Source of the DNA: Geopseudomonas sagittaria
Lineage (GTDB): Bacteria; Pseudomonadota; Gammaproteobacteria; Pseudomonadales; Pseudomonadaceae
Assembly (NCBI RefSeq): GCF_900115715.1
Contig: NZ_FOXM01000001.1
Coordinates: 248,001 to 312,000 of the forward strand
Direction of reading: 5' to 3'
Length of the DNA: 64,000 bases
In this document: positions 1-64,000 of the stretch, one piece after another
Layout of the letters: each line of letters opens with the position of its first letter
Numbering within the stretch: the stretch's first letter is position 1
The notes under the pieces: generated by a model
The model's input: the letters and a program-made list of their open reading frames with translations, nothing else
Told to the model about the DNA's origin: nothing
Database searches by the model: none
Made by a program: the position numbers and the translations under genes

Positions 1-330
1 CGCCAGGCCGGCCACCCGGGCGCCACCCTGGCCTTCGAGGTGTTCTGCTACCGCCTGGCCAAGTCGCTGGCCGGCATGGCCTGCGGCCTGCAGAAGCTGG
101 ACGGTCTGATCTTCACCGGCGGCATCGGCGAGAACTCCGCCGCCGTGCGCGAGCGCACCCTGGAGCACCTCAAGCTGCTCGGCTTCCAGCTCGACGCCGA
201 GGCCAACGCCCGCTGCACCCGTGGTGTGGCCGGCGAGATCCAGGCCGCCGGCAGCCCGCGCGTGCTGGTGGTGCCGACCAACGAGGAACGCCAGATCGCC
301 CTGGACGTCCTCGCCCTGCTCGACGCCTGA
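1..330 (+). CDS. ackA: Acetate kinase, C-terminal part (cut by window start)
   Basis: AckA interconverts acetate plus ATP with acetyl phosphate plus ADP in the cytoplasm. The reading frame is open from base 1 and ends with TGA at 328-330, giving the last 109 codons. The ACK family signature FTGGIGENS lies at about residues 38-46 of the fragment and is followed by the usual [14 protein letters not shown] helix. The tail [15 protein letters not shown] is also typical. The start lies upstream of the window. The next gene is pta, which makes the acetyl phosphate partner reaction, so this is the standard ackA-pta pair. Identification is secure. Confidence 0.95.
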
Positions 331-455
331 CCGAACCCGCGCCGGCGGGAGTGCCTGTGCCGCGAAACCCGACAGCCCCCTGGGCGTCGGGTTTCGCTCC
401 GTCAGCCTCCGCCGGCCGCCCCGCTTCCTGCAGTCAGCTCCCCAAAGGAGAACCC

Positions 456-2585
456 ATGCACGCTCTGTTCCTCGCTCCCACCGGCTTTGGCGGTGGACTC
501 AACTCCGTCAGCCTCGGCCTGATCCGCGCCCTGCAGCAGGCCGGCCTCAAGGTCGGTTTCTTCAAGCCGATCGCCCAACCCTTCCCGGCCGACCTGGGCC
601 GCGAGCGCTCCTGCCTGCTGGTCGAGCGCACCCTCGGCCTCGCCAGCCCCGAGCCGCTGCCGCTCGAGCAGGTCGAGCGCCAGCTGGCCGACGGCGAGCT
701 GGATCTGCTCCTTGAAGAGGTGGTCAGCCGCTTCCAGCAGGCCGCGGCCGGCAAGGACGTGGTGATCGTCGAAGGCATGGTGCCGACCCGCGAGTCCGGC
801 TACACCGCGCGCATCAATGCCCAGCTGGCCAAGAGCCTGGATGCGGAAGTGATCATGGTCGCCGCCCAGGGCAGCGACAGCCTCAAGCAGATGGCCGAGC
901 GCCTCGAGATCCAGGCGCAGCTGTTCGGCGGCGCCAGGGACCCCAAGGTGCTCGGCACCATCCTCAACAAGGTCAACAGCGAGGACGGCGTGCCGGCCTT
1001 CGTCGAGCGCCTGCAGCAGCAGCTGCCGCTGCTCGGCAGCGAGACCTTCCAGCTGCTCGGCGCCGTGCCGTTCGCCGCCGAACTCAACGCCCTGCGCACC
1101 TCCGACATCGCCGCGGCCCTCGGCGCCAAGGTGCTGAATGCCGGCGAAGCCGAGCAGCGCCGGGTCGGCAAGATCATCCTCTGCGCGCGCACCGTGCCGA
1201 ACATGGTGCAGCTGCTGCAGCCGGGCGTGCTGGTGGTGACTCCGGGCGACCGCGACGACATCATCCTCGCCGCCTGCCTGGCCTCGCTCAACGGCATCAA
1301 GCTGGCCGGCCTGCTGCTGACCGGCGACTTCGGCCCGGACCAGCGCATCCTCGAGCTGTGCAAGGCCGCGCTGGACGGCGGCCTGCCGGTACTCAGCGTG
1401 AGCAGCGGCTCCTACGAGACCGCCAGCAGCCTGTCCGGCCTGAACAAGGAAACCCCGGCCGACGACATCGAGCGCGCCGGCCACGTCACCGACTTCATCG
1501 CCCAGCACCTGCATCCCGAATACCTGCACACCCGCTGCAGCCTGCCGCGCGAGCTGCGCATGTCGCCGGCGGCGTTCCGCTACCAGCTGGTCAAGCGCGC
1601 CCAGGACGCCGACAAGCGCATCGTCCTGCCCGAAGGCAACGAGCCGCGCACCATCCGTGCCGCGGCCATCTGCCAGGAGCGCGGCATCGCCCGCTGCGTG
1701 CTGCTGGCCAAGCCGGAAGAAGTGCAGGCCGTGGCTGCCGAGCAGGGCATCGTCCTGCCGGCCGGCCTGGAGATCCTCGACCCGGCCAGCATCAGCGAGC
1801 GCTACGTCGCGCCGATGTGCGAGATGCGCAAGAGCAAGGGCCTGACGCCCGAGCAGGCCCGCCAGCAGCTCGAGGACACCGTGGTGCTCGGCACCATGAT
1901 GCTGGCCCTCGACGAGGTCGACGGCCTGGTTTCCGGCGCCGTGCACACCACCGCCAACACCATCCGCCCGGCCCTGCAGCTGATCAAGACCGCACCGGGC
2001 TACAACCTGGTGTCCTCGGTGTTCTTCATGCTGCTGCCCGACCAGGTGCTGGTCTACGGCGACTGCGCGGTCAACCCCAACCCGAACGCCACCGAGCTGG
2101 CCGAGATCGCCCTGCAGAGCGCCGAGTCCGCCGTGGCCCTGGGCGTCAACCCGCGCGTGGCGATGATCAGCTACTCCACCGGCAGCTCCGGCAGCGGCGC
2201 CGAGGTGGAGAAGGTCGCCGAAGCCACCCGCATCGCCCAGGAGCGTCGTCCGGACCTGCCGATCGACGGCCCGCTGCAGTACGACGCCGCCTCCGTGCTC
2301 AGCGTCGGCAAGCAGAAGGCACCGAACAGCAAGGTCGCAGGGCAAGCCACCGTGTTCGTGTTCCCCGACCTCAACACCGGCAACACCACCTACAAGGCGG
2401 TGCAGCGCAACGCCAGCTGCCTCAGCGTCGGCCCGATGCTGCAGGGCCTGGCCAAGCCGGTGAACGACCTGTCGCGCGGCGCGCTGGTGGACGACATCGT
2501 CTTCACCATCGCCCTCACCGCCCTGCAGGCCGCCAGCATGGCCGAGCAGAAGCAGAAGGAGCAGGGTCTGCTGATCGAGGCCTGA
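456..2585 (+). CDS. pta: Phosphate acetyltransferase, long form
   Basis: Pta converts acetyl-CoA plus phosphate to acetyl phosphate plus CoA. The protein is 709 aa, the length of the three-domain proteobacterial form. It has an N-terminal P-loop-like BioD-type domain beginning APTGFGGGLNSVSLGLIRAL, a middle DRTGG-type region around residues 215-330, and a C-terminal PTA_PTB catalytic domain from about residue 385 (LPEGNEPRTIRAA, SGAVHTTANTIRPAL, VNPNPNATELAEIAL). I chose ATG 456 because AAAGGAG lies at 444-450. An in-frame start 105 bases upstream would run through the intergenic region. It follows ackA by 125 bases and probably shares its transcript. Confidence 0.95.
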   Translation: MHALFLAPTGFGGGLNSVSLGLIRALQQAGLKVGFFKPIAQPFPADLGRERSCLLVERTLGLASPEPLPLEQVERQLADGELDLLLEEVVSRFQQAAAGKDVVIVEGMVPTRESGYTARINAQLAKSLDAEVIMVAAQGSDSLKQMAERLEIQAQLFGGARDPKVLGTILNKVNSEDGVPAFVERLQQQLPLLGSETFQLLGAVPFAAELNALRTSDIAAALGAKVLNAGEAEQRRVGKIILCARTVPNMVQLLQPGVLVVTPGDRDDIILAACLASLNGIKLAGLLLTGDFGPDQRILELCKAALDGGLPVLSVSSGSYETASSLSGLNKETPADDIERAGHVTDFIAQHLHPEYLHTRCSLPRELRMSPAAFRYQLVKRAQDADKRIVLPEGNEPRTIRAAAICQERGIARCVLLAKPEEVQAVAAEQGIVLPAGLEILDPASISERYVAPMCEMRKSKGLTPEQARQQLEDTVVLGTMMLALDEVDGLVSGAVHTTANTIRPALQLIKTAPGYNLVSSVFFMLLPDQVLVYGDCAVNPNPNATELAEIALQSAESAVALGVNPRVAMISYSTGSSGSGAEVEKVAEATRIAQERRPDLPIDGPLQYDAASVLSVGKQKAPNSKVAGQATVFVFPDLNTGNTTYKAVQRNASCLSVGPMLQGLAKPVNDLSRGALVDDIVFTIALTALQAASMAEQKQKEQGLLIEA

Positions 2586-2591
2586 GCCAGC

Positions 2592-2629
2592 CTTCGGCCG
2601 CCGTCGCCATAACGTGACGGCGACCGAAA
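2592..2629 (+). terminator. Hairpin after pta, possible terminator
   Basis: CTTCGG then CGCCGTC pairs with GACGGCG then CCGAAAG, leaving a 10-base loop and single-base mismatches between the two stem blocks. It lies just after the pta stop. There is no U tract, so it may be an RNA end-protecting hairpin rather than an intrinsic terminator. Confidence 0.35.
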
Positions 2630-2646
2630 GATGGCGCAACGGTCAA

Positions 2647-2675
2647 TTGACCGCACACCGCGCCATCCCTATACT
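2647..2675 (+). promoter_or_regulatory. Sigma-70 type promoter of tRNA-Leu
   Basis: TTGACC at 2647-2652 and TATACT at 2670-2675 are separated by 17 bases. The predicted start is a few bases before the tRNA at 2687. The match to the sigma-70 consensus is good and the spacing is ideal. Confidence 0.75.
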
Positions 2676-2686
2676 CCGCGACCATT

Positions 2687-2773
2687 GCCTCGATGGCGGA
2701 ATCGGTAGACGCAGCGGATTCAAAATCCGCCGCTGGTAACAGCGTAAGAGTTCGAGTCTCTTTCGAGGCACCA
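2687..2773 (+). tRNA. tRNA-Leu (anticodon CAA)
   Basis: The 87-nt gene folds as a class II tRNA. The acceptor strands are GCCTCGA (2687-2693) and TCGAGGC (2763-2769), followed by discriminator A and an encoded CCA. The anticodon arm GCGGA-TTCAAAA-TCCGC gives anticodon CAA, which reads UUG. A long variable arm (CGCTGGTAACAGCG) and a TTCGAGTCT T loop are present. The 3' end is the integration target of the element that follows. Because the element supplied this 3' end, the tRNA remains intact. Confidence 0.96.
2750..2773 (+). other. attL: element junction in the tRNA-Leu 3' end
   Basis: The last 24 bases of the tRNA (GTTCGAGTC, TC, TTTCGAG, G, CACCA) recur at 12204-12226 with one substitution (T2759 versus C12213) and one missing G. 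The direct repeat brackets an integrase-bearing segment, as expected for tRNA-targeted tyrosine recombinases. This copy is the one kept functional as part of the tRNA. Confidence 0.8.
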
Positions 2774-2816
2774 TTTTAAGTTCCCAAGCACTACCGAAAC
2801 CGCTTGGAACCCACAG

Positions 2817-2840
2817 AAACCGGCCCTGCGCCGGTTTTTT
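2817..2840 (+). terminator. Intrinsic terminator after tRNA-Leu
   Basis: ACCGGC (2819-2824) pairs with GCCGGT (2830-2835) across a 5-base loop, followed by a T run to 2840. It lies on the element side of attL, so it replaces the chromosomal terminator now displaced to 12239-12259. Confidence 0.8.
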
Positions 2841-2880
2841 GTTGCCTGTGATTCCCTACCCAACCCTTGCAAGCCAAAAG

Positions 2881-2926
2881 TTTTGGGGGCATTTTTGGGG
2901 GCATCCGTTTTGCGATGCCCCCAAAA
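2881..2926 (+). repeat. Left-end arm-type repeats of the element
   Basis: Two tandem copies of TTGGGGGCAT, each preceded by T-rich bases, occupy 2881-2904. A third, inverted copy ATGCCCCCAAAA lies at 2915-2926, so an inverted repeat flanks CCGTTTTGCG. The 24-base tandem unit recurs exactly at 12127-12150, just inside attR. Position at both ends next to the integrase start suggests recombinase arm or excision-factor binding sites. Occupancy would also cover the integrase translation start, so autoregulation is plausible. Confidence 0.7.
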
Positions 2927-2938
2927 GGACTTCCAACC

Positions 2939-4150
2939 ATGCCCCGCAAGGCTGCGCCGCTGACTGACAGCGCCATCAAGACCGCCAAGCCCAAGGCCGC
3001 CCCGTACAAGCTGAGCGACGGCGAGGGCATGTACCTGGAGATCACCCCCACCGGCTCCAAGCTGTGGCGGATGAAGTACCGCTTCGACGGCAAGGAAAAG
3101 CGCCTGGCCTTCGGCGCCTACCCGGCCGTATCGCTGGCACAGGCCCGCGAGCAGCGCAAGGAGGCTCGCCAGCTGCTGGCCGATGGCCAAGACCCCGGCG
3201 AACACAAGAAAGCCGCCAAGCGGGAGACGAGGCACACCTTCGAGGAGCTGGCCAGGGAGTGGCACAGGTACAACGCCAAGCGCTGGGCGCCAGCCACCGC
3301 CGACAAGGCCATGCTGTACCTGGACAAAGACCTTTTTCCCATCATCGGCCGCAAGCCTGTGGCGACGATCACCCGCCCCGAGCTGGTGGAGCTGGTGCGC
3401 CGTATCGAGAGCCGAGGTGCCTTGAACGTGGCGAAGAAGGTTCGCCAGTGGTTGAGCCAGGTATTCCGCTACGCGCTGGCCAAGGGCGCCGTAGAGGCCA
3501 ACCCGGCCACCGACCTGAACGTGCTGGCCGAGCATGCGCCTCGCGTGGAACACCACCCACACATCCCCTTCGCCGAGTTGCCCGAGCTGCTGAAACGCAT
3601 GGACGCCGGCCGCGCCAACGTCATGACCCGACATGCTGTGCGCCTGCTGCTGCTGACTGGTGTTCGCCCTGGTGAACTTCGCCAGGCACCGTGGGCAGAG
3701 TTCGACCTTGAATCCGCCGTGTGGACGATCCCAGCCGAGCGGATGAAGGCCCGCCGCCCGCACATCGTCCCCCTGCCCCGCCAGGCCGTGGCCATCCTGC
3801 GCCAGCTGCAAGAGATCACCGGCCGCCATGCCCTGGTGTTCGCCGGCCGCAACCCCAGTCGATCGATGAGCGAGAACACGGTAAACAAGGCGCTCGCCAC
3901 TGCCGGCTACGAAGGCCGCCAGACCGGCCACGGCTTCCGCCACCTGCTGAGTACCGAGCTCAACGGGCGCGGCTTCAACCGAGATTGGATCGAGCGCCAG
4001 CTTGCCCACGGCGACAAGGACGAAATCCGCGACACCTACAACCACGCCACCTATCTAGAGCAGCGCCGGGGCATGATGCAAACGTGGGCCGATTCGCTCG
4101 ACGCCCTGTGCGCTGGCGCCAACGTGGTGGCGATCAAGCGCAAGGCATAA
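2939..4150 (+). CDS. P4-type tyrosine integrase
   Basis: This site-specific recombinase would integrate and excise the element at tRNA-Leu. The 403-aa length fits the P4 integrase family. An N-terminal DUF4102-like domain (LTDSAIKTAKPKAAPYKLSD, then GEGMYLEITPTGSKLW) is followed by a SAM-like core-binding domain and the catalytic domain. Visible catalytic residues are Arg243 (TGVRPGEL), His331-x-x-Arg334 (GHGFRH) and a Tyr near 367 (DTYNHATYL). I chose ATG 2939 because AAAGGA lies about 10 bases upstream. In-frame ATG 2915 and TTG 2867 would translate the arm repeats. It sits directly beside attL, as usual. Confidence 0.93.
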   Translation: MPRKAAPLTDSAIKTAKPKAAPYKLSDGEGMYLEITPTGSKLWRMKYRFDGKEKRLAFGAYPAVSLAQAREQRKEARQLLADGQDPGEHKKAAKRETRHTFEELAREWHRYNAKRWAPATADKAMLYLDKDLFPIIGRKPVATITRPELVELVRRIESRGALNVAKKVRQWLSQVFRYALAKGAVEANPATDLNVLAEHAPRVEHHPHIPFAELPELLKRMDAGRANVMTRHAVRLLLLTGVRPGELRQAPWAEFDLESAVWTIPAERMKARRPHIVPLPRQAVAILRQLQEITGRHALVFAGRNPSRSMSENTVNKALATAGYEGRQTGHGFRHLLSTELNGRGFNRDWIERQLAHGDKDEIRDTYNHATYLEQRRGMMQTWADSLDALCAGANVVAIKRKA

Positions 4151-4188
4151 CGCCCAAGCCTTCCCGCCAGTTCCCAAGCAGGCGCGGG

Positions 4189-4219
4189 TATACTGCGCCA
4201 TAGCTGTTGATCCATACAG
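4189..4219 (+). promoter_or_regulatory. Promoter with overlapping LexA box
   Basis: TATACT at 4189-4194 is a good -10 element. Ten bases downstream, CTGT-TGATCCAT-ACAG (4204-4219) matches the LexA consensus CTGT-N8-ACAG exactly, and six of the eight spacer bases match the box remembered for E. coli sulA. A repressor bound here would cover the transcription start. No convincing -35 was seen. This predicts SOS induction of the gene at 4327 and perhaps of the element. Confidence 0.7.
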
Positions 4220-4231
4220 GAAGCGAGTTAC

Positions 4232-4287
4232 CGGCCAGCCTAGCCCGACGGGGCGAAAAGCGGACTTCCCACCCGCCCGGCTGGCCG
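4232..4287 (+). other. Structured 5' leader hairpin
   Basis: CGGCCAGCC (4232-4240) pairs perfectly with GGCTGGCCG (4279-4287), and GGGCG / CGCCC can pair inside the loop. The hairpin is flanked by two CAGGAAG copies (about 4217-4223 and 4295-4301). It lies between the LexA-controlled start and the CDS at 4327, so it would be part of the mRNA leader. No T run follows, so a terminator is unlikely. Confidence 0.5.
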
Positions 4288-4326
4288 ATCTATTCAGGAA
4301 GTGGGAGCGCTTGGGAGTTCTATCGC

Positions 4327-4920
4327 GTGAGTGAGAAAAACGACGGGGTTTGCACATCGCATTCGGAAAAGCTGCGTATCGCAAAAAAGCGGCTCCCACC
4401 TGACATGTCTGAGATCGCCCTCAGAGGGGTATCTAGGAATGATCTGCTTCGCCTGGCAGCAGCCGCAGCAGCGCACGCCGCTGGAAAGGGAAGTGAGGAT
4501 GCCGCCATCTCATTCATGCTGCGCGCCATTGGTGAAATCGACCAGCTCTCAAAGGAGTTCCCACAGTGCGCGTCTCGCATTCTTACCGCAGCCTTCGAGC
4601 TCCTAGCGGCAAGCAATGTTCTCTTGTCCTGGAACTCACTTGCTGAGCATGACCGGCAATCAGCCACCCTGCGCCCATTGGTGAAGCATAACGCCGCAAA
4701 GTCCGCCGCCATTGAGCGAGCCCGAGACATCGCCACCGAACTATGGGGAGCGGACAGCGCGCAGGAGTTCCACATCTCCTCGATGGCCGAACAGGTCGAA
4801 GACATTTTGAGGCGCGAAGGATTCGAGGAGTTACCAAAGAATGAGCGCATCAAGGAGTGGATCAAGCCCACCGCTCCAGACTATGCCCGCAAGCCTGGTC
4901 GCCGCCCGAAAACATCCTGA
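4327..4920 (+). CDS. Unrecognised protein downstream of a LexA box
   Basis: I do not recognise this family. The protein is 197 aa if translation starts at GTG 4327, or 171 aa from ATG 4405. GGGAG about 10 bases upstream favours GTG 4327, whereas the ATG has no evident ribosome binding site. The open frame back to TTG 4207 overlaps the LexA box and hairpin and is unlikely to be coding. The product is soluble, Ala/Glu-rich and largely helical, with a basic tail (KPGRRPKTS) that could contact nucleic acid. The LexA box upstream suggests a damage-induced role, perhaps in excision or derepression; this is inference. Confidence 0.65.
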   Translation: MSEKNDGVCTSHSEKLRIAKKRLPPDMSEIALRGVSRNDLLRLAAAAAAHAAGKGSEDAAISFMLRAIGEIDQLSKEFPQCASRILTAAFELLAASNVLLSWNSLAEHDRQSATLRPLVKHNAAKSAAIERARDIATELWGADSAQEFHISSMAEQVEDILRREGFEELPKNERIKEWIKPTAPDYARKPGRRPKTS

Positions 4921-5027
4921 GCGCACGGATAACCCCTTTTCCGTACGGCCGGGGGAGTTTTTCTCACCACAACAGCCAACCACCATTACTGCCATCGTTC
5001 CCAACAACGCCCGAGGAGGCGCATACG

Positions 5028-5288
5028 ATGGCACGCACAGCCCACCCCATCCGCAAGCAACCCGAGCCTGCCGCAGCACCAACCAGCGAGCAGCCGCGCC
5101 GCTTCATCAAGCTGGCCGAAGTCCGCAGCCTGACCACCCTGAGCACGTCGGAGATTTACCGTCGAATCGCTGCCGGCACCTTCCCCGTGCAGGTCATGCT
5201 TGGCCCGAAGTCCGCCGTATGGATTGAATCCGAGATCCTAGCCTGGTGTGAGGCGCGCATCGCCGAGAGTCGCGGGGAGGCCGCCTGA
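5028..5288 (+). CDS. AlpA-family regulator
   Basis: AlpA proteins are small MerR-like winged-helix DNA-binding proteins that in P4-like elements activate integrase or excision. The 86-aa product matches the family core at about residues 27-80: FIKLAEVRSLTTLSTSEIYR, then AAGTFPVQVMLGPKSAVWIE and SEILAWCEARI. The N-terminus is a Pro/Ala-rich extension. ATG 5028 is preceded by GAGGAGG at 5012-5018, a strong ribosome binding site. The next gene starts one base after this stop, beginning a run of tightly packed small genes. The family call is secure; the target operator is unknown. Confidence 0.88.
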   Translation: MARTAHPIRKQPEPAAAPTSEQPRRFIKLAEVRSLTTLSTSEIYRRIAAGTFPVQVMLGPKSAVWIESEILAWCEARIAESRGEAA

Positions 5289-5289
5289 A

Positions 5290-5640
5290 ATGAAAACGGC
5301 CACCCGTTCCGTAGAACTGAGCAGCCGCGCGCACGGCAATTCTAGCACCGGCAGCGAGGAAGCCCCCAGCAAGATTGCTCGCCTGCTGAAGCACCTGCTG
5401 GCCGGCGCCAGCGTCAACCGCTTCGAGGCCGAGCGCCTGGGCGACCACTGCCTTCCATCCACCGTTGCGGTGCTGGCCAACCGTCACGGCCTGATCTTCA
5501 AGCGCCTACCTGAGAAAGTTCCGAACAGCTGGGGCAAGCCCTGCTACGTCACCCGCTACAGCCTGCCGGTCAGCGAGTACGACAAGGCCCGAAAAGTGCT
5601 GGCGCTGCTGAGCACGCCGAGCAAGAGGGCTGCTGCATGA
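5290..5640 (+). CDS. Small winged-helix-like protein, unknown role
   Basis: The 116-aa product contains a likely helix-turn-helix segment at about residues 28-65 (SKIARLLKHLLAGASVNRFE, then AERLGDHCLPSTVAVLANRH) followed by a strand-rich stretch ending YSLPVSEYDKARKVL. Small proteins of this layout are common after alpA in Pseudomonas elements, where they are usually annotated as hypothetical. It starts one base after the alpA stop, and its own stop overlaps the next possible ATG (ATGA at 5637-5640), so translation is probably coupled. A DNA-binding or replication accessory role is inference. Confidence 0.7.
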   Translation: MKTATRSVELSSRAHGNSSTGSEEAPSKIARLLKHLLAGASVNRFEAERLGDHCLPSTVAVLANRHGLIFKRLPEKVPNSWGKPCYVTRYSLPVSEYDKARKVLALLSTPSKRAAA

Positions 5641-5927
5641 TCCGCCCGAGCCTTGCCAAGCGCACCCACAGGCGCTACTCTGCGCCTGTCACGGTCAATC
5701 CCGTGTCCGGGTTTGGTAGCCCGATCAAGCAAAAGGCGCACAAGCGCCCCAAGTCCATTGCGAGGCGTTTTTTTACGCCTACAGCAACGCTCTATGGTGG
5801 CTGTGTGTGGGAGGGCTTCGGCCCTGCCGGGTTCCTTTTGCCCCGGTCTACCAACCTGCACACAGTCGCCACCCAATCCTGTTTGGTAGCAGGTAGTGGC
5901 GGCTCCTCAGCAAAAGGAGCTGTACCC
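5637..5927 (+). other. ash/Icd-like structured segment, open in frame with the next gene
   Basis: The frame from ATG 5637 (overlapping the previous TGA) is open for 97 codons and runs into the CDS at 5928 without a stop. Its translation (SGFGSPIKQKAHKRPKSIAR, then CVWEGFGPAGFLLPR and TNLHTVA) resembles the ash / Icd-like family of P4-type elements as I remember it. The RNA is rich in hairpins: ACAGGCGC / GCGCCTGT at 5668-5689, AGGCGT / ACGCCT at 5763-5780 and GGCTCCT / AGGAGCT just before the next start. It may encode a peptide, a regulatory RNA like the P4 immunity RNA, or both. Confidence 0.5.
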
Positions 5928-6245
5928 ATGAAGCACGACCCCGCCAGCAATCCGTCCTCACTCCAAGACCGCGCAGCAGCGCACCGCGCAATGGCCCTGG
6001 CCGCCCTGCGCGCCGACTCCTCCCTGTCCGTCCGTCTCAAGCGTTACAACCACCACATGAGCGTGGCGCGCAGTCTGGAGGCCACCGCAGAGCACGACAG
6101 CACCACCAGCACCCGCGACCCGCGCACCGCCCTGGCCTGGATCCAATCTGGCCGCCCGGTGCGTATCGACTCGCTGAACCTGCGCGACCATCTGCGCCAC
6201 GTCCGCGCCCTGGCGGCTCTGGAAGCCCAAGGGGGTGCGCAATGA
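5928..6245 (+). CDS. Small unknown protein, internal in-frame start
   Basis: The 105-aa product starts at ATG 5928 behind a strong AAAAGGA (5912-5918). The frame stays open to ATG 5637, so a 202-aa fusion with the ash-like segment is possible. The strong internal site argues that the short form is at least the main product. It is Ala/Arg/His-rich and helical, with the motif RTALAWIQSGRPVRIDSLNL at about residues 66-85, and no domain that I recognise. It ends in ATGA with the next gene at 6242. Function unknown. Confidence 0.6.
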   Translation: MKHDPASNPSSLQDRAAAHRAMALAALRADSSLSVRLKRYNHHMSVARSLEATAEHDSTTSTRDPRTALAWIQSGRPVRIDSLNLRDHLRHVRALAALEAQGGAQ

Positions 6246-6574
6246 CCTGCCGCACCTACTCCACCCCGGAAGACGTGCTGCGCGTCCCCGGCGACGTGCC
6301 GCCCGGCTACCCGATTGACGCTATCGACTGCGCCCTGAGCCGTGCGGACGCCGTGGTTGTGCTGCTGTCCGGCCAGTTCGACGGCACGGGCGCCGAGCGT
6401 CTGGCCGATCACATCGTGAGCAATGCCCTGTGGGCTGTGCGTGGAGAGCTGGCCATGCTGCGCCAGCTGTTCGAGCACGGTCACCAGACCGAGGCGCAGC
6501 GTGTCGCCGAAGATCTGGACAAGGCGCTGGCCGCTGCCGGCAAGACCGCCCAGCGCAAAGGAGGTGCGCAATGA
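6242..6574 (+). CDS. Small unknown protein of the element
   Basis: The 110-aa protein starts at ATG 6242, overlapping the preceding stop by four bases, which suggests translational coupling. The central part (YPIDAIDCALSRADAVVVLL, then SGQFDGTGAERLADHIVSN) is a helix-rich stretch, followed by a helical C-terminal half (LAMLRQLFEHGHQTEAQRVA) that may form a short coiled coil. I do not recognise the family, and there is no signal peptide or membrane segment. The gene is part of the 5028-9185 cluster and ends overlapping the next start. Confidence 0.6.
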   Translation: MTCRTYSTPEDVLRVPGDVPPGYPIDAIDCALSRADAVVVLLSGQFDGTGAERLADHIVSNALWAVRGELAMLRQLFEHGHQTEAQRVAEDLDKALAAAGKTAQRKGGAQ

Positions 6575-6828
6575 TCGCCTTCACCATCGCTGGCGGTTTC
6601 TCCCTGTACCACTACGTCCAGCACAGCGACCAGCCGCGCTACCCCTACGGAGTGTGCGGCCCGTTCACCACTGAGGCCGAAGCGTCCGAGGCCCTGGAGC
6701 GCATCACCGCTGTTTTCCCTGCTGCCGCGCTCCACATCGAGGAGGCCGGCTTTGCCGGTGATGCCGGCGCCATGCTGGCGCAAGACCACGCCAACGCGCG
6801 CCAGCGCCTCGCACAGCTGAGGGCCTAA
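6571..6828 (+). CDS. Small unknown protein of the element
   Basis: This 85-aa product starts at ATG 6571 inside the ATGA overlap with the previous stop. AAAGGAGG at 6558-6565 gives it a good ribosome binding site. The first half (TIAGGFSLYHYVQHSDQPRY, then GVCGPFTTEAEASEALERI) looks like a small alpha/beta fold of the kind that adds missing residues in phage genes, and the tail is helical. No catalytic motif is visible and the family is not recognised. The neighbouring genes suggest a role in element replication or control, but nothing in the sequence shows it. Confidence 0.6.
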   Translation: MIAFTIAGGFSLYHYVQHSDQPRYPYGVCGPFTTEAEASEALERITAVFPAAALHIEEAGFAGDAGAMLAQDHANARQRLAQLRA

Positions 6829-6831
6829 CCC

Positions 6832-7074
6832 ATGTCCGATTTTCAACGCTGCCAGCTGGCGGCGACGGCCCCGGCTTGCCCGGAGAAATGCGCCGACCTG
6901 CTGACACCTAACCACCTGGAGCTGATCCGCGAGGCCGCGCAGGCGCTCCACCGCGCTACCGCTGCTGGCCCGACTACCTCGGCAGACATGGATGCTTGGC
7001 TGCTCGCCGCCGAGCGTCTAGCCGTGGCTCTTGTCTCCCGCCTTGAAGCCCTGGAGGCAATGCCATGCCTGTAA
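6832..7074 (+). CDS. Small helical unknown protein
   Basis: The 80-aa protein starts at ATG 6832, three bases after the previous stop. It is mostly alpha-helical (LTPNHLELIREAAQALHRAT, then DAWLLAAERLAVALVSRLEA), with three cysteines near the N-terminus that do not form a recognisable zinc motif. The end overlaps the next start by ten bases. Small helical proteins like this are common in phage early regions. Function unknown. Confidence 0.55.
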   Translation: MSDFQRCQLAATAPACPEKCADLLTPNHLELIREAAQALHRATAAGPTTSADMDAWLLAAERLAVALVSRLEALEAMPCL

Positions 7075-7283
7075 TTCCCTTCGATCCTGACAGGCACATC
7101 ATCCGCAGCGAGCCGGCCCATATCGACAGCGCAAGCAATTTCCTGCTGCTGGCCGTCCTCTCCGACCTGGTTGCCCTCTGCGACAGCGAGCCAGACCACC
7201 AGCGCGCCGAGGTGCTGCGCGCGACCACCTGCGCCCTGGGCGACGTGTTGGAGCGGTTCGAGCCGCCAAGGGGTACAGCATGA
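7065..7283 (+). CDS. Small helical unknown protein
   Basis: The 72-aa product overlaps the previous gene by ten bases and the next by four (ATGA), so all three are likely translationally coupled. It begins MPVIPFDPDRHIIRSEPAH and continues as two helices (NFLLLAVLSDLVALCDSE and RAEVLRATTCALGDVLERFE). No domain is recognised. It immediately precedes the zinc-finger gene, so it may belong to the replication module; that is inference from position only. Confidence 0.55.
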   Translation: MPVIPFDPDRHIIRSEPAHIDSASNFLLLAVLSDLVALCDSEPDHQRAEVLRATTCALGDVLERFEPPRGTA

Positions 7284-7666
7284 GCGCACCAATCGACGTG
7301 GTACTTCAGCGACTCGACAAGGTGAAGGCTGCTGGCGCCGGCAAGTGGAAAGCCTGCTGCCCGGCTCACGATGACCGCGACCCAAGCCTGAGCATCCGCG
7401 AAGCCGAGGACGGCAAGGTTCTGTTGCACTGCTGGGCCGGCTGCGACACCGAGAGCATCGCCGCCGCCATCGGCCTGACCATCCGCGACCTGTTCCCAGG
7501 CAGCAGCATGCGCCCTGTAAGCAGCGGCCCGAGCAAGGCCGCGCGGGAGCTGGAGGCGACTGTTATCAGCATCGCAGTGGAGCATCTGCGCCAGGGCAGG
7601 CAGCTGTCTGCTGCCGACCGAGATCGCTACGAGACGGCAAAGCGCCGGTTAGGGGTAGCCGTATGA
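7280..7666 (+). CDS. Orphan primase-type (CHC2-like) zinc-finger protein
   Basis: The 128-aa protein has the zinc-binding signature of bacteriophage-type primases: ACCPAHDDRDPSLSIREAED, then LLHCWAGCD, at about residues 24-57. The Cys/His ligands are in CHC2-like order. In DNA primases this domain recognises the template start site and is followed by a TOPRIM catalytic core; here the protein ends after a helical tail with no TOPRIM motif. The stop overlaps the helicase start by four bases. A two-gene arrangement with the helicase is likely. It may guide priming by another protein, or bind origin DNA. Confidence 0.75.
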   Translation: MSAPIDVVLQRLDKVKAAGAGKWKACCPAHDDRDPSLSIREAEDGKVLLHCWAGCDTESIAAAIGLTIRDLFPGSSMRPVSSGPSKAARELEATVISIAVEHLRQGRQLSAADRDRYETAKRRLGVAV

Positions 7667-8895
7667 GCGCCAAGATCGAGAGCTTCAAGAGGGAGTGGGC
7701 CGAAGCTGCCGCCAAGGACGTGTGGCGCGCAAACGCGGTTCAAGCGACCAGCATCACGCCGACTGCCATCCACTGGGCTTGGCCCGGCTGGCTGGCCCTG
7801 GGCAAGCTGACCATCCTTGCCGGCGCTGGTGGCACCGGGAAAACCACCCTCACCATCGGACTTGCGGCAACCATGACTTGTGGCGGTCGCTGGCCTGACG
7901 GCGAGATCTACCGCGAGCGTAGGAGCGTCATCATCTGGTCAAGCGAGGATGACGCCGCCGACACCATCGTGCCGCGCCTCATCGCCTCCGGCGCCGATCT
8001 GAGCAAGGTTTACATCCTGCAAGGTCGCGTCAACGGGCTTGGCGAAGTCGAGCCATTCGACCCGGCAAAGGATATTGATCTGCTGGCCGCCGAGCTGGAG
8101 CGTATCGGGGATGTTGGCCTGATCATGATCGACCCCATCGTCTCCGCCGTCGCTGGTGACATGCACCGCGCAAACGATGTTCGCCGGGCACTTCAAGGGC
8201 TGGTTGATCTGGCCGAGCGTTACGACTGCGCCGTCCTGGGCATCACCCACTTCTCGAAGGGCTCAGCAGGCAGCAACCCCGCCGAGCGTGTTCTCGGATC
8301 GCAGGCGTTCGGCGCGCTGGCTCGCACCGTCCTGGTAGCAGCAAAACAGGAAGACTCCGACCTTCGGGTGCTGGCTCGCGCCAAGTCGAATATTGCCGAT
8401 GACTCTGGCGGGTGCTCCTACTCAATCGAGGAATGTACTGTCCGCGAAAACATCACTACCACTCGCGTGCTGTGGGGCGAACGGATCGAGGGTAGCGCAC
8501 GGGAGATCCTGGCCGACGTGGAGCGGGTCGAGGGTGACGAGCAGCCAGACGGCGATGATCCTAGCGACTGCCTTTACCGCATCCTCAAGGACAACCCGCT
8601 GGAAAGCAACAACGCCAAGTCCCTGATGAAAAGCAACGGCTACACCGAAAAGCAGATACGCCGAGCAAGGGAAAAATTGGCTGTTGTGGTAGCTCGGACA
8701 GGCAGCAAAAAGGACGTGAAGTCTTACTGGTCGCTGCCCCAAGAAACCGACGAAACCTTACTCGTGCCCTCGAAACCTTACTCGTGCCCATCCCTAGGCG
8801 TGGGCACGAGTGAGAAAAAAGGGCACGAGTTGGAAAAAGGGGCACGAGTGGATGCCGCCGAGGACTTCGACGAAGCAGACGCTGAGGTGTTCTGA
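7663..8895 (+). CDS. RepA-like hexameric helicase (AAA_25 / RecA fold)
   Basis: The 410-aa protein is the probable replicative helicase of the element. Walker A is GAGGTGKTTLTIGLA at about residues 54-68, and Walker B is VGLIMIDPIVS near 146-156. The region LGITHFSKGSAGSNPAERVL is the motif 3 / sensor stretch typical of RSF1010 RepA-like enzymes. A second, winged-helix-like part begins near residue 305 (DCLYRILKDNPLESNNAKSL). The last 50 residues are low in recognisable structure because they are encoded by the iteron cluster at 8751-8849. It overlaps the zinc-finger gene upstream and the next gene downstream. Confidence 0.87.
   Translation: MSAKIESFKREWAEAAAKDVWRANAVQATSITPTAIHWAWPGWLALGKLTILAGAGGTGKTTLTIGLAATMTCGGRWPDGEIYRERRSVIIWSSEDDAADTIVPRLIASGADLSKVYILQGRVNGLGEVEPFDPAKDIDLLAAELERIGDVGLIMIDPIVSAVAGDMHRANDVRRALQGLVDLAERYDCAVLGITHFSKGSAGSNPAERVLGSQAFGALARTVLVAAKQEDSDLRVLARAKSNIADDSGGCSYSIEECTVRENITTTRVLWGERIEGSAREILADVERVEGDEQPDGDDPSDCLYRILKDNPLESNNAKSLMKSNGYTEKQIRRAREKLAVVVARTGSKKDVKSYWSLPQETDETLLVPSKPYSCPSLGVGTSEKKGHELEKGARVDAAEDFDEADAEVF
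8751..8849 (+). repeat. Iteron cluster, candidate replication origin
   Basis: CGAAACCTTACTCGTGCCC occurs twice in tandem (8751-8769 and 8771-8789). GGGCACGAGT, the inverse of the repeat core, occurs three times at 8802-8811, 8821-8830 and 8840-8849, with a 19-base period. ACTCGTGCCCA and TGGGCACGAGT form an 11-bp palindrome around TCCCTAGGCG (8780-8811). A-rich tracts follow the inverted copies. This has the layout of an iteron origin read by a Rep protein, yet lies inside the helicase coding region. Confidence 0.75.
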
Positions 8896-9185
8896 TGGCC
8901 GCAATCGACTACCTGAGAGAGCACGGATTGTCGGCCAGAGTCAGGGGGGAACGGATCATCATTTCCCCTCGCTCTAGCGTCACCGAACCAATCCGCCAGT
9001 TCATCAAATTGCACCGCCTTGAGCTGCTGGCCGAACTGGCGGCAAACGACGGCGAGACGCGCCGTGCTGCCTGGGACGTGTCCATACCCGGATACGGAAA
9101 GCGCCGGATGATCGGCGAGCCATGCACCCACGCCGAAGCGCTGGAACACGTCAGGGGGATATGGCCTGGCGCCGCTATCGAGTGA
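8895..9185 (+). CDS. Small unknown phage-type protein
   Basis: The 96-aa protein starts at ATG 8895, sharing the A of the helicase TGA. The N-terminal half (MAAIDYLREHGLSARVRGER, then SVTEPIRQFIKLHRLELLAE) resembles a helical fold common near phage replication genes, with the TubC docking-domain pattern of a short hairpin followed by helices. The second half carries AWDVSIPGYGKRRMIGEP and a helical end. No catalytic motif is seen. It is the last gene before a terminator, so it closes the early operon. Confidence 0.6.
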   Translation: MAAIDYLREHGLSARVRGERIIISPRSSVTEPIRQFIKLHRLELLAELAANDGETRRAAWDVSIPGYGKRRMIGEPCTHAEALEHVRGIWPGAAIE

Positions 9186-9192
9186 CCACCTC

Positions 9193-9223
9193 AAGCCCGG
9201 TTAACCACCGGGCTTTTTCTTTT
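9193..9223 (+). terminator. Intrinsic terminator after the replication cluster
   Basis: AGCCCGGT (9194-9201) pairs with ACCGGGCT (9207-9214) across TAACC, followed by TTTTCTTTT. It separates the early cluster (alpA to 9185) from the late-looking genes downstream. Confidence 0.88.
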
Positions 9224-9327
9224 CAGGATGATCCAAAACTGGAGCATTTTTCATGGCACCAAGCGTGCATGTTTTCTACCCGCGTTTGGTATCTTGGTCG
9301 AGCCATCGAAAGAGCGCCGGGGTACGG

Positions 9328-9786
9328 ATGAGCAAGAGCACGGAAAGATTGCCGCTGAGCATTAGGGAGCTGGGCGAAGTCCTGGGCGTGTACGGGGCGC
9401 TGGGTCTGATAAGCCAGCTGCCCACCGTTGAAAAGCGCGACCATCGATACCCTGGGCGTGTCCGGCGGGTGCCGATTCTGTACGTGCCGAAGTCGATCAG
9501 GCCGGGTTGCAAGCTTGTGGCGATCCTTGGCCAGGAGCATGCCGGGCGCCTGATTGAGAAGTTCGGCGGCGAGATGCTTTTTCCTGCAAGCTGTATCGGG
9601 CTGTACAAGGCCGCACGAAAAAAGGCGGTTCGTTACGTGGTTCACGATGAAGGCGCCGCGATCACAGAGGCCGCCGCGCTTTTCTGCATGAGCCCGAGCC
9701 AAATCAAGAACATCCTCGAGTATCCCCCTGGCCCGTGGGATGCGTGGGTTCCTGATCCTGTCGCGGGCACTACACGACAAGGGTAG
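9328..9786 (+). CDS. Mor-like transcriptional regulator
   Basis: The 152-aa protein resembles the Mor/C activators that switch on middle and late genes of Mu-like phages. Visible similarities are the core LVAILGQEHAGRLIEKFGGE, a proline/aromatic strand and a C-terminal helix-turn-helix (ITEAAALFCMSPSQIKNILE). ATG 9328 leaves about 100 bases after the terminator for a promoter. ATG 9253 is in frame, has GGAG at 9241-9244 and would add 25 residues, so it remains possible. Sitting just before the capsid-like gene, it may activate that operon; this is inference. Confidence 0.65.
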   Translation: MSKSTERLPLSIRELGEVLGVYGALGLISQLPTVEKRDHRYPGRVRRVPILYVPKSIRPGCKLVAILGQEHAGRLIEKFGGEMLFPASCIGLYKAARKKAVRYVVHDEGAAITEAAALFCMSPSQIKNILEYPPGPWDAWVPDPVAGTTRQG

Positions 9787-9796
9787 TGAGCCCGGC

Positions 9797-10019
9797 ATGA
9801 CCCCTGCCGCCGCGAAATCAAAGGTACTCCGTCGATGGGGGCACCTTGTGGGTGGATAGCATCCACGGCGATTGGCACCTGCGTGCCTCCGAAAATCGCC
9901 TACCAGACTTCCAAACAGTCTCAACCCTGCATAAGTGCTCGGAAATCCCGCCAGAAGCTCAGCACATCGCACGCCATCAAACTGCCCGCATCGACAACAG
10001 AAACGGGCACTTTGAATGA
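9797..10019 (+). pseudogene. Small gene broken by a frameshift in a G run
   Basis: ATG 9797 opens MTPAAAKSKVLRRWG and then hits a stop (TAG at 9857-9859) soon after GGGGG at 9837-9841. Removing one G joins it to a second frame reading TLWVDSIHGDWHLRASENRL, then DNRNGHFE, and ending TGA at 10017-10019. The joined 73-codon frame looks like a genuine compact protein. Its stop overlaps the next ATG as ATGA, as in coupled genes. The cause may be a real mutation, a programmed shift at the G run, or a sequencing error. Confidence 0.6.
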
Positions 10020-10936
10020 CCAGCAAACTCCACCAGCTGTTGACCGACGCCGGGCAGGCAGTCGGCTACCAAGATCACATCGCCGTGGGCGCTACCGAGC
10101 CGCACGCCCGCACCATGAAGCGCGCCGCCGAGGCAACTGGGCTGAGCATGCTTCATGAGCAGGCGCCGACCCTGAACCCTGGCGTTGATGGCGGCCTGTA
10201 CCTGCCGTACGGTACCGAAGCCGGCAAGGTAAGCACCCTGGCCGCCGCCATGCTTTCCCACAGCGTCACCGGCAAGGCCGGCGCTCAAATCATCGTCATC
10301 GACCGCGCCCCGGCGGCGCCTGCTGGAGAGTCGACGCTCCCGGCGTTTTACACCCGTGATTACCGATTCGACGTGGTGAAGCCGGCACAGTTTGCGCTGC
10401 TGGCCGATGGCGCCGAAGTGACGGATGCCGCGTGGCCGATCAGTCGCGCCGCCGTCGACCTCTCCACCATGCCGACCTACTCATTCCGGGTGAACATGAC
10501 CCGCGCGCAGCAGCGCGAGTACGGGCTGGGCTTCCTGTCCGCCGAGCTGGAACATTCCATCATCGCCGGTATCGCCCGCTCCGCTGACGCCGCCCTGCTG
10601 GCCGCCATCGTAGCAACCACTCCCGCCGCGTTCTCCCTGGGCGCTGCCGCTGCCAAGGGCTGCCAGTTCGCCGACCTGCGCGCAATCGTCGGCAGTGCCG
10701 GCACAGGTGCTGCCGCTCAACAGGGTGAGCTGTTCGTGGATGGCATGGCCGCCGAGTTGTGCATGGAAGTCGCCCCGACCATCGTCGGCACCTGGATGCG
10801 CGCCGCTGTGGCCGTTCATGAGGACGTGACCCTGATTGCTGATCGCCGAAGCGTTGAGGGTGATTTGTCGCTCACCTGCTTCGTGAACCTGCAACCGCTG
10901 GTGCCGGACGCGGGCTACTTCTTCGTGCGCGGCTGA
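10016..10936 (+). CDS. Possible HK97-fold major capsid protein
   Basis: The 306-aa protein begins in the ATGA overlap with the broken gene. I recognise no exact family, but its layout resembles a small HK97-type capsid protein. It has an N-terminal arm, then a strand-rich region (DYRFDVVKPAQFALLADGAE), a long spine-like helix (SAELEHSIIAGIARSADAAL), a P-domain-like middle and a final beta stretch (EDVTLIADRRSVEGDLSLTC). No portal, protease, scaffold or terminase gene accompanies it. If correct, it could redirect helper capsid assembly or form small particles. Alternatives include another phage structural or decoy protein. Confidence 0.45.
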   Translation: MTSKLHQLLTDAGQAVGYQDHIAVGATEPHARTMKRAAEATGLSMLHEQAPTLNPGVDGGLYLPYGTEAGKVSTLAAAMLSHSVTGKAGAQIIVIDRAPAAPAGESTLPAFYTRDYRFDVVKPAQFALLADGAEVTDAAWPISRAAVDLSTMPTYSFRVNMTRAQQREYGLGFLSAELEHSIIAGIARSADAALLAAIVATTPAAFSLGAAAAKGCQFADLRAIVGSAGTGAAAQQGELFVDGMAAELCMEVAPTIVGTWMRAAVAVHEDVTLIADRRSVEGDLSLTCFVNLQPLVPDAGYFFVRG

Positions 10937-10949
10937 CCTGGAGGCCACC

Positions 10950-11312
10950 ATGCGAATTTTCGACCTGTTCAAGCGCAAACCGAGCAACGAGCTTCCGGCA
11001 GAGGTGGCCACCGCCATCGAGGCCGCGCACATCATCCTCAGACCGCACGGCGAGGAAGGCGATATTCGCGCCGTGGTACAGGTCGCCGGCCACCGTGGCG
11101 GCTGGATTCACAGCGCCGAGGAAGACGCCCGGCACCTGGCCGCCCTGTGGCCCGAGTTGAGTCCTGGGCAACTGGCCCGCGCCCACCAGTTCATCGCCGC
11201 CAGCGTTCGCCAGCGGTACCGCAACCTTGACGCCGAGCAGCAAGGGACGCGCGTCACCTACGCGAACAGGTACAGCCGGACGCACTACGAAAGCGGTTAC
11301 GGGAGGAAGTAG
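10950..11312 (+). CDS. Unknown protein after the capsid-like gene
   Basis: The 120-aa product has a strong ribosome binding site (CTGGAGG at 10939-10945). It begins MRIFDLFKRKPSNELPAEV, a pattern like the N-terminus of small phage proteins next to capsid genes. It continues as helices (AEEDARHLAALWPELSPGQL, then ARAHQFIAASVRQRYR) and ends in a basic, tyrosine-rich tail (YANRYSRTHYESGYGRK) that could bind nucleic acid. Family not recognised. It is spaced 13 bases after the capsid-like stop and is probably co-transcribed. Confidence 0.6.
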   Translation: MRIFDLFKRKPSNELPAEVATAIEAAHIILRPHGEEGDIRAVVQVAGHRGGWIHSAEEDARHLAALWPELSPGQLARAHQFIAASVRQRYRNLDAEQQGTRVTYANRYSRTHYESGYGRK

Positions 11313-11316
11313 GCCA

Positions 11317-11496
11317 ATGACCACCAAGACGAAAGACCAGTACCGAATCACCGTCTGCCTTGATGAGCAGACCGCCGCCGCCCTAGAGAAAGAACACCGC
11401 GACTTCGCGCAGAAGACCGGCGTTGCAGCCTCGAAAACCAAGATCGCCGCCCGTGCCATCGCCGCCGGGCTCGGGATTACCAGCCGGGCCGGCTGA
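11317..11496 (+). CDS. Ribbon-helix-helix-like small DNA-binding protein
   Basis: The 59-aa protein has the pattern of an Arc/MetJ-type ribbon-helix-helix fold: a short basic strand YRITVCLDEQTAAALEKEH, then a turn and a second helix ASKTKIAARAIAAGLGI. Such dimers act as repressors, antitoxins or relaxosome parts. ATG 11317 follows GGGAGGA at 11301-11307, four bases after the preceding stop. No toxin partner is evident. A repressor role for the local operon is the simplest reading, but not shown. Confidence 0.6.
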   Translation: MTTKTKDQYRITVCLDEQTAAALEKEHRDFAQKTGVAASKTKIAARAIAAGLGITSRAG

Positions 11497-11599
11497 CAGA
11501 ATGCCGCCTCGCCCCCTGGCGGTTTGGTTCAAAGGGGGTGCTGTGCCGCCCGGCTCTGGATTCGCTCCCGGAGTCGGGCACCTTTTCCGAGGGTCACGA

Positions 11600-11926
11600 A
11601 TGAACACCAACGACACGCTTTCCACGCTGTACGCCGTACAGGCCGACATCGAGGAGGTAGCCGCCAAGCTCCTTCGTGATGCCCAGATGCTGAAGACGAT
11701 CATCAAGCGGCAGCCACTGTCCCCAGAGCTTACCGACCTGCTCGCCGAGTTGCGCCGCGACGGCGACAACATCAAGACGCGCACCGCGTTCTTCCGTGGC
11801 GCCCTGGTCGAGCACGCCGACGCCGAGCACGCCGACCGCATGCGCCCCCGTAGGGTGGCACGCTGCGTTCCGGGATCACGTGAAGACCTGGTGCGCCGTG
11901 GCGCCCTGCTGGTCAAGGGCGCGTAA
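11600..11926 (+). CDS. Small helical unknown protein, last gene of the element
   Basis: The 108-aa protein starts at ATG 11600 behind GAGGG. It consists of long amphipathic helices (TLSTLYAVQADIEEVAAKLL, then SPELTDLLAELRRDGDNIKT) that probably form a coiled coil, followed by an Arg-rich segment. The frame is also open back to ATG 11501, where the extra codons overlie a hairpin-rich stretch, repeating the arrangement seen at 5637-5927. The upstream ATG lacks a ribosome binding site. Function not recognised. Confidence 0.55.
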   Translation: MNTNDTLSTLYAVQADIEEVAAKLLRDAQMLKTIIKRQPLSPELTDLLAELRRDGDNIKTRTAFFRGALVEHADAEHADRMRPRRVARCVPGSREDLVRRGALLVKGA

Positions 11927-12203
11927 TCTTGGGTCCTTTCTCGCCCTGGGGGCTATGCGGGGACATGGTCGCCGCGCCGATCGATATCTGTGTGATCCGC
12001 AAAATCAATTCTCCTGCTGGTGCCACCAGAAGCCACCCGCCGACCTTCACCCGACAAGCGGTAAAGACTGGGATTGGTTGGCACGAATAGGGCACAATCC
12101 GCCCCCATCGACGGGGGTACTTTTCGTTTTGGGGGCATTTTTGGGGGCATCGAGAAACCGCCACCGCCCGCAAAGCCAGTATTTCCGGGGTTTTTTCACT
12201 GGT
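11927..12203 (+). other. Non-coding right end of the element
   Basis: I see no gene here. The stretch holds a GC-rich hairpin (CCCCC at 12102-12106 with GGGGG at 12113-12117, then a T-rich tail to 12130) that may terminate the last element transcript. It also holds the arm repeat at 12127-12150 and a short segment up to attR at 12204. Confidence 0.6.
12127..12150 (+). repeat. Right-end arm-type repeats of the element
   Basis: An exact copy of the 24-base tandem unit at 2881-2904 (two TTGGGGGCAT motifs), in the same orientation and 54 bases inside attR. There is no inverted third copy here, unlike at the left end. Confidence 0.75.
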
Positions 12204-12226
12204 GTTCGAGTCCCTTTCGAGCACCA
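12204..12226 (+). other. attR: displaced copy of the tRNA-Leu 3' end
   Basis: GTTCGAGTC-CC-TTTCGAG-CACCA repeats the tRNA 3' end at 2750-2773, with T to C at 12213 and loss of one G before CACCA. No upstream acceptor strand is present, so it is not a tRNA. It marks the far end of the element. Confidence 0.8.
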
Positions 12227-12238
12227 AGCAATGAACAA

Positions 12239-12259
12239 ACCCGCTCAGGCGGGTTTTTT
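12239..12259 (+). terminator. Original tRNA-Leu terminator, displaced by insertion
   Basis: CCCGC (12240-12244) pairs with GCGGG (12249-12253) over a TCAG loop, followed by six T. It lies 13 bases after attR, where the chromosomal tRNA terminator should sit if the element were removed. Confidence 0.8.
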
Positions 12260-12290
12260 CATGCCGGTCACTTTTTCAAGCGAGGCCGCC

Positions 12291-12785
12291 ATGTCCCGAC
12301 ACCAGCTGCGCCCGCAGGGCGATTTCCCTCCCGCCGGGCTCGTCCGCCGTCTGGCGGCGATGTTCTACGACTTCCTGCTGTGCACGGCGCTGCTGATGGT
12401 GGTCACCCTGCTCTACCAGCAGGGCATCCTGCGCCTGATCTACGGCGCCGAGCAGCTCAAGGCGCTGGCCGACGCCGGCGGCCTGGATCGCGACCCGATC
12501 CTCGCCAGCCTGCTGCTGGTCTGCCTGTTCGCCTTCTTCGCCAAGTTCTGGACCCACAGCGGGCAGACCCTGGGCATGCAGGTGTGGGGCATCCGCATCC
12601 AGAACAGGGACGGCAGCGCCATCGACCTGTGGCAGGCGCTGCTGCGCTTCTTCATCGCCATCGGCTCCTGGCTGTGCTTCGGCCTCGGCTACCTGTGGAT
12701 GCTGTGGGACAAGGAGCAGCGCACCTGGCACGACCGCTACTCGGAAAGCGTGGTGGTCCAGCTGCCGAAGAAGCCCAAGCGCTGA
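12291..12785 (+). CDS. RDD-family inner-membrane protein
   Basis: The 164-aa protein has the RDD pattern: an N-terminal LVRRLAAMFYDFLLCTALLM helix carrying the Arg and Asp residues, a second membrane segment (ILASLLLVCLFAFFAKFW), the TLGMQVWGIRI strand and a final helix pair ending in WHDRYSESVVV. Members sit in the inner membrane; transport or ion-exchange roles have been proposed for some. ATG 12291 is the first start after the terminator. In Pseudomonas this gene usually sits near lptG. Specific function is unknown. Confidence 0.88.
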   Translation: MSRHQLRPQGDFPPAGLVRRLAAMFYDFLLCTALLMVVTLLYQQGILRLIYGAEQLKALADAGGLDRDPILASLLLVCLFAFFAKFWTHSGQTLGMQVWGIRIQNRDGSAIDLWQALLRFFIAIGSWLCFGLGYLWMLWDKEQRTWHDRYSESVVVQLPKKPKR

Positions 12786-12897
12786 ACAGCACGGCCGCCT
12801 GAGCGGCAAGCGCTAGACTGAGCAGGCAGACCCGTCACTGCCTGCCCGCCCCGGTGATTCTGTCCCCACGCGGCGCCAGGCCATCCGAGGCGCCGGC

Positions 12898-14328
12898 ATG
12901 AACGCAGCGCAAGGCTGGGGGCTTAACCGTGTCGCGACCCGCGCCTTGCCGGTCGCGCTGGGCTTGCTCGTGCTGGGGGCCTGCGCGACCCGCGGGCCGA
13001 CGCCCGACGCCGCCTGCGCCGCGACCTTCGCCACGCAGCACGCCGCCACCGCGACGAGCCGCGATGCCCAGTACCATCTTCTCGACGATTTTCCCGGCCT
13101 GCGCAGCGACCGCGTGCTCGCCGCGCTCGGCGCTCACGCCCGCACCCCGGCGGCGCGCCGCCTGTGGCTGCAGCGCCTGGCGGCACACGACCGCGAGGCC
13201 AGCGCCATCGAGCGCGCCAACCTGCCGCCCGGCCGGCGTCGCCACCTTCCCGAGCCCGCGCGCCTGGAACACTGCCGGCAGCAACAGGTCGAGCGTTCGA
13301 GCCGGGATCCCGAGTCCTTCCGGCAGGTCGTGCGCGCCGCCCAGGTGCCCTCTGACTACCGGCGCTGGGCCCGCGCCCTGGGCCTCTATCCGCTGGTCAA
13401 GCCCTTCTACCGCCGGGCCATCGCCGCCTGGCAGCGCGAGGCCGCGGCGCAGCAGGCCCCGGCGGAGCATGCCGGCTGGCTGAGCTATCGCCCGCTGGCC
13501 GCCGCGCCCGCGACCCCAGTCCGCCTGCGGGAGGATGCGCTCGGCCTGCCGCAGGCCGAGCCGGCGCAGCTGGCCGCCCTGTTCGCCCGCCACGCCCCGG
13601 AGATCCGCATCGCCCAGCGCAGCGCGGCCGACCAGCTCGGCACGCCGCGCTTCGCGCGCGACGGCCAGCGGCGCTTCGACGCCCACGACCCGGTGCTCTA
13701 TCGCCATCACGGCTGGAGCCGGCTGGAGGGGGGCTGGCACCTGCAGCTGATCTACCAGTTCTGGTTCCGCGAACGGCCGAGCGCCCGGCCGCTGGACATC
13801 TACGCCGGCGCCCTGGACGGCCTGCTGTGGCGGGTGACCCTCGACGCCGACGGCAATGCCCTGCTCTACGACGCCATCCACCCCTGCGGCTGCTGGCATG
13901 CCCTGTTCCTGCCCGCCGACTCGCCGCTGCAGTTCCGCCAGCCGGCTGGCGAGGAGCAGCGCCTGGCGCGCCGCCTGGGCCTGCCCGGCAGCCAGGCGGC
14001 CACCCTGTGGCTGCGCGGCGGCGATCACGCCCTGCTGTGGGTCGACGCGCGCCGCGCGTCCCGGCCGGCCAGTCGCTATCGCTTCGCAGACCTCGACGCC
14101 CTGCGCCAGCTCGCCCATCCCGACGGCCAGCACAGCCTGTACGACCGCCGCGGCCTGGTGCCCGGCAGCCAGCGTCTGGAGCGCTGGCTGCTGTGGCCGT
14201 CGGGCGTGGTCTCGCCAGGCGCCATGCGCCAGTGGGGAAGGCATGCCAGCGCCTTCATCGGCGAGGCGCACCTCGACGATCCGGACCTGCTCGGCCGCTA
14301 TCTTGCCCGACCGGCAGCGCCAGAATGA
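12898..14328 (+). CDS. Large lipoprotein, unknown function
   Basis: The 476-aa product starts with a signal peptide and lipobox (LVLGAC, Cys29), so it should be lipidated and exported. The rest is Arg/Ala/Leu-rich, soluble and without a fold I recognise. Visible landmarks are WSRLEGGWHLQLIYQFWFRE near residue 275 and a short Cys pair in IHPCGCWHALF. Its TGA lies inside a 17-bp inverted repeat that terminates transcription. The family appears Pseudomonas-restricted as far as I remember. Outer-membrane location depends on the residue after Cys29 (Ala), which is compatible with Lol export. Confidence 0.8.
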   Translation: MNAAQGWGLNRVATRALPVALGLLVLGACATRGPTPDAACAATFATQHAATATSRDAQYHLLDDFPGLRSDRVLAALGAHARTPAARRLWLQRLAAHDREASAIERANLPPGRRRHLPEPARLEHCRQQQVERSSRDPESFRQVVRAAQVPSDYRRWARALGLYPLVKPFYRRAIAAWQREAAAQQAPAEHAGWLSYRPLAAAPATPVRLREDALGLPQAEPAQLAALFARHAPEIRIAQRSAADQLGTPRFARDGQRRFDAHDPVLYRHHGWSRLEGGWHLQLIYQFWFRERPSARPLDIYAGALDGLLWRVTLDADGNALLYDAIHPCGCWHALFLPADSPLQFRQPAGEEQRLARRLGLPGSQAATLWLRGGDHALLWVDARRASRPASRYRFADLDALRQLAHPDGQHSLYDRRGLVPGSQRLERWLLWPSGVVSPGAMRQWGRHASAFIGEAHLDDPDLLGRYLARPAAPE

Positions 14329-14361
14329 ACAAGGCCGGCGATTGCGCCGGCCTTGTTCATT
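14324..14361. terminator. Bidirectional terminator between convergent genes
   Basis: AATGAACAAGGCCGGCG (14324-14340) and its exact reverse complement (14345-14361) form a 17-bp stem with an ATTG loop. The left arm contains the stop codon of the lipoprotein gene. A/T-rich ends on both sides fit use for both the lipoprotein and lptG transcripts. Confidence 0.85.
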
Positions 14362-14382
14362 GCAACGCGGAGGACGATGCCG

Positions 14383-15444
14383 TCAGCCGGCGCGGCGCAG
14401 CAGCCAGACGCCCGCCAGGGCGCAGATCGCCGCCGGCACCAGCACGGCGAGCAGCGGCGAGAAGCCGAACACCAGGCTGGACGGGCCGAGCAGGTCCTGG
14501 GCGATGCGGAACACGAAGCCCACCAGCACGCCGGTGAATACCCGTTGGCCGAGGGTCACCGAGCGCAGCGGGCCGAAGATGAAGGAAATCGCCAGCAGCA
14601 CCAGGGTCGCGGTGACCAGCGGCTGCAGCGCCTTGGTCCAGAACGCCAGCCAGTAGCGACTGTTGCTGAGGCCCTGCTCGCCGAGGTAGTGGATGTAGCG
14701 CCACAGACCGGTCATCGACAACGCCTCCGGCTCCAGCACCACGGTGCCGAGCAGCTGCGGGGTCAGCTCGACATCCCAGCGCTCGCTGGGCGCCTTGACC
14801 ACTTCGCTGCGGTCGGCGTGCAGGAAGGTGGTGGCGACCTCCTCCAGCTGCCAGTGATCGTCCTGGTAGCGGGCGCGGCGGGCGAAGCTGGAACTGAGCA
14901 GCACGCGCTCGGCGTCGAAGCGGTAGCGGGTCACCCCGAGCAGCACGCCGCTGGGCTGCACCGAGTTGATGTGCACGAACTCCTGGCCCTGGCGATGCCA
15001 CAGGCCGCGCTTGGTGCTCTGCGCCTCGCCGCCGCCCTGGGCCAGCGAGCGGCCGCTCTGCGCGAGGTTTTCCGTCCACGGCGAGACGTACTCGCCGATC
15101 AGCACGCCGGCCAGCATCAGCGCCAGCAGCGGCTTCATCACCGCCCAGACGATGCGCCCCAGCGACACCCCGGCGGCACGCATGATGGTCAGCTCGCTGC
15201 TGCTGGCCAGAGTGCCGAGGCCGATCAGGCAGCCGATCAGCGCCGCCATCGGCAGCAGCTCGTGGATCCGCGTCGGGATGGTCAGGGCGATGTAGCGCGC
15301 CGCCTCGGCCACGCCGTAGCCGGCCTCGAGGTCGCCCAGCTCGTCGATGAAGGCGAACAGCAGGGCCAGGCCGACGATCACCCCGAGCACGGCGAGGATG
15401 CTCAGCAGCACGCTGCTGCCGATGTAACGATCAAGCCTGACCAC
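14383..15444 (-). CDS. lptG: LPS export permease LptG
   Basis: LptG is one of the two permeases of the LptB2FGC transporter that extracts lipopolysaccharide from the inner membrane. The 353-aa protein has N-terminal membrane helices, a large periplasmic beta-jellyroll (about residues 130-260) and three C-terminal helices. Family patterns include VRLDRYIGSSVLLSILAVLG, ELLPMAALIGCLIGLG and SELTIMRAAGVSLGRI. I chose GTG 15444, which gives the usual start VVRLDRY; an open frame extends 21 bases further. Its start lies inside the lptF end (14-base overlap), so translation is coupled. Confidence 0.95.
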   Translation of the reverse strand: MVRLDRYIGSSVLLSILAVLGVIVGLALLFAFIDELGDLEAGYGVAEAARYIALTIPTRIHELLPMAALIGCLIGLGTLASSSELTIMRAAGVSLGRIVWAVMKPLLALMLAGVLIGEYVSPWTENLAQSGRSLAQGGGEAQSTKRGLWHRQGQEFVHINSVQPSGVLLGVTRYRFDAERVLLSSSFARRARYQDDHWQLEEVATTFLHADRSEVVKAPSERWDVELTPQLLGTVVLEPEALSMTGLWRYIHYLGEQGLSNSRYWLAFWTKALQPLVTATLVLLAISFIFGPLRSVTLGQRVFTGVLVGFVFRIAQDLLGPSSLVFGFSPLLAVLVPAAICALAGVWLLRRAG

Positions 15445-16558
15445 GGACGGCCTCCTTCGCGGCATTGCGGGCCGCCCATTTCAAGCGCAGCGGCTCCCAG
15501 TAGAGCAGCAGCAGGCCGATGCCGAGGAACAGCCCGTGCACCCACCACAGACCGAGCGCCAGCGGCAGGCGGCCCTTTTCCAGCTGGCCGCGCATGGCGA
15601 TCAGCAGGGCCAGGTAGGTCATGTACAGGAGGATCGCCGGCAGCAGCTTGAGGAAACGCCCCTGGCGCGGGTTGACCCGTGCCAGCGGCACCGCCAGCAC
15701 GGTGACCACGAACACCAGCAGCGGCAGCGACAGCCGCCACTGCAGCTCGGCCTGGTGGCGCGGATTGTCGCTGCCGAACAGGTTGGCGGTGGGGATGCCC
15801 TCGCGTTCGTTCAGCTCGCCGGCCACTTCCGGCTTGGGCAGCAGCACGCCGTAGCGGTCGTAGCGGATCGCCCGATAGTCGGCCTGGCCGGGCTTGCCGT
15901 CGTAGCGGTAGCCGTTCTCGAGAATCAGGTAGCGGCTGCCGTCGGCACGGATCTCCTGGCGGCCGGACTCGGCGACCAGCACGCTGATGCCGCGCTGCTT
16001 GTCGCCGGCGCGCGACAGCTGCAGCTCGGAGATGAACACCCCGGACAATTCGCTGCGGTCCTCGGACAGCGCCTCTGTGTAGGTCACCCGGCCGCCGCTC
16101 TTCAGCGACTGGAAGCGCCCCGGTGCCAGGGTGTCGAACTCGGTGAGGGCGTCCTGGCTGTTGAGGATCTGCTCGACGCGGGTCACCCCCTGCGGCGCCA
16201 GGCCGAGGCTCAGCCAGCCGACCAGCAGCGCCACCAGCGCCGCCGGCGCGAGGGTGTAGGCCAGCAGGCGCTGGCGGCTCATGCCGGCGGCCGACAGCAC
16301 GCTCATCTCCGACTCGAGATACAGGCGCCCGTAGGCCAGCAGGATGCCGAGGAACAGGCCCAGCGGCAGGATCAGCTGCAGGAAGCCCGGCAGGCGCAGC
16401 CCCATGATCATGAACAGCACCCCGGGGTCGAGCAGACCCTGGGCGGCCTGCGCCAGGTACTTGATGAAGCGCCCGCTCATGATGATCACCAGCAGCACGG
16501 CACTCACCGCACTGAGGGTCACCAGCACTTCGCGGGACAAATAACGGAAGATGATCAA
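15431..16558 (-). CDS. lptF: LPS export permease LptF
   Basis: LptF pairs with LptG in the inner-membrane LPS transporter. The 375-aa protein begins MIIFRYLSREVLVTLSAVSA and shows the family segments LPGFLQLILPLGLFLGILLA and SEMSVLSAAGMSRQRLLAYT, then a periplasmic jellyroll and three C-terminal helices. It is divergent from pepA, which is the normal Pseudomonas arrangement. About 150 bases between the two starts must hold both promoters. lptG follows and overlaps. Confidence 0.95.
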   Translation of the reverse strand: MIIFRYLSREVLVTLSAVSAVLLVIIMSGRFIKYLAQAAQGLLDPGVLFMIMGLRLPGFLQLILPLGLFLGILLAYGRLYLESEMSVLSAAGMSRQRLLAYTLAPAALVALLVGWLSLGLAPQGVTRVEQILNSQDALTEFDTLAPGRFQSLKSGGRVTYTEALSEDRSELSGVFISELQLSRAGDKQRGISVLVAESGRQEIRADGSRYLILENGYRYDGKPGQADYRAIRYDRYGVLLPKPEVAGELNEREGIPTANLFGSDNPRHQAELQWRLSLPLLVFVVTVLAVPLARVNPRQGRFLKLLPAILLYMTYLALLIAMRGQLEKGRLPLALGLWWVHGLFLGIGLLLLYWEPLRLKWAARNAAKEAVRGQA

Positions 16559-16608
16559 GCCGGGACTACTCCAGGGTTGTCAGGCTCGGGCGGCAGCGCT
16601 CAAACTAG

Positions 16609-18195
<1,587 letters not shown>

Positions 18196-18235
18196 GGCCT
18201 GTCCGGCCGGCGCCCGCGCCGGCCGGAGCCGCGCG

Positions 18236-18655
18236 ATGAAACGCATCGACTTCTACATCCTCCAGGGCAGCGACGCCGGCGCGCGGCTGACCTACGCCTG
18301 CCGGCTGGCCGCCAAGGCCTGGCGCGAGGGGCACCGCATCTACCTGAACTGCCAGGACGCGGCGCAGTGCGCGGCGCTTGACGAGCGGCTGTGGAGTTTC
18401 AGCGCCGCCAGCTTCGTGCCGCACCAGCTGGCCGAGAGCGGCAACGACACCCCGCTGCTGCTCGCCTGGGGCGCGGACGCCGGCGGCGAGCAGAGCCTGC
18501 TGATCAACCTGGCCAGCACGGTGCCGCCGTTCTTCGAGCGCTTCGCGCGCATCGCCGAGGTGGTCAACCAGGACCCGCAGACCCGCGACGCCCTGCGCAG
18601 CAGTTACCGCTTCTACCGCGAACGGGGCTATGCTCCCCAGCACCTGCACCTGTGA
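18236..18655 (+). CDS. holC: DNA polymerase III chi subunit
   Basis: Chi links the clamp loader to single-strand-binding protein during replication. The 139-aa protein shows the family start RIDFYILQGSDAGARLTYAC and the conserved stretches LWSFSAASFVPHQL, VPPFFERFARIAEVVNQ and YRFYRERGYAPQHLHL. The order pepA-holC-(small protein)-valS is standard in Pseudomonas. It starts 40 bases after pepA and probably shares its transcript. Confidence 0.94.
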   Translation: MKRIDFYILQGSDAGARLTYACRLAAKAWREGHRIYLNCQDAAQCAALDERLWSFSAASFVPHQLAESGNDTPLLLAWGADAGGEQSLLINLASTVPPFFERFARIAEVVNQDPQTRDALRSSYRFYRERGYAPQHLHL

Positions 18656-18670
18656 TGCCGCGAGCCGCCG

Positions 18671-19093
18671 ATGGACACTCCCCCGCTTCCACCGCACCCC
18701 GCCCACCTGCCCGACTGGGCCAGTGACGAGCTGCCGCTGCTGACCGAGACGGTCGGCGAGCCGGCCATTCCGCTGCTGCGGGAGCCGTTGCTCCGGGAGC
18801 CGCTGCTCTCCGAGCCGGCGGACGCCGTGCCGCTGCTCAGCGAGCAGGTGCCGGCCAGCCCGCCAGCCATGCCTCCGGCCCCGCCCGCAGCGCCGGCATC
18901 GGCACCGGCCGCTTCGGCCGCCAGCGCCAGCGACGCCGCCATGCCCCTGGCGCAGATCGAGCGCGAACTGCACGCCGCCGCCGAGCTGATCATGCAGGAA
19001 GTGATCGACGACTACATGCTGCAGATCGAGGCCGAGCTGCATCGCCGTCTGGAAGACCACCTGGCCAGCCTGCTGCGCGCCGGAAGGCGCTGA
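18671..19093 (+). CDS. Conserved Pseudomonas protein between holC and valS
   Basis: The 140-aa product is Pro/Ala/Leu-rich. The N-terminal half contains near-tandem repeats ([15 protein letters not shown], then VPLLSEQVP) and a low-complexity linker, and the C-terminal half is a helical domain ([20 protein letters not shown], then [20 protein letters not shown]). It starts 15 bases after the holC stop. A similarly placed small protein is known in P. aeruginosa, but its function is unknown to me. The repeat and linker length probably vary between strains. Confidence 0.8.
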
Positions 19094-19202
19094 AGCCCGG
19101 CACGCGACACAACACGACGCGACCACCCGACCTACGCCGCAGCGCCGATCCCCGTTATACTTCGCGGTTTTCCGATCAGCTGCCGCAAGGGTCCCGCCGC
19201 GC

Positions 19203-22034
19203 ATGGACAAGACCTACCAACCCCACGAAATCGAATCCCGCTGGTACGCCGAGTGGGAGGCGAAGAACTACTTCGCGCCGCAAGGTTCCGGCGAGTCCTA
19301 CACCATCGCCCTGCCGCCGCCCAACGTCACCGGCAGCCTGCACATGGGCCACGGCTTCAACAACGCGATCATGGACGCGCTGATCCGCTTCCGCCGCATG
19401 CAGGGCCGCAACACCCTGTGGCAGCCGGGCACCGACCACGCCGGCATCGCCACCCAGATGGTGGTGGAGCGCCAGCTGGCGGCGCAGAACCTGTCGCGCC
19501 ACGATCTCGGCCGTGACAAGTTCCTGGAAAAGGTCTGGGAGTGGAAGGAAGAGTCCGGCGGCACCATCACCCGGCAGATCCGCCGCCTCGGCTCCTCGGT
19601 GGACTGGTCGCGCGAGCGCTTCACCATGGACGAGGGCCTCTCCGAGGCGGTCAAGGAAGCCTTCGTGCGCCTGCACGAGGACGGCCTGATCTACCGCGGC
19701 AAGCGCCTGGTCAACTGGGACACCAAGCTGCACACCGCGATTTCCGACCTCGAGGTGGAGAACCACGACGAGAAGGGCAGCCTGTGGAACCTGCGCTACC
19801 CGCTGGCTGACGGCGCGAAGACCGCCGAGGGCCTCGACTACCTGATCGTCGCAACCACCCGCCCGGAAACCATGCTCGGCGACTCGGCCGTGGCGGTGAA
19901 CCCGCAAGATCCGCGCTACCAGGCGCTGATCGGCAAGTTCGTCGAGCTGCCGCTGGTCGGCCGGCGCATCCCGATCATCGGCGACGACTACTGCGACCCC
20001 GAGTTCGGCACCGGCTGCGTGAAGATCACCCCGGCCCACGACTTCAACGACTACGAAGTCGGCAAGCGCCACCAGCTGCCGCTGATCAACATCCTCGACA
20101 AGGACGCGGCGATCCTCGCCAGCGCCCAGGTGTTCAACCTCGACGGCAGCGTCAACGCCGCGTTCGACGCCCGCCTGCCGGCGCAGTTCGCCGGCCTCGA
20201 CCGCTTCGAGGCGCGCAAGCGGATCGTCGCCGCCTTCGACGAGCTGGGCCTGCTGGAGAAGATCGACGAGCACGCCCTCAAGGTGCCCAAGGGCGACCGC
20301 TCCGGCACCGTGATCGAGCCGTGGCTGACCGACCAGTGGTACGTCTCCACCAAGCCGCTGGCCGAGAAGGCCATCGCCGCCGTGGAGGACGGCTCCATCC
20401 AGTTCGTGCCCAAGCAGTACGAGAACATGTATTTCAGCTGGATGCGCGACATCCAGGACTGGTGCATCAGCCGCCAGCTGTGGTGGGGCCACCGCATCCC
20501 TGCCTGGTACGACGAGGCCGGCAACGTCTACGTCGGCCGCGACGAGGCCGAAGTGCGCGCCAAGCACAACCTCGGCGACCAGCCGCTGCGCCAGGACGAC
20601 GACGTGCTGGACACCTGGTTCAGCTCGGGCCTGTGGACCTTCTCCACCCTCGGCTGGCCGGAGCAGACCGAGTTCCTGAAGACCTTCCACCCCACCGACG
20701 TGCTGGTCACCGGCTTCGACATCATCTTCTTCTGGGTCGCCCGGATGATCATGATGAGCCTGCACCTGACCGGACAGATCCCGTTCAAGACCGTCTACGT
20801 CCACGGCCTGGTGCGCGACAGCCAGGGCCACAAGATGTCCAAGTCCAAGGGCAACGTGCTCGACCCGCTGGACATCGTCGACGGCATCGACCTGGAAACC
20901 CTGGTGGCCAAGCGCACCAGCGGCATGATGCAGCCCAAGCTGGCCGAGAAGATCGCCAAGCAGACCCGCGCCGAGTTCCCCGAGGGCATCGCCAGCTACG
21001 GCACCGACGCCCTGCGCTTCACCTTCTGCTCGCTGGCCTCCACCGGCCGCGACATCAAGTTCGACATGGGCCGCGTCGAGGGCTACCGCAACTTCTGCAA
21101 CAAGCTGTGGAACGCCACCAACTTCGTGCTGGAGAACACCGACGGCCAGGACTGCGGCGCGGGCGACGAACCCGTCGAGCTGTCGCCGGTGGATCGCTGG
21201 ATCATCTCCGCCCTGCAGCGCTGCGTGCAGGACGTCACCCGCCACCTCGACCAGTTCCGCTTCGACCTGGCCGCCCAGTCGCTCTACGAGTTCGTCTGGG
21301 ACGAGTACTGCGCCTGGTACCTCGAGCTGGTCAAGCCGGTGCTGTGGGACGAAACCGCCAGCGTCGAGCGCCAGCGCGGCACCCGCCGCACCCTGGTGCG
21401 CGTGCTGGAGGTCATCCTGCGCCTGGCCCACCCGTTCATGCCGTTCATCACCGAGGAAATCTGGCAGCGCATCAAGGCCCTGGCCGGCAAGAGCGGCCCG
21501 ACCCTGATGCTGCAGCCCTGGCCGGTGGCCAATGAGGCGCGCATCGACGCGGCGGCCGAGGCCGACATCGCCTGGGTCAAGGACTTCATGCTCGGCGTAC
21601 GGCAGATCCGCGGCGAGATGAAGATCTCCATGGCCAAGCGCATCGACGTGGTGCTGGCCAACGCCAGTGCCGAGGACCAGCGCCGCCTGGCCGCCTTCGA
21701 GCCGCTGCTGGCCAAGCTGGCCAAGCTGGAGTCGGTGCGCGTGCTCGCCGCCGGCGAGGAAGCGCCGCTGGCCGCCACTGCGCTGGTCGGCGAGATGCAG
21801 GTGCTGGTGCCGATGGCCGGGCTGATCGACAAGGACGCCGAGCTGGCGCGCCTCGACAAGGAGCTGCAGCGCCTGGAGGGCGAGGTCCAGCGCGTCGGCG
21901 GCAAGCTGGCCAACGAAGGCTTCGTCGCCAAGGCGCCGGAAGCGGTGCTGGAGAAGGAGCGTGCCAAGCTGGCCGAGGCCGAGCAGGCGCTGGCCAAGCT
22001 GGCCGAGCAGCGCGCGCGCATCGCCGCGCTGTAA
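19203..22034 (+). CDS. valS: Valyl-tRNA synthetase
   Basis: ValS charges tRNA-Val and edits misactivated threonine. The 943-aa length is normal. The class I signatures are HMGH at residues 47-50 and KMSKS at 544-548. The CP1 editing domain lies between them, the anticodon-binding domain follows the second signature, and a C-terminal coiled-coil arm (about residues 880-943, [20 protein letters not shown]) ends the protein. TATACT at 19156-19161 may be its -10 element. A strong terminator follows the stop. Confidence 0.97.
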
Positions 22035-22054
22035 ACCGCCGCCGCCAGGCCCGA

Positions 22055-22086
22055 GGCCCGTCACCGCAAGGTGGCGGGCCTTTTTT
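22055..22086 (+). terminator. valS terminator
   Basis: GGCCCGTCACC (22055-22065) pairs with GGTGGCGGGCC (22070-22080) through one G-T pair across GCAA, followed by six T. Confidence 0.9.
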
Positions 22087-22203
22087 CTGCGCGCTGCGAC
22101 AGCGCAGCGCTTTTCAGTCGCCCCCGAGATCGGGCATGCTCGCCCGCCAGTTGAAACACTTGAAAACAATAATCCGTCCACTGACCCAACCGGAAGCCCG
22201 CCC

Positions 22204-23562
22204 ATGTACGCCTGGATGGCCCTGATCTTCGTTGTCGGTTACCTGTGCATCGCCCTCGAACACCCGCTGAAAATCGACAAGGCCGCCTCGGCCATCCTCA
22301 CCGCCGTACTGTGCTGGACCGTGCTGGTGCTGGGTGAAGGCAGCATCCTGCCGGCGGCGGAGGCCGGCCACGGCGTGGTCGTCAAACTGCGCCACCATCT
22401 GGGCGAGATTTCCGAGATCCTGTTCTTCCTGCTCGGCGCGATGACCATCGTCGAGCTGATCGACTCCCACGAAGGCTTTCGCGCCATCACCGACCGCATC
22501 CAGACCCGCAAGCGCGTGCACCTGTTGTGGATCGTCGGCTTCATCACCTTCTTCCTCTCCGCGGTGCTGGACAACCTGACCACCACCATCGTCATGGTCT
22601 CGCTGCTGCGCAAGCTGGTGCGCGGCCGGCCGGAACGCTGGATGTACGTCGGCGTGGTGGTGATCGCCGCCAACGCCGGCGGCGCCTGGTCGCCGATCGG
22701 CGACGTGACCACCACCATGCTGTGGATCGGCAACCAGATCAGCGCCACCGGGGTGATCAGCGGACTGTTCCTGCCCAGCCTGGTGTGCCTGCTGGTGCCG
22801 CTGCTGGTGCTCAGCTTCCGCCTCAAGGGCGAGGCGCCGCGCCCGCGTCTGCGTACCCACCTGGGCGAGGAGCAACGCTGCCCCACCTCGGACTTCGAGC
22901 GCAACCTGGTGCTGGTGCTGGGCCTCGGCTCGCTGCTGTTCGTGCCGGTGTTCAAGACCGTCACCCACCTGCCGCCGTACATGGGCATCCTGTTCGGCCT
23001 CGGCGTGCTGTGGGTCGCCACCGAAGTGATCCACCGCGGCAAGAACGCCGAGGACAAGCACCCGCTGTCGGTGGTCGGCGTGCTGCGCAAGGTCGACACC
23101 CCCAGCGTGCTGTTCTTCCTCGGCATCCTGCTCGCCGTCTCCAGCCTGGCCACCGCCGGCCACCTGACCCAGGTCGCCACCCTGCTGCGCGAGGCGCTGG
23201 GCAACGTCTACGCCATCAACTACGCCATCGGCCTGCTTTCCGCGGTGGTCGACAACGTGCCGCTGGTCGCCGGTGCGATGAAGATGTACCCGCTGGCCAG
23301 CCCCGCGGCGGTGGCCGCCGCCAGTCCCGCGGACAGCGCCTGGCTCGGCCTGTTCGTCGCCGACGGCACCTTCTGGGAAATGCTCGCCTACTGCGCCGGC
23401 ACCGGCGGAAGCAGCCTGATCATCGGCTCGGCGGCCGGCGTGGCGGCGATGGGCATGGAGAAGATCAGCTTCGTCTGGTACCTAAAGCGCGTCAGCCTGC
23501 TGGCCTTCCTCGGCTACAGCGCCGGCGCCGCCACCTACATGGGCCTGCTGGCCCTGGCCTGA
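22204..23562 (+). CDS. nhaD: Na+/H+ antiporter, NhaD type
   Basis: NhaD exchanges cytoplasmic sodium or lithium for protons across the inner membrane. The 452-aa protein has about twelve hydrophobic segments and the family patterns DNLTTTIVMVSLLRKL, NAGGAWSPIGDVTTTMLWI and VDNVPLVAGAMKM. ATG 22204 is the natural start (MYAWMALIFVVGYLC). This family is best known from halophilic and alkaliphilic Proteobacteria. Together with other features it points to a saline-tolerant relative of Pseudomonas stutzeri, which is inference. A small HTH gene follows 15 bases later. Confidence 0.88.
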   Translation: MYAWMALIFVVGYLCIALEHPLKIDKAASAILTAVLCWTVLVLGEGSILPAAEAGHGVVVKLRHHLGEISEILFFLLGAMTIVELIDSHEGFRAITDRIQTRKRVHLLWIVGFITFFLSAVLDNLTTTIVMVSLLRKLVRGRPERWMYVGVVVIAANAGGAWSPIGDVTTTMLWIGNQISATGVISGLFLPSLVCLLVPLLVLSFRLKGEAPRPRLRTHLGEEQRCPTSDFERNLVLVLGLGSLLFVPVFKTVTHLPPYMGILFGLGVLWVATEVIHRGKNAEDKHPLSVVGVLRKVDTPSVLFFLGILLAVSSLATAGHLTQVATLLREALGNVYAINYAIGLLSAVVDNVPLVAGAMKMYPLASPAAVAAASPADSAWLGLFVADGTFWEMLAYCAGTGGSSLIIGSAAGVAAMGMEKISFVWYLKRVSLLAFLGYSAGAATYMGLLALA

Positions 23563-23577
23563 CCGCGGAGACGACAC

Positions 23578-23874
23578 ATGGAAGTCAGCAAGACCCGCAC
23601 CAGCTTCTACCGCCGCCTGTACGTGGCCTGGCTGATCGACAGCGGCACCGCCAGCAGCGTACCGGCACTGATGGCGGCCACCGGCATGCCGCGGCGCACC
23701 GCCCAGGACACCCTGGCGGCGCTGGCCGAGCTGGATATCGACTGTGCGTTCGTCCAGGAGTCCGGCGAGCGCAACAACGCCGGCAGCTACGTGATCCGCG
23801 ACTGGGGCGCGATCGACCGGGATTGGGTCGCTGCCCATCTGCCACAGATCCGCGCCGTGCTGGGCTACCCCTGA
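23578..23874 (+). CDS. Small winged-helix protein
   Basis: The 98-aa protein has a helix-turn-helix at about residues 24-50 (SVPALMAATGMPRRTAQDTL, then AALAELDI) and a short wing-like strand region (GSYVIRDWGAIDRDWV). Its size and layout suggest a DNA-binding regulator. It starts 15 bases after nhaD and probably shares its transcript. The family is commonly annotated as a helix-turn-helix protein in Pseudomonas; its target is unknown. Confidence 0.75.
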   Translation: MEVSKTRTSFYRRLYVAWLIDSGTASSVPALMAATGMPRRTAQDTLAALAELDIDCAFVQESGERNNAGSYVIRDWGAIDRDWVAAHLPQIRAVLGYP

Positions 23875-23972
23875 GCGCATGCGGGCAGTCGCAGCCCGCT
23901 GCGTCGTTCTGCGATACCCTTGCTCCAGCCCGTGCCGGCACAGGCGCGGAGACAACACGCCAAGGGGGCACA

Positions 23973-24416
23973 ATGACAATCGAGTGGTGGTACTGGGCGA
24001 TCGGCGGCATCCTGCTGATCCTGCTGGAGCTGGCGATCCCGGCGTTCTTCGTGATCTGGTTCGGCCTCGGCGCCCTGCTGGTGGCCGGCGTGCTGCTGGT
24101 CGCCGGCGAGCTGTCGCTGACCACGCAACTGCTGCTATGGACCCTCGCCTCGCTGGCCATGGTGGTGCTGTGGTTCCGCGTGTTCAGCCCGCTGCGCCAC
24201 CGCACCCTGGTGGGGACCGCCGACGGCGAGGTGATCGGCGAAGTCGGCCTGCTGGTCGGCGCCGTGGCGCCCTTCGCCCGCGGCAAGGTACGCTTCCAGC
24301 GACCGATCCTCGGTGCCGAGGAGTGGGCCTGCGTCGCCGAGGCGGAGATCGCCGCCGGCGAGCGGGTCCGCGTGGTGTCCATCGAAGGCAGCTATCTGAA
24401 GGTCGCCAAGGCCTGA
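23973..24416 (+). CDS. NfeD-family membrane protein
   Basis: The 147-aa short NfeD has two or three membrane segments (YWAIGGILLILLELAIPAFF, then ALLVAGVLLVAGE and LLLWTLASLAMVVLWF) and a C-terminal OB-fold-like domain from about residue 85 to 147 (GEVGLLVGAVAPFARGKVRF, VRVVSIEGSYLKV). NfeD proteins act with SPFH/stomatin proteins in membrane quality control. The SPFH gene follows 25 bases later, so the two almost certainly form an operon. Confidence 0.9.
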   Translation: MTIEWWYWAIGGILLILLELAIPAFFVIWFGLGALLVAGVLLVAGELSLTTQLLLWTLASLAMVVLWFRVFSPLRHRTLVGTADGEVIGEVGLLVGAVAPFARGKVRFQRPILGAEEWACVAEAEIAAGERVRVVSIEGSYLKVAKA

Positions 24417-24441
24417 CCCATCTGATTTCAAGGAGCAGTAC

Positions 24442-25302
24442 ATGAGTGCAGGACTAGCCATCACCATCGCCCTGCTGGTGTTCGTCGTCATCACCATCGC
24501 CCAGGGCGTGCGCCTGGTCGCCCAGGGCGAGGAGTGGGTCGTCGAGCGCCTCGGCAAGTACCACAGTACCCTGCGGCCGGGTCTCAACATCCTCATCCCC
24601 TACCTGGACAAGGTCGCCTACAAGCTGGTGACCAAGGACATCATCCTCGACGTACAGGAACAGGAGGTGATCACCCGCGACAACGCGGTGATCGTCACCA
24701 ACGCCATCGCCTTCATCAAGGTCACCGATCCGGTCAAGGCGGTGTACGGCATCACCGACTTCTCCGAGGCGATCCGCAACCTGATCATGACCACCCTGCG
24801 CTCGATCGTCGGCGAGATGGAGCTGGACGAGGCGCTGTCCTCGCGCGACCGGATCAAGGCACGCCTGCGCGAGAGCATCGCCGACGAGGCGGTGGACTGG
24901 GGCCTGACCGTCAAGTCGGTGGAGATCCAGGACATCAAGCCGTCGCTGTCCATGCAGGGGGCGATGGAACTGCAGGCCGCCGCCGAGCGCGAACGCAAGG
25001 CGGTGGTGACCAAGGCCGAAGGCGCCAAGCAGGCGGCCATCCTCGAGGCCGAGGCGCGCCTGGAGTCGGCCAAGCGCGACGCCAGTGCCCAGGTGATGCT
25101 CGCCGAGGCCTCGGCCGAGGCGATCCGCCGGGTCACCAGCGCGGTCGGCAACGAACCCGGACCGATGATGTACCTGCTCGGCGAGAAGTACATCACCTCG
25201 CTGGAAAAGCTCGGCGAGAGCAACAACGCCAAGATCGTGCTGATGCCCGCCGACCTGCAGGAAACCCTGCGCGGCATGCTCGGCAAGCTGGGCGGGCGCT
25301 GA
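24442..25302 (+). CDS. SPFH/Band 7 protein, QmcA-like
   Basis: The 286-aa protein has a single N-terminal membrane helix (about residues 5-23). A Band 7 domain follows (GEEWVVERLGKYHSTLRPGL, RDNAVIVTNAIAFIKVTD), then a coiled-coil region (ELQAAAERERKAVVTKAEGA, AILEAEARLESAKRDASAQV). Such proteins form membrane oligomers that scaffold proteases and microdomains. Its partner nfeD-type gene lies just upstream. AGGAG at 24430-24434 is the ribosome binding site. Confidence 0.9.
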   Translation: MSAGLAITIALLVFVVITIAQGVRLVAQGEEWVVERLGKYHSTLRPGLNILIPYLDKVAYKLVTKDIILDVQEQEVITRDNAVIVTNAIAFIKVTDPVKAVYGITDFSEAIRNLIMTTLRSIVGEMELDEALSSRDRIKARLRESIADEAVDWGLTVKSVEIQDIKPSLSMQGAMELQAAAERERKAVVTKAEGAKQAAILEAEARLESAKRDASAQVMLAEASAEAIRRVTSAVGNEPGPMMYLLGEKYITSLEKLGESNNAKIVLMPADLQETLRGMLGKLGGR

Positions 25303-25314
25303 GTCGGCGCTCCC

Positions 25315-25427
25315 GTAGGGTGGGTTAGCCGCGCAGCGGCGTAACCCACCAAGGATGCCGGAAGGCATCCCCTTGCCGGCCTGACGGCCGGTTGGCGGGT
25401 TACGGCCTGCGGCCTGACCCGCCCTAC
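25315..25427. repeat. Composite palindromic repeat of four hairpins
   Basis: The ends are inverted (GTAGGG at 25315 and CCCTAC at 25427). Inside are four successive palindromes: TGGGTTA...TAACCCA (25321-25349), GGATGCC / GGCATCC (25353-25370), CCGGCC / GGCCGG (25376-25391) and GGCGGGTTA...TGACCCGCC (about 25394-25423). It fills most of the gap between the SPFH gene and rlmF. Elements of this type recur in Pseudomonas and other Proteobacteria. Confidence 0.8.
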
Positions 25428-25498
25428 AAGACCACAAAACCACCCACCTGCCGCCCCGCTATGGGAAAATGCCCGGCTTTCCGTCCGACGCAGCCGCC

Positions 25499-26524
25499 AT
25501 GTCCCAGCCGCCGAAACGCCCTGCCCGCCCCCGTCCCAAAACCGCCGCTGCCGCCGCCCAGCCGCGCGCACCGGCCAGCAAGGGTGAACTGCACCCGCGC
25601 AACCGCCACCAGGGGCGCTACGACTTCCCCGCGCTGATCGCCGGCAGCCCGGAGCTGGCGCAGTTCGTGGTGATCAATCCGTACGGCAAGGAAAGCATCG
25701 ACTTCGCCAATCCCGAGGCGGTCAAGGTGTTCAACCGCGCGCTGCTCAAGCAGTTCTACGGCATCGAACACTGGGACATCCCGCCGGGCTACCTGTGCCC
25801 GCCGATTCCCGGCCGCGCCGACTACATCCACGCCCTCGCCGACCTGTTGGCCACCGATTGCGGCGGGGAGATTCCGCGCGGCGCGCAGGTGCGCGTGCTC
25901 GACGTCGGCAGCGGCGCCAACTGCATCTACCCGCTGCTCGGCCAGCGCGAGTACGGTTGGCGCTTCCTCGGTTCGGAGATCGACGCCACCGCACTGGCCG
26001 CCGCCCGCACCATCGTCCAGGCCAACGGCCTGCAGCGCGCCATCGAGCTGCGCCAGCAGATCGATGCTAAACACATCTTCCACGGCCTGCTGCAGGCCGA
26101 GGAGCGCTTCGACCTCAGCCTGTGCAACCCGCCGTTCCACAGCTCGGCGGAGGAAGCCACCCAGGGCAGCCAGCGCAAGTGGAAGAACCTCGGCAAGCTC
26201 GACCCCAAGCGCAAGCTGCCGCTGCTCAACTTCGGCGGCCAGTCCAGCGAGCTGTGGTGCGAAGGCGGCGAGATCGCCTTCATTCGCCGGATGATCACCG
26301 AGAGCCGCGAAGTGGCGCAGCAGGTGCTGTGGTTCACCAGCCTGGTGTCCAAGGGCGGCAACCTGGAGCAGATCGAGCGCGCGCTGCACAAGAGCGGCGC
26401 CGCCGAGGTGCGCACGGTGAGCATGAGTCAGGGCCAGAAGCAGAGCCGCTTCGTCGCCTGGAGCTTCCACAGCGCCGAGCAGCGCGCCGCCTGGCACCAG
26501 CGCCGCGGCGCCGCCCAGGACTGA
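25499..26524 (+). CDS. rlmF: 23S rRNA m6A1618 methyltransferase RlmF
   Basis: RlmF adds a methyl group to N6 of A1618 in 23S rRNA. The 341-aa protein begins with a basic Pro/Ala-rich extension and carries the SAM-binding motif [16 protein letters not shown]. It also has the catalytic NPPF motif of amino-methyltransferases at residues 210-213 and the family stretches [16 protein letters not shown] and [20 protein letters not shown] 25499 is the last start before the conserved region. The next gene begins five bases after its stop. Confidence 0.93.
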
Positions 26525-26528
26525 GGGC

Positions 26529-27116
26529 ATGCCCTTCACCCTGCGCGCGCCCGCCGAGTACCGCGAGGAAATCCGCAAGAGCCGCTTCCTCGCCCTCGCC
26601 GCACCCATCACCACCGCGGCCGAGGCGCAGGCGTTCATCGAAGGGCACAGCGATCGCACCGCCTCGCACAACTGCTGGGCGTGGAAGTGCGGCGCCCAGT
26701 ACCGCTTCAGCGACGACGGCGAACCGGGCGGCACCGCCGGCCGGCCGATCCTCGCCGCCATCGAGGGCCAGGACTGCGACCAGGTGGCGGTGCTGGTGAT
26801 CCGCTGGTACGGCGGCATCCAGCTGGGCACCGGCGGCCTGGCGCGCGCCTACGGTGGCAGCGCGGCCAAGTGCCTGCAGGGCGGCGCGCGCGTCGAGCTG
26901 GTCGCCCGCATCCAGGCGCGCTGCCACGTGCCGTTCGCCGAGCTGGCGCGGGTCAAGGCGCGCCTGGACGATTGGCAGGTGGCCATCGAACGGGAAGACT
27001 TCGACGCCAGCGGCGCCCTGCTGCACCTGGCGCTGCCGGCCGGGCAGCTGGAAGTGCTTGGCCGCCAGCTCGCCGACCTCAGCCGCGGGCAGCTGCGCCT
27101 GGTCCCGCTCGAGTGA
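26529..27116 (+). CDS. YigZ/IMPACT-family protein
   Basis: The 195-aa protein has the IMPACT (UPF0029) core: EIRKSRFLALAAPITTAAEA, ASHNCWAWKC, FSDDGEPGGTAGRPILAAIE and VRYGG-like VIRWYGGIQLGTGGLARAYG. A DUF1949-type C-terminal domain follows. Eukaryotic IMPACT regulates Gcn2; the bacterial role is unclear. It follows rlmF closely and ends three bases before the convergent Lrp gene. Confidence 0.9.
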   Translation: MPFTLRAPAEYREEIRKSRFLALAAPITTAAEAQAFIEGHSDRTASHNCWAWKCGAQYRFSDDGEPGGTAGRPILAAIEGQDCDQVAVLVIRWYGGIQLGTGGLARAYGGSAAKCLQGGARVELVARIQARCHVPFAELARVKARLDDWQVAIEREDFDASGALLHLALPAGQLEVLGRQLADLSRGQLRLVPLE

Positions 27117-27119
27117 GCC

Positions 27120-27539
27120 TCACATCGCCCATTCCTGCACCACCACGTGGGTCTTGATCCGCTGGATGCCGGGGAAGCGCTCGATCTCGGCGCGCACCTC
27201 GCTGAGCCGGGCCATGTTCGGCGCCTCGACCAGCACGAGCATGTCGGTCTCGCCGCTGATCCCGCAGCACTGGCGCACCTCGGCGAAGCCGCGCAGGCGC
27301 TCGACGTATTCCAGGCAGCGGCTGTCCTTGTAGAACAGTTCGAGATAGGCCTTGACCCCCGCGCCGGCCGGGTCGCTCACCTGGGCGTGATAGCCGCGGA
27401 TCACCCCGCTCTGCTCCAGCTGGCGCACCCGCTCGCCTACCGCCGAGCGCGACAGATTGACCACGCGGGCAATCTGGCTGATGGGGATGCGCGCATCCTC
27501 GCGCAGCAGGGCGATGATCTGGCGATCGAACTTGTCCAT
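27120..27539 (-). CDS. Lrp/AsnC-family regulator
   Basis: The 139-aa protein has an N-terminal winged helix (about residues 4-50, FDRQIIALLREDARIPISQI, then NLSRSAVGERVRQLEQSGVI) and a C-terminal RAM ligand-binding domain (AYLELFYKDSRCLEYVERLR, GETDMLVLVEA). Such regulators bind amino acids and control adjacent transporters or enzymes. The divergent APC-type transporter starts 136 bases away, making it the likely target. The long upstream open frame on this strand is an artefact. Confidence 0.9.
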   Translation of the reverse strand: MDKFDRQIIALLREDARIPISQIARVVNLSRSAVGERVRQLEQSGVIRGYHAQVSDPAGAGVKAYLELFYKDSRCLEYVERLRGFAEVRQCCGISGETDMLVLVEAPNMARLSEVRAEIERFPGIQRIKTHVVVQEWAM

Positions 27540-27674
27540 GCGGGTATCTCGACAACAGGCAGTTTGACTGGCAATGGCGGCAATCTGCCGGGCAAACACG
27601 GCGGTTCGCCAGCGGCGCACAGGCGCGCGCAGGCCTAACATGGCGCCATCTCCCAAGGGCTGCGAGCATACCCC

Positions 27675-28928
27675 ATGAGTCGTCTGAACAAGGAGTTGGG
27701 CCTGCTGCAGGGCATCGCCCTGCTCAGCACCTCGCTGCTCGGCACCGGCATCTTCGCCGTGCCGGCGCTGGCCGCCACGGCGGCCGGAGCGGCCTCGCTG
27801 TGGGCCTGGCTGATCCTCATCGTGCTGGTGCTGCCGGTGGCCTTCACCTTCGCCCAGCTGGGCAAGCGCTTCCCCCACGCCGGCGGCGCGCCGCACCTGA
27901 TCGGCCGCGCCTTCGGCGCACGCCTTGAGCGACTGGTGGCCTTCATGTTCCTCGCCGTGCTGCCGGTCGGCCTGCCGGCGGCGCTGCAGATCGCCACCGG
28001 CTTCTGGCAGGCGCTGTGGCCGCTCGGTCGCGGCGAAATCCTCGTCATCCAGCTGGCCACCCTCGCCGCCATGCTGGCCCTCGGCCAGCGCCCGGCGCGC
28101 GCCTCCGGCATCGTGCAGGGGCTGATCGCCCTGGCCATCCTCGCCAGCGTGGCGCTGATCTGGTGGGCCGGCGACCTGCCGCTGAGCGACCGCCCGCTGC
28201 TGCCGCCGCTGGGCGAGCACTGGTCGCGCATTCCGGCCGCGCTGGCGGTGATGTTCTGGTGCTTCGTCGGCATCGAGGCCTTCACCCACCTGGGCGAGGA
28301 GTTCCGCAACCCGCGCCGCGATTTCCCCCTGGCCCTGCTGCTCGGCGTGCTGCTCGCAGGGCTGGTGTACTGGGCCTGCTCGGTGGCGGTGCTGAGCTTC
28401 GACGCCTACGGCGATGCGCAGCGCAACGCCACCTCGCTGCCCTGGCTGCTGGAGCGGCTGCTCGGCCCGCAGGCCAAGCTGCTGGTGGCGGTGGTCGGCT
28501 ACCTGGCCTGCTTCGCCTCGATGAACGTCTACGTGCAGGGCTTCGCCCGGCTGATCTGGAGCCTGGCCGACGAGGGCAAGCTGCCTTCTGCCCTGGCGCG
28601 GCGCAACCACCACGGCGTGCCGAGTACCGCGTTGCTGCTGGTGGTGCTGGCCTGCGCGCTGTGCGCGATCGGCGCCGCGCTGCTGCAACTGTCCACCGAC
28701 GCGCTGATCCGCTACGCCAACGGCAACTTCGTGCTGGTCTACCTGCTCAGCATGGCCGCCGGGGCCGTGCTGCTCCGCGGCCGCTGGCGGATCGTCGCCG
28801 CCGTCGCCAGCCTGCTCTGCGCGCTGGTACTGGTCATGCTGGGCCGGGATGCCCTCTACGCACTCGGTCTGCTGGCGCTACTCGCACTGCTCGACGTCGG
28901 TCGACGCCGCCGCACCGCGGTGACCTGA
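27675..28928 (+). CDS. Amino-acid transporter, YjeH-like APC family
   Basis: The 417-aa membrane protein has about twelve hydrophobic segments and the APC opening LGLLQGIALLSTSLLGTGIF, with the conserved GxG-type loop. It resembles E. coli YjeH, an exporter of methionine and branched-chain amino acids, in length and in segments such as FAQLGKRFPHAGGAPHLIGR and FWCFVGIEAFTHLGEEFRNP. Divergent to an Lrp-type regulator, which fits substrate-induced export. Export direction and substrate are inferred from the family. Confidence 0.85.
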   Translation: MSRLNKELGLLQGIALLSTSLLGTGIFAVPALAATAAGAASLWAWLILIVLVLPVAFTFAQLGKRFPHAGGAPHLIGRAFGARLERLVAFMFLAVLPVGLPAALQIATGFWQALWPLGRGEILVIQLATLAAMLALGQRPARASGIVQGLIALAILASVALIWWAGDLPLSDRPLLPPLGEHWSRIPAALAVMFWCFVGIEAFTHLGEEFRNPRRDFPLALLLGVLLAGLVYWACSVAVLSFDAYGDAQRNATSLPWLLERLLGPQAKLLVAVVGYLACFASMNVYVQGFARLIWSLADEGKLPSALARRNHHGVPSTALLLVVLACALCAIGAALLQLSTDALIRYANGNFVLVYLLSMAAGAVLLRGRWRIVAAVASLLCALVLVMLGRDALYALGLLALLALLDVGRRRRTAVT

Positions 28929-28997
28929 GCCGCTCCGCGCTGTCCCCGCGGCAGCGTCCTTGGTTATGCTGCGGGCAGAGCCACGAAAGGAATCCCC

Positions 28998-30326
28998 ATG
29001 CGCCGTCTGCTGCAGGACCTGTCGATCATGCTGCGCGCCAACCTCTGGCTGGTGCCGGTGCTGGCTGCGCTGGGCAGCGCGCTGTTCTACTTCGTCGCCC
29101 CGCCGCCGCCGATGCAGCTGCGCATGAGCAGCGGCTTCGATGGCGGCGGTTATGCCGTCTTCGCCGAGCGGCTCAGGGACGAGCTGGCCAAGGAAGGCTT
29201 CGAACTGGAGCTGGTGCCCAGCAGCGGCGCCCGCGAAAACCTCGCCCGCCTGCTCGACGACAACAGCGGCGTGCAGATCGGTCTGGTGCAGAGCGGCCTC
29301 GAACTGCAGCTGAACGAGGCCGAGCGCGCCCGCCTGCACAGCCTCGGCGCGGTGTACCAGGAGCCGCTGTGGCTGTTCCAGCGCCGGGAGCTGCACATCG
29401 ACGGCCTGCGCGACCTGCTGGCGCTGCGCCTGGCCTTTGGCTCGGCGGGCAGCGGCACCGCCGCAGTGAGCGCCGCGATGCTCGCCGCCAACGGCATCGC
29501 CCCCGAGCAGTACCCGAGCCACTGGCAGGCGCGCGCCGGCAGCAAGACGGCCGACGCCCTGCTGGCCGGCGAGCTGGATGCGGCCTTCTTCATCGGCCCG
29601 GCGGAAAATGCGCTGATCCAGCGCCTCGCCGCCGCGCCCGAACTGACTCTGGTGAACTTCCGCCGCGCCGCCGCCTACCAGGCGCGCATGCCCTTCGTGC
29701 GCGCCATCGCGGTGGGCGAAGGCCTGCTCGACCTGGCCAACAACAGCCCGCAGCACGACATGGTCACCCTGGCGCCGGCCGCCTCGCTGGTGGTCAACGA
29801 CGGTTTCCACCCGGCTCTGACCCCGCTGCTGCTCGCCGCCGCCCGCGAGGTGACCAGTCGCGGCAGCCTGCTCGACGCCCCCGGCGCCTACCCCAGCGCC
29901 GAGCCGGCCACCTTCGCGCTGCTCGACGAAGCCGCCTACTTCTACAGCAACGGCCTGCCGCTGCTGCAGCGCTTCCTGCCGTTTCGCATCGCCTCGCTGG
30001 CCGACCGCTACATCATCCTGGTGATTCCGCTGCTGGTGGTGCTGATCCCGCTGCTCAAGGCGGTCGGCCCGCTGTACCGCTGGCGCATCCGCGCGCGCAT
30101 CTACCGCTGGTACAAGTACCTGCGCGAGATCGACCGCCAGCTCGACGCCGGCACCCTGCCGGCGCGGCTGGACGCGGAAATCGACCATCTGGAAAGCCTC
30201 GAGGAACAGCTGGCGCGGGTCGAGGTGCCGCTGGCCTACTCCAACGAGCTGTACCAGCTGCACCTGCACCTGCGCTACGTGATCGAGCGCCTGCAGGCGC
30301 TGCAGCAGCGACGCAGCGCCGAGTAG
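28998..30326 (+). CDS. TAXI-family solute-binding protein with membrane anchors
   Basis: The 442-aa protein has an N-terminal membrane segment (about residues 15-34) and a TAXI/NMT1-type binding domain (about 40-330: LRMSSGFDGGGYAVFAERLR, VQIGLVQSGLE, LAFGSAGSGTAAVSAAMLAA). A second membrane segment follows (IILVIPLLVVLIPLLKAV, near 336-356), then a cytoplasmic helical tail. TAXI proteins normally serve TRAP transporters, but no TRAP membrane subunit is adjacent. Anchoring at both ends suggests a sensing or scaffolding role. AAAGGA precedes ATG 28998. Confidence 0.8.
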   Translation: MRRLLQDLSIMLRANLWLVPVLAALGSALFYFVAPPPPMQLRMSSGFDGGGYAVFAERLRDELAKEGFELELVPSSGARENLARLLDDNSGVQIGLVQSGLELQLNEAERARLHSLGAVYQEPLWLFQRRELHIDGLRDLLALRLAFGSAGSGTAAVSAAMLAANGIAPEQYPSHWQARAGSKTADALLAGELDAAFFIGPAENALIQRLAAAPELTLVNFRRAAAYQARMPFVRAIAVGEGLLDLANNSPQHDMVTLAPAASLVVNDGFHPALTPLLLAAAREVTSRGSLLDAPGAYPSAEPATFALLDEAAYFYSNGLPLLQRFLPFRIASLADRYIILVIPLLVVLIPLLKAVGPLYRWRIRARIYRWYKYLREIDRQLDAGTLPARLDAEIDHLESLEEQLARVEVPLAYSNELYQLHLHLRYVIERLQALQQRRSAE

Positions 30327-30330
30327 CCTT

Positions 30331-30453
30331 TCAACAAACGCCCATGCCCTGCATCAACAAGACCAGCCCGCCCTGCTGCCAGCCCCACCAAGCCAGGGCG
30401 AGCAGCCCCGCCAGCAGCAGGGCCGCGGCCAGCCAGGCCAGCGCGCGGCGCAT
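30331..30453 (-). CDS. 40-aa membrane protein overlapping the MFS gene
   Basis: ATG (30453-30451) overlaps the MFS stop as ATGA, implying coupled translation. The 40-aa product begins [20 protein letters not shown], has one clear membrane helix, and ends GGLVLLMQGMGVC. Size, placement and hydrophobicity suggest a small membrane partner of the transporter. It is too short for usual gene-finding cutoffs. No homologue comes to mind. Confidence 0.65.
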   Translation of the reverse strand: MRRALAWLAAALLLAGLLALAWWGWQQGGLVLLMQGMGVC

Positions 30454-31667
30454 CAGGCCGACTCCAGCGGCGCCCGCAGGCGCGCCACCGGCTGCTCGCG
30501 CACCGGCCAGTTGAGCAGCGCCGCCATCACGCTGAGACCGATGCAGATCTGCCAGACCAGGTCGTAGCTGCCGGTGCGGTCGTACAGCCAGCCGCCCAGC
30601 CAGCCGCCGAGGAAGGAGCCGAGCTGGTGGAACAGGAAGACGATGCCGCCGAGCATCGACAGGTTGCGCACGCCGAACAGGGTCGCCACCGTGCCGTTAG
30701 TCAGCGGCACCGTGGACAGCCACAGCAAGCCCATCGCCATGCCGAAGGCGTAGGCGCTCCACTCGCTGAGCGGGGCGAAGAAGAACAGCGCGATCACCAC
30801 GCCGCGGATCAGGTACAGCGCGACCAGCAGTTTGGGCTTGGAATAGCAGCTGCCCAGCCAGCCGGCGGTGTAGGTGCCGAACACGTTGAACAGGCCGACC
30901 AGCGCCAGCACCGTGGTGCCAACCTGGGCCGGCAGGTGCTGGTCGACCAGGTAGGCCGGCAGGTGCACGCCGATGAACACCACCTGGAAGCCGCAGACGA
31001 AGAAGCCCAGCGCCAGCAGCCAGAAGCCGGGATGCCCGGCTGCCTCGCGCAGCGCCTCACCGAGGGTCTGGTGCTGTTCGGCGAGCGCCGGCGGCCGGGC
31101 CGGCGCGCGCAGCAGCGCCGCCAGCGGCACGATCAGGGCGATCAGCACGGCCAGCGCCAGCAGCGCACCCGACCAGCCGAGCCAGCCGATCAGGCCGAGG
31201 CTGCCGGGCAGCATGACGAACTGGCCGAAGGAGCCGGCCGCCGCGGCGATGCCCATCGCCATGCTGCGCTTCTCCACCGGCGCCGCCTGGCCCACCGCGC
31301 CGAGCAGCACCGAGAACGAGGTGCCGGACAGGCCCAGACCGATCAGCAGGCCGGCGCTCAGCGACAGCGATGCCGGCGAGTCGCTGAAGGCCATCAGCGC
31401 CAGGCCGGCGACGTACAGCACGCCGCCGACCAGCACGGTGCGCCTGACCCCGAAGCGGTCGGCGAAGGCGCCGGTGAACGGCTGGATCAGGCCCCAGACC
31501 AGGTTCTGCAGGGCGATGGCGAAGGCGAACACCTCGCGCCCCCAGCCGAAGTCGGCGCTCATCGGCGCGAGAAACAGGCCGAAGCCGTGGCGCACGCCCA
31601 GCGACAGGGCGAGGATCAGTGAGCTGCCCAGCAGCATCCAGCCGCAGCGGCGCCAAAGCGAGGTCAT
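30453..31667 (-). CDS. MFS transporter
   Basis: The 404-aa protein has twelve predicted membrane helices and the MFS loop [13 protein letters not shown] at about residues 74-86. Features such as [31 protein letters not shown] and [20 protein letters not shown] match the oxalate/monocarboxylate-type (OFA-like) branch. I chose ATG 31667, preceded by GGAG; ATG 31679 would add four residues. A 40-aa membrane protein overlaps its end. Substrate unknown. Confidence 0.85.
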
Positions 31668-31779
31668 GGCGGTCTCCATCGGACAAAAGGCGAGGATATC
31701 ACTCGGGTATGCCGTTGCGGCCGTCTCCGCCGGCCATCGGTTACACTGGCGCATCCGAATTTTCCGCCACGAGAGCGCC

Positions 31780-32787
31780 ATGCCGATCCGTCACGCCATC
31801 GTCCACCTGATCGACAAGAAGCCCGACGGCAGCCCCGCCGTGCTGCACGCCCGCGACAGCGAGCTGGCCGAGTCGCCGGCCATCGACAACCTGCTGGCCG
31901 ACCTCAACGACAGCTACAACGCCAAGCCGAACAAGGTCTGGGGCTACTTCCAGCCCGAGTCCGGCGCCCACCCGTTCAGCGGTTGGCTCAACGAATACCT
32001 CGACGGCGGCCTGAGCTTCGTCGCCTTCAGCCGCCAGGCGGTGGAGCACCTGCAGAAGCTGATGGAGGAGTCCAACCTGTCCACCGGCGGCCACGTGCTG
32101 ATCGCCCACTACCAGCAGGGCATGACCGACTACCTGGCCATCGCTCTGCTCCACCACAGCGAGGGCGTGGCGGTCACCGACAGCCTCGACGTCACCCCGG
32201 CCAAGCACCTCGACCTCGGCCAGCTGCACCTCGCCGCGCGCATCAACATTTCCGAGTGGCGCAACAACCAGACCTCGAAGCAGTACATCTCGCTGATCAA
32301 GGGCAAGGGCGGCAAGAAGGTTTCCGAGTACTTCCGCGACTTCCTCGGCTGCCAGGAAGGCGTCGATGCGCCGAGCGAGACGCGCACCCTGCTCAAGGCG
32401 TTCAGCGACTTCGTCGAGAGCGAGGACCTCGCCGAGGAGCAGGCACGCGAGAAGACCGAGACGCTGGTCGACTACGCCAGCAGCCAGGCACGCCGCGGCG
32501 AGCCGATCGCCCTCGAGGAGCTGTCCGAGCTGATGGACGAGGAGCAGCCGCGCGCCTTCTTCGAGCACATCCGCAACAAGGACTACGGCCTGGCCGCGGA
32601 GATCCCCGCCGACAAGCGCACCCTCAACCAGTTCCGCCGCTTCACCGGCCGCGCCGAGGGCCTGTCGATCAGCTTCGAGTCGCACCTGCTCGGCTCGAAG
32701 ATCGAGTACGACGAGGAACACGACACCCTGACCATCCACCAGCTGCCCAGCCAGCTGAAGGACCAGCTCAAGCGGCGTAAGGACTGA
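31780..32787 (+). CDS. Nucleoid-associated protein YejK/NdpA
   Basis: The 335-aa protein matches the NdpA/YejK family from the first residues ([20 protein letters not shown]) and through [40 protein letters not shown] and [18 protein letters not shown]. YejK co-purifies with the nucleoid and interacts with topoisomerases in E. coli. It is transcribed away from the MFS gene, and the 113-base gap holds the divergent promoters. Identification secure; physiological role poorly defined. Confidence 0.93.
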
Positions 32788-32814
32788 TCCGCCGGGCGCA
32801 GCTACGCTTGGCCC

Positions 32815-32899
32815 TTGTGGGGGAGCGAACTCGACGCGCGGCGGCTGATCCCTGGCGGAGCTGCATCCCGCATCGCCGCGGGGGCGCGCCTCCTACAGG
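32815..32899. repeat. Palindromic intergenic repeat, copy R1 (degenerate)
   Basis: This ~85-bp element starts TTGTGGGGGAGC and ends GCGCGCCTCCTACAGG with a partly palindromic interior (GCATCGCCGCG). It belongs to the family at 32919-33006, 33874-33956 and 39131-39213; this copy is the most diverged. Confidence 0.75.
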
Positions 32900-32918
32900 T
32901 TCGCCGTGGCTCCTGCTC

Positions 32919-33006
32919 TTGTGGGAGGCCCGACCTCGGGGCGATGCTCTTGGGGCTTTATGGAGGGGCTGCACCCCGCATCGCCGCGAGGGCGCGCCCC
33001 CTACAG
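32919..33006. repeat. Palindromic intergenic repeat, copy R2
   Basis: TTGTGGGAGGCCCGACCTCG opens the element and GCGAGGGCGCGCCCCCTACAG closes it, around a variable middle (GGCTGCACCCCGCATCG). Same family and orientation as copies R1, R3 and R4. Confidence 0.8.
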
Positions 33007-33036
33007 CGCAGGCAACTAGCGCCAGGAGAGATCGCC

Positions 33037-33855
33037 ATGCTGCGCCTGTCCGACACCCTGCTCGACGCCTGTCTGGGCGATCCGTGCGCGCTGGCGGCCG
33101 GCGAGGCCGAGCGGCTGTGCGGCCTCGACCACGACGGCGCCAGCACGCAACTGGCGGCGCTCAAGCCGTGGCTGGTCGAGCAGCAGCGCCTGCTCTGGGC
33201 ACGCCAGCAGGAGTCCCTGCTGATCTGGCTGCAGGGCCCGGACTGCGCCGGCAAGGACGGCGCCATCCGCCGCGTGTTCGGCGGCCTCGACCCGCAGGGC
33301 CTGACGGTGCACGGCTTCCGCCAGCCGAACGCGGCGGAGCGCGCCGAGGGCTTTCTCGCACGCTACCGGCGCCGCCTGCCAGCGCCGGGGGAGATCACCC
33401 TGTTCAACCGCACGCCCTACGAGGGGGTGGCCTGCGACCTGTTCGACGGCTTCATCGCCGCGCCAGCCATCCCGGAACGCCTGGCGCAGCTGGCCACCTT
33501 CGAGGAGCAGCTGGCCGGGCGCGGCATCCGCCTGCTCAAGGTCTACCTGCAGATTTCGCGCACCGAGCAGAAGGCGCGCCTGCGCAAGCGCCTGCTCGAC
33601 CCGCGCAAGCACTGGAAGGTCGGCGCCGAGGACCTCGAGGCCCATCGCCGGTTCGAGGAACGCGAGGCGCACTGGGCCGCCATCCTCGCCGCCAGCCAGC
33701 GCCCGCAGGCGCCCTGGCAGGTGATCCCCGCCAACCACAAGTGGCTGCGCGACCTGCTGGTCGCCAGCCTGGTCGCCCGCGAGTTCGAGCGCCTCGACCA
33801 GCGCTGGCCGACCCCGCCGCTGCCGTTCGGTCTCGACGAGCTGGAGCGGGCCTGA
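33037..33855 (+). CDS. Polyphosphate kinase 2-family kinase, divergent
   Basis: PPK2 enzymes phosphorylate nucleotides using polyphosphate. The 272-aa protein has Walker A GPDCAGKD at residues 67-74, a PPK2-like DPQGLTVHGFRQPNAAER stretch, an altered Walker B region (FNRTPYEGV in place of the usual FNRSYYE-type motif), and a lid-like DPRKHWKVGAED. The length matches the short single-domain class. CAGGAGAG before ATG 33037 supports the start. The altered motif region makes substrate choice uncertain. Confidence 0.85.
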   Translation: MLRLSDTLLDACLGDPCALAAGEAERLCGLDHDGASTQLAALKPWLVEQQRLLWARQQESLLIWLQGPDCAGKDGAIRRVFGGLDPQGLTVHGFRQPNAAERAEGFLARYRRRLPAPGEITLFNRTPYEGVACDLFDGFIAAPAIPERLAQLATFEEQLAGRGIRLLKVYLQISRTEQKARLRKRLLDPRKHWKVGAEDLEAHRRFEEREAHWAAILAASQRPQAPWQVIPANHKWLRDLLVASLVAREFERLDQRWPTPPLPFGLDELERA

Positions 33856-33873
33856 ACGCGCGCGGTTCGCGCC

Positions 33874-33956
33874 TGTAGGAGGCCCGACCTCGGGGCGATA
33901 CTCTTGATCCCTGGCGGGGCTGCGCCCCGCATCGCCCCGAGGTCGGGCCTCCTGCA
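33874..33956. repeat. Palindromic intergenic repeat, copy R3 (near-perfect)
   Basis: The outer 26 bases (TGTAGGAGGCCCGACCTCGG and on) are inverted at the right end with a single mismatch. The centre is CTTGATCCCTGGCGGGGCTGC-like. It is the clearest palindrome of the R1-R4 family. Confidence 0.85.
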
Positions 33957-33984
33957 AGAACCGGCGCTTGACCGGAAACATCCG

Positions 33985-35143
<1,159 letters not shown>

Positions 35144-35258
35144 GCGGGAACAGCCCCGGTCACCGAGCGTGATGGGAACGGCGCAGAAACCGCGTGGCGG
35201 CTTCGCCATACTCCCATCTTGCTTTACACTGCAACCTGTATCTTCAATCCAGATCGAG

Positions 35259-36806
<1,548 letters not shown>

Positions 36807-36819
36807 GTCCTGCCCGCAC

Positions 36820-36843
36820 CCTCTCCCGTCCGCGGGAGAGGGG
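36820..36843. repeat. CCCTCTCCCG hairpin repeat
   Basis: CCCTCTCCCG (36820-36829) pairs with CGGGAGAGGG (36834-36843) around TCCG. The same palindrome recurs at 48882-48905. It lies just after the rhlB stop and has no T run. Confidence 0.75.
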
Positions 36844-36882
36844 CGCATTTCCTGCTCCCCCGCCCCGCGCCATCCCCTGCCC

Positions 36883-37725
36883 ATGTCCCGATTGCTACCG
36901 TTACTGCTCGTCCTGTTCCTCGCCCTGCCCGCCCATGTCCCACCCGTGCAGGCCGAGGGCTTCCTGTCGCGCCTGCTCGACAAGCCGGTCCCCGGCGGCG
37001 TCGCCGTGGTCGACCTGGGCGACGCCGCCGAGCGCCCCGCCGCCCGCTACCAGGGCAAGCCGGTGCTGGTGGTCCGGGAGGATGGCCAACGCTGGATCGC
37101 CGTGGTCGGCCTGCCGCTGACCGTAAAGGCCGGCCGCGAACAGCTCGAACTGGACGACGGCCGCCGCCTGGCCTTCAGCGTCGGCAGCCGTCACTACAAG
37201 GAACAGCGCATCACCCTGAAGGACCAGCAGCAGGTCACCCCGAACGCCGCCAACCTGGCGCGCATCGAGCGCGAACTGGCGGTGCAGACCGAGGCCTATC
37301 GCCGCTTCAGCCCGCGCCAGCCGAGCAACCTGCTGTTCGACAAGCCGGTCGCCGGGCCGCTGTCCAGCCCGTTCGGCCTGCGCCGCTTCTTCAACGGCGA
37401 GGAACGCAACCCGCACTCGGGCCTCGACTTCGCCGTGCCGGCCGGCACCCCGGTCAAGGCACCGGCGGCGGGCAAGGTGATCCTGGTCGGCGACTACTTC
37501 TTCAACGGCAAGACGGTGTTCGTCGACCACGGCCAGGGGCTGATCAGCATGTTCTGCCACCTGTCGCAGATCGGCGTGCAGGTCGGCGACGAACTGGCGC
37601 GCGGCGCGGTGCTCGGCAAGGTCGGCGCCACCGGCCGCGCCACCGGACCGCACCTGCACTGGAACGTCAGCCTCAACGACGCCCGGGTCGACCCGAGCAT
37701 CTTCATCGGCGCCTTCCGGCCCTGA
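36883..37725 (+). CDS. Periplasmic M23-family peptidase
   Basis: The 280-aa protein has a signal peptide (LLPLLLVLFLALPAHVPPVQA) and a C-terminal LytM/M23 domain from about residue 165. Metal ligands are visible in NPHSGLDFAVPAGTPVKAP (His and Asp) and GRATGPHLHWNVSL (His-x-His). The middle region contains LDDGRRLAFSVGSRHYKEQR. M23 enzymes cut peptidoglycan cross-links or act as amidase activators. The intact ligands argue for catalytic activity. Confidence 0.9.
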   Translation: MSRLLPLLLVLFLALPAHVPPVQAEGFLSRLLDKPVPGGVAVVDLGDAAERPAARYQGKPVLVVREDGQRWIAVVGLPLTVKAGREQLELDDGRRLAFSVGSRHYKEQRITLKDQQQVTPNAANLARIERELAVQTEAYRRFSPRQPSNLLFDKPVAGPLSSPFGLRRFFNGEERNPHSGLDFAVPAGTPVKAPAAGKVILVGDYFFNGKTVFVDHGQGLISMFCHLSQIGVQVGDELARGAVLGKVGATGRATGPHLHWNVSLNDARVDPSIFIGAFRP

Positions 37726-37838
37726 CGGGCACCCTCCTGCACGGCTCGCCAAGCGGCCCACGCCGGCTAAGCTGCACCAGAGGCACGTATCCGGGAGCGC
37801 CGCCGCGGCGGCTCGCTTCCGGCGCCCAGGAGTAGCTC

Positions 37839-39080
37839 ATGCCCGAACTCGCGCTGGCCCTCGACTGGCTGCAGACCCGGCCCTACCTGCTCACCGCGCT
37901 GAGCGCCGCCCTGCTGCTGGGCATCGCCTGGCTGGCCAACTGGCTGGTCAAGCACCTGCTGGCGCGCGCCCTGCACCGCAGCCTGAGCGCCACGCCACTG
38001 GGCCGCCACCTGCCCAGCTACGAGCAGAGCATCGTCCGCCGCCTCGCCAACATCGTGCCGGCGCTGATCCTGTCCAACGGGGTGGACCTGGTCCCCGGCC
38101 TGCACCCGGCGGCGGTGACCGTGGTGGAGAACGTCTGCCGCGCCTTCATCGTGCTGACCATCGCCCTGGCCATCGGCGGTGCACTGCGCCAGGCCAACCG
38201 CCTCTACGAGCAGCGCCCGGGCGCCCACCTCAAGCCGATCAAGGGCTACCTGCAGGTGCTGGAGATCGCCGTGTACACCCTGGCCAGCATCCTGATGATC
38301 GCCACGCTGGTCGACCGCTCGCCGCTGATCCTGCTCTCCGGCCTCGGCGCCATGGCCGCGGTGCTGATGCTGATCTTCCAGCACACCCTGCTGTCCGTGG
38401 TGGCCAGCGTGCAGATCTCCTCCAACGACATCATCCGCGTCGGCGACTGGGTGGAGATGCCGCAGCTCAACGCCGACGGCGACGTGATCGACATCGCCCT
38501 GCACACCGTCAAGGTGCAGAACTGGGACAAGACCATCACCTGCATCCCCACCAAGCGCTTCATCAGCGACCCGTTCAAGAACTGGCGCGGCATGCACGAG
38601 TCGGGCGGGCGACGGATCAAGCGCAGCCTGTACCTGGACCAGGACAGCGTGCGCTTTCTGGTTGCCGCGGAGGTCGAGCAGCTGCGCCACTTCGCCCTGC
38701 TGCGCGACTACCTCGCTCAGAAGGAGAGCGAGCTGGAGACGTGGAACCGGCAGCTGCGCGCGCAGGGCGCCGCGCCGCTCAACCAGCGCCGCCTGACCAA
38801 CCTCGGCACCTTCCGCGCCTACGTGGAGGTCTACCTGCGCCACAACCCGCAGATCCGCCAGGACATGACCCTGCTGGTACGCCAGCTCGCCCCCACCGCC
38901 ACCGGCCTGCCGCTGGAGCTGTACTGCTTCACCGCCACCACCGTGTGGGCCGACTACGAGCGCATCCAGGCGGACATCTTCGACCATCTGCTGGCGATCC
39001 TCCCGGAGTTCGGCCTGCGCGTATTCCAGTATCCGAGCGGTGCCGAACTGCGCGAGTGGCGGCTGCCGCACACCGAGTAG
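37839..39080 (+). CDS. Mechanosensitive channel, MscS family
   Basis: The 413-aa protein has four or five N-terminal membrane segments. The conserved pore-lining TM3 region follows (LLSGLGAMAAVLMLIFQHTL), then the beta-domain start VASVQISSNDIIRVGDWVEM and VKVQNWDKTITCIPTKRFIS. The C-terminal part is cytoplasmic. The length is that of YbdG-like members rather than the shorter MscS. Such channels open under hypo-osmotic shock. The start is preceded by CCAGGAG. Confidence 0.9.
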   Translation: MPELALALDWLQTRPYLLTALSAALLLGIAWLANWLVKHLLARALHRSLSATPLGRHLPSYEQSIVRRLANIVPALILSNGVDLVPGLHPAAVTVVENVCRAFIVLTIALAIGGALRQANRLYEQRPGAHLKPIKGYLQVLEIAVYTLASILMIATLVDRSPLILLSGLGAMAAVLMLIFQHTLLSVVASVQISSNDIIRVGDWVEMPQLNADGDVIDIALHTVKVQNWDKTITCIPTKRFISDPFKNWRGMHESGGRRIKRSLYLDQDSVRFLVAAEVEQLRHFALLRDYLAQKESELETWNRQLRAQGAAPLNQRRLTNLGTFRAYVEVYLRHNPQIRQDMTLLVRQLAPTATGLPLELYCFTATTVWADYERIQADIFDHLLAILPEFGLRVFQYPSGAELREWRLPHTE

Positions 39081-39130
39081 CGCGAACGGCAGACTGCACA
39101 CGCCTGACGCCCCGGTGGGGCGGCAGTGCC

Positions 39131-39213
39131 TGTGGGAGGCCCGACCTCGGGGCGATGCTCTTGATCCCTGACGGGCCTGCGGCCCACATCGCCGCGAGGT
39201 CGCGCCTCCCACC
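39131..39213. repeat. Palindromic intergenic repeat, copy R4
   Basis: TGTGGGAGGCCCGACCTCGG opens the element and GCGAGGTCGCGCCTCCCACC closes it. It lies between the convergent MscS and oprC genes, in the same orientation as R1-R3. Confidence 0.82.
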
Positions 39214-39237
39214 AGGGCCAGGCGCGCATGGCCGGGA

Positions 39238-41409
39238 TCAGAAGCTCAGATCCACCCGCGTCCAGTAGGTACGCCCTGGCTCGTTGATGCGGGTCTCGGC
39301 GGGGAAGCCGAAGCCGGCGTTGCCGGCCAGGTTGAGGTGCTCGGAGTAGGCCTTGTCGAGCAGGTTGTCGACGCCGGCGCTGAACTTGAGGTTCCGGCTC
39401 AGCCGATAGGCGCCGTTCCACGACAGCACGCCGAAGCCCGAGCTCTCGTCGAAGTCCTTGCCGACCACGGTGCCCTGGTTCTCGGCGATGCGCTTCTGCG
39501 CCGCCACCACGCGCCACAGGCCGCTGGTGCTCCAGTTGTCACGCTCGTAGGTGAGAGCGAAGCGCGCTTCCAGCGGCGGGATCTGCGGCAGGGCGCGGTC
39601 GTCCGAGGTGTTCTCGCCCCAGGCGTAGGCCAGGGTGGCGTCGCCCTTCCAGTTCGGGGTGAAGCGGTAGGCCACGCCGGCCTCGGCGCCGGCGATGCGC
39701 GCGTCGACGTTCTCCACCACGGTGCGGGTCATGCCGGCCATGATCCCCGGCACGTAGTCGAACAGGATGTAGTCCTCGACCACCCCGGCATAGGCAGAGG
39801 CCCAGGCCTCAAGCCCCCCCTGGCGGTACTGGATGCCCAGGTCGAGCTGGGTGGTCTTCTCCGGCTTGACCGTCTCGAAGGCCTGGATGCTGCCCACCGG
39901 GCCGGCGCTGGCGGAGAACAGCTCCCAGTAGTCGGGGAAGCGCTCGCTGTGGCCGAGGCCGAGGTAGGTGGTGGCCGGCAGGCGCTGCAGGTCCTCCTCG
40001 TAGCGCAGGAAACCGCTGTACAAGGTGTCGTGGCGCTCCTCGTCGGCGCTGGGGTTGGCCCAGGTCTGGCTCAGCATGGTCATCGGGTTGTGGCTGGTGA
40101 AGGTCTGCCGGTAGTCGTGGGCCTCGGCGCGGTCCAGGCGCGCGCCGCCGATCAGACGCTGGTCGTGGTCGAGCTGCCAGGTCAGCTCGCCGAACAGCCC
40201 ATAGTTGTGGGTGTCGGCGTCCTTGTTCCAGGCGAACTGGTCGGCATCGGTGTAGGTGCGGGTCATCATGTTGAAGGTCGAAGCGCGCTTGCGGTGCTCG
40301 CTGCGCTGGGCATCGATGCCGCCGACCAGCTCGACTTCGTCCCAGCGCCAGGTGCCGGCCAGGCGCCCGCCGAGGGTACGGCGATCGACCTGGCTGGCCA
40401 TGGGGTTGCGCATCATCGCCATGCTGGCGCTCGGGTCCGGATCGCGCAGACGGAAGTTGTCCATGACGTGGTCGGCATAGTTGTAGTAGACGTTGGCCTC
40501 GAGGCCGTGGAACACCTCGCCGATGTACTCCTTCTTGAAGCGCAGGCCGAGGCTCTCGCGGGCGAACTGGGTGCCGTCCATGCCGCGCCCGGCGTAGCGC
40601 GACTCGCCGTCGCCCTTGCCGGCGGTCAGCTCGACCAGGGTGTTGGCGTCCGGAGTCCAGCCCAGTGCCACGTCGCTGTTCCACTTGTCGAAGCGCGACG
40701 GCACCGTGTCGCCGTTGCCATCCGCGTAGTCGTCGGCCTGCGAGCGGTTGGCCAGCACCCGCGCATAGCCGTCCTGGCTGCCGGCGGCGGCGTCGATGCT
40801 GCGGTCGAAGCGGCCGTTGGAGCCGGCCAGCAGGCTGGTGTTCAGGCGCCAGTCCGGCGCACTGAACTGCTCCGGGTCGCGCTCGAACAGCACGGTGGCC
40901 GCCGAGGCGCCCGGCCCCCACAGCACGGTCTGCGGGCCCTTGATCACGGTCAGGCGGTCATAGCTCGCCGGGCTGATGTACGAACTCGGCGCGTCCATGC
41001 GGTTGGGGCAGGCGCCGAGCATCTCGCCGCCGTTGGTGAGCAGCTTGATCCGCGAGCCGAACATGCCGCGGAACACCGGGTCGCCGTTGACCCCGCCGCT
41101 GCGCACCGCGGAGAAGCCGGGGATGGTCTTCAGGTAGTCGGCGCCGTCGCTGGCCGGCGCCGGCTGGCGCGGCTGCCGCGGATCGGTGACCACGGTCAGC
41201 GGCGACTGCGGCGCCACCGTGGTGATCACCAGCGGCGCGACCTCCTCTTCGCCGCTCTCGGTATTCTGCGGCTCGGCCGCCTGCAGCGGCAGGGCCAGCA
41301 CGCCGAGCAGCGCGGCATGCGCCGGCCACCAGCGGCGCTGGAACGGATGGAGGGCGAACGGACGGGACAGGCGCGACTGCGCCAGGGACGGACGGGCGAT
41401 AACGGACAT
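39238..41409 (-). CDS. oprC: TonB-dependent copper receptor OprC
   Basis: OprC is an outer-membrane TonB-dependent channel that binds copper. The 723-aa protein has a signal peptide, a TonB-box region (PLVITTVAP), a plug domain from about residue 80 to 210 and a 22-strand barrel ending YWTRVDLSF. The copper ligands of the P. aeruginosa protein (Cys143, Met147, His323, Met325 as I remember) have equivalents here at Cys134, Met138, His314 and Met316, all shifted by nine residues. The DUF2946 gene upstream is likely in the same operon. Confidence 0.93.
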   Translation of the reverse strand: MSVIARPSLAQSRLSRPFALHPFQRRWWPAHAALLGVLALPLQAAEPQNTESGEEEVAPLVITTVAPQSPLTVVTDPRQPRQPAPASDGADYLKTIPGFSAVRSGGVNGDPVFRGMFGSRIKLLTNGGEMLGACPNRMDAPSSYISPASYDRLTVIKGPQTVLWGPGASAATVLFERDPEQFSAPDWRLNTSLLAGSNGRFDRSIDAAAGSQDGYARVLANRSQADDYADGNGDTVPSRFDKWNSDVALGWTPDANTLVELTAGKGDGESRYAGRGMDGTQFARESLGLRFKKEYIGEVFHGLEANVYYNYADHVMDNFRLRDPDPSASMAMMRNPMASQVDRRTLGGRLAGTWRWDEVELVGGIDAQRSEHRKRASTFNMMTRTYTDADQFAWNKDADTHNYGLFGELTWQLDHDQRLIGGARLDRAEAHDYRQTFTSHNPMTMLSQTWANPSADEERHDTLYSGFLRYEEDLQRLPATTYLGLGHSERFPDYWELFSASAGPVGSIQAFETVKPEKTTQLDLGIQYRQGGLEAWASAYAGVVEDYILFDYVPGIMAGMTRTVVENVDARIAGAEAGVAYRFTPNWKGDATLAYAWGENTSDDRALPQIPPLEARFALTYERDNWSTSGLWRVVAAQKRIAENQGTVVGKDFDESSGFGVLSWNGAYRLSRNLKFSAGVDNLLDKAYSEHLNLAGNAGFGFPAETRINEPGRTYWTRVDLSF

Positions 41410-41500
41410 GTAGGTATTCCACGCAAAAAGACGGACTGCAGGTCGTCAGGCGTGCGCGCACGGGCACGCACGCGGGCAGACGGCCGGGTTCAGGACGGTT

Positions 41501-41893
41501 TCAGGCGTGGAAGAAGGGCGGACCGCGCGGCTCGCGGCTGGACGGCGGCGCCTGGGGCAGGCTCTGGCGCGGCGGCAGGAACTGGTGGACGACGCTGGAC
41601 GGCGCCGGCAGGGCCAGCTGCACGGCCGGCGGCAGCGCGGGCGTGCCGGCCAGCAGGTTGCAGTAGCCGCACTGCTCGAGGCACTGCACCCACTCGGGCG
41701 GGCCCTGCTCCTGCGCGGAATACTCCGCCAGGGCCTGGCCCTCGCCGCAGTGCAGGGCTTCCAGGTCGATGGCGAACGCCAGCGGCAGGCTGTCCAGCGC
41801 CCGCAACTGCGAGTACAGCGGACCGGCGAACGCCATGAGCATGGCGAACAGGCCAAGCCAGGCTGCCAGACGCATGCGCCCTTGCCGAATCAC
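41501..41893 (-). CDS. DUF2946-family protein
   Basis: The 130-aa protein has an N-terminal membrane segment or signal (LAAWLGLFAMLMAFAGPL) and the DUF2946 cysteine motif (EWVQCLEQCGYCNLLAG). The C-terminal part is Pro-rich. Family members cluster with TonB-dependent receptors and metal-related genes, which suggests a role in copper handling. It starts 91 bases upstream of oprC on the same strand and is probably co-transcribed. Function unproven. Confidence 0.85.
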   Translation of the reverse strand: MIRQGRMRLAAWLGLFAMLMAFAGPLYSQLRALDSLPLAFAIDLEALHCGEGQALAEYSAQEQGPPEWVQCLEQCGYCNLLAGTPALPPAVQLALPAPSSVVHQFLPPRQSLPQAPPSSREPRGPPFFHA

Positions 41894-42257
41894 CCGATGC
41901 CGTCTCCCTGGAAAGAATTGCGCGGCCAGTCACCGCGGTAAGCGCTCGAAATGATCGCACAGGGCCACGCGCCCACCCTAGTGCGACACGGCGCCGCAGC
42001 GAAAAACGCCGCGCAAGCGAGCACAACAAAGCGCGCAGCAAACAGCATGGCAATGCGCCAAAAAGCAATTCTTGGTGAAAAATTCCAATTTTCAGACAAT
42101 GCTTGCCATCCATGCGCAGCAGCCACTAGGGTTTACGCCATGAACACGGCCTCCCCCCGCATCCCGCAGCGGCAATACCTGGGACTGCGTGACTGAAGCG
42201 GCGCCGTTCACCCCGTTATGCCCGCCGCCCTGCGGCCACCGATTTCAGGAATTCGCC
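41894..42257 (+). other. Divergent regulatory region between DUF2946 and leuA
   Basis: The 364-base gap contains an unusually A/T-rich stretch (about 41940-42100) in an otherwise GC-rich chromosome, which probably holds divergent promoters. A short ORF at 42140-42196 lies in the leuA leader. A GC-rich inverted repeat (GCGGCG / CGCCGC, about 42198-42230) follows. I saw no T run and no recognised riboswitch. Confidence 0.6.
42140..42196 (+). CDS. Candidate 18-aa leader peptide upstream of leuA
   Basis: ATG 42140 opens an 18-codon frame ([18 protein letters not shown]) ending 61 bases before leuA. AGGG about nine bases upstream could initiate it. It has only two Leu codons, so classical leucine attenuation is not obvious. 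A regulatory upstream ORF remains possible. Confidence 0.4.
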
Positions 42258-43928
42258 ATGCCCATGCTGAAAGATCCGTCGACCAAGTACCGCGCCTTCC
42301 CGCAGATCGCCATCCCCGACCGCACCTGGCCGAGCAAGGTGATCGACAAGGCGCCGATCTGGCTGAGCTCCGACCTGCGCGACGGCAACCAGTCGTTGAT
42401 CGAGCCGATGGATGCCGACAAGAAGCTGCGCATGTTCCAGATTCTGGTCGCGGTCGGCGTCAAGGAAATCGAGGTGGGCTTCCCGTCCGCCTCGCAGACC
42501 GACTTCGACTTCGTCCGCGAGCTGATCGAGGGCGGCCACATCCCCGACGACACCACCATCCAGGTGCTGACCCAGGCCCGCGAGGACCTGATCCAGCGCA
42601 CCTTCGAGTCGCTCAAGGGCGCCAAGAAGGCCATCGTCCACTACTACAACGCCACCGCGCCGAGCTTCCGCCGCATCGTCTTCAACCAGGACAAGGCCGG
42701 GGTGATCCAGATCGCCGTGAATGCCGGGCAGATCATCAAGCGCCTGGCCGAGCAGAACCCTGACACCGAGTGGCGCTTCGAGTACTCGCCGGAGATCTTC
42801 AGCTCCACCGAGCCGGAGTTCGCCGTCGAGGTGTGCAATGCGGTGATCGGCGTGTTCCAGCCGACCCCTGCGCAGAAGCTGATCCTCAACCTGCCGGCGA
42901 CCGTCGAGGCGGCCACCCCGAACGTCTACGCCGACCAGATCGAGTGGTTCTGCCGCCACATCGACAAGCGCGACAGCGTGCTGGTCAGCCTGCACACCCA
43001 CAACGACCGCGGCACCGGCGTGGCCGCCACCGAGCTGGGCCTGCTGGCCGGCGCCGACCGCGTGGAAGGCTGCCTGTTCGGCAACGGCGAGCGCACCGGC
43101 AACGTCGACCTGGTCACCGTGGCACTGAACATGTACACCCAGGGCGTCGACCCGCAACTGGACTTCTCCGACATCGACGGCGTGCGCAAGGTGGTCGAGG
43201 AGTGCAACCAGCTGCCGGTGCACCCGCGCCATCCCTACGTCGGCGATCTGGTGCACACCGCCTTCTCCGGCTCGCACCAGGACGCGATCCGCAAGGGCTT
43301 CGCCCAGCAGGACCCGGACGGCGTCTGGGAAGTGCCCTACCTGCCGATCGACCCGGCCGATATCGGCCGCAGCTACGAGGCGGTGATCCGCGTCAACAGC
43401 CAGTCCGGCAAGGGCGGCATCACCTTCCTGCTCGAGCAGGAGTACGGCATCAGCCTGCCGCGGCGCATGCAGATCGAGTTCAGCCAAGTGGTGCAGCGCG
43501 AGACCGACCGCCACGGTCTGGAGATGAGCGCGCGGCAGATCCACGAGCTGCTGGTCGCCGAATACCTCGACGGCCCGGCGACCTACGCCCTCAAGGGCCA
43601 TCGCCTGCAGGAAGCCGACGGCGTCACCGCGGTGGAGGTGGAGATCGAGCACGACGGTCGCGTGCAGACCCTGAAAGGCACCGGCAACGGCCCGCTGGAG
43701 GCGCTGGTCGCCGCCCTGCCGGTCGCCGTGGAGGTGATGGACTACAGCGAGCACGCCATCGGCGGCGGCAGCAACGCCAAGGCCGCGGCCTACCTCGAGC
43801 TGCGCGTCGACGGCGGCCGTCCGCTGCACGGCGTCGGCATCGACGCCAACCTGACCACCGCCAGCTTCCGCGCCCTGTTCAGCGCCCTCAACCGCGCCCT
43901 GCAGCAGAGCGAGGCGCAGGCGGCCTGA
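42258..43928 (+). CDS. leuA: 2-isopropylmalate synthase
   Basis: LeuA condenses acetyl-CoA with 2-oxoisovalerate, the first step of leucine synthesis. The 556-aa protein is the long LeuA type. It shows the catalytic [11 protein letters not shown] with Arg41 and Asp42, the HTHND motif ([11 protein letters not shown]), the [18 protein letters not shown] stretch and a C-terminal allosteric domain (about residues 430-550). I chose ATG 42258 for [14 protein letters not shown]; an open frame starts 69 bases earlier. A terminator follows. Confidence 0.95.
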
Positions 43929-43946
43929 GCCTGAGCCTGAGCCTGA
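43923..43946. repeat. Four tandem GCCTGA units at the leuA stop
   Basis: GCCTGA is repeated four times, and the first copy includes the leuA TGA stop. Extra in-frame stops follow because the unit carries TGA. Slippage at this site would not change the protein end. Confidence 0.75.
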
Positions 43947-43964
43947 GCCGAGCGCGACCCCGAG

Positions 43965-43995
43965 CGCCCCGCACCGCAAGGTCCGGGGCGTTTTT
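43965..43995 (+). terminator. leuA terminator
   Basis: CGCCCCG (43965-43971) pairs with CGGGGCG (43984-43990), with CC-GCAA-GG inside the loop, followed by five T. Confidence 0.88.
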
Positions 43996-44004
43996 CATTC
44001 CCGC

Positions 44005-44418
44005 TCAGAAATCCACCTTGCCCCGCCCCGCCTTGATCGCCCCGCGCTTGCTCTTGCCCTCCAGGCGACGCTTCTTCGAGCCCAGCGTCGGCTTGGTCGG
44101 CCGGCGCGCCTTCTCCACCTTGGCCACGCTGCGGATCAGCTCGGCCAGGCGCTGCAGGGCATCGGCGCGGTTCTGCTCCTGGGTGCGGTACTGCTGGGCC
44201 TTGATGACGATCACCCCCTCTGAGGTGATGCGGCTGTCGCGCAGCGCCAGCAGACGCTCCTTGTAGAACTCCGGCAAGCTTGATGCGTGGATGTCGAAGC
44301 GCAGGTGCACCGCGCTGGACACCTTGTTGACGTTTTGCCCGCCGGCACCCTGGGCACGGATCGCGGAAAGCTCGATCTCGCTGTCGGGCAGGTGGACGGC
44401 ATTGGAGATTTCCAGCAT
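44005..44418 (-). CDS. arfB: Ribosome-rescue peptidyl-tRNA hydrolase ArfB
   Basis: ArfB (YaeJ) frees stalled ribosomes by hydrolysing peptidyl-tRNA. The 137-aa protein has the GGQ catalytic motif at residues 26-28 ([20 protein letters not shown]) and a basic C-terminal tail ([16 protein letters not shown]) that sits in the mRNA channel. The start ATG 44418 gives the usual [16 protein letters not shown]. It is convergent with leuA and shares the terminator region. Confidence 0.94.
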
Positions 44419-44536
44419 GGCGGGCTCGGCACGGGGGGGGACCCGCACAGGATACCCCGTCGCACCCCGCGCTGGACGGCCCGCCGCGCCCTGCAGTAGG
44501 GTGACGGCGAAGCCGGATTGGCCTGCGGAGATGGAT

Positions 44537-45166
44537 ATGCAGCACGAGCGTCTGTATTGGACACTGGGCCTGAGCGTACTGGCCGCGCTGATCGTCTCCG
44601 GCATCTCCCCCTACGACCGCGCCACCTGGTGGCTGGAGGTCTCGCCGGTGCTGATTGCCGCGCCGCTGCTGCTGGCCACCGGGCGGCGCTTCCCGCTGAC
44701 CACCCTGCTCTATGTGCTGATCACCCTGCATTGCCTGGTATTGATCCTCGGCGGCGCCTATACCTACGCACGGGTGCCGGCGGGTTTCTGGGTGCAGGAG
44801 CTGTTCGACCTGGCCCGCAATCCCTACGACAAGCTCGGCCACTTCATGCAGGGCCTGGTGCCGGCGCTGATCGCCCGCGAGATCCTCCTGCGCGGAGGCT
44901 TCGTCGCCCCGGGGCGCATGCTGGCCTTCCTGGCGGGCTGCGTGGCCATGGCGATCAGTGCCTTCTACGAGCTGATCGAGTGGTGGGTGGCGCTGCTCGC
45001 CGGCGGCGGCGCCATCGAGTTCCTCGGCACCCAGGGCGACCCCTGGGACACCCAGGCGGACATGTTCTGGGCGCTGATCGGCGCCAGCGCCGGCCTGCTC
45101 GGCCTGACCCGCCTGCAGGACCGGCAGATCGCCGCGCTGCGGCCAACCGACCAGCACAAGGGGTAA
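44537..45166 (+). CDS. DUF2238 membrane protein, YjdF-like
   Basis: The 209-aa protein has five or six membrane segments and the DUF2238 patterns [40 protein letters not shown] and [24 protein letters not shown] six bases before ATG 44537 favours that start over ATG 44531. The DUF2784 gene follows eight bases after its stop. Function is unknown; the conserved His, Glu and Asp residues may be catalytic. Confidence 0.85.
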
Positions 45167-45173
45167 ACCGGCC

Positions 45174-45539
45174 ATGCCCTACCGTCTCGCCGCTGACGCC
45201 ATCCTGGTCGTACACCTGGGCTTCGTGCTGTTCGCGCTGTTCGGCGGCCTGCTGGCGGCCTGGTGGCGCGGCTTCCTGCTGCTGCATCCACCGGCGGCGG
45301 TGTGGGCGATCTTCGTCGAGCTGACCGGCCGCGGCTGCCCGCTCACCGGCTGGGAGCAGCAGCTGCGCCTGCGTGCCGGCGAGGCCGGCTACAGCGAGGG
45401 CTTCGTCGAGCACTATCTGCTGCCGCTGCTCTACCCGGACTGGCTGACCCTGCCGGTGCAGTACGTGCTGGCGGCGTTCGTGCTGCTGGTGAACCTCGCG
45501 ATCTACGCCTGGGTGTGGCGCCGCCGGCGCCGCCGCTAG
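45174..45539 (+). CDS. DUF2784 membrane protein
   Basis: The 121-aa protein has three membrane segments (AADAILVVHLGFVLFALFGG, LLHPPAAVWAIFVEL, VQYVLAAFVLLVNLAIYAWV) and the family motif GRGCPLTGWEQQLRLRAGE with a conserved Cys. It ends in an Arg-rich tail. It is co-transcribed with the DUF2238 gene and ends overlapping the convergent flavin reductase gene by four bases. Function unknown. Confidence 0.85.
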   Translation: MPYRLAADAILVVHLGFVLFALFGGLLAAWWRGFLLLHPPAAVWAIFVELTGRGCPLTGWEQQLRLRAGEAGYSEGFVEHYLLPLLYPDWLTLPVQYVLAAFVLLVNLAIYAWVWRRRRRR

Positions 45540-46069
45540 CGCATCTTCGAGCCGCTCTGCACCTCGTCGCCGGCGATCATGAACTTGCCGTAGCCGCGGT
45601 GGTGCAGGGTGCGCGGCACCTTCACCGTCGGATCGTGCCAGGCCTGCAGCACCTCGAGGACGAAGAAGTTGTAGCTGCCGACCAGCTGGCGATCGACCAC
45701 CCGGCACTCCAGGTTAGCCCAGCACTCCTCCACCCGCGGCACCGCCACCTGCGCCGAGGGCTCGGCGGTGAGACCGTATTTCGCGAACTTGTCGACCTTG
45801 TCGCCATGGCTGTTGCCGCAGGCCACCAGTTGGTCGAGCAGCTCGGCGGACGGCACGTTGAGCACGCACTCGCCGGTCGCCTCGAGCGCGGCGAAGGAGT
45901 GGTTGGCCGCGCTGACCACGCAGCCGACCAGCGGCGGCTCGAACTCCAGCATCGTGTGCCAGGACATCGGCATCAGGTTGGCCCGTCCGGCCTGCGCGGT
46001 GCCGAGCAGCACCACCGGGCCGGGTTCGAGGATGGCGTAGACTTCGGCGAGAGGCAGGAACTCTTTCAT
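45536..46069 (-). CDS. Flavin reductase-like FMN-binding protein
   Basis: The 177-aa protein has the flavin reductase split-barrel pattern: PVVLLGTAQAGRANLMPMSW, then FEPPLVGCVVSAANHSFAAL, GECVLNVPSAEL and YNFFVLEVLQAW. These proteins bind FMN and reduce it or other substrates. No partner monooxygenase is adjacent. Its 3' end overlaps the DUF2784 gene. Substrate unknown. Confidence 0.87.
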   Translation of the reverse strand: MKEFLPLAEVYAILEPGPVVLLGTAQAGRANLMPMSWHTMLEFEPPLVGCVVSAANHSFAALEATGECVLNVPSAELLDQLVACGNSHGDKVDKFAKYGLTAEPSAQVAVPRVEECWANLECRVVDRQLVGSYNFFVLEVLQAWHDPTVKVPRTLHHRGYGKFMIAGDEVQSGSKMR

Positions 46070-46132
46070 CGGGTGGCTCCGGGAAGGAAGACGCTGACCC
46101 GATCAACCATAGCCCCACGGGAGGCATGCCGC

Positions 46133-46327
46133 GTGACCCGCTCGACCGATAGCGGCGCGCAGCCGGGCCGCTGGCTGCTCTACCGCATCGACGACAACGG
46201 CAACGAGGTGGCCATGCGCCGCTTCGCCAAGCGCGCCGACGCGGAGGCCGCCATGCGCGACTACGAAGCGCGCGGCCACAAGCAGGCCTACCTGGTGCGC
46301 GAGGAGCGCGGCCCCCCGTCGCCTTGA
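46133..46327 (+). CDS. Small unknown protein
   Basis: The 64-aa product starts at GTG 46133 behind GGGAGG (46119-46124). It reads VTRSTDSGAQPGRWLLYRID, then NGNEVAMRRFAKRADAEAAM and YEARGHKQAYLVRE. The beta-alpha-beta pattern suggests a small SPOR- or DUF-like fold, but no family is recognised. The nearby ATG at 46126 is out of frame. It ends just before a GC palindrome. Confidence 0.6.
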   Translation: MTRSTDSGAQPGRWLLYRIDDNGNEVAMRRFAKRADAEAAMRDYEARGHKQAYLVREERGPPSP

Positions 46328-46481
46328 CAGGGGGGCGCCCCCTGCCTAAACCCCTAGGTACCCTGTCCGAGCACACCGAGAGGATGGGTGTCATGCCCGG
46401 ACTGACGGCGCCACCAGGCGCTGCGTCATTCGGCATCCCTAGCCGCTGCCCTGCGCCGGCAGCCATTCCCGGAGAGGTTCC

Positions 46482-47672
46482 ATGCCAGAACCCATCGATC
46501 TGCGCCGCCGCCAGCTGCTGGCAGGAACGGCCACCGCCATCGCCGCCGTCAGCCTGTCCGGTCTGCCGTGGCGGGTGCAGGCCCAGGAAGCCCTGCCCCT
46601 GCCGGACTACGTGAAGTGGAAGACGGCCGAGACGCTGATCGTGCACAGCGCCAACACCCTGGAAACCCGCCGCGGCGCCATCGGCACCAGCGTGGTCACC
46701 GCCAGTGATCGCCTGTTCGTGCGCAACAACCTGCCGGCGCCGGATGCCGCCATCGTCGCCGACCGCGACGCCTGGGGCGTCGCCTTCGCCGGCGTCAAGC
46801 AGCCGCGCAGCCTGACCGTGGCCGAGCTGAAGAGCCTCGGCGTGGAGACCGTGGCCTGCGTGCTGCAGTGTTCCGGCAACGGCCGCGGCTTCTTCCCCCA
46901 CAAGCCGAGCGGCACCCCCTGGACGGTCGGCGCGGCCGGCTGCGTGTTCTGGAGCGGGGTGCCGCTGAAGGCGGTGGTCGAGGCGCTCGGCGGCGTCGCG
47001 GACGGCATGGCCTTCATCACCGGCACCGGCGGCGAAACCCTGCCGCCGGGGATCGATGCGACGACCGTGGTGGTAGAGCGCTCGGTGCCGCTGCGCGCCC
47101 TGGAGCAGGCCCTGCTGGCCTGGGAGCTGAACGGCGAGCCGATCTCCCTGGCCCACGGCGGCCCGCTGCGCCTGGTGATCCCCGGCTACTACGGGGTCAA
47201 CAACATCAAGTACGTCAGGCAGCTGGCCTTCACCGCCGAAGAGACCAAGGCCAACATCCAGACCAAGGGCTACCGGCTGCGCCCGGTGGGCGTGCAGGGC
47301 GCGCCGGATCAGCCGTCGATGTGGGAGATGAACGTCAAGTCGTGGATCAGCCAGCCGCTGGAGCAGATGAAGGCCGGCCGGGTGGTGATCCAGGGCGTGG
47401 CCTTCGGCGGCGCCCGGGCGGTGAAGAGCGTCGAGGTGTCGCTGGACGGCGGACAGAGCTGGCGGCCGGCGCCCTTCGTCGGCCCGGACCTCGGCCCCTA
47501 CGCCTGGCGGCCGTTCGTCCTCGCCGTGGAACTCAAGCCCGGCAACTACAGTCTCGCCAGCCGCGCCACCGACGTCGATGGCAACGTGCAGCCGCGCGAG
47601 CGCATGGACAACGACAACGGCTTCGCCCACAACGGCTGGGAAGACCACGCGGTGAAGCTCGCCGTGGTCTGA
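46482..47672 (+). CDS. Sulfite oxidase-type molybdoenzyme (SorA-like)
   Basis: The 396-aa protein has a twin-arginine signal (LRRRQLLAGTATAIAAVSLS), so it should be exported folded. The molybdopterin domain has the single Cys ligand at Cys130 (LQCSGNGRGF) and the stretch LRLVIPGYYGVNNIKYVRQL. A dimerisation domain follows (KSVEVSLDGGQSWRPAP). A c-type cytochrome gene follows, as in SorAB sulfite:cytochrome c oxidoreductases. Sulfite as substrate is inferred from the family. Confidence 0.85.
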   Translation: MPEPIDLRRRQLLAGTATAIAAVSLSGLPWRVQAQEALPLPDYVKWKTAETLIVHSANTLETRRGAIGTSVVTASDRLFVRNNLPAPDAAIVADRDAWGVAFAGVKQPRSLTVAELKSLGVETVACVLQCSGNGRGFFPHKPSGTPWTVGAAGCVFWSGVPLKAVVEALGGVADGMAFITGTGGETLPPGIDATTVVVERSVPLRALEQALLAWELNGEPISLAHGGPLRLVIPGYYGVNNIKYVRQLAFTAEETKANIQTKGYRLRPVGVQGAPDQPSMWEMNVKSWISQPLEQMKAGRVVIQGVAFGGARAVKSVEVSLDGGQSWRPAPFVGPDLGPYAWRPFVLAVELKPGNYSLASRATDVDGNVQPRERMDNDNGFAHNGWEDHAVKLAVV

Positions 47673-47731
47673 TCCGGCGGCGGGCGCGCGGTGCGGCGCC
47701 CGCCCGTCCCTACGCCTGCGGAGACCCGCCC

Positions 47732-48046
47732 ATGGCTCGCCAGACGCTCTGCGTACTCGCCCTGCTGCTCGCCGCGCCGGCCGTGGCCGACGACGACCTG
47801 TTAGCCCAGGGCCGCCAGGTGTTCCTCGAACAGGCGCAGCCCTCCTGCAGTCTGTGCCATACCCTGCGCGAGGCCGGCGCCAGCGGCGCGGTCGGCCCCG
47901 ATCTGGACCAGCTCAGGCCCGACGCCGCGCGGGTGGAGTCCGCCGTGCGCAACGGTCTCGGCGTCATGCCGCCCTTCGCCGAAAGTCTCAGCGACGAGCA
48001 GATCCGCGCCGTGGCGGCCTACGTGTCCAGCGTGGCGGGGCAGTGA
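47732..48046 (+). CDS. c-type cytochrome (SorB-like)
   Basis: The 104-aa protein has a signal peptide (CVLALLLAAPAVA) and one heme site, Cys39-x-x-Cys42-His43 (SCSLCHTL). The axial Met is probably in GLGVMPPFAESL (about residue 79). It lies 59 bases after the molybdoenzyme gene and is the likely electron acceptor. The size and order match SorB. Confidence 0.85.
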   Translation: MARQTLCVLALLLAAPAVADDDLLAQGRQVFLEQAQPSCSLCHTLREAGASGAVGPDLDQLRPDAARVESAVRNGLGVMPPFAESLSDEQIRAVAAYVSSVAGQ

Positions 48047-48050
48047 CGGC

Positions 48051-48845
48051 TCAGATCTTCAGCTCGAAGGCATCGGCATCCCGGTAGGCCGGGAAACGGG
48101 TGCGGAACTTGGCCAGCGCCTGCGCCGACAGGGTCACCTGAAACACCCCATCGGCGTCGCCAGCCGCCAGCAGGCTGTCGCCCTGGAAGTCGAGGACCTG
48201 GCTGTCGCCGGCGTGCGGGTAGCCGTTGCCGTCGGCCCCGATGCGGTTGACCGCCGCCACGTAGCAGAGGTTCTCGATGCCGCGCGCCGGCAGCAGGCGG
48301 TTCCACGGATTGCGCCGCGCCGCCGGCCAGCTGGCGATGTACAACAAGAGGTCGGTGTCGTGGGGGTCGCGGCTCCACACCGGGAAGCGCAGGTCGTAGC
48401 AGACCAGCGGGCGCACCTGCCAGCCCTTCAGCTCCAGCAGCACGCGCTCGGTGCCCGCCGCATAGTGCTCGTGTTCGCCGGCCATGCGGAACAGGTGGCG
48501 CTTGTCGTAGTGGGCGCAGCTGCCGTCCGGACGCGCCCAGTACAGGCGGTTGCGGTAGCTGCCGTCGCTGGCGCGGGTGATCACGCTGCCGACCACCACG
48601 GCATTCAGGCGCGCGGCCTGCGCCTGCAGCCAGGCGCGGCTCGGGCCGTCCTCGGCCTCGGCCAGCGCCGCAGCGTCCATGGAGAAGCCGGTGCTGAACA
48701 TCTCCGGGAGGATCACCAGATCGGCGCCCTCGGCCTGATCCAGCAGCCAGGCGAAGTGGGCATGGTTGGCGGCCGGGTCCTGCCAGACCGGCGCGGTCTG
48801 CACCAGGGCCAGCTTGAGGTCGGGCAAAGTGCTCAGGTCACGCAT
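48051..48845 (-). CDS. Omega-amidase, YafV-like nitrilase family
   Basis: The 264-aa nitrilase-fold enzyme has the catalytic triad Glu (ILPEMFSTGF), Lys (YDKRHLFRMAGEH) and Cys (LVCYDLRFPVWSRD). Omega-amidases hydrolyse alpha-ketoglutaramate, the product when glutamine donates the amino group. ATG 48845 gives MRDLSTLPDLKLALVQ; the frame opens 30 bases earlier. The neighbouring aminotransferase gene fits a glutamine-transaminase pathway. Confidence 0.9.
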   Translation of the reverse strand: MRDLSTLPDLKLALVQTAPVWQDPAANHAHFAWLLDQAEGADLVILPEMFSTGFSMDAAALAEAEDGPSRAWLQAQAARLNAVVVGSVITRASDGSYRNRLYWARPDGSCAHYDKRHLFRMAGEHEHYAAGTERVLLELKGWQVRPLVCYDLRFPVWSRDPHDTDLLLYIASWPAARRNPWNRLLPARGIENLCYVAAVNRIGADGNGYPHAGDSQVLDFQGDSLLAAGDADGVFQVTLSAQALAKFRTRFPAYRDADAFELKI

Positions 48846-48881
48846 GGGGAGTCTCCAAATTCGATGAATCCGCAAGTCGCC

Positions 48882-48905
48882 CCCTCTCCCGCCTGCGGGA
48901 GAGGG
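48882..48905. repeat. CCCTCTCCCGC hairpin repeat
   Basis: CCCTCTCCCGC (48882-48892) pairs with GCGGGAGAGGG (48895-48905). It matches the repeat at 36820-36843, and more CCCTCTCCC-like sequence continues to about 48960. Confidence 0.75.
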
Positions 48906-48983
48906 CTGGGGTGAGGGCCTGAATGGCAGGGCGCCCCTCTCCCCCGGCCCCTCTCCCCCAAGGGGCGAAGGGAGCAGAGCAGG

Positions 48984-50132
48984 TCATACCCGGCACAGCT
49001 TGTCGGCCGCCTGGCGCAGGGTGTCCTCGCGCTTGGCGAAGCAGAAGCGCACCAGGCGCAGGTCCTTGGGCGGGCTCTGGTAGAACACCGACACCGGAAT
49101 GGTCGCCACGCCGTGCTCGCGGGTCAGCCACAACGACATCTCCACGTCGTTCAGGTCGTCGCGGATCGCCGAGTAGTCGGCCAGCTGGAAGTAGGTGCCG
49201 GGGGTGCGCTTGAACTGGAAGCGCGAGCCCTTGAGCAGGTCGCAGAACAGGTCGCGCTTGGTCTGGTAGAAGGCCGGCAGCTCGGCGACGTGCTCGGGAT
49301 GGGCGCTCATGTAGTCGGCCAGCGCCCACTGCAGCGGGGTGATGCCGCAGAAGGTGACGAACTGGTGGACCTTGCGCAGCTCGGCGCTGAGCGCCGGCGG
49401 CGCCACCACGTAGCCAGTCTTCCAGCCGGTGACGTGGTAGGTCTTGCCGAACGAGCTGACCACGAAGGCGCGCTGGTACAGCTCCTCGTGGGCCAGCACG
49501 CTGGCGTGCTGCACACCGTCGAACACCAGGTGCTCGTAGACCTCGTCGCTGATCAGGTAGATCTCGCGCTCGCGGATCAGCGCCGCCAGCTGGGCCAGTT
49601 CGGCAGAGGAAATCCGCGCGCCGCTGGGGTTGTGCGGGCTGTTGAGGATGATCAGCCGGGTGCGCGGGCTGATGGCGTCCTGCAGGCGCTGCCAGTCGAT
49701 GGCGAAGTCCGGCAGCGCCAGCGGCACGTGCACGCAGCGCCCGCCGGCCAGCTCCACCGAGGGCTCGTAGCTGTCGTAGCAGGGATCGAAGACGATCACC
49801 TCGTCGCCGGGGCGCACCAGCGCCTGCACCGCGCAGAAGATCGCCTCGGTGGCGCCGGGGGTGATGGTCACCTCGCTGTCCATGTCCACGCTGCGGCCGT
49901 AGCTGCGGGAGATCTTCGCCGCCACCTGCTCGCGCAGCGCCGGCAGGCCGGTCATCGGCGCGTACTGGTTGTGCCCGGCCATCACGTGGCGGCCGACCGC
50001 CTCGCGCAGTGCCTGCGGGCCGTCGAAATCGGGAAAGCCCTGCGACAGGTTGAGCGCGCCGGTCTGCGCGGCGAGCTGGGACATGGTGGTGAAGATGGTG
50101 GTGCCGACGTTGGGCAGTTTGCTGACGATCAT
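48984..50132 (-). CDS. PLP aminotransferase, methionine aminotransferase-like (YbdL)
   Basis: The 382-aa class I/II aminotransferase has the PLP-lysine motif SFGKTYHVTGWKTGYV, the LSQGFPDFDGP opening, ILNSPHNPSGARIS and the Arg in LVRFCFAKREDTL. The SFGKTYHVTGWK stretch is characteristic of YbdL-type methionine aminotransferases. It is next to the omega-amidase gene on the same strand, separated by 138 bases. Together they suggest glutamine-dependent transamination of methionine-type keto acids. Confidence 0.88.
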   Translation of the reverse strand: MIVSKLPNVGTTIFTTMSQLAAQTGALNLSQGFPDFDGPQALREAVGRHVMAGHNQYAPMTGLPALREQVAAKISRSYGRSVDMDSEVTITPGATEAIFCAVQALVRPGDEVIVFDPCYDSYEPSVELAGGRCVHVPLALPDFAIDWQRLQDAISPRTRLIILNSPHNPSGARISSAELAQLAALIREREIYLISDEVYEHLVFDGVQHASVLAHEELYQRAFVVSSFGKTYHVTGWKTGYVVAPPALSAELRKVHQFVTFCGITPLQWALADYMSAHPEHVAELPAFYQTKRDLFCDLLKGSRFQFKRTPGTYFQLADYSAIRDDLNDVEMSLWLTREHGVATIPVSVFYQSPPKDLRLVRFCFAKREDTLRQAADKLCRV

Positions 50133-50285
50133 CGGAGTTCCTGAGCGAATACGGAGCGCGGACGCAAGCGGCGAGGATAGCCGATCCGTTGGCGCAGGGC
50201 AGCCGCGGCGGCGGCAATTTGTCCCCGCGCGGGCCTAGCGCGCTGCGCTATGCTGAGGCCCAGTCCAGCGAGAAAGGATGCTCCC

Positions 50286-51344
50286 ATGAACAAGGCCCAA
50301 CGCCGCTCCGAGAAGTTCTTCCGCCTCGCCCTGTGGGCGGTGGCGGTGGTGTTCGCCGGTTTCCTGATCAACCTCGGCGGCGCCGTGGTGAAGAACCTGC
50401 CGCTGGTCGAGCAGCGCTTCACGGTGGAGGACTTCCTCGACAAGGAGGCCGCCGAGCGCATCGAGCAGGAGATCAAGCGCCAGCGCGAGCTGGCCCAGGA
50501 TGCCCAGGACGCCCTCGAGCAGAGCCGCCTCAAGCTGGAGGCGGCGCGGCAGAACAGCCAGACCGCCCGCGACAGCCTGAGCGCCTGGCTGGCCAGCCGT
50601 CAGGTGACCCAGCAGTCGGCGCGCGACGAGGAGCTGCTGCAGCGCACCGAGGCGCTGGAGCACCTCCGGCTGGCCGAACGCCAGGTGCGCAGCGCGGTGG
50701 AGGCCGAGCAGCAGCGCCTGCTCGACGCCCAGCAGGCGCAGCAGCGCGCGCAGCGCCAGCTCGACGCGCTGCGCGGCGCGGCCTTTGATCAGATGAGCAG
50801 CGAACAGAGCCGGCAGGAGCTCAAGGTGTTCCTGATCCGCCTGGCGCTGACCCTGCCGCTGCTGCTGATCGCCGGCTGGCTGTTCGCCCGCCAGCGCAAG
50901 AACACCTGGTGGCCCTTCGTGTGGGGCTACATCTATTTCGCGCTGTTCGTGTTCTTCGTCGAACTGGTGCCCTACCTGCCGAGCTACGGCGGCTACGTGC
51001 GCAACATCGTCGGCGTGGTGATCACCGTGCTGGTCGGCCGCCAGGCGATCGTCTCGTTCAACCGCTACCGCCAGCGCCAGCTGGAGGCCGAAGCCAAGCC
51101 CGACGCCGAGCGACGCAAGGAGATTTCCTACGACACCTCGCTGCTGCGCCTGGCCAAGAAGGTCTGTCCCGGCTGCGAGCGGCCGGTCGAGCTGGACAAC
51201 CCGCAGATCGACTTCTGTCCGCACTGCGGCCTCAGCCTGTTCGACCACTGCGGGCAGTGCCAGACGCGCAAGAGCGCCTTCGCGCGCTTCTGCTTCGCCT
51301 GTGGCAGCGGCGCGGCCCAGCCATCCGAGCCGCCGGCGACGTAA
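50286..51344 (+). CDS. Membrane protein with coiled coil and zinc ribbons
   Basis: The 352-aa protein has an N-terminal membrane helix (about residues 12-35), a long coiled coil (about 55-170, rich in Glu/Gln/Arg) and three membrane segments (about 180-270). The C-terminal domain has paired Cys motifs CPGC, CPHCG, CGQC and CFACG, which suggest two zinc ribbons. I know no function for this architecture. It starts at ATG 50286 behind GAAAGGA. Confidence 0.8.
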   Translation: MNKAQRRSEKFFRLALWAVAVVFAGFLINLGGAVVKNLPLVEQRFTVEDFLDKEAAERIEQEIKRQRELAQDAQDALEQSRLKLEAARQNSQTARDSLSAWLASRQVTQQSARDEELLQRTEALEHLRLAERQVRSAVEAEQQRLLDAQQAQQRAQRQLDALRGAAFDQMSSEQSRQELKVFLIRLALTLPLLLIAGWLFARQRKNTWWPFVWGYIYFALFVFFVELVPYLPSYGGYVRNIVGVVITVLVGRQAIVSFNRYRQRQLEAEAKPDAERRKEISYDTSLLRLAKKVCPGCERPVELDNPQIDFCPHCGLSLFDHCGQCQTRKSAFARFCFACGSGAAQPSEPPAT

Positions 51345-51347
51345 AGA

Positions 51348-52676
51348 CTACTTCTTGCCGGAGCGCTTGCCGCCGCCCAGGCTGGGCATCTTGCGCACCG
51401 CCTTGACCCTCGGTTCGCTGCTGTCGATCCAGTTGCCCAGCGGCTTGCCGGCCTTGCCCGGCTTACCCAGCTCGACCTTCGGTTTCTTGGGTTTCTTCGG
51501 CTTCTTCAGCACCAGGCCGTCGATGGTGGTCTGCGGCACGCGGTGCTCGGGGATGAAGTCCGGCTCGTCGCGGCGCGGCAGCACCTGGCGGATCAGCGCC
51601 TCGATGGCGGCGAGCAGCTGCACCTCGTCGGCGCAGACCAGCGAGATCGCCTCGCCGGTTGAGCCGGCGCGGCCGGTGCGACCGATGCGGTGCACGTAGT
51701 CCTCGGCGACGATCGGCAGATCGAAGTTGACCACCTGCGGCAGGTCGTCGATGTCCAGGCCGCGGGCCGCCACGTCGGTGGCCACCAGCACCTGCACCTC
51801 GCCGGCCTTGAAGCGCTCCAGCGCGCGCAGGCGCGCCGGCTGCGGCTTGTCGCCGTGGATCGCATCGCTGCTGACGCCGAGGCGCTGCAGCTCGGCGACC
51901 AGTTCGTCGACGCCCTTGCGGGTCTTGACGAACACCAGCACCTGGCCCCAGCGCCGCGCCTTGAGCAGGTGGCAGAACAGCTCGCTCTTGCGCTTCTTGT
52001 CCACCGGAATCAGCCACTGCTTGACCGACTGCGCCGCGGCGTTGCGCGGACTGACCTCGATCGACAGCGGGTCGCGCAGCAGCACGCGGGACAGCTCGCG
52101 GATGGTCTCGGAGAAGGTGGCGGAGAACAGCAGGGTCTGCCGGCGCTGCGGCAGCATGGCGAACAGCTCGTTGAGCTCGCGGGCGAAGCCGAGGTCGAGC
52201 ATGCGGTCGGCCTCGTCGAGCACCAGGGTCTCTACCTGCTCGAAGCGCACCGCGTTCTGGCGGAACAGGTCGAGCAGGCGGCCGGGGGTGGCCACCAGCA
52301 CGTCGACGCCCTTGCGCAGGCGCATCATCTGCGGGTTGATGCTCACCCCGCCGTAGGCGGCCAGGGTGCGCAGCGGCAGGTGCTGGCCATAGACGCGGAA
52401 GCTCTCGTGGACCTGCTCGGCCAGCTCGCGGGTCGGCACCAGGATCAGCGCGCGCACCGAGTTGGGCGCCACCTGCCCTGCCAGGCTCAGGCGCTGCAGC
52501 AGCGGCAGGGCGAAGCCGGCGGTCTTGCCGGTGCCGGTCTGCGCCGCCGCCATCAGATCGCGGCCCTTGAGCACGGCGGGAATCGCCTGGCTCTGCACCG
52601 GCGTGGGCGTTTTGTAGTCGAGGGCGTCGAGCGCGCGCAGCAGGGGATCGATCAGGCCGAGGGAGGCGAAGGTCAT
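51348..52676 (-). CDS. DEAD-box RNA helicase, RhlE-type
   Basis: The 442-aa protein has the Q motif (YKTPTPVQSQAIPAVLKG), Walker [16 protein letters not shown] in [24 protein letters not shown] and [15 protein letters not shown]. The tail is Lys/Arg-rich (LKKPKKPKKPKVELGKPGKA). The layout is that of RhlE-like helicases, which act in ribosome assembly and RNA turnover. It is convergent with the zinc-ribbon gene, with only a three-base gap. Confidence 0.9.
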   Translation of the reverse strand: MTFASLGLIDPLLRALDALDYKTPTPVQSQAIPAVLKGRDLMAAAQTGTGKTAGFALPLLQRLSLAGQVAPNSVRALILVPTRELAEQVHESFRVYGQHLPLRTLAAYGGVSINPQMMRLRKGVDVLVATPGRLLDLFRQNAVRFEQVETLVLDEADRMLDLGFARELNELFAMLPQRRQTLLFSATFSETIRELSRVLLRDPLSIEVSPRNAAAQSVKQWLIPVDKKRKSELFCHLLKARRWGQVLVFVKTRKGVDELVAELQRLGVSSDAIHGDKPQPARLRALERFKAGEVQVLVATDVAARGLDIDDLPQVVNFDLPIVAEDYVHRIGRTGRAGSTGEAISLVCADEVQLLAAIEALIRQVLPRRDEPDFIPEHRVPQTTIDGLVLKKPKKPKKPKVELGKPGKAGKPLGNWIDSSEPRVKAVRKMPSLGGGKRSGKK

Positions 52677-52854
52677 GACAGGGGCAACCGGCAGGGAAAA
52701 CAGGGCGCCAGTTTACCTGCAATGCTCGCCGGCTGCCGGGCAAGCGCATCAGCGGTGCAGGTGCGAATTCATTCGCGACCTGCGCCCGCGGCACGGCGAA
52801 CCGGCGAACCCCAATGCGGGTCGGTCGCAGATGCATCGGCTCCTACAGGCAGGA

Positions 52855-53331
52855 TCAGCCGCGCAGCAGCAGGCTGCCCTCGATCGGCACGTAGCGGTCG
52901 GCGGCGCGCACCAGAGACTGCGCGGTGAGGCCCGGCACGCCGTACACGGTGGCCGCGGTGCCGCCGCGGCGCACGCGCTCGAGCAGCAGGTCGAAGTCGC
53001 CGTCGCCGGAGGCCAGCACCACCTCGTCGACCCGCGCCGCGGCGTCGAGCACGTCGATGGTGATGCCGACGTCCCAGTCGCCCTTGGCCGTGCCGTCGCT
53101 GCGCTGGATGTACGGCTTGAGCTTCACGGTGAAGCCGAGCTTGCGCAGGGTCTGCTGGAACTGCTGCTGGCGCGGGTCGCCGCGCTCGATGGCGTAGGCG
53201 TACGCCTCGACGATCTTCCCGCGTGCCGCCAGCTCGGCCCACAGCGCGGCGTAGTTGAAGTGGCAGCCGTGCGCCTGGCGCACCGTGTAGTAGAGGTTCT
53301 GCACATCGGCGAACAGGGCGATGGTCTTCAA
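52855..53331 (-). CDS. NYN-domain (LabA-like) protein
   Basis: The 158-aa protein is a PIN-like NYN domain: LFADVQNLYYTVRQAHGCHF gives the first acidic residue, DWDVGITIDVLDAAARVDEV the second, and LASGDGDFDLLLERVRRGGT the third. NYN proteins are putative RNases. I chose TTG 53331 (LKTIALFADVQN) because GGA precedes it and the longer frame to 53397 would run into a palindromic repeat. The RNA target is unknown. Confidence 0.85.
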   Translation of the reverse strand: MKTIALFADVQNLYYTVRQAHGCHFNYAALWAELAARGKIVEAYAYAIERGDPRQQQFQQTLRKLGFTVKLKPYIQRSDGTAKGDWDVGITIDVLDAAARVDEVVLASGDGDFDLLLERVRRGGTAATVYGVPGLTAQSLVRAADRYVPIEGSLLLRG

Positions 53332-53384
53332 CGGGATTCCTTGCGGCGAGGCGGCCCCACCATTATCCGGCCAATCCGCAGCCT

Positions 53385-53435
53385 GGGGCGAATTCATTCG
53401 CCAACGCGGCCATGTCAGGCGAATGAATTCGCCCC
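53385..53435. repeat. 18-bp inverted repeat between the NYN and SDR genes
   Basis: GGGGCGAATTCATTCGCC (53385-53402) and its exact reverse complement (53418-53435) flank a 15-base loop. The right arm ends on the first base of the SDR stop codon. A related half-motif (GCGAATTCATTCGC) occurs near 52760. It is probably a REP-like element; terminator use is possible but there is no T run. Confidence 0.85.
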
Positions 53436-54274
53436 TACGAGGGCTTCAGCCCCGACAGCCGCGGCACCAGCACCCGCTCGAACAGCCGCGGCGCGAGGCG
53501 CGCCAGCAGCTGCGCGCCCCAGTTGACGTTGGACAGCACCAGCAGGCGCTTGCGGCGCACCGCGCCGCGGTAGATCGCCTCGGCGGTGTCCTGCGGCGAG
53601 TAGACCTTGCCAAGCAAGGGCAGCGGCGACGGCGTCACCGAGCCGTCGCCGACCAGCGCGTGTTTGCGCAGGTCGGTGGCGGTGAAGCCGGGGCACACCA
53701 GCATGACGTTGACCCCGCTGTCCGCCAACTCCAGGCGCAGGGTGTCGAACAGCCCATGCAGGGCATGCTTGCTGGCGTTGTAGGCACTCTGATAGAGCAT
53801 CGGCGCGAAGCCGGACAGCGAGCTGAGCACGACGATCTGCCCGCGCCGGGCCTGGATGCTCGTCAGCGCCGCCTGGGTGCAGTGCAGGGCGCCGAAGAAG
53901 TTGACCGCCATGACCCGCTCGAACACGGCCAGATCGGTTTCGGCGAACGGGCTACGCTGGGCGATGGCCGCGTTGTTGACCAGCACGTCGATGCCGCCGA
54001 AACGCTCCACCGCCAGCGCCACTGCGGCGCGCACCGCCTGGGCGTCGGCGACGTCGCAGCGCAGCGCGAGGGTTTCCGCGTTGTGATGGTCGGCCAGGTG
54101 CTGGGCCAGGCTGTCCAGCGCCGCCTGGTCGAGATCGAGCAGCACCAACCGCGCACCGCCCTGGGCGAAGCGCACCGCCAGGGCGCGACCGATGCCGGCG
54201 CAGCCGCCGGTGATCAGCACCACCTTGCGGTCGAAGACCTTGTTGCGAAATACCTTGCGGATGACTCGGCGCAT
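53435..54274 (-). CDS. Short-chain dehydrogenase/reductase
   Basis: The 279-aa SDR has the nucleotide motif TGGCAGIG (about residues 22-29), NNAA in DVLVNNAAIAQ, the catalytic Ser in LSSLSGFAP and the YxxxK pair in YNASKHAL. A basic N-terminus (MRRVIRKVFRNKVFDRKV) and an extended C-terminus are present. The substrate is unknown. Its stop codon overlaps the end of an 18-bp palindrome, so the gene end may have been shaped by that element. Confidence 0.9.
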   Translation of the reverse strand: MRRVIRKVFRNKVFDRKVVLITGGCAGIGRALAVRFAQGGARLVLLDLDQAALDSLAQHLADHHNAETLALRCDVADAQAVRAAVALAVERFGGIDVLVNNAAIAQRSPFAETDLAVFERVMAVNFFGALHCTQAALTSIQARRGQIVVLSSLSGFAPMLYQSAYNASKHALHGLFDTLRLELADSGVNVMLVCPGFTATDLRKHALVGDGSVTPSPLPLLGKVYSPQDTAEAIYRGAVRRKRLLVLSNVNWGAQLLARLAPRLFERVLVPRLSGLKPS

Positions 54275-54304
54275 GGGTCCCTCCTGGCGTGCTCGATGGT
54301 TTTC

Positions 54305-54547
54305 CTACTTCAGCCGCTGGTGCGTACCGTCACACAGTGGCGGCGTGCCGGTGTGCTTGCAGCCGCAGAAGTACAGGGTCTCGCTGCGCTGGGCGTGAAA
54401 CAGTAGCGGGGTGAACTCGCTGCCCTTGTGCGAGCCGTCGCAGAACGGCTGGCTCTGGCTACGGCCACAGCGGCACCACCAGTAGTCCTTGCCGGCCTCG
54501 ACCGCCACGCCATAGGGGCTGCGCCGGGCAATATGGGGTTCGCTCAT
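54305..54547 (-). CDS. CDGSH iron-sulfur protein (double motif)
   Basis: The 80-aa protein contains two CDGSH-type sites: CRCGRSQSQPFCDGSH and CGCKHTGTPPLCDGTH. Each would bind a 2Fe-2S cluster through three Cys and one His. Bacterial double-motif CDGSH proteins are small and soluble. It lies upstream of the SDR on the same strand, with a 30-base gap, so the two may be co-transcribed. Function unknown. Confidence 0.92.
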   Translation of the reverse strand: MSEPHIARRSPYGVAVEAGKDYWWCRCGRSQSQPFCDGSHKGSEFTPLLFHAQRSETLYFCGCKHTGTPPLCDGTHQRLK

Positions 54548-54605
54548 GACGGCGTCTCCGGCTGCTTCACCTTTCCAGCATAGCCGGCCGTCCGCCGCGC
54601 ACCGT

Positions 54606-55352
54606 TCAGAATCCGCTCGCCTGCCACAGCAGGCGCAACGCCAGCAGCGTCACTATCCAGGCAAACGCCCGCTTGAAGTGCGCCGCCGGAATCCGGTCGA
54701 GCAGCCTCAGGCCGAGCCAGCTGCCGGCCACGCCCGCCACGATCATCAAGCCCACCAGCGGCAGCCAGTCCCAGAAGGCGAAGCCGACCGCCGAGAACAC
54801 CGCCATCTTCAGCAGATGCTGGGCGCTCATGCAGCCGGCGAAGGTCGCGGTGGTCGCCAGCTTGTCCATGTCGTGGCGATGGATGAAGCCGGCCACCAGC
54901 GGGCCGGTGGCACCGACGAACATCGACACCAGCGTGGTCAGCGCTCCGGCCAGCAGTTGCCCGGCGGTACCCAGGCTGTGCCGACCCGGCTTGGGTCCCC
55001 AGACCAGATAGAGGATGAAGGCGGCGACGCTGAACTGGATCCACTGCAGCGGCAGCTGGACGACGATCAGCGAGGCGAGCAGCGCGCCGACCAGCGCGCC
55101 GAGGGCGAAGCGCTTGAGCAGTCCCAGGTCGATGTGTCGGCGGGTCATCCAGGCGCGGTTGCCGTTGGAGCCCAGCTGCACCAGCCCGTGCACCGGAATC
55201 AGCGCCGCCGCCGGCACGATGCCGGCCATGATCGCCAGCAGCAGGACACCGCCGCCGATGCCCATGGCGGCGGTGAGCAGCGAGGTGAAGCCGGCACTGA
55301 CGATCAGGATGCTGGCGTCCAGCTGGGAGATGGAGGCGGGCAGCAGGTCCAT
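54606..55352 (-). CDS. TauE/SafE-family permease (TSUP)
   Basis: The 248-aa protein has about eight hydrophobic segments with the TSUP features TSLLTAAMGIGGGVLLLAIM and LTTLVSMFVGATGPLVAGFI, which are two copies of the family repeat. Family members export sulfite or sulfonate-derived compounds. I chose ATG 55352 (MDLLPASISQLDAS); the frame opens further upstream without support. Substrate not predictable. Confidence 0.87.
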   Translation of the reverse strand: MDLLPASISQLDASILIVSAGFTSLLTAAMGIGGGVLLLAIMAGIVPAAALIPVHGLVQLGSNGNRAWMTRRHIDLGLLKRFALGALVGALLASLIVVQLPLQWIQFSVAAFILYLVWGPKPGRHSLGTAGQLLAGALTTLVSMFVGATGPLVAGFIHRHDMDKLATTATFAGCMSAQHLLKMAVFSAVGFAFWDWLPLVGLMIVAGVAGSWLGLRLLDRIPAAHFKRAFAWIVTLLALRLLWQASGF

Positions 55353-55430
55353 GGCCGGGTCTCGTGGCAGAAAGGAAGCGGGCATTGTAGGAGGAAGCGT
55401 ACCCTCGGCACGACACCACCTTCGCCCGAT

Positions 55431-55455
55431 GGCTCCCACGCTCCGCGTGGGAGCC
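55431..55455. repeat. GGCTCCCACGC palindrome
   Basis: GGCTCCCACGC (55431-55441) pairs with GCGTGGGAGCC (55445-55455) around TCC. Palindromes of this TCCCACGC...GCGTGGGA type are widespread between Pseudomonas genes. Confidence 0.8.
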
Positions 55456-55506
55456 CGAGCCATGGACGCGTGGGCACGATCAAGCGCCGTCCCTACCCAT
55501 CCTGTC

Positions 55507-58050
55507 TCAACTCGGCCGGCGTGGCTTGGCCCGTGCGGTGGGCTCGGCGACCAGCGGGTCATCCGGCCAGTAGTGCTTGGGATAGCGGCCCTTGAGGTCC
55601 TTCTTCACTTCCGCGTAGGTGTTGGCCCAGAAGCTGGCCAGGTCCTGGGTGACCTGCACCGGGCGCTGCGCCGGCGACAGCAGGTGCAGCTTGACGCCGA
55701 GGCGCCCGCCAGCGATGCGCGGCGTGGCGGCCAGGCCGAACAGCTCCTGCAGGCGCACCGCCAGCACCGGCGGCTCCTCGCCGTAGTCGAGGCGGATCTT
55801 TGATCCGGACGGCACCTCGAGGGTTTTCGGCGCCAGCTCGTCGAGGCGCTGCGGCAGCGGCCAGGGCAGCAGGCCGTGGAGGATCGAGCCCAGATCCAGG
55901 GCGGCGAAGTGGCTGAGGCGGCTGACCTTGTCCAGATAGGGCAGCAGCCAGTCCTTCAGCGTCGCCAGCAGCGCCGCGTCGGAGACGTCAGGCCACTCGC
56001 TGGCGCCCTTGCCCGCCAGGTCGAGGCGGCGCAGCAGCAGGATGCGCGCCTGCCACTGGCGCAGCTCGGGGGTCCACGGCAGCAGCTCGAGGCCCTTGCG
56101 CCGCACCAGGGCGAGCAGCGCGCGGCCGCGCGCCGCCTCGTCCAGCCCGCTCAGCGCCTCGCTGGACAGCACCAGCTCGCCGACCTTGCGCTGGCGCTCG
56201 GCGCGCAGCACGCCCTCGCGCTCGTCCCAGTCGAGCAGCTCGGCGACGCTGACCTGCTCGGCCAGCGGGCCGTCGAACAGCATGGGGTCGAGGTCGGCGG
56301 CCAGGTAAATGCGCTCCTCGCGCTGGCCCTGGCGACTGCCCAGATCGGCGATCACCAGCCACTCGTGCTTCATCAAGGCGTCGGGTTCGCCGAACTGCGC
56401 GGCGCGGCCGTTGGCCAGCCGGTAGTCGGCACCGCCGGCGCGCCGCTGGCGGGCGATGCGGTCGGGATAGGCGAAGGCCAGCAGGCAACCGAGCCAGCGC
56501 GGCTGCTCGGGATCGCTGACCGCCTGCTCGACCCGCTTCGGCAGCAGGCTGCGGAACTGCCGGGCCAGCTGGCGGGCGCGCTGCACGCCCCCGTGGGCGC
56601 CGCGCGCGGCGCGGCTTTCGCCACTGAGCAGGGCCAGGCGCGAGTGCAGGTCGGCGCCGGCGCCGCGCAGGATGTCGCGCTCGGAGAGCAGCGCGGCCAG
56701 ATCGGCGGCCAGCGCGCCGAGGCCCAGCGCCAGGCCGCGCAGCAGCAGGTGGGCGAGGCGCGGATGGGTCGGCAGCGTGGCCATCGCCTGGCCGTGGGCG
56801 GTCAGCACCCAGCCGTTGCCGCGCGGCGCCAGCGCGCCGAGGCGCTGCAGCAGCTCGCGGGCCTGGGCCAGCGCGGCGGCCGGCGGCGGATCGAGCCAGA
56901 CCAGCTCGCTGACGTCGTCGACACCCCAGCGCGCCAGCTGCAGGGCGAGGCCGGTCAGGTCGGCCTGGAGGATCTCCGCGCTGGCGTGGGCGGCCAGTTG
57001 CTCGTGCTGGCTCTGCGACCACAGCCGGTAGCACACGCCCGGCTCGAGGCGCCCGGCGCGGCCGGCGCGCTGGGTGGCCGAGGCCCGCGAGATGCGCTGG
57101 GTGTCCAGGCGGGTCATGCCGCTGGCCGGGTCGAAGCGCGGCACCCGCTCGAGGCCGGCGTCGACCACCACCCGCACGCCGTCGATGGTCAGGCTGGTCT
57201 CGGCGATGTTGGTGGCCAGCACCACCTTGCGCTGCCCCGCCGGCGCCGGTTCGATGGCCGCGCGCTGGGCGGTGAGATCCAGCTCGCCGTGCAGCGGACA
57301 GAGCAGAATGTCGGCGCGGCCGCCCAGCGCCTCCTCCAGCGCCGCCTGCACCCGGCGGATCTCGGCCTGGCCGGGCAGGAACACCAGCAGGCTGCCGGCC
57401 TGCTCGGCCAGCGCCTGCAGCACGGTCTGGGTCACCCGCGGCTCCAGCGCCTCGCCGGGCTGGCTGGCGCGGCCCCACTGGATGTCCACCGGGAACATGC
57501 GCCCCTCGCTGCGCACCACCGGCGCGTCGCCCAGCAACGCGGCCAGGCGCTCTCCCTCGAGGGTCGCCGACATCGGCAGCACCTTGAGCGGCGGGCCGTC
57601 GCGCAGCAGTTCGCGGCCGTTGAGCGCCAGCGCCAGCGCCAGGTCGGCGTCCAGACTGCGTTCGTGGTATTCGTCGAAAATCACCAGACCGACGCCCTCC
57701 AGCCCCGGGTCGTCCTGCAGGCGACGGGCGAGGATGCCTTCGGTGACCACCTCGATGCGCGTGCGCGGGCCGACCTTGCTGTCCAGGCGGATGCGGTAGC
57801 CGACCGTCTCGCCGACCGGCTCGCCCAGCTCGCTGGCCAGGCGCTCGGCAGCGGCGCGGGCGGCCAGGCGGCGCGGCTCGAGCATGACGATGGTCTGCCC
57901 GTCCAGCCAGGCTTCGCCGAGCAGGGCCAGCGGCACGCGGGTGGTCTTGCCGGCGCCGGGCGGCGCTTCCAGCACCACTTCGTGGCGGCGGGCGAGCGCC
58001 GCGCGCAGCGCAGGCAGGACGGCATCGATGGGCAGGGCGGACAGGCTCAT
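55507..58050 (-). CDS. hrpB: ATP-dependent helicase HrpB
   Basis: The 847-aa DEAH-box protein has Walker A PPGAGKTT (residues 30-37), the family Walker B sequence DEYHER and LPMSATLEGERLA. The winged-helix region follows, then the long C-terminal domain with LRLDYGEEPPVLAVRLQELF and the ending FWANTYAEVKKDLKGRYPKH. ATG 58050 gives MSLSALPIDAVLPAL; 144 upstream bases of frame have no support. The length is typical of HrpB. It is probably an RNA helicase of unclear cellular role. Confidence 0.93.
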   Translation of the reverse strand: MSLSALPIDAVLPALRAALARRHEVVLEAPPGAGKTTRVPLALLGEAWLDGQTIVMLEPRRLAARAAAERLASELGEPVGETVGYRIRLDSKVGPRTRIEVVTEGILARRLQDDPGLEGVGLVIFDEYHERSLDADLALALALNGRELLRDGPPLKVLPMSATLEGERLAALLGDAPVVRSEGRMFPVDIQWGRASQPGEALEPRVTQTVLQALAEQAGSLLVFLPGQAEIRRVQAALEEALGGRADILLCPLHGELDLTAQRAAIEPAPAGQRKVVLATNIAETSLTIDGVRVVVDAGLERVPRFDPASGMTRLDTQRISRASATQRAGRAGRLEPGVCYRLWSQSQHEQLAAHASAEILQADLTGLALQLARWGVDDVSELVWLDPPPAAALAQARELLQRLGALAPRGNGWVLTAHGQAMATLPTHPRLAHLLLRGLALGLGALAADLAALLSERDILRGAGADLHSRLALLSGESRAARGAHGGVQRARQLARQFRSLLPKRVEQAVSDPEQPRWLGCLLAFAYPDRIARQRRAGGADYRLANGRAAQFGEPDALMKHEWLVIADLGSRQGQREERIYLAADLDPMLFDGPLAEQVSVAELLDWDEREGVLRAERQRKVGELVLSSEALSGLDEAARGRALLALVRRKGLELLPWTPELRQWQARILLLRRLDLAGKGASEWPDVSDAALLATLKDWLLPYLDKVSRLSHFAALDLGSILHGLLPWPLPQRLDELAPKTLEVPSGSKIRLDYGEEPPVLAVRLQELFGLAATPRIAGGRLGVKLHLLSPAQRPVQVTQDLASFWANTYAEVKKDLKGRYPKHYWPDDPLVAEPTARAKPRRPS

Positions 58051-58205
58051 GGGGGCTCGCAACGGCAGACGGCAAGGGCGGCGATTATAGCGGCGAAGCG
58101 CGCGCGCCTTTCGGGTGTCATGGCCGAGCGCGTAAACTGTCGCCTCGCTTCTGGCACGGGTCCTGCACCCTGCCAGCCCCGCCGACCTTTTCAAGGAGAA
58201 GATGC

Positions 58206-58622
58206 ATGCGTACCCCCCAACGGATCGTCAGCGGCCTGCTCGCCGCCGCCCTGCTCGTTCAGCTGAGCGGCTGCGGAACCCTGTTCTATCCCGAGCGCCG
58301 CGGCCAGCTCAAGGGCCAGATCGACCCGGCGGTGGCGGCGCTGGACGCCATCGGCATCCTATTTTTCGTGATCCCCGGGCTGATCGCCTTCGCCATCGAC
58401 TTCGGCACCGGCGCCATCTACCTGCCGGAGGGCCGCTACTCGGTAGCCCCCGAACGCCTGCAGGATGCTCTCGGCAGCGACGGCCGCGTCGACCACGCCC
58501 GCCTGCGCGCCATACTGCAAGAGGAGCTGGCCCGCGACCTGCCGCTGGACGACCCGCGCCTGATCCACCGCGACGGCAACGCCAGCCAGCTGGCCGCCTA
58601 CGGCCTGCGCCCGACCGCCTGA
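58206..58622 (+). CDS. Small lipoprotein
   Basis: The 138-aa protein has a signal peptide and lipobox LSGC (Cys23; GLLAAALLVQLSGCGTLFYP). A hydrophobic stretch (ILFFVIPGLIAFAIDFG) follows near residue 52 and may be a second membrane contact. AAGGAG at 58193-58198 supports ATG 58206. Family members of this type are usually annotated as hypothetical lipoproteins. It precedes the cation efflux gene by 11 bases. Confidence 0.83.
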   Translation: MRTPQRIVSGLLAAALLVQLSGCGTLFYPERRGQLKGQIDPAVAALDAIGILFFVIPGLIAFAIDFGTGAIYLPEGRYSVAPERLQDALGSDGRVDHARLRAILQEELARDLPLDDPRLIHRDGNASQLAAYGLRPTA

Positions 58623-58633
58623 GGAGAACTGCG

Positions 58634-59506
58634 ATGAGTCTGAGCCGCGAACACGGCCGTCTGATGCGCCTGGCCTCGGGCGCCGCCCTGGCCACCGCGC
58701 TGACCCTGGTCGCCGCCAAGGCCTTCGCCTGGTGGCTGAGCGGCTCGGTCAGCCTGCTCGCCGGCCTGACCGACTCGCTGCTCGATGGCGCCGCCTCGCT
58801 GCTCAACCTGATCGCGGTGCACTACGCGCTGCGCCCGGCCGACGAGGACCACCGCTACGGCCACGGCAAGGCCGAGGCGCTGGCCGGTCTCGGCCAGGCG
58901 GTGTTCATCGCCATCAGTGCGGTGCTGGTCGGCATCCGCGGCTTCGAGCGCCTGCAGGAGCCGCAGGAGATCACCGCCACCGGCATCGGCGTGGCGGTGA
59001 TGCTGCTGTCGCTGGCGATGACCGGCGTGCTGCTGGTGTTCCAGCGCCATGTGGTCAAGGTCACCGGCTCCACCGCGATCCGCGCCGACTCGCTGCACTA
59101 CGCCTCCGACCTGCTGCTCAACGCCAGCATCCTGGTGGCGCTGCTGCTCGCCGCCTACGGCTGGACGCGCGCCGATGCACTGTTCGGCATCGCCATCGCC
59201 GCCTACATCCTGTGGAGCGCACTGACCATCGTCCGCGAGTCGGCGGCGGTGCTGATGGACAAGGAGCTGCCGCTGGAGATCAGCGAGCGCATGATGCAGC
59301 TGGCTCTCGGCATCCCCGGCGTGCTCAACGCCCACGACCTGCGCACGCGCATGTCCGGCACCCGCTGGTTCGTCCAGCTGCATCTGGACCTGCCGGCCAG
59401 CCTGACCCTCAGCGAAGCCCACGATCTGTGCGAGGCTGCCGAGTTCGCCATCCGCGCCGAGTTTCCGCGTGCCGAGGTACTGGTGCACGCCGACCCGCAG
59501 CACTGA
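58634..59506 (+). CDS. Cation diffusion facilitator (FieF-like)
   Basis: CDF proteins export divalent metals such as iron or zinc. The 290-aa protein has six membrane segments and the metal-site motifs LLDGAASLLN (TM2) and HYASDLLLNA (TM5), plus DEDHRYGHGKAEALAG in the cytoplasmic loop. A C-terminal domain follows (GTRWFVQLHLDLPASLTLSE). GAGGAGA precedes ATG 58634. Metal preference cannot be read from the sequence. Confidence 0.9.
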   Translation: MSLSREHGRLMRLASGAALATALTLVAAKAFAWWLSGSVSLLAGLTDSLLDGAASLLNLIAVHYALRPADEDHRYGHGKAEALAGLGQAVFIAISAVLVGIRGFERLQEPQEITATGIGVAVMLLSLAMTGVLLVFQRHVVKVTGSTAIRADSLHYASDLLLNASILVALLLAAYGWTRADALFGIAIAAYILWSALTIVRESAAVLMDKELPLEISERMMQLALGIPGVLNAHDLRTRMSGTRWFVQLHLDLPASLTLSEAHDLCEAAEFAIRAEFPRAEVLVHADPQH

Positions 59507-59831
59507 ACGCGTCCTGAAATGCCGGGCAAGAAAAAGGGGCCTGACGGCCCCTTCAGATGGTTTCTTCCGGATCGCGGCTGCGGTGACAGCCTGCTCTTCG
59601 CAGCACCTTGTGGGTGGTGCGGGCCTGGGGCCGCAACCTGGTGGGTTGCCGGCGGCGCGGTGCCTGATCGGGCTCTGCGCGGGGTGAGCGTCCGGGCCGT
59701 GAAACTGATTCAAACTGTACGCGCAGCGGCGCGGCAGATGTTTGCGAAAATTGCACAAATAACCCACGCTTGCGCAATCATTCACCAATAAAGCATGCTT
59801 TGGCGCAATCAAACGGAAATAACCCGCTGTC
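59507..59831. other. Intergenic region, no gene recognised
   Basis: The 325-base gap contains a hairpin (GGGGCC / GGCCCC, 59534-59553) with a minus-strand T run, and a GC-rich middle. From about 59700 to 59831 it becomes A/T-rich and probably holds the Lrp-gene promoter. A 74-codon minus-strand frame here looks random. Confidence 0.6.
59530..59553 (-). terminator. Minus-strand intrinsic terminator without a known gene
   Basis: AAGGGGCC (59534-59541) pairs with GGCCCCTT (59546-59553) over TGAC. On the minus strand the stem is followed by TTTTTCTT, whereas on the plus strand the following sequence is not T-rich. It suits a transcript coming from the right. Confidence 0.6.
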
Positions 59832-60308
59832 ATGAGCAAACTCGACCGCTACGATCTGCGCATCCTTGCCGAACTGCAGCGCGATGCACGCATCTCCAAC
59901 CAGGAACTGGCCGAACGCATCGGCCTGTCACCCTCGCCGTGCTCGCGGCGGGTCAAGCAGCTGGAGGACGACGGCTACATCCTCCGCCAGGTCGCCCTGC
60001 TCGACCGCAAGAAGCTCGGCCTGACCCTCACCGTGTACGTGCTGGTCGGCATGGACCGCCACACCCCGGAGCGCTTCGAGCACTTCGAGTCGGCCATCCG
60101 GCGCTGCCCGCAGGTGCTCGAATGCAGCCTGGTCACCGGCATGGAGGCCGACTACCAGCTCAAGGTGGTGGTGCCGGACATGGACCATTACCAGCAGTTC
60201 CTGCTCGGCACCCTGACCCGCATCGAGGGCGTGTCCAGCGTGCGTTCGAGCTTCGTGCTCAATCAGGTGCTGGCCGGCACCGAACTGCCGCTGGAGCATC
60301 TGCGCTGA
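59832..60308 (+). CDS. Lrp/AsnC-family regulator
   Basis: The 158-aa protein has the winged-helix (LDRYDLRILAELQRDARISN, then IGLSPSPCSRRVKQLEDDGY) and a RAM domain (ECSLVTGMEADYQLKVVVPD). The length and sequence resemble Lrp-type regulators of amino-acid metabolism. No structural gene partner lies next to it, unlike the regulator at 27120. The start ATG 59832 lies after an A/T-rich promoter region. Confidence 0.9.
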   Translation: MSKLDRYDLRILAELQRDARISNQELAERIGLSPSPCSRRVKQLEDDGYILRQVALLDRKKLGLTLTVYVLVGMDRHTPERFEHFESAIRRCPQVLECSLVTGMEADYQLKVVVPDMDHYQQFLLGTLTRIEGVSSVRSSFVLNQVLAGTELPLEHLR

Positions 60309-60309
60309 G

Positions 60310-60346
60310 AACCGGAGTGACAAAAATGTGACGCTCTCGGTTTTTT
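60310..60346 (+). terminator. Terminator after the Lrp-family gene
   Basis: AACCGGAG (60310-60317) pairs with CTCTCGGTT (60334-60342), with a one-base bulge and an A-rich loop, followed by six T. Confidence 0.75.
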
Positions 60347-60350
60347 GCAT

Positions 60351-60378
60351 TTGCCTGAAACTGATCAGGGTCTATAAT
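60351..60378 (+). promoter_or_regulatory. Sigma-70 promoter before the DUF2788 gene
   Basis: TTGCCT (60351-60356) and TATAAT (60373-60378) are separated by 16 bases. The -10 is a perfect consensus match. It precedes the 60471 start by about 90 bases. Confidence 0.75.
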
Positions 60379-60470
60379 TCGCCCGCGTTTTTATGCATGC
60401 CTGCGTGGCCGAACACATAACAACATCGCCCGCCCCCTGATCGTTACCCCTTATCCTGCAGGAGGGATCG

Positions 60471-60674
60471 ATGGACCCTGAAGTATTCGAGCACTGGATG
60501 ATGACCGGACTGATTGCCGTCCTGGTCGGCTTCATGGCTTTCATCGTCTGGGACCTGGCGAAAAAATCCAATGCCGGCAAATTCGGCACAATGATTCTCT
60601 TCTTGGCCCTCGGTTTGGGCGTACTAGGCTTCGTCATCAAGACCGTGGTGATTGGCAGCCTCGAAGGCGTGTAA
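60471..60674 (+). CDS. DUF2788 small membrane protein
   Basis: The 67-aa protein has two membrane helices (MMTGLIAVLVGFMAFIVWDL, then FGTMILFLALGLGVLGFVIK) around a short cytoplasmic loop, matching DUF2788. GGAGGG before ATG 60471 is a strong ribosome binding site. The promoter at 60351 is well matched. Function unknown. The globin gene follows 82 bases later. Confidence 0.9.
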   Translation: MDPEVFEHWMMTGLIAVLVGFMAFIVWDLAKKSNAGKFGTMILFLALGLGVLGFVIKTVVIGSLEGV

Positions 60675-60756
60675 CCCCAAGCATTCGCAAGCCATACCAC
60701 AGCCCCCAGCCAGGATGATGCGGGGTTGCGGAGCTTATTTGCCCCCAAGGAAAATC

Positions 60757-61149
60757 ATGACCCCTGCCAACCGAGTGATGCAAAGCTATGGCCGCTGCTG
60801 CGCCAGCCCGAGCTTTTTCGACACTTTCTACCAGCACTTCCTCGCCAGCTCGCCGGCGATCCGTGACAAGTTCACCAAGACCGACATGAGCTCCCAGAAG
60901 CACCTGCTGCGTGCCGGCATCCTCAACCTGGTGCTCTACGCTCGCGGCATGTCCGACACCAAGCTGCGCGCCCTCGGCCAGAGCCACTCGCGCGAAGGCT
61001 TCGACATCCGCCCGGAACTCTACGACCTGTGGCTGGACTCGCTGATGCTGGCGGTCCGGGAGCACGACTCGGCAGCCACCAGCGAAGACCTGAGCGCCTG
61101 GCGCGAAGTGCTCAACAAGGGCATCAACGTGATCAAGTCGTTCTACTGA
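60757..61149 (+). CDS. Bacterial globin
   Basis: The 130-aa globin has the B-helix start (SFFDTFYQHFLASSPAIRDK) and the E/F region (MSSQKHLLRAGILNLVLYAR). The likely proximal His is in LGQSHSREGFDI. AAGGA precedes ATG 60757. Such single-domain globins bind oxygen or nitric oxide. Its partner reductase is not adjacent. Confidence 0.85.
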   Translation: MTPANRVMQSYGRCCASPSFFDTFYQHFLASSPAIRDKFTKTDMSSQKHLLRAGILNLVLYARGMSDTKLRALGQSHSREGFDIRPELYDLWLDSLMLAVREHDSAATSEDLSAWREVLNKGINVIKSFY

Positions 61150-61202
61150 TCCGCCCGCCGGCGAATGCTTTCAGCTCGCCGGTCGCTCTCCCGCGCAGCC
61201 GC

Positions 61203-61865
61203 TCACAGCTGCGCCGGCACCTCCCGCCACTCTCCCGGCGCCAGCCCGTCCAGGCTCCAGGGACCGATGCGCACCCGCACCAGACGCAGGGTCGGCAGCC
61301 CCACCGCCGCGGTCATCCGCCGCACCTGGCGGTTGCGCCCCTCGCGGATGGTCAGTTCCAGCCAGCTGGTCGGCACGCTCTTGCGAAAGCGCACCGGCGG
61401 CTGGCGCTCCCACAACGCGGGCTCGTCGATCTGCCGCGCCTCGGCCGGCAGGGTCGGCCCGTCATTGAGTAGCACCCCGGCGCGCAGCCGCTGCAGCTGC
61501 GCGTCGCTCACCTCGCCCTCCACCTGCACCCAGTAGGTCTTCGCCAGCTTGAACTGCGGATCGGCAATGCGCGCCTGCAGGCGGCCGTCGTTGGTCAGCA
61601 GCAGCAGACCTTCGCTGTCGCGATCCAGACGTCCGGCCGGATAGACGCCCGCCACCTTGACGTAATCCTTGAGGGTGGCGCGGCCATCGGCATCGGCGAA
61701 CTGGGTGAGCACGTCGAACGGCTTGTTGAGCAGCAGCAGCCGCGGCTCGGCGGGTGGCGCCTTGGCCACGCGCCGCGCTGCCGGCGCCTTCGCCACGCCA
61801 GAACGACCACCAGCGGCACCCCGCGGGGCGCGAACGGCGGACGGGCTACGGGGGGGACGCGACAT
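61203..61865 (-). CDS. RluE/RsuA-family pseudouridine synthase
   Basis: The 220-aa protein has the catalytic Asp in [17 protein letters not shown], preceded by the family stretch [20 protein letters not shown] and followed by [11 protein letters not shown] and [16 protein letters not shown]. These match the RsuA/RluE/RluF group, most like RluE, which acts on 23S U2457. An Arg/Ala/Pro-rich N-terminal extension of about 40 residues is present from ATG 61865. Target base is inferred. Confidence 0.9.
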
Positions 61866-61944
61866 CGGCACTGCTCCTGCAACAAGGGTGCGCCGCGGCG
61901 CTGCGCAACGGACGGGGGGCGGCATTCTAGCCGCCACACGCTGC

Positions 61945-63597
61945 TCAGTCGAACGCCTGCAGGCGACTGCGTGCCAGCAGCGCCGCCACTTCCACGCCCC
62001 GCGGCAGACAGCCGTAGACCGGCGCCGAGGCATCCACCCGCGCGGCGATGAAGGCGTCGCTGACCACCTGCGGCGCGCCCTGCAGCAACAGGCTGGCCTG
62101 CAGTGCCACGGCGATCTCGCCGCACAGCTGGCGCGCGCGGTACTCCAGCCCCTCGCGATCCTGCAGGGCCAGCTTGAGGCGCAGCACCTGCGCCTTCAGC
62201 CGCGCATCGCCGTGGCCGTCGCCCAGCTCGGCGAACAGCGCCTCGGCCACCGCCGGCACCTTCTCCAGGGTGCGCAGCACGTCGAGGCACTGCACGTTGC
62301 CCGAGCCCTCCCAGATCGAGTTGACCGGCGCCTCGCGGTACAGCCGCGGCAGGATGCTTTCCTCGACGTAGCCGGCGCCGCCTAGGCACTCCTGCGCCTC
62401 GCCGATGAACGCCGGCGCACGCTTGCACACCCAGTACTTGCCGACCGCGGTGAGCAGGCGGGCGAAGTGGCGCTCCTGCTCGTCCTCCGGGCGCTCCAGG
62501 GCGTGGCCGAGGCGCAGGCTGAGGGCCAGCGCGGCCTCGCTGTCCAGGGCCAGGTCGGCCAGCACGTTCTGCATCAGCGGCTGCGCCTCGAGCACGCGAC
62601 CGCCGACCTGGCGCTGCGCGCAGTGGTGCAGGGCCTGGCTCAGCGCCTGGCGCATCAGCGCCGCCGAGCCGGTCATGCAGTCGAAGCGGGTCAGCGCGAC
62701 CATCTCGAGGATGGTGGCGATGCCACGGCCCTCCTCGCCGACCATCCAGGCCAGGGCGCCGCGGTACTCGAGCTCCGCCGAGGCGTTGCTGCGGTTGCCC
62801 TGCTTGTCCTTGAGACGCTGGATATAGATGCGGTTGTGGCTGCCGTCCGGGCGCAGGCGCGGCAGCAGGAAGCAGCTCAGGCCCTGCTCGCTGTACGCCA
62901 GGGTGAGGAAGGCGTCGGACATCGGCGCCGAGCAGAACCACTTGTGGCCGAGCAGCTCGTAGGCCTGCCCGGGACCGGGCGCGCCGAGGGCGAAGGCGCG
63001 GGTGCTGTTGGCGCGCAGGTCGGTGCCGCCTTGCTTCTCGGTCAGCGCCATGCCCAGGGTCAGGCCGCGCTTTTCCCCGGCCGGCAGCGGACGCGGGTCG
63101 TAGTCGAGGCTGAGGATCCCCGGCAGCCAGGCCTCGGCCAGCTCGGGCTGGCGGCGCAGCACGGCGACGCCGGCGCAGGTCATGGTCAGCGGGCAGGCGC
63201 TGCCGGCCTCGGCCTGGTTGTGCAGGTAGAACAGCCCGGCGCGCAGCGCCTGGGCGCCGGGGCGCGGCTCGCGCCAGGGCAGCGCGTGCAGGCCGTGGCT
63301 GATCCCCGCCTGCAGCAGGCGGTGCCAGGCCGGATGGAACTCCACCTGATCGATGCGGTAGCCGAAGCGGTCGTGGCTGTGCAGCTCGGGCGGCTGGCGA
63401 TTGGCGGCGAAGCCGGCGGCCAGCAGCGGGCCGCCGGCCAGCTCGCCGTACTCCGCCAGGCGCGCCTCGCCCCAGCCGGCACCGAAGCGCTGCAGCCACT
63501 CCTGCAGCGGTCGGTCGCCGCGGTACAGGTTGCTGCCGTCCAGCGGGGTCGGCTGGTTGGTGACTGTGTGGGTTTCCGCGTATTGCTCCAGACTCAT
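61945..63597 (-). CDS. Acyl-CoA dehydrogenase, AidB-like
   Basis: The 550-aa protein has acyl-CoA dehydrogenase features: the FAD-binding [20 protein letters not shown] and [16 protein letters not shown], the [20 protein letters not shown] region and [16 protein letters not shown]. The length and N-terminal extension match AidB-like proteins, which are involved in alkylation response in E. coli. GGAGG precedes ATG 63597. It is divergent from thiD. The natural substrate is unknown. Confidence 0.88.
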
Positions 63598-63721
63598 CGT
63601 CCACCTCCGCCATGCTGCATCTGTTGCAGTGAAGCAGAACCATCCGTTTTCGCCCGCCAGCCCCCTCTGGCCGGCCGGTTCGGGCAGCCAGCCGCGCGAC
63701 TTTGATGTAAGCTCGACAGCC

Positions 63722-64000
63722 ATGAACAGATACCCTTCGCGCCCCGTTGTCCTCTGTCTTTCCGGCCACGACCCCAGTGGCGGCGCCGGCCTGCAGGCGG
63801 ACATCGAAGCCCTGCTCGCCCAGGGCTGCCACGCTGCGCCTGCGGTCACCGCACTGACCGTTCAGGACACCGTCAATGTCAGCGACTTTCGCGTCCTCGA
63901 CCGCGCCTGGGTGCTCGCCCAGGCCCATGCGGTGATCAGCGACCTGCCTGTCGCCGCGGTCAAGCTGGGCATGCTCGGCTCGCTGGAAATGGTCGACACC
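63722..64000 (+). CDS. thiD: Hydroxymethylpyrimidine (phosphate) kinase, N-terminal part
   Basis: ThiD phosphorylates HMP and HMP-phosphate in thiamine synthesis. The visible 93 codons show the ribokinase-family start VVLCLSGHDPSGGAGLQADI with the HMP-binding Gly-rich loop and the CHAAPAVTALTVQDTVNV and AAVKLGMLGS stretches. The frame continues beyond the window end. It is divergent from the AidB-like gene. Identification is reliable despite the truncation. Confidence 0.92.
   Translation, partial: MNRYPSRPVVLCLSGHDPSGGAGLQADIEALLAQGCHAAPAVTALTVQDTVNVSDFRVLDRAWVLAQAHAVISDLPVAAVKLGMLGSLEMVDT

Follow-up and report, generated by a model that had tools for sequence, protein, structure and literature searches.

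A candidate phage satellite with a P4-style immunity RNA and a helper-like cos site in tRNA-Leu(CAA) of Geopseudomonas sagittaria

Within a 64,000-nucleotide stretch of the Geopseudomonas sagittaria genome (hereafter the window), a sequence-only reading had singled out positions 2750-12226 as a satellite-like integrated element that has replication genes, lacks a virion gene set and matches no familiar P2/P4 or Mu module. What kind of element is this, is it intact, and which phage could mobilize it? By its sequence the locus does look like such an element; it is real, apparently intact and more coherent than that reading had perceived, which overlooked C4 and int-alpA as RNAs, a cos-like site at 11920-12010 and a link to one group of helper phages. 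We consider it probable that the locus is an intact-looking Gram-negative PICI-type satellite with P4-style RNA immunity, cos-packaged by a helper of the PPpW-3/Mano type.

Architecture of the integrated element

The coordinates first proposed were identical to the att-to-att extent of an element of about 9.5 kb integrated in tRNA-Leu(CAA) (Table 1). An uninterrupted tRNA-Leu(CAA) adjoined the right-hand DNA in 6 of the 7 other genomes of the genus, and the copy in the window was the only one found in the 8 genus genomes compared. The reading frames were packed on one strand in the order integration (integrase, AlpA), C4 immunity RNA, replication (zinc finger, AAA_25 helicase, five iterons) and late zone. 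As the earlier reading had stated, terminase, portal, tail and lysis families were absent from the 17 ORFs scanned against Pfam and PHROG; among the element proteins, the same scans gave no hit to large terminase, portal, protease, relaxase or conjugation families.

Table 1. Features of the element and its attachment site (positions in the window).
Feature	Position	Strand	Evidence or remark
tRNA-Leu (CAA)	2687..2773	+	ARAGORN; integration target, 3' end is attL
attL core GTTCGAGTCTCTTTCGAGGCACCA	2750..2773
attR core TGTTCGAGTCCCTTTCGAGCACCA	12203..12226		imperfect copy of attL
26-bp exact direct repeat, left copy	2880..2905		partner at 12126..12151
26-bp exact direct repeat, right copy	12126..12151		partner at 2880..2905
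Tyrosine integrase with arm-binding domain	2939..4150	+	PF00589, PF13356; longer start 2867 possible
LexA-box-like CTGT-N8-ACAG, CTGTTGATCCATACAG	4204..4219	+
int-alpA RNA (RF02996)	4233..4299	+	61.1 bits, gathering 35.8
Gene between int and alpA, no function assigned	4327..4920	+
AlpA excisionase/activator	5028..5288	+	PF05930, 57.2 bits, 1.6e-15
Gene 3' of AlpA, no function assigned	5290..5640	+	52% identity to AH14b_p04
eta/ash-type reading frame containing C4 locus	5637..6245	+	gene start within frame unsure
c4-a1b1 target RNA (RF03163)	5675..5727	+	44.8 bits, just below gathering 46.7
isrK-like RNA (RF01394)	5688..5775	+	41.5 bits, below gathering 50
C4 antisense RNA (RF01695), P4/P1-type immunity RNA	5790..5876	+	85.5 bits, gathering 45
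Four small genes, no function assigned	6242-6574, 6571-6828, 6832-7074, 7065-7283	+
CHC2-type zinc-finger (primase-like) protein	7280..7666	+	phrog_6088 primase, 5.4e-18
RepA-like AAA_25 replicative helicase	7663..8895	+	PF13481, 130.7 bits, 6.8e-38
Origin-like iteron array, five exact GGGCACGAGT	8760..8849		within 3' end of helicase gene
Small gene 3' of helicase	8895..9185	+	61% identity to Phipami28 protein
Mor-family late transcription activator	9253..9786	+	phrog_836, 3.9e-16; start 9253 or 9328
Second, weak cos-like match, upstream of capsid-like gene	9809..9896	+	9.7 bits
Capsid-like protein, possibly HK97 fold	10016..10936	+
Late-zone gene 2, adjoins capsid-like gene	10950..11312	+	36-40% to three relatives
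Late-zone gene 3, short	11317..11496	+	31-33% to three relatives; ribbon-helix-helix-like by eye
Late-zone gene 4	11600..11926	+	39-52% to three relatives
cos-like packaging site, PPpW-3/Mano/ep3-type	11920..12010	+	26.7 bits, E 9.2e-8 in window

The integrase and AlpA predicted from the letters were both recovered as Pfam families, and the integrase was 69% identical to that of phiAH14b. The 26-bp repeat pair is probably the integrase arm site. LexA control of the gene at 4327, also proposed earlier, was rejected: the box was the only CTGT-N8-ACAG in the window, where 0.56 are expected by chance, and it was absent from all 13 related loci (215 kb), being thus neither significant nor conserved. 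The segment described as ash-like does hold such a frame (58% identical to its phiAH14b counterpart and 48% to that of a relative, L036; no Pfam or PHROG family match), to which we add the C4 RNA inside it and two candidates, c4-a1b1 and isrK-like, just below threshold; C4 and int-alpA are the two regulatory RNAs that exceeded their gathering scores. PADLOC, applied to 10 element proteins, returned a single weak match (LmuA, E 0.003, for the ORF at 6242).

The zinc finger and the RepA-like helicase with iterons, both noted before, were corroborated by profile matches. The former, 53% identical to a Phipami28 protein, fell narrowly short of the cut-off for the DnaG Zn-ribbon PF01807 (24.0 against 24.9 bits), and no full primase was found among the element ORFs. 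The iteron GGGCACGAGT occurs in three direct and two inverted copies, with no further exact copy in the 64 kb. With the AAA_25 helicase and the five iterons, the element carries a replication gene and a putative origin of its own, predicted to serve its replication.

Late zone and cos-like site

The Mor-like regulator of the earlier reading matched a late-activator profile and, over residues 32-159, was 42% identical to that of PPpW-3. The claim of a capsid-like protein fared less evenly: no Pfam or PHROG family matched at E 1, but the folds nearest to its weak model (pLDDT 49.6, pTM 0.55) were HK97-type phage capsids. All of the 27 best PDB rows were titled as encapsulins or as capsids from phages, GTAs or satellites, though with E values of 0.08-0.75, and the two BFVD rows with E <= 0.001 were both capsid proteins. 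The family profile (A5) matched no PDB sequence at E 10, and hhalign against the helper head protein gave P 0.032 and second place among 89 clusters, too little to demonstrate homology. No member of the family was found in 50,697 phage records; likewise, no matches were obtained for the window protein in genome_contigs and viral_contigs, or for an alignment (A1) and the L037 and L036 proteins in viral_contigs.

As far as found here, relatives of the capsid-like protein occur in satellite-like elements only, its gene being part of a module common to small satellite-like elements of other bacteria. A weak match (G108) was left out of the relatives, and G087/L014 was dropped, as it lies inside a phnM-like gene. 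The capsid-like gene and late-zone gene 2 co-occurred in every one of the 11 relatives compared; these come from other hosts and carry other integrases, and gene 4 was present in 8 of them. The module was found beside tRNA-Arg(CCT) (L011, L012, L013, L015), beside tRNA-Ser genes (L036, L037) and, in E. coli, between yhdJ and fis (L027, L028). The possibility that late genes 3 and 4 are separated by a conserved RNA was considered and rejected: L036 alone matched Proteo-phage-1, the window did not, and the alignment showed little.

A cos profile was built from six phages. Its 26.7-bit match at 11920-12010, a likeness to the cos region of 41-44 kb myoviruses (PPpW-3, Persinger, Mano, ep3), compares with at most 8.8 bits in 30 shuffles, and this site was the top match of all six leave-one-out profiles, although omission of Mano lowered the score to 14.9 bits (E 4e-4). 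The held-out phage Mica was matched at 33.4 bits, at a place other than the PhageTerm mark of its own record. A cos-like site was present in 14 of 17 capsid-module relatives, those missed being L037 (7.7 bits), L019 and L036, the last despite its C4, TerS, capsid gene and Mor-like ORF; phiAH14b and vB_Pae_U10 gave no match to the profile. In L024 and L027, a 73-bp cos stretch shared 96-97% identity with ep3, against 67-77% for their other DNA matches to that phage, and the window match was weaker than those in the E. coli satellites. The window site ends the late zone, whereas the relatives opened have cos upstream of the capsid gene. The second window match, at 9809-9896, falls where many relatives keep cos; it is hardly above chance, since shuffles reach 8.8 bits.

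TerS is carried by 8 of the 17 capsid-module relatives, but tblastn with seven TerS queries found none in the window element. A TerS scan of viral_contigs yielded 21 loci, namely satellite L033 and 20 distant ones (22-45% identity) used as cos controls only, none of which exceeded 7.5 bits. The packaging determinant of a Gram-negative PICI is thus represented by the cos-like site, whose use in packaging is predicted.

Predicted helper and competing explanations

Relatives of the element point to the same phages through TerS, tape measure and primase, which also match PPpW-3/Persinger/Mano/ep3-type phages. One TerS was 58% identical over aa 79-133 to the ep3-type protein, and that of L036 51% over residues 3-167 of PPpW-3 TerS. 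In one E. coli satellite the tape measure was 47% identical, over its full length, to that of Persinger, in a comparison spanning 569 phage records, a minority of them opened. Among the E. coli loci listed in a separate search, three (H11, H12, H60) were opened. The predicted helper is a 41-44 kb myovirus of the group that takes in PPpW-3, Persinger, Mano, Mica and Jilinvirus. Co-residence gives this link no support, because a PPpW-3-type large terminase was matched in 1 of 6 satellite-bearing genomes (G144, distant, 31%) and in 7 of 31 others.

The element might instead be a satellite of another helper, such as a phage resembling AH14a or one of the prophages in the same genome, with an inherited cos likeness no longer used. 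We regard this as unlikely, though it is the most serious rival. The closest DNA to 2949-6071 is that of phiAH14b, and its helper, AH14a, differs according to the available text; the PPpW-3 large terminase had no match in the window genome, which holds prophage regions at C34:112104 and C17:20075, called by large terminase, and an integrase near the former is 44% identical to that of the element. Yet the cos profile matched the window and not phiAH14b or vB_Pae_U10, and the Mor protein likewise points to the PPpW-3 group. Neither prophage region shares DNA with the element at E 1e-3 outside the integrase; on this ground, and for want of a PPpW-3-type terminase in the genome, a resident helper was rejected.

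That a prophage decayed at this locus, or that phage genes came together there by chance, seems very improbable. The missing structural, terminase and lysis families, the single copy found in the genus genomes compared and the damage in some relatives (the primase of L028 is interrupted by IS1) would fit decay, but the packed one-strand frames, the att ends, the empty site in congeners and two regulatory RNAs above gathering score would not. The sequence-only reading had offered to yield if all homologues were decayed prophages; some are indeed damaged, but the same late module recurs with other integrases and sites, which argues against decay, as does the constant pairing of its capsid-like gene with gene 2. 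We give equally little credence to a plasmid-like integrative element spread by conjugation or natural uptake, whose phage-derived genes merely interfere with phages. Such an element would replicate from iterons, as this one may, and some relatives exist as circular records of 8.9-9.3 kb whose typing is that of non-mobilizable plasmids; against it stand the lack of relaxase and conjugation families among the element proteins, the lone weak PADLOC match and the cos-like sites of the window and most relatives.

For a cos-packaged PICI-type satellite, we infer induction, excision, replication, packaging and transfer as follows. The integrase inserts the element in tRNA-Leu(CAA), as the att ends and empty sites show, and the C4 RNA, judged by its family, would silence the replication operon during lysogeny. 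Helper infection might raise AlpA and so trigger excision, after which the zinc-finger protein and helicase would copy the circular form, starting at the iteron origin, as their domains and the iterons suggest. The Mor-type protein could then switch on the satellite's late promoters, and perhaps those of the helper as well, like Delta in P4. A lambda-type helper terminase would cut the cos-like site, a role suggested by its likeness, and pack the satellite into helper-tailed particles. Least certain, the capsid-like protein may join or redirect helper head assembly so that heads become smaller, in the manner of SaPIbov5 Ccm, or may block assembly.

Relation to known satellites

Contrary to the sequence-only reading, the element does fit a plan already in print. 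Gram-negative PICIs, in the available text of PMC10111431, are ordered in four zones (integration, Bro-immunity, replication, late). The window element follows this order, with integrase then AlpA in a small element at a specific att site and the C4 locus as second zone. EcCICFT073 and the fis PICIs, as far as described (PMC6092414, PMC10111431), likewise begin with int-alpA, have immunity RNAs in the second zone in some cases, and continue with a replication zone and a late zone in which a lone capsid gene is frequent; EcCICFT073 carries the helper cos and was studied with lambda. The window element differs in its capsid-like protein without Pfam or PHROG match, its Mor-type activator, a zinc finger and AAA_25 helicase in place of a full primase, its tRNA-Leu site and another predicted helper. 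The yhdJ-fis interval holding L027 and L028 is a known fis-PICI site, and these E. coli relatives may well be among the fis PICIs catalogued (PMC10111431, available text). phiAH14b (KU708005), a Pseudomonas satellite reported in the available part of PMC4936722 to be packaged with a helper, shares the integrase, AlpA (63%) and the next gene (52%), a C4 RNA (89 bits) and 71% DNA identity in three pieces within 2949-6071 (29% of a 7-kb query); it differs in its 16.8 kb and in having no match to the window zinc finger, helicase or capsid module and no cos-profile match.

With P4 the element shares C4-type antisense immunity and an AlpA-like regulator. P4 likewise targets a tRNA-Leu gene and uses the cos of its helper. 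The window element differs in its Mor-type activator and capsid-like protein, and Pfam searches with 17 ORFs returned neither a Delta/Ogr nor a Psu family at E 1. Capsid-forming PICIs also bear a capsid gene, but have their own large terminase, portal and protease, none of which was found among the element ORFs scanned. In the available descriptions, SaPIbov5 (Ccm) and PmCI172 carry a lone capsid homologue; the PDB includes a SaPIbov5 procapsid containing Ccm, yet profile A5 matched no PDB chain at E 10.

The chances seem to us evenly balanced for a wider reading, in which these elements form one lineage specialised on PPpW-3/Persinger/Mano/Jilinvirus 41-44 kb myoviruses, across Pseudomonadaceae and Enterobacterales, with a satellite-only capsid hallmark. 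Some members would be integrase-less, circular natural cosmids of about 9 kb, and the window member would use a Mor-type activator for the Delta of P4. The lineage would pursue two packaging strategies: members without TerS would copy the helper cos closely and rely on the helper terminase, and those with TerS would keep most of the cut site, the flanking half having diverged.

A literature search, which leaves out most subscription papers and preprints, found nothing linking PPpW-3 or Iiscvirinae with satellites, and the main text of one of six Jilinvirus-naming papers contains neither 'satellite' nor 'PICI'. Within these bounds, our analysis proposes a helper that can be tested, for a family of satellites with none found in print. 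The prediction is directly testable because Jilinvirus HeidiAbel (Bas97), a predicted helper, was spotted on an E. coli K-12 derivative, according to the available text of the BASEL paper. Satellites with and without TerS offer a natural experiment on the co-evolution of terminase and cos, and the satellite-borne capsid family represents a new case of possible head piracy.

Extent, gene content and organization of the element

The element spans the limits that the sequence-only reading had proposed, since the 3′ end of the only tRNA gene found in the window is repeated at its far end and the same tRNA gene is uninterrupted in six of the seven other genomes of the genus. The distal repeat together with the DNA on its right, used as a query, gave matches in 8/8 genus genomes, the window genome counted. 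In the six genomes the tRNA gene joins this right-hand DNA directly, the 3′ end being common to both, and in the seventh the left-hand DNA had no match. Across the genus the unoccupied site is the usual state. Just within each element end is one copy of an exact 26-bp direct repeat; these copies are probably arm sites of the integrase.

Features of the element and its integration site (window coordinates)
Feature	Position	Strand	Remark
tRNA-Leu(CAA)	2687-2773	+	ARAGORN
Element	2750-12226		
Repeats of GGGCACGAGT	8760-8849		five exact copies, two inverted
Mor-type gene	9253-9786		
Second cos-like stretch	9809-9896		weak, 9.7 bits
Capsid-like gene	10016-10936		
Late gene 2	10950-11312		
Late gene 3	11317-11496		
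Late gene 4	11600-11926		
cos-like site	11920-12010		26.7 bits
attR-side repeat	12203-12226		imperfect, last 24 bases of tRNA

Pfam and PHROGs recovered the integrase, AlpA, primase-type zinc finger, AAA_25 helicase and Mor-type late activator, in agreement with the earlier gene calls, and the iterons reported there are five exact repeats with no further exact copy in 64 kb. Terminase, portal, tail and lysis genes, previously noted as missing, were indeed not represented among the 17 ORFs scanned with both collections, nor were mobilisation families. A C4 antisense RNA (85.5 bits) and an int-alpA RNA (61.1 bits) exceeded their Rfam gathering thresholds, and matches to the c4-a1b1 and isrK RNAs fell below theirs.

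According to PMC10111431, Gram-negative PICIs are divided into four zones in a fixed order, namely integration with AlpA, Bro, replication and late, the Bro zone of several carrying a C4/isrK-type immunity RNA. The element has the same zone order and so does match a published plan. A lone capsid gene is usual in PICIs, given that the same paper counts a major capsid gene in 21 of 29 reference PICIs. The published Pseudomonas satellite phiAH14b, reportedly packaged into the capsids that a larger Pseudomonas phage also uses (PMC4936722), aligns with three segments of the window between 2949 and 6071 at 71% DNA identity; the two integrases are 69% identical.

The capsid-like protein and its relatives

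Neither Pfam nor PHROGs matched the 306-aa capsid-like protein, and nine family members matched PHROGs only at E 0.089 or weaker. The AlphaFold2 model from nine sequences (pLDDT 49.6, pTM 0.55) has one helix of 39 residues and, toward the C-terminus, two long strands. The top 27 rows from the PDB were titled as tailed-phage, gene-transfer-agent or satellite capsids, or encapsulins (E 0.08-0.75, none significant singly), and the two BFVD rows reaching E 0.001 were both capsid proteins. These capsids and encapsulins share the HK97 fold, which the capsid-like protein likely has as well.

The gene was found, own genome included, in 5/398 genomes at family level (one false, G087), 4/390 at order level (one weak), 1/369 at class level and 2/398 at phylum level, all lower bounds because the samples partly overlap and few candidates were scored in the first look. 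Of 50,697 phage records none matched either of two queries at E 0.01; 72,556 plasmid records yielded five. Searching genome contigs with a four-sequence alignment returned five loci, three being the genomes of L011-L013 again and two being new, in Pseudomonas sp. CBZ-4 (L015) and Bradyrhizobium (L019). An E. coli capsid sequence matched three viral contigs, and four other viral-contig searches with capsid queries had no match.

Eleven relatives (L011, L012, L013, L015, L019, L024, L025, L027, L028, L036, L037) were compared by tblastn or blastp. Late gene 2 was present in all, gene 4 in eight and AlpA in seven; AlpA was not found in the two circular records, in L019 or, by tblastn, in L037, the last having an AlpA-like ORF by eye. 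A 9.1-kb query matched 65 of 5426 E. coli genomes (64 on the chromosome, one on a plasmid), none with more than 80% coverage. Both chromosomal loci inspected sit between yhdJ and fis, and in one (L028) the primase is interrupted by IS1.

A cos-like site shared with PPpW-3/Mano-type phages

Two E. coli satellites (L024, L027) contain a 73-bp stretch 96-97% identical to positions 15601-15673 of phage ep3, upstream of its terminase, their other matches to ep3 being 67-77% identical. The Mano record has a PhageTerm cohesive end marked in the same motif. The window and 19 other loci were scanned with a profile built from ep3, PPpW-3, Persinger, Mano, Arya and MQ-4, which recovered the window site with E 9.2e-8 in the window alone. 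The site ranked first with 6/6 leave-one-out profiles (14.9 bits without Mano, up to 28.9), and 30 window shuffles in 3-base blocks scored at most 8.8 bits. Among 79 control loci (776 kb), matches above 10 bits were confined to the training phages, the satellite contig L032 and L038, a copy of the window's own site. The held-out phage Mica scored 33.4 bits near its small terminase (TerS) gene; its PhageTerm mark at 8123-8135, inside a gene, disagrees with this placement. The weak second stretch precedes the capsid-like gene, a place at which many relatives have their cos, and is possibly a worn older site.

The profile matched 14 of 17 capsid-module relatives (L011, L012, L013, L015, L024-L031, L032, L033), with no match in L019 or L036 and only 7.7 bits in L037. 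Neither phiAH14b nor vB_Pae_U10 matched the profile or the window capsid gene. The latter (L084, PP003922.1) is a 10,183-bp record submitted as a complete phage; it looks like a satellite, with an integrase, primase genes, a C4 RNA and a single capsid gene annotated as GpN. The 56.9-kb phage record Phipami28 (L085, PV029746.1, 24000-44000) has AlpA, zinc-finger and small genes near ABC-transporter genes, the best of these proteins being 53-68% identical to their window counterparts; it may include bacterial chromosome with a satellite.

Five E. coli, Salmonella and Proteus 'plasmids' (L024-L026, L029, L030) combine the capsid module with a VapE/toprim-type primase and a cos-like site, and lack an annotated integrase; L024, L029 and L030 have an annotated tape measure gene. 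Four are circular records of 8.9-9.3 kb, and L026 (17.4 kb, gene order repeated) is apparently a dimer. These records resemble natural cosmids of Jilinvirus-type phages. The alphaproteobacterial locus L019 (Bradyrhizobium sp. NAS80.1) pairs the capsid-like gene with a TerS that shares 53% identity with the L013 protein, without a cos match, and L036 has a Proteo-phage-1 RNA among its late genes (8748-8828, 44.2 bits).

TerS is present in 8/17 relatives. Profile scores were higher in satellites lacking it (26.7, 50.4, 40.9, 72.8, 68.4, 68.3, 72.2, 73.2 and 65.1 bits) than in those bearing it (23.6, 34.7, 37.7, 45.8, 31.0 and 7.7 bits; one-sided Mann-Whitney p 0.0038), the sequences being related and several E. 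coli-type ones closely so. L032 (72.8 bits, TerS not seen in a locus that stops 1.2 kb past the capsid gene) and L019 and L036 (TerS present, no cos score) were left out; including them would have sharpened the contrast. In alignment, TerS-bearing L025, L028 and L033 retain the central GGGGCA for the most part and differ on its right side; L024, L026, L027, L029, L030 and L031 nearly equal ep3 for ~35 bases right of it. Given this relatedness, that TerS presence may track cos divergence is a lead and not proof.

The predicted helper and a proposed satellite cycle

Links to the same phages exist outside cos. The Mor-type protein is most similar (42%) to the late activator encoded by Pseudomonas phage PPpW-3, with further matches in Mano, Xanthomonas M29, Persinger and FoX2. 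The L036 TerS is 51% identical to that of PPpW-3, and another relative's TerS is 58% identical over residues 79-133 to ep3-type phages. One E. coli satellite has a tape measure 47% identical over its length to that of Persinger (569 phage records match in all) and a primase with about 67% DNA identity to ep3. Seven phages of this group have genomes of 41.9-44.0 kb; the BASEL paper describes Jilinvirus and its relatives as myoviruses of unusually small genome size whose lifestyle is enigmatic, and places related genera on pseudomonads.

The window genome has no match to the PPpW-3 large terminase, and among 37 genomes eight had only distant matches (28-35%; 1/6 satellite-bearing versus 7/31 others). 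No PPpW-3-group helper is resident in the window genome; a lytic or absent helper would be compatible with a satellite, the pairing itself being predicted. By large terminase, two prophage regions are resident (G000:C34 at about 112-150 kb, C17 at about 20 kb), and the satellite integrase has 44-45% identity to one encoded at C34:148.7 kb.

The element is a genuine satellite with clear limits, and its kind is already known; what makes it a variant is the satellite-borne capsid-like family, the Mor-type activator and the specific helper group predicted for it. We consider it quite likely to be a cos-packaged satellite of a PPpW-3/Mano-type helper, slightly less so in view of the Mica PhageTerm mark and of the number of relatives with TerS (8/17). 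Integration site, gene content, RNAs, iterons and cos likeness are read directly from the DNA, and on them we base a proposed satellite cycle in which the element would be induced and replicate, Mor would act as activator, and packaging would follow, with a presumed part for the capsid-like protein.
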